Positions 1 through 6,099 of a stretch of 6,099 bases of DNA are shown here, in pieces (position 1 is the first letter of the stretch; every line of letters begins with the position of its first letter). The position numbers and the translations under genes were made by a program. The notes under the pieces were generated by a model. The model searched no databases and was not told where the DNA came from. It saw nothing but the letters and a program-made list of their open reading frames with translations. The DNA is from JBHIER01 sp046760705 [NCBI: bacterium] (lineage in GTDB: Bacteria > JBHIER01 > G020348925): positions 1-6,099 of the forward strand of contig JBHIER010000217.1 in assembly GCA_046760705.1 (NCBI GenBank). The letters are read 5' to 3'.

Positions 1-2
1 GA

Positions 3-881
3 AAATGGACGCAAAATGGATGGCTCGGGTATTTTCATACCTCGTCAGGTGGTCCATGGCCATCGGATCTGCACCCAATCCTGTTTGACATGGATGACAA
101 CACCATGACAGATGCTGTTTTCGGGGGATCGTCCTATTCTCCTTATCTCTCAAAGTCCCACATCTTCCATTTCGAGGATTCGGACATCGCTGAAGGGTTT
201 CAGTGGGAAGAGGAGGATGAATTTTTTAAGAAATTTAATAACACCGACACGTTGTTCACTTTCCCGGTTTTAGTCGATATTGACAACGATAAGGATTTCG
301 ATCTGATGCTGAAGCGGGACAGCCTTTTTACCTTTTATGAGAATAAAGGGCGTGTCTCACATCCAGTGTGGACACGCAATGAAAAGTTGCTGGAGGGGGT
401 AGGCAATTTGAATCATTACATGGCCACATTTACAGATTTGGATTTGGATGGAGATTATGACTTAGTCTTTGGCGAAGAGGATGGGACGCTCAGTTGTTAT
501 GTAAATATCGGAAACAAGTTTTCGCCACTATGGCAGGAAAACCCTTCTGTCTTCGAGGGGATTGATGTGGGCCAGAATTGTGCACCTGTCTTCGGTGATA
601 TGGACAACGACGGCGACCTTGATCTGGTTGTGGGCAACAAAGAAGGGTGGACAAAGCAGATCTTGTATTTTGAGAATAGGTCTTTTGAAGATTGTGTGAA
701 AGGTGATATTAACTGTGACGGCACTCTCGATGTGGCTGATGTCCTTCTTTGTGTGAGTATTATAATCAAATTGCACAAACCCAATAGATTCGAATTGAAG
801 CTGGCCGATTTCAATGGAGACGCACGAATTAACGTGTTAGATGTGGTAGGCATCGTGAGAGCAATTTTTGGAATGCCTTAG
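3..881 (+). CDS. FG-GAP/VCBS-repeat protein with C-terminal dockerin-type domain (5' end outside window)
   Basis: The frame is open from the first bases of the window; the first ATG, at 90, lies inside a repeat (HPILFDMDDNTMTDAVFGG reads through it), so this is a 5'-truncated gene and 90 is not its start. About 292 residues are visible. Seen: acidic calcium-type loops of FG-GAP/VCBS repeats, namely FDMDDNTMTD (near 84), VDIDNDKDFDLM (near 273), TDLDLDGDYDLVFG (near 432) and GDMDNDGDLDLVVGN (near 594), separated by the usual W..N / F.G...G linkers. Residues coded by 699-869 form a dockerin-type pair of EF-hand loops (GDINCDGTLDVAD and ADFNGDARINVLD). Known: such propellers are extracellular, and dockerin modules bind calcium and mediate attachment or sorting. 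Inferred: a secreted surface protein of unknown ligand. The dockerin closely resembles that of the next gene. TAG stop at 879-881. Confidence 0.88.
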   Translation, partial: KWTQNGWLGYFHTSSGGPWPSDLHPILFDMDDNTMTDAVFGGSSYSPYLSKSHIFHFEDSDIAEGFQWEEEDEFFKKFNNTDTLFTFPVLVDIDNDKDFDLMLKRDSLFTFYENKGRVSHPVWTRNEKLLEGVGNLNHYMATFTDLDLDGDYDLVFGEEDGTLSCYVNIGNKFSPLWQENPSVFEGIDVGQNCAPVFGDMDNDGDLDLVVGNKEGWTKQILYFENRSFEDCVKGDINCDGTLDVADVLLCVSIIIKLHKPNRFELKLADFNGDARINVLDVVGIVRAIFGMP

Positions 882-987
882 GAATTCCTGAAATTACAGG
901 ACTTAAGTAGGGTGTAGATGTAGCTCGGCTCTTACCGAAAGAGACATTTGACATATGAGAATATGCCCGGAAGGCCTTCAGATCCTA

Positions 988-1012
988 TGGCGTTTACAGC
1001 GGCCACACGCCA
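988..1012. repeat. Short inverted repeat upstream of the TolB-like gene
   Basis: Arms TGGCGT and ACGCCA are perfect complements around a 13-base, GC-rich centre. It may be part of a degraded intergenic repeat (ACGCC recurs at 1015-1019) or chance. No function is claimed. Confidence 0.3.
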
Positions 1013-1118
1013 ATACGCCCACAAGGGGCTACACTACAATTTCGCTATCCGCTTTCCTCGATTCGCTAGGAGCCAAATCCGAGGTAGCCCGTAAGTGTAT
1101 TGCTATCTAATATGATCC

Positions 1119-1123
1119 GGAGG
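1119..1123 (+). promoter_or_regulatory. Ribosome binding site that fixes the start at 1130
   Basis: GGAGG stands 6 bases before ATG 1130, which opens a signal peptide (MKKLFSFSMLILAF). The frame can be extended upstream to TTG 1100, but that codon has no comparable site and would put ten extra residues before the signal peptide. Confidence 0.8.
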
Positions 1124-1129
1124 ATGCTC

Positions 1130-3709
1130 ATGAAGAAATTGTTTTCCTTTTCAATGCTAATTCTGGCCTTTACATCGAATGTTCTCATCGGTGTCAAGGG
1201 CTCGCCTCAGCACTGTCTTCGTACTCCCTTCAAAGTTTACATGAAGAAGAGAAACACTCAGATGTTTGAGGAGAAGAGAATGCCGTTCTTTCGCTCCACA
1301 AGCGCGTGGTATGGAATTATGTCTATGAATATCGATGGGTCGAACCAAGAGCGGTTGACGGAGACCCCATTTCAGGAAAATCACGTTCATGTTTCGCCTG
1401 ACGGCACGAAGATCCTTTTCTCACGATTTACCGAAGATCTCAACAGCGATGGTGAAATTAACGAGGATGATGCGTTTTCTTCTGAAATCGGCATCAGAAA
1501 TATTGATGGTTCTGAGCCTCGATTATTAACTGACAATGATAACATCATCGATGCCGTTCCTGTCTGGTCGCCGCAGGGAGATCGTATTCTCTTTGCCTCC
1601 AGCCGGAACAGCCCTTTGGGTGGGTTTGACCTGGACCTCTTTGTCATGGATCTGAATGGAGAGAATCTGGTCAACTTGACCAATACACCGGATACAGTGG
1701 AAGCTGATCCCCACTGGGTGGGACAGACTATTGTCTTTAAAAGGGAGATAGTGGGTAACCCGACGCAGAATTCGGAGGTGTGGGTCATGAGTGACAATGG
1801 GACAAACCGGAGGCAACTGACTTTTCCTGACGTCCCAGGAGTAAGTACCATCGGATACCGATTCGGGGATTTCGATCCCAAGATTTCACCTGACGGTACA
1901 AAAGTCGCCTTCTACCGCCACCAAAACGACGTGGGTAATTTCGGAGTTGGGGATTGGGATCTGTATGTTATCGATATCGACGGAAGCAACGAAATTGATA
2001 TCAGCCAGAACGATGTCGCCGACATCATGCCCACATGGTCACCCGGTGGGACAAAGCTGGCTTTTTGGGTGATAAGTGATGATCTGAAAGATGTAGGGGA
2101 TATTTTCGTGGTGAATCCGGATGGAACTGGCCGACAGAAGGTGACCAGGGAACCGGAGTTTATGTTTGAAGAGATGCCCGATTGGTATCCGTGGGCGTTG
2201 ACAACGGAGATTGACTCACTCCCTGACATCATTTTTTCTGCAGAAGTGACCCCCGGGGAAGATGCGATTCCTCCTGCGACACCGACACTGAGGCAAATCG
2301 TCCCGGGAGATGTGACATTGACGCTCTTCTGGTATCCGAATTCTGAACCCGATCTGTTTTTCTACGCTATCTTTAGGATGGAGCAAAGTGAAGAAAATTA
2401 TCAGTTTATCGATTTCAGCTTCTGGCCGGATTATCGAGACACTGGTCTGACCAATGAGGATTACTATTGGTATAAAGTAGCGGCTATGGACACGGCTGGA
2501 AATGTCAGTTTTTTCTCTGATAGTGTGGGTACTTCACCTGGAATTGATATGGAACTGGATGGAAAAATTGTTTTCTCATCCAATCGGGATGATTCATTGA
2601 ATGAATTCTATCTCATGAATGCGGATGGCAGCAATGTCTCGAGATTGACCTACAATGCTTATCATGAGGAGCTGCCGGATGTGTTTGTGGAACAAGAGTC
2701 AAAATACTTCTCGGTATCTGAAAGTGAAGTGGATCAAAAAAGGGCACTTGAATTTCCCCATCATTCGAACATTTTGGAACCGCGTCAGAAAGTGAAAGTA
2801 ACCTTCACTCGAGAGATGGTGCCCGGCGACGTCTCCACGTGGGAGGTTTTCGACTTGAATCTGTCAAATCTTGAGGAGCGACGGCTGACGAACAACAGCG
2901 TCATCGATGGCCATTCTTCATGGTCGCCGAATGGCTCTCAGATCATGTTCGTCTCCTGGATGGACGGTGACGATGAGATCTATCTCATGGATGCTGAGAC
3001 TGCGGAGGTCATCGACACCCTGACGCAGAATGAGGATATTATTGACAACGATCCGGAGTTCTCACCGGACGGCTCTCGAATCGTGTTCAAATCGGATCGG
3101 GATACAGGAAAGGAGCAGCTTTACATTTTGGATATGTCAGGGTCAAAGTGGACTATTGAAAGGACCACCTTCAACGATAACTCAGACCACGATCCTGTCT
3201 GGTCCCCTGACGGTCGATACATCGCTTTCGAGCGCTATCTGGGTCCCGGGGATTGGTATCAGGAAGGACTGCTTCAGGGACCGTGGGCCATTTACATTCT
3301 CGATCTGCAAACAATGAAGGAGACGGCCCTAACTGATACGGCAGATACGACGGCCATCGCCTGGCTGCCGGTGTGGTCGCCGGACGGCTCAAAGATCGCT
3401 TACATCCAGTACTGCGGCTATGACAATATGGAAATATTTGTCGCAAACACAGACGGTACTCAACCTGTCAATATCTCCAACCATCCTTCAGGGGATACCT
3501 TCTTCGACTGGTTTGACTTCGAAAGCATAAAGGGCGACATCAATGATGACACACGAATCGATGTCACCGATGTGATTCTGTGCGTAAATATTATCCTTGG
3601 ATTGTATCAGCCCGATGCCGATGAGTTCTGGCGGGCGGATTACAACGGTGACGTCACAGTGGACATATTGGATGTGGTGGGCATCGTGAGAGCAATAATT
3701 GGGGATTGA
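1130..3709 (+). CDS. Secreted TolB-like double beta-propeller protein with FN3-like and dockerin-type domains
   Basis: This 859-residue protein is complete; ATG 1130 is chosen from the GGAGG site and the signal peptide at residues 1-24. Residues about 60-350 hold TolB/PD40-type blades with repeated (W)SP.G..I.F, DGS...LT and D..PVWSP motifs. Residues 103-114 (DLNSDGEINEDD) form an EF-hand-like calcium loop inside a blade. Residues about 380-470 look FN3-like (ATPTL...LFWYPNSEPDLFFYAIFR...YYWYKVAAMD.AGN). Residues about 475-795 form a second set of blades with at least four clear SPDG/SPNG repeats. Residues 801-858 are a dockerin-type EF-hand pair (GDINDDTRIDVTD, ADYNGDVTVDILD). Known: TolB-type propellers are periplasmic or extracellular binding scaffolds without a fixed catalytic role. 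Inferred: a surface-attached binding or scaffold protein; the ligand cannot be told. Odd: a roughly 40-residue insertion replaces one expected SPDG motif near residues 518-558. It is not TolB itself, because the Tol-Pal neighbours are absent and it carries a dockerin. Confidence 0.92.
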   Translation: MKKLFSFSMLILAFTSNVLIGVKGSPQHCLRTPFKVYMKKRNTQMFEEKRMPFFRSTSAWYGIMSMNIDGSNQERLTETPFQENHVHVSPDGTKILFSRFTEDLNSDGEINEDDAFSSEIGIRNIDGSEPRLLTDNDNIIDAVPVWSPQGDRILFASSRNSPLGGFDLDLFVMDLNGENLVNLTNTPDTVEADPHWVGQTIVFKREIVGNPTQNSEVWVMSDNGTNRRQLTFPDVPGVSTIGYRFGDFDPKISPDGTKVAFYRHQNDVGNFGVGDWDLYVIDIDGSNEIDISQNDVADIMPTWSPGGTKLAFWVISDDLKDVGDIFVVNPDGTGRQKVTREPEFMFEEMPDWYPWALTTEIDSLPDIIFSAEVTPGEDAIPPATPTLRQIVPGDVTLTLFWYPNSEPDLFFYAIFRMEQSEENYQFIDFSFWPDYRDTGLTNEDYYWYKVAAMDTAGNVSFFSDSVGTSPGIDMELDGKIVFSSNRDDSLNEFYLMNADGSNVSRLTYNAYHEELPDVFVEQESKYFSVSESEVDQKRALEFPHHSNILEPRQKVKVTFTREMVPGDVSTWEVFDLNLSNLEERRLTNNSVIDGHSSWSPNGSQIMFVSWMDGDDEIYLMDAETAEVIDTLTQNEDIIDNDPEFSPDGSRIVFKSDRDTGKEQLYILDMSGSKWTIERTTFNDNSDHDPVWSPDGRYIAFERYLGPGDWYQEGLLQGPWAIYILDLQTMKETALTDTADTTAIAWLPVWSPDGSKIAYIQYCGYDNMEIFVANTDGTQPVNISNHPSGDTFFDWFDFESIKGDINDDTRIDVTDVILCVNIILGLYQPDADEFWRADYNGDVTVDILDVVGIVRAIIGD

Positions 3710-3747
3710 ATTTCTACGGAGAGCATTATATTGTTTACGGCTCGCAG

Positions 3748-3821
3748 TGTCATTTCGACCCCCGAGACAAGCCCCGAAGGATAAATTATCCAACGGGGCA
3801 AGCTCAGGAGTGGAGAAATCT
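3748..3821 (+). repeat. Intergenic repeat element 1, TGTCATTTCGA to GGAGAAATCT
   Basis: It begins TGTCATTTCGA (3748-3758) and ends GGAGAAATCT (3812-3821), with a strong hairpin inside. The same two ends occur in opposite orientation at 3904-3953, and 3813-3821 also pairs perfectly with AGATTTCTC at 3838-3846. Known (from general familiarity, not checked): repeats with such ends are abundant between genes of many Bacteroidota-like and candidate-phylum genomes. Confidence 0.65.
3771..3799. repeat. Near-perfect palindrome / hairpin inside element 1
   Basis: GCCCCG (3771-3776) pairs with CGGGGC (3794-3799), and GGATAA (3779-3784) pairs with TTATCC (3786-3791). The two stems are separated by an AA/AA internal loop, and one base lies at the centre. 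No T-run follows, so it is more likely the folding core of a repeat than a rho-independent terminator. Confidence 0.65.
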
Positions 3822-3903
3822 GGCCTTCGCCTGAAATAGATTTCTCGATGAGGTGGCACCTGCCCTGAGCGAGATGCAATAGGTTTAGGTGCTTTTCAGT
3901 GAC

Positions 3904-3953
3904 AGATTTCTCACGGAGCTCGTTCCGAGTTTACCTCGGAGTTCGAAATGACA
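3904..3953 (-). repeat. Intergenic repeat element 2, inverted relative to element 1
   Basis: Read on the minus strand it begins TGTCATTTCGA (3953-3943) and ends GAGAAATCT (3912-3904), matching both ends of element 1. Its core differs: TCCGAG (3924-3929) and CTCGGA (3935-3940) form a 6-bp stem with a 5-base loop. Conserved ends with a variable hairpin core suggest a small non-coding element family rather than a simple duplication. Confidence 0.65.
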
Positions 3954-4038
3954 TGTGTGGGGTCGTTCGTCGAAGGCTTGGAATGACACAGGGGGAGCGG
4001 AGTTGAATAAGTTCCACTTCTAAGGAAAGCTCTTTTTC

Positions 4039-4112
4039 TGTCACTCCTGATTTGTCCTGAGTTTGTCCTGAGCGATGTCGAAGGCGAAGTCATAGGGCGG
4101 AGGAAGGAATCT
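4039..4112 (+). repeat. Intergenic repeat element 3, TGTCACTCC to GGAATCT
   Basis: It begins TGTCACTCCTGA (4039-4050), 10 of 12 bases identical to the start of element 4, and ends GGAATCT (4106-4112). It holds the CCTGAGCGA..GTCGAAGG core (4067-4084); CCTGAGCGA also occurs at 3864-3872. An 11-base tandem duplication lies inside. Confidence 0.55.
4051..4072 (+). repeat. Two perfect tandem copies of TTTGTCCTGAG
   Basis: TTTGTCCTGAG occurs at 4051-4061 and again immediately at 4062-4072 without a mismatch, within element 3. Slipped-strand duplication is the simplest explanation. Confidence 0.75.
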
Positions 4113-4131
4113 TTTCCCTTGAACTCCCTTC

Positions 4132-4157
4132 TGTCATTCCTGCGAATGCAGGAATCT
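4132..4157 (+). repeat. Intergenic repeat element 4, TGTCATTCC hairpin ending GGAATCT
   Basis: ATTCCTGC (4136-4143) and GCAGGAAT (4148-4155) form a perfect 8-bp stem with a GAAT loop, flanked by TGTC and CT. The general form ATTCC..GGAAT resembles dRS3-type repeats known in Neisseria and similar repeats elsewhere. Its 5' edge pairs perfectly with GGAATGACA at 3980-3988. Confidence 0.65.
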
Positions 4158-4215
4158 CATACCATTTTGAGGAGATGTCCCGGATTAAGTTCGTGACACG
4201 GATGATCTTTGTAAA

Positions 4216-4431
4216 ATGAGCAGGAACGTTGTCATTTTTGGAAAGAGTACATGCCCGTATACAAATAAGGCCCGGAGGGTCTATGGGAAGAGAGGGTTCT
4301 TTGTCGAATACTTCGATGTGACCGGGGATGCTGACGCGCTCCAGCGGATGTTGAAGTATTCCAATGGAAAAAGAGAGGTTCCGGTCATTGTCGAAGGCGA
4401 GAAGGTGACCATCGGTTTCGGGGGGACGTGA
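4216..4431 (+). CDS. Glutaredoxin-like protein, Cys form of the Uxx-star (seleno)protein family
   Basis: This 71-residue cytosolic protein has a thioredoxin fold of the glutaredoxin type: a beta strand (NVVIFGK), the redox motif C-P-Y-T at residues 13-16 just before the first helix, the cis-proline signature VPVI near residues 55-58, and the C-terminal G-F-G-G-T. Known: members of the Uxx-star family carry U-P-Y-T and end with a similar GFGGT; many are selenoproteins. Here codon 13 is TGC (Cys), so selenocysteine insertion is not needed. The single CxxT cysteine suggests monothiol chemistry, with the substrate unknown. ATG 4216 is the only good start, because an in-frame TAA lies at 4186-4188; the ribosome binding site is weak. 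It is followed 54 bases later by the carboxypeptidase start, which is no evidence of a shared function. The family name is from memory; the glutaredoxin-like fold is the firmer part. Confidence 0.82.
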   Translation: MSRNVVIFGKSTCPYTNKARRVYGKRGFFVEYFDVTGDADALQRMLKYSNGKREVPVIVEGEKVTIGFGGT

Positions 4432-4470
4432 AAAGTGTAATGTGTCGGCAGGTGTCGATTGCGTGAATTT

Positions 4471-4479
4471 AGAGAGGAG
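4471..4479 (+). promoter_or_regulatory. Ribosome binding site that fixes the carboxypeptidase start at 4486
   Basis: AGAGAGGAG ends 6 bases before ATG 4486, which begins a signal peptide (MRRFVLLLVLTLCILSGAA). The upstream TTG at 4459 is in frame but lacks such a site and would lengthen the N-terminus ahead of the signal peptide. Confidence 0.8.
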
Positions 4480-4485
4480 TCACTT

Positions 4486-5337
4486 ATGAGACGGTTTGTT
4501 CTTCTCTTAGTTTTAACTTTGTGCATCCTGTCAGGAGCAGCGTATTCGGACAGTGGGGACGGAAAGCTGATCCGCGTAAATCTTTCCGGCAAAGATGAGG
4601 CCGCCGTCCTTGAGTTGCTTCGGCTTCATCCCGATATCGCCTCCTACAATCCAAAGGGTCGTTACGTTGACATCGTGGCCAGCGGTAGTGAGGTTGAAGC
4701 GATACAAAAACTCGGTTTTCAGACGACCGTCCGGATCGCAGACCTCGATGCCCGGGCCAAGGCCATGCGCCAGCAGGACTATTTTGATCATTTTCACACC
4801 TACGCCGAGATGCTGGCGGAGATGCAGGCCGTTGTGGCCGCTCATCCTAATGTTGCCAAATTGTACGATATCGGCGATAGCTGGGAGAAGACTCAAGGGT
4901 TGGCCGATCGGGACATCTGGGCCATCAAGATATCGGATAACGTGAGCCAGCAGGAAGCCGACGAGCCGGAAGTGCTCTACATGGCCTGCCATCACGCCCG
5001 GGAGATCATCACTCCGGATTCGGAGACCCAAGCTATCCGAGATCTGGCTGAGGCGCACAGCTTTGTCATCGCCCTCTCCTATCACTCTTACGGTAACCTG
5101 CTCCTCTTTCCGTGGGGGTATATTGAGGCCAACACACCGGATCACCCCACTTTCCTGGGCATCACTCAGGGTATGGCCGCCTACAACGGCTATCAGCCCG
5201 GGAATCCTGCTTCGGGGACGATCTACATCACCAACGGTGATACCGACGACTGGATGTACGGGGAGCAGACGACCAAAAACAAGGTGTTCGGGATCACCCC
5301 TGAGGTGGGGGGGGTCAGCAGACGGATTTCATCCTGA
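4486..5337 (+). CDS. Secreted M14 zinc carboxypeptidase, internally deleted and 3'-frameshifted (likely pseudogene)
   Basis: The 283-residue frame opens with a signal peptide (about residues 1-21), an N-terminal prosegment-like stretch (22-95), and then the M14 domain. Zinc ligands are visible: H170 and E173 in HHARE, and H200 in SYHSYG. Y247 (IYITNGDTDDWMYG) and E273 (GITPEVGG) match the substrate-binding Tyr and catalytic Glu of carboxypeptidases A/T. Odd: only 26 residues separate E173 from H200, against about 123 in bovine carboxypeptidase A. EIITP runs straight into SETQAIRDL, so the segment that normally holds the NPDG, Arg127-like and DLNR(N) substrate-binding elements is missing. At 5307-5314 a run of eight G shifts the frame, and translation ends in VSRRISS at the TGA at 5335-5337; reading seven G restores the expected domain. 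Start chosen from AGAGAGGAG. Family assignment is sure; activity is doubtful. Confidence 0.85.
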   Translation: MRRFVLLLVLTLCILSGAAYSDSGDGKLIRVNLSGKDEAAVLELLRLHPDIASYNPKGRYVDIVASGSEVEAIQKLGFQTTVRIADLDARAKAMRQQDYFDHFHTYAEMLAEMQAVVAAHPNVAKLYDIGDSWEKTQGLADRDIWAIKISDNVSQQEADEPEVLYMACHHAREIITPDSETQAIRDLAEAHSFVIALSYHSYGNLLLFPWGYIEANTPDHPTFLGITQGMAAYNGYQPGNPASGTIYITNGDTDDWMYGEQTTKNKVFGITPEVGGVSRRISS

Positions 5338-5593
5338 TAGCTCAAGAATTCTTCCCCTTATCGAGGAGAACCTAGGGCCAAATCTTTACGTTGCCTTTGC
5401 TGCAGGGTATGGTATTATTGCTGGAACTGTAACAGATTCCAGTACCACTTTGCCTATTGAGGGTGCAATAGTGGTAGTGGAGGGAACTACACTGTCAGAT
5501 TCCACTGATATAGTTGGGAAATACCTAATCGATGGCGTCCTTGTCAGCCTCACTTACAACGTCATCGCCTCGGCTGTGGGCTATCTGTTCTGA
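5315..5593 (+). pseudogene. Frameshifted continuation of the M14 gene: end of the catalytic domain plus CarboxypepD_reg-like domain
   Basis: In the frame starting at 5315 the protein resumes as SADGFHPDSSRILPLIEENL, the usual end of an M14 domain of this type, then a short linker and a carboxypeptidase-regulatory-like beta-sandwich: GTVTDSSTTLPIEGAIVVVEG...GKYLIDGVLVSLTYNVIASAVGYL. There is no start of its own; it belongs to the gene at 4486 and is separated from it only by one extra G in the 5307-5314 run. It stops at TGA 5591-5593. By hand count, G+C is about 45% in 5341-5520 against about 57% in 5101-5280, so the end of this locus is compositionally unlike its beginning. Confidence 0.75.
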
Positions 5594-5909
5594 AAATTTC
5601 ATGGCGGCCAAGGAAAGAATTGAAGCAGGCACCAATACGGTCTCCTACTACAAAATCTACCGCAGCACTGTCTCTGGTGAGCCTTACACATTGATTGCCT
5701 CAGTCGATCCCAGTGGTCGTCCCTACAGGCATAACGAGGACTATATCGACGACGATGTGTCGAATGGAAGTTCCTACTATTATGTAGTTACTGCCGTATG
5801 TCCTGAGGGGGAAAGTGGATATTCTGCAGAAGGTAGTGCTACCCCCTCATCTGCTGCACATGTGGTCAATTCGGCTTTGGCAACCACCGTACCAAATCTA
5901 TTTCGATGA
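5532..5909 (+). pseudogene. FN3-like domain fragment in a third frame
   Basis: The frame is open from ATG 5532, but its first ~20 residues are only the shadow of the preceding domain; credible protein begins near 5595. It reads as the C-terminal part of a fibronectin type III domain: YYKIYRSTVSGEPYTLIAS, then DDDVSNGSSYYYVVTAV, then GYSAEGSATPS. The N-terminal FN3 strands (the usual PxxPxxL...V.L.W) are absent, replaced by AAKERIEAGTNTVS. There is no plausible ribosome binding site or signal peptide. It is most simply a remnant of the same exported protease or of a neighbouring surface protein, joined by deletion. It ends at TGA 5907-5909. Confidence 0.55.
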
Positions 5910-6099
5910 GGATCACAATCACACCTGGGATACGAGGAGCCCAGTGGTGAGGGCAATTATTGGATAAGGGCAGAGGAGATTTTGTTCAGGGCTATCTATG
6001 ACGACTACCCGAACAATTTAGGCTTCGATACCCCGGTCAGTTCACCTTCGGGGGTAGTTGGAGGGGTTTCTAATAGTAGCGGCCATTTGCAATATGAGG
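5910..6099 (+). pseudogene. Protein-like open frame running off the right edge, continuation of the FN3 fragment
   Basis: The same frame as the FN3 fragment is open from just after TGA 5907-5909 to the end of the window (about 63 codons) and reads like real protein (EEPSGEGNYWIRAEEILFRA, then a Pro/Gly/Ser-rich linker: DTPVSSPSGVVGGVSNSSGH). No start or ribosome binding site is evident. For about 5884-5931 another frame reads better (QIYFDEDHNHTWD), suggesting two further frame changes. I do not recognise the family. A Ser/Gly-rich linker before a C-terminal sorting domain is a possible reading, but that part lies outside the window. Confidence 0.4.

Follow-up and report, generated by a model that had tools for sequence, protein, structure and literature searches.

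A cluster of four short DNA segments that share their ends and differ in their middles raises the question of what these segments are and how they came to lie side by side between two bacterial genes. They were found in the window, by which we mean the whole 6099-bp stretch of DNA that was analyzed, where a 506-bp gap from a PD40/dockerin gene to a glutaredoxin gene houses all four. The answer reached here, to which we assign a probability of about 0.75, is that REP-type elements of the CGTC/TGTC-tagged superfamily have piled up in the segment 3748-4157. It is very probable that the window elements belong to this superfamily; how the elements move and how their cores change are matters for more guarded statements, as given below.

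Genes and Elements in the Window

Three of the genes surrounding or following the gap are listed below.

1100-3709 (+): upstream gene, encoding PD40 (WD40-like) beta-propeller repeats and a C-terminal dockerin
4216-4431 (+): downstream gene, encoding a glutaredoxin of 71 aa
4459-5337: zinc carboxypeptidase gene

A dockerin/FG-GAP gene is also present in addition to the PD40/dockerin gene. Dockerin type I domains at 699-848 and 3530-3679 end two adjacent, otherwise unlike proteins and may point to a cohesin-dockerin or surface-attachment system of the window's lineage. The M14 carboxypeptidase ORF (4459-5337) encodes 292 aa, and the middle of its domain seems to be absent when read by eye: HHAREIITPD is followed nearly at once by what seems to be a later stretch of the domain. 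Either an internal deletion of the gene or a join made in assembly may account for this.

The earlier note on this DNA had listed four elements in the gap, and all of them were located again with the same coordinates, strands and ends. Together with two damaged or partial copies, they are as follows.

3748-3821 (+): element 1; TGTC head, foot ATTTC/GAAAT with five of five pairs, GA/GA mismatch, CT tail
3838-3904 (-): damaged element, probable partner of element 1; the 3' arm AGATTTCTC is intact and has GA, and the far end reads TGTCACT
3904-3953 (-): element 2; TGTC head, foot ATTTC/GAAAT with five of five pairs, GA/GA mismatch, CT tail, class II
3980-3988 (-): lone 5' head TGTCATTCC, scoring only 4.3 bits in the covariance model
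4039-4112 (+): element 3; TGTC head, CT tail, foot with four of five pairs, lacking GA/GA
4132-4157 (+): element 4; fully paired 8-bp stem, 4-nt loop, class I, on the CGTC-1/dRS3 plan

The pile-up consists of one intact short copy (4132-4157), two long-core copies (3748-3821 and, on the minus strand, 3904-3953), a decayed copy (4039-4112), the damaged arm at 3838-3904 (minus) and the lone head at 3980-3988 (minus), which is probably half an element. Element 1 is a class II element, as defined below, with a long core of 54 nt that carries a nested hairpin. The core of element 2 measures 30 nt, and its first pairs are A-T and C-G; two elements in the genome G048 equal it in length (50 nt) and have core words that look alike by eye. 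The single mismatch in the foot of element 3 is the second stem pair, and the core of this element carries the module TGTCCTGAGCGATGTCGAAGG at 4064-4084. TGTC begins each of the window's five two-ended elements, and the tails of elements 1-4 read CT-G, CT-G, CT-T and CT-C, respectively.

An 11-bp inverted match between elements 1 and 2 (3748-3758 / 3943-3953) was present, as had been noted, within a larger inverted pair. The 9-bp match GAGAAATCT / AGATTTCTC and its extra copy at 3838-3846 were likewise recovered in a search for inverted and direct repeats. This "extra copy" is in fact the 3' arm of the damaged element at 3838-3904 (minus), which the earlier note had missed. Two of the five foot pairs remain in that element, and its base 3904 is common to element 2. 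Element 1 and the arm at 3838-3904 face head-to-head, with the heads outside and a 16-bp spacer, which is the layout usual in the family; the window probably contains one such pair, of which one partner is damaged.

The number of elements in the gap was compared with shuffled sequences using a simple rule, consisting of the head [CT]GTCA[TC]T, two complementary foot bases and the tail. Four two-ended elements were observed in 3710-4215, whereas 2000 dinucleotide shuffles gave none in 1986 cases and a single one in 14. Two occurrences of the strict form TGTCATTYCGA...GAGRAATCT were present in the gap, compared with none in the 2000 shuffles. The same finder gave none elsewhere in the 6099-bp window, and an Rfam search of the window yielded no match at the gathering thresholds.

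The interiors of all four elements had been thought to fold, and this held in part. Folding was strong compared with shuffles for element 1 (3748-3821, z -3.8) and element 4 (4132-4157, z -5.8) and weak for element 2 (3904-3953, z -1.6, with 17 of 200 shuffles equally good), while element 3 (4039-4112) did not fold beyond chance (z +1.1, 174 of 200 shuffles equally good). No fold above chance was detected for the damaged element at 3838-3904 (z -0.9), and three short class II elements, each folded alone, did no better than their shuffles. The case for the class II stem is made by covariation and not by the folding of single elements.

Relatives in Other Genomes

Relatives were obtained by a scan with the window glutaredoxin, which gave 44 loci at a best identity of 60% and no close relative. 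Pattern and Y1_Tnp counts were made on the genomes behind 43 of these 44 loci (L037 was left out). The pattern TGTCATTYC-N6-36-RAATCT gave 360 matches in 34 of the 43 genomes, compared with 10 for the reversed pattern. The family is accordingly neither confined to this locus nor present at a chance frequency, the two outcomes that had been named as evidence against it. Nine genomes with at least 10 matches each account for 296 of the 360 matches: G011 (125), G004 (32), G009 (32), G012 (29), G037 (21), G016 (19), G010 (15), G014 (13) and G041 (10). The other 25 of the 34 match-bearing genomes hold one to six matches, some of which resemble chance. A stricter form containing GA was found in 26 of 41 genomes around and including G011, reaching 139 matches per genome (G068), while the control pattern gave 0. 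These element counts rest on strict patterns.

Single window elements could also be traced. Two letter-for-letter copies of the 26-nt element 4 occur in G037, a genome reached through a Spirochaetota MAG locus (L038). Both copies (L318, L320) are followed by CATA, as is the window copy (4158-4161), and CA follows 9 of the 15 distinct tails of elements in G037. The conserved unit in that genome may therefore be longer than 26 nt. With at most one letter different, the 21-nt core module of element 3 was found only in the window and in three copies in G004 among all DNA fetched for the analysis to that stage; each G004 copy lies within a family element, in the orientation opposite to the element head. 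In G041 (L107, L112, L117, L122, L127), a genome reached through an Armatimonadetes MAG locus, TGTCATTCCCACGAAAGTGGGAATCCAGAATCT makes up 7 of 10 matches and an eighth is one letter off, suggesting that one class I copy multiplied in a recent burst.

Anatomy and Covariation of the Family

All relatives are built on one plan, in which TGTC/CGTC forms an unpaired head and CT or CC an unpaired tail, with a 5-bp foot stem and an apical part between them. The letters of the apical stem vary while its base pairing is kept. Covariation was evaluated for 98 distinct elements and class for 190, both sets being drawn from all loci together with window elements 2 and 4. Head, foot ends and GA/GA served to select the 98, and core pairing was no criterion. 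Watson-Crick pairing was found at the first core pair in 90 of the 98 elements, compared with a mean of 32 and a maximum of 48 in 2000 shuffles; at the second core pair the count was 85 (shuffles: mean 46, maximum 60), and at the variable foot pair it was 95 (mean 70, maximum 80). For the 35 distinct elements of 27 nt, 98.4% of the cells pair, with a covariation score of 0.257 against 0.095 when shuffled and at most 0.054 when slid. Two other measures were weak in this set, namely the number of pair types (5, versus 5.1 when shuffled) and the number of pairs with two-sided changes (3, versus 1.8, a value reached by 12 of 500 shuffles). The shuffles, for the 98 elements as for the 35, ignore kinship among the elements.

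Beside the foot, exactly GA/GA was found in 88 of the 190 distinct elements, full pairing in 66 and neither in 36. The loci of G046 and G048 had been picked by a GA-containing pattern, and this statistic was repeated without those two genomes; among 86 elements from loci not chosen for GA, 44 had GA/GA, 31 were fully paired and 11 were neither. Two classes are thus present. Elements of class I, such as element 4, are fully paired; those of class II, such as elements 1 and 2, have a strongly covarying core and, below it, a tandem GA/GA mismatch. The heads of the 190 were TGTC in 163 cases and CGTC in 27, the only two that the search pattern admitted. As for the tails, fully paired relatives often have CC-AG and GA/GA elements often CT-T.

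A covariance model, whose construction had been suggested earlier, was built from the 27-nt class II relatives and found the window element at 4132-4157 with 18.6 bits (E 0.016). Of the window elements it recognized this one only; the long-core elements scored 4-6 bits, and the next-best match in the window lay elsewhere (10.9 bits, E 0.39). Neighbors within 100 bp, with each place counted once (n = 97), comprised 70 head-to-head, 13 tail-to-tail and 14 same-strand arrangements. By a crude ORF call, ORFs cover 81% of the bases and contain 33 of the 209 elements, the other 176 lying outside them.

Occupied Sites, Empty Sites and a Changed Core

The evidence on mobility comes entirely from other bacteria, none of them known as a close relative of the window's. 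G046 and G048 align in nine blocks of about 62.7 kb in total at 91-96% identity, while G049 and G050 are more distant. A scan for empty sites, which skipped clusters less than 180 bp from a locus end, flagged nine distinct site-genome comparisons, six of which stand after inspection. For example, the G046 element at L243:3081-3106 is absent from G049 and G050, which have 7 and 8 nt instead, and that at L242:745-816 is absent from G049, which has 13 nt instead. Three candidates were rejected: G048 carries a pair at L242:7599, the element at L252:1804 is present in G046, and the comparison of G050 L264:2805-2905 with G049 is a deletion that leaves part of the element. For two elements of G011, the relatives that were aligned lack both and are mostly too distant, at about 72-75% identity beside the sites, to give exact junctions.

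The site L242:14650-14702 provides one clean case of a core that changed at a fixed place. Here, G046 has a long core of 53 nt and G050 one of 54 nt, while G048 carries the 26-nt short form TGTCATTCCCGCGCAGGCGGGAATCC; the flanks of G046 and G048 are 93% and 96% identical, and G049 has other sequence there. The difference between the long and short forms could also be due to two deletions. A weaker case is L243:3081, where the core is short in G046 but long in G048 and the right flank alone is shared. At L242:8645, G046 and G048 carry different pairs, and the same site is unoccupied in G049. These comparisons among G046, G048, G049 and G050 show differences between genomes, not the direction of gain or loss. 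Insertion near or into existing copies, which the earlier note had suggested, is a possible origin of the cluster, although the clean comparison means that different cores need not represent separate insertions. That cores change at fixed sites is in our judgment about an even bet.

A second intergenic repeat, GTAGTGCAGGACTTTAGTCCTGC ... CAGACCTGAAGGTCTGCACTAC, was seen by eye in G046 and G049, beside the TGTC elements or replacing them at some sites (L241 around 16799-17049, L242 745-931, L243 around 3081, and L263).

The earlier view of a mobilized non-autonomous family gains support for the family from presence and absence in related genomes of other bacteria, and the window contig gave no direct support to it. 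The accompanying view, of a dispersed family with constant ends and differing hairpin cores and not a plain tandem duplication, is supported by the observations.

Candidate Mobilizers and Alternative Explanations

A REP-associated tyrosine transposase (RAYT) had been proposed as the mobilizer. If such an enzyme, encoded in the same genomes, moved these elements as is thought for GTAG REPs, then REPs should lie beside the RAYT gene and be cut at the CT tail. The hairpin, the unpaired head, the CT or CC tail and the head-to-head pairs all fit RAYT substrates. Matches to the RAYT-like profile NF047646 were detected in 30 of 41 genomes at E 0.001, with 18 of the 41 above the curated cut-off, and Y1_Tnp matches in 35 of 43; at one RAYT locus (L308 in G048), elements begin about 0.6 kb beyond the profile match. 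The proposal nevertheless fared poorly in these other genomes, with neither a flanking association nor a significant correlation of counts. None of 21 Y1_Tnp matches in G004, G009, G010, G011 and G012 had a complete element within 1.5 kb (14 of the 21 had 1.5 kb of sequence on both sides), and among six more regions, one in G037 (L311) has a weak match of 105 nt about 0.1 kb off and another (L316) an element about 2 kb off. Of 30 RAYT loci, each 1.9-3.4 kb long, three (L283, L291 and L308) contained complete elements, the nearest at about 0.6 kb. Element counts correlated significantly neither with RAYT counts (Spearman rho 0.26, p 0.11, n = 41) nor with Y1_Tnp counts (rho 0.12, p 0.43, n = 43). 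G016, G047 and G049 contain 12-17 strict elements and no RAYT match, and 8 of the 41 genomes have RAYT matches and no strict elements; absence in single genomes means little, since many are incomplete MAGs whose completeness is not given. The sections consulted of the 2013 survey of CGTC repeats likewise report no transposase beside them (PMC3733652). Mobilization by a RAYT of the same genome is hence regarded as unlikely.

Other enzymes were also looked for. No transposase-like ORF was recognized between elements lying within 250 bp on both sides, among 21 of 862 ORFs (some doubly counted), 13 of them distinct and judged by eye on their first 70 residues. One TnpAREP picks its cleavage dinucleotide by a guide rule, according to the part of PMC8266576 consulted. 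Extrapolated to a TGTC guide, this rule would predict GA or GC, a prediction that did not hold: GA and GC made up 7 of the 263 dinucleotides upstream of the elements and 5 of the 236 downstream. Among the listed open PubMed Central papers on CGTC repeats and REPIN/RAYT, judged by titles and the starts of abstracts, none apparently names a mobilizer. The portions consulted of PMC6006769, PMC4666352 and PMC10969869 contain nothing on the CGTC/TGTC family beyond PMC3733652, and the REP search models described in the consulted part of PMC6006769 used GTAG/GTGG heads.

Movement might instead involve double-stranded DNA, with a DDE transposase carrying a whole head-to-head pair as a MITE-like unit bounded by TGTCATT...AATGACA terminal inverted repeats. 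Neighbors are mostly such pairs, whose outer ends form inverted repeats, and a weak excess of flanking direct repeats of at least 3 bp was observed across genomes (8 of 69 pairs versus 2.2 expected, with 2 of 1000 shuffles as high). When near-duplicates were removed (69 to 53 pairs) and shuffling was done within genomes, with values uncorrected for the nine offsets tried, repeats of at least 3 bp flanked 6 of 53 pairs versus 2.4 expected (16 of 1000 shuffles) and repeats of at least 4 bp flanked 3 of 53 versus 0.6 (10 of 1000). The remaining 47 of the 53 pairs, however, have no flanking repeat of at least 3 bp, the repeats that exist vary from 3 to 4 in length, and one is a run of A. Moreover, many elements are single, and the hairpin within each half covaries, for which a MITE end has no need, so that this origin appears improbable. 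Nor is it probable that the elements are old sequence retained for a host role, such as stabilization of mRNA 3' ends, transcription termination, or a site for gyrase or IHF, with their spreading being incidental. Their preference for positions outside ORFs (176 of 209) and their covarying stem would suit such a role, and host roles of REPs are discussed in the consulted part of PMC3733652. Against it, the flanking genes are oriented much as in the background (++ 31, -- 21, +- 17 and -+ 14 of 83 gaps, versus 116, 105, 78 and 69 of 368), no terminator-like site was found in 3600-4300 of the window, and mismatches of the core pairs do not point to selection acting on a single RNA strand (G-T types 6, A-C types 5). 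Related genomes also differ by presence and absence at the same site.

Covariation itself could arise as a mutational by-product. Template switching within an imperfect palindrome can copy one arm into the other, which would keep the arms complementary without selection or recognition. The occurrence of GC..GC and CC..GG at one orthologous site is the kind of coordinated two-sided change that this process would leave. Template switching should, however, repair the GA/GA mismatch as well, yet among the 124 distinct elements whose pairing beside the foot is incomplete, 88 have exactly GA/GA. We consider a purely mutational origin of the covariation to have a low probability.

The likeliest single mechanism, to be taken as tentative, is mobilization in trans by an HUH-type nuclease acting on folded single strands. 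The constant ends, the foot and the class II GA/GA mismatch would be what a protein recognizes on folded single-stranded DNA, and this protein would most likely act in trans and be an HUH-type nuclease related to the REP transposases. While the ends, foot and GA/GA are recognized, the core would be free to change. Gene conversion or template switching between copies could then alter cores at fixed sites, giving rise to elements with common ends and different hairpin cores. In a much more speculative form, which we think rather doubtful, TGTC-tagged REPs would represent a second, RAYT-independent world of mobile hairpins, in which an enzyme reads the head, the foot and the tandem GA/GA and the core serves as a cassette swapped at fixed sites and shared between phyla.

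Comparison with Known Systems

Familiar REPs with a GTAG head and REPINs with their RAYTs (Pseudomonas, E. coli, Stenotrophomonas) resemble the present family in combining a head motif with a hairpin, in their head-to-head arrangement and intergenic location, and in looking mobile. They differ in that the head here is TGTC/CGTC and not GTAG (or GTGG), and in that the loci examined, which are from genomes other than the window's, have no consistent RAYT neighbor. E. coli REPs have conserved stem mismatches that are required by their enzyme, according to the part of PMC8266576 consulted. The GA/GA mismatch of class II is a concrete mark that can be tested as a protein recognition site.

A closer counterpart is the CGTC-tagged REP superfamily with its families CGTC-1 to CGTC-4, named by Di Nocera et al. 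in 2013 (PMC3733652), the consulted sections of which leave its mobilizer as a question. The superfamily is described there as having a CGTC, often TGTC, head, an 8-9 bp stem that opens with A-T pairs, a loop of 4-5 nt and a tail that is mostly CCA; it is mostly arranged in head-to-head pairs, occurs in five phyla, and takes in Neisseria dRS3 (= CGTC-1) and two Rickettsia repeats. The present elements agree with this description in the unpaired CGTC/TGTC head, the unpaired tail and the short palindromic units, as well as in being mostly intergenic, spread over several phyla and, as far as the consulted text goes, not adjoined by a transposase. A stem beginning with two A-T pairs is seen as well, except for the mismatch at the second pair of element 3, and head-to-head pairs prevail among the relatives, the window itself having one probable pair. 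Element 4 has the stem and loop of the superfamily and is a close fit except for its tail. Tails of the window elements are CT-N and not CCA, although CCA is said of "most" members in PMC3733652 and is thus not strictly defining. Elements 1-3 (50-74 nt) depart further: elements 1 and 2 have long nested cores beyond the 4-5 nt loops, and element 3 differs by its length and decay. The tandem GA/GA mismatch of class II may also set these elements apart from the superfamily as described in the text of PMC3733652.

What appears to be new relative to the known superfamily is the long cores and the GA/GA mismatch of elements 1 and 2, the plan of element 4 being already known. The consensus of Neisseria dRS3 reads ATTCCC-N8-GGGAAT. 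Compared by this consensus, element 4 follows the same plan, with a TGTC head, ATTCC...GGAAT, an 8-bp stem and a 4-nt loop, and differs in the letters of its stem (ATTCCTGC/GCAGGAAT). The window leads to a little-studied, widely spread superfamily in which constant ends enclose a changing middle hairpin, and the presence/absence sites of G046, G048, G049 and G050, together with one clean core change, make the question of its mobilizer a testable one.
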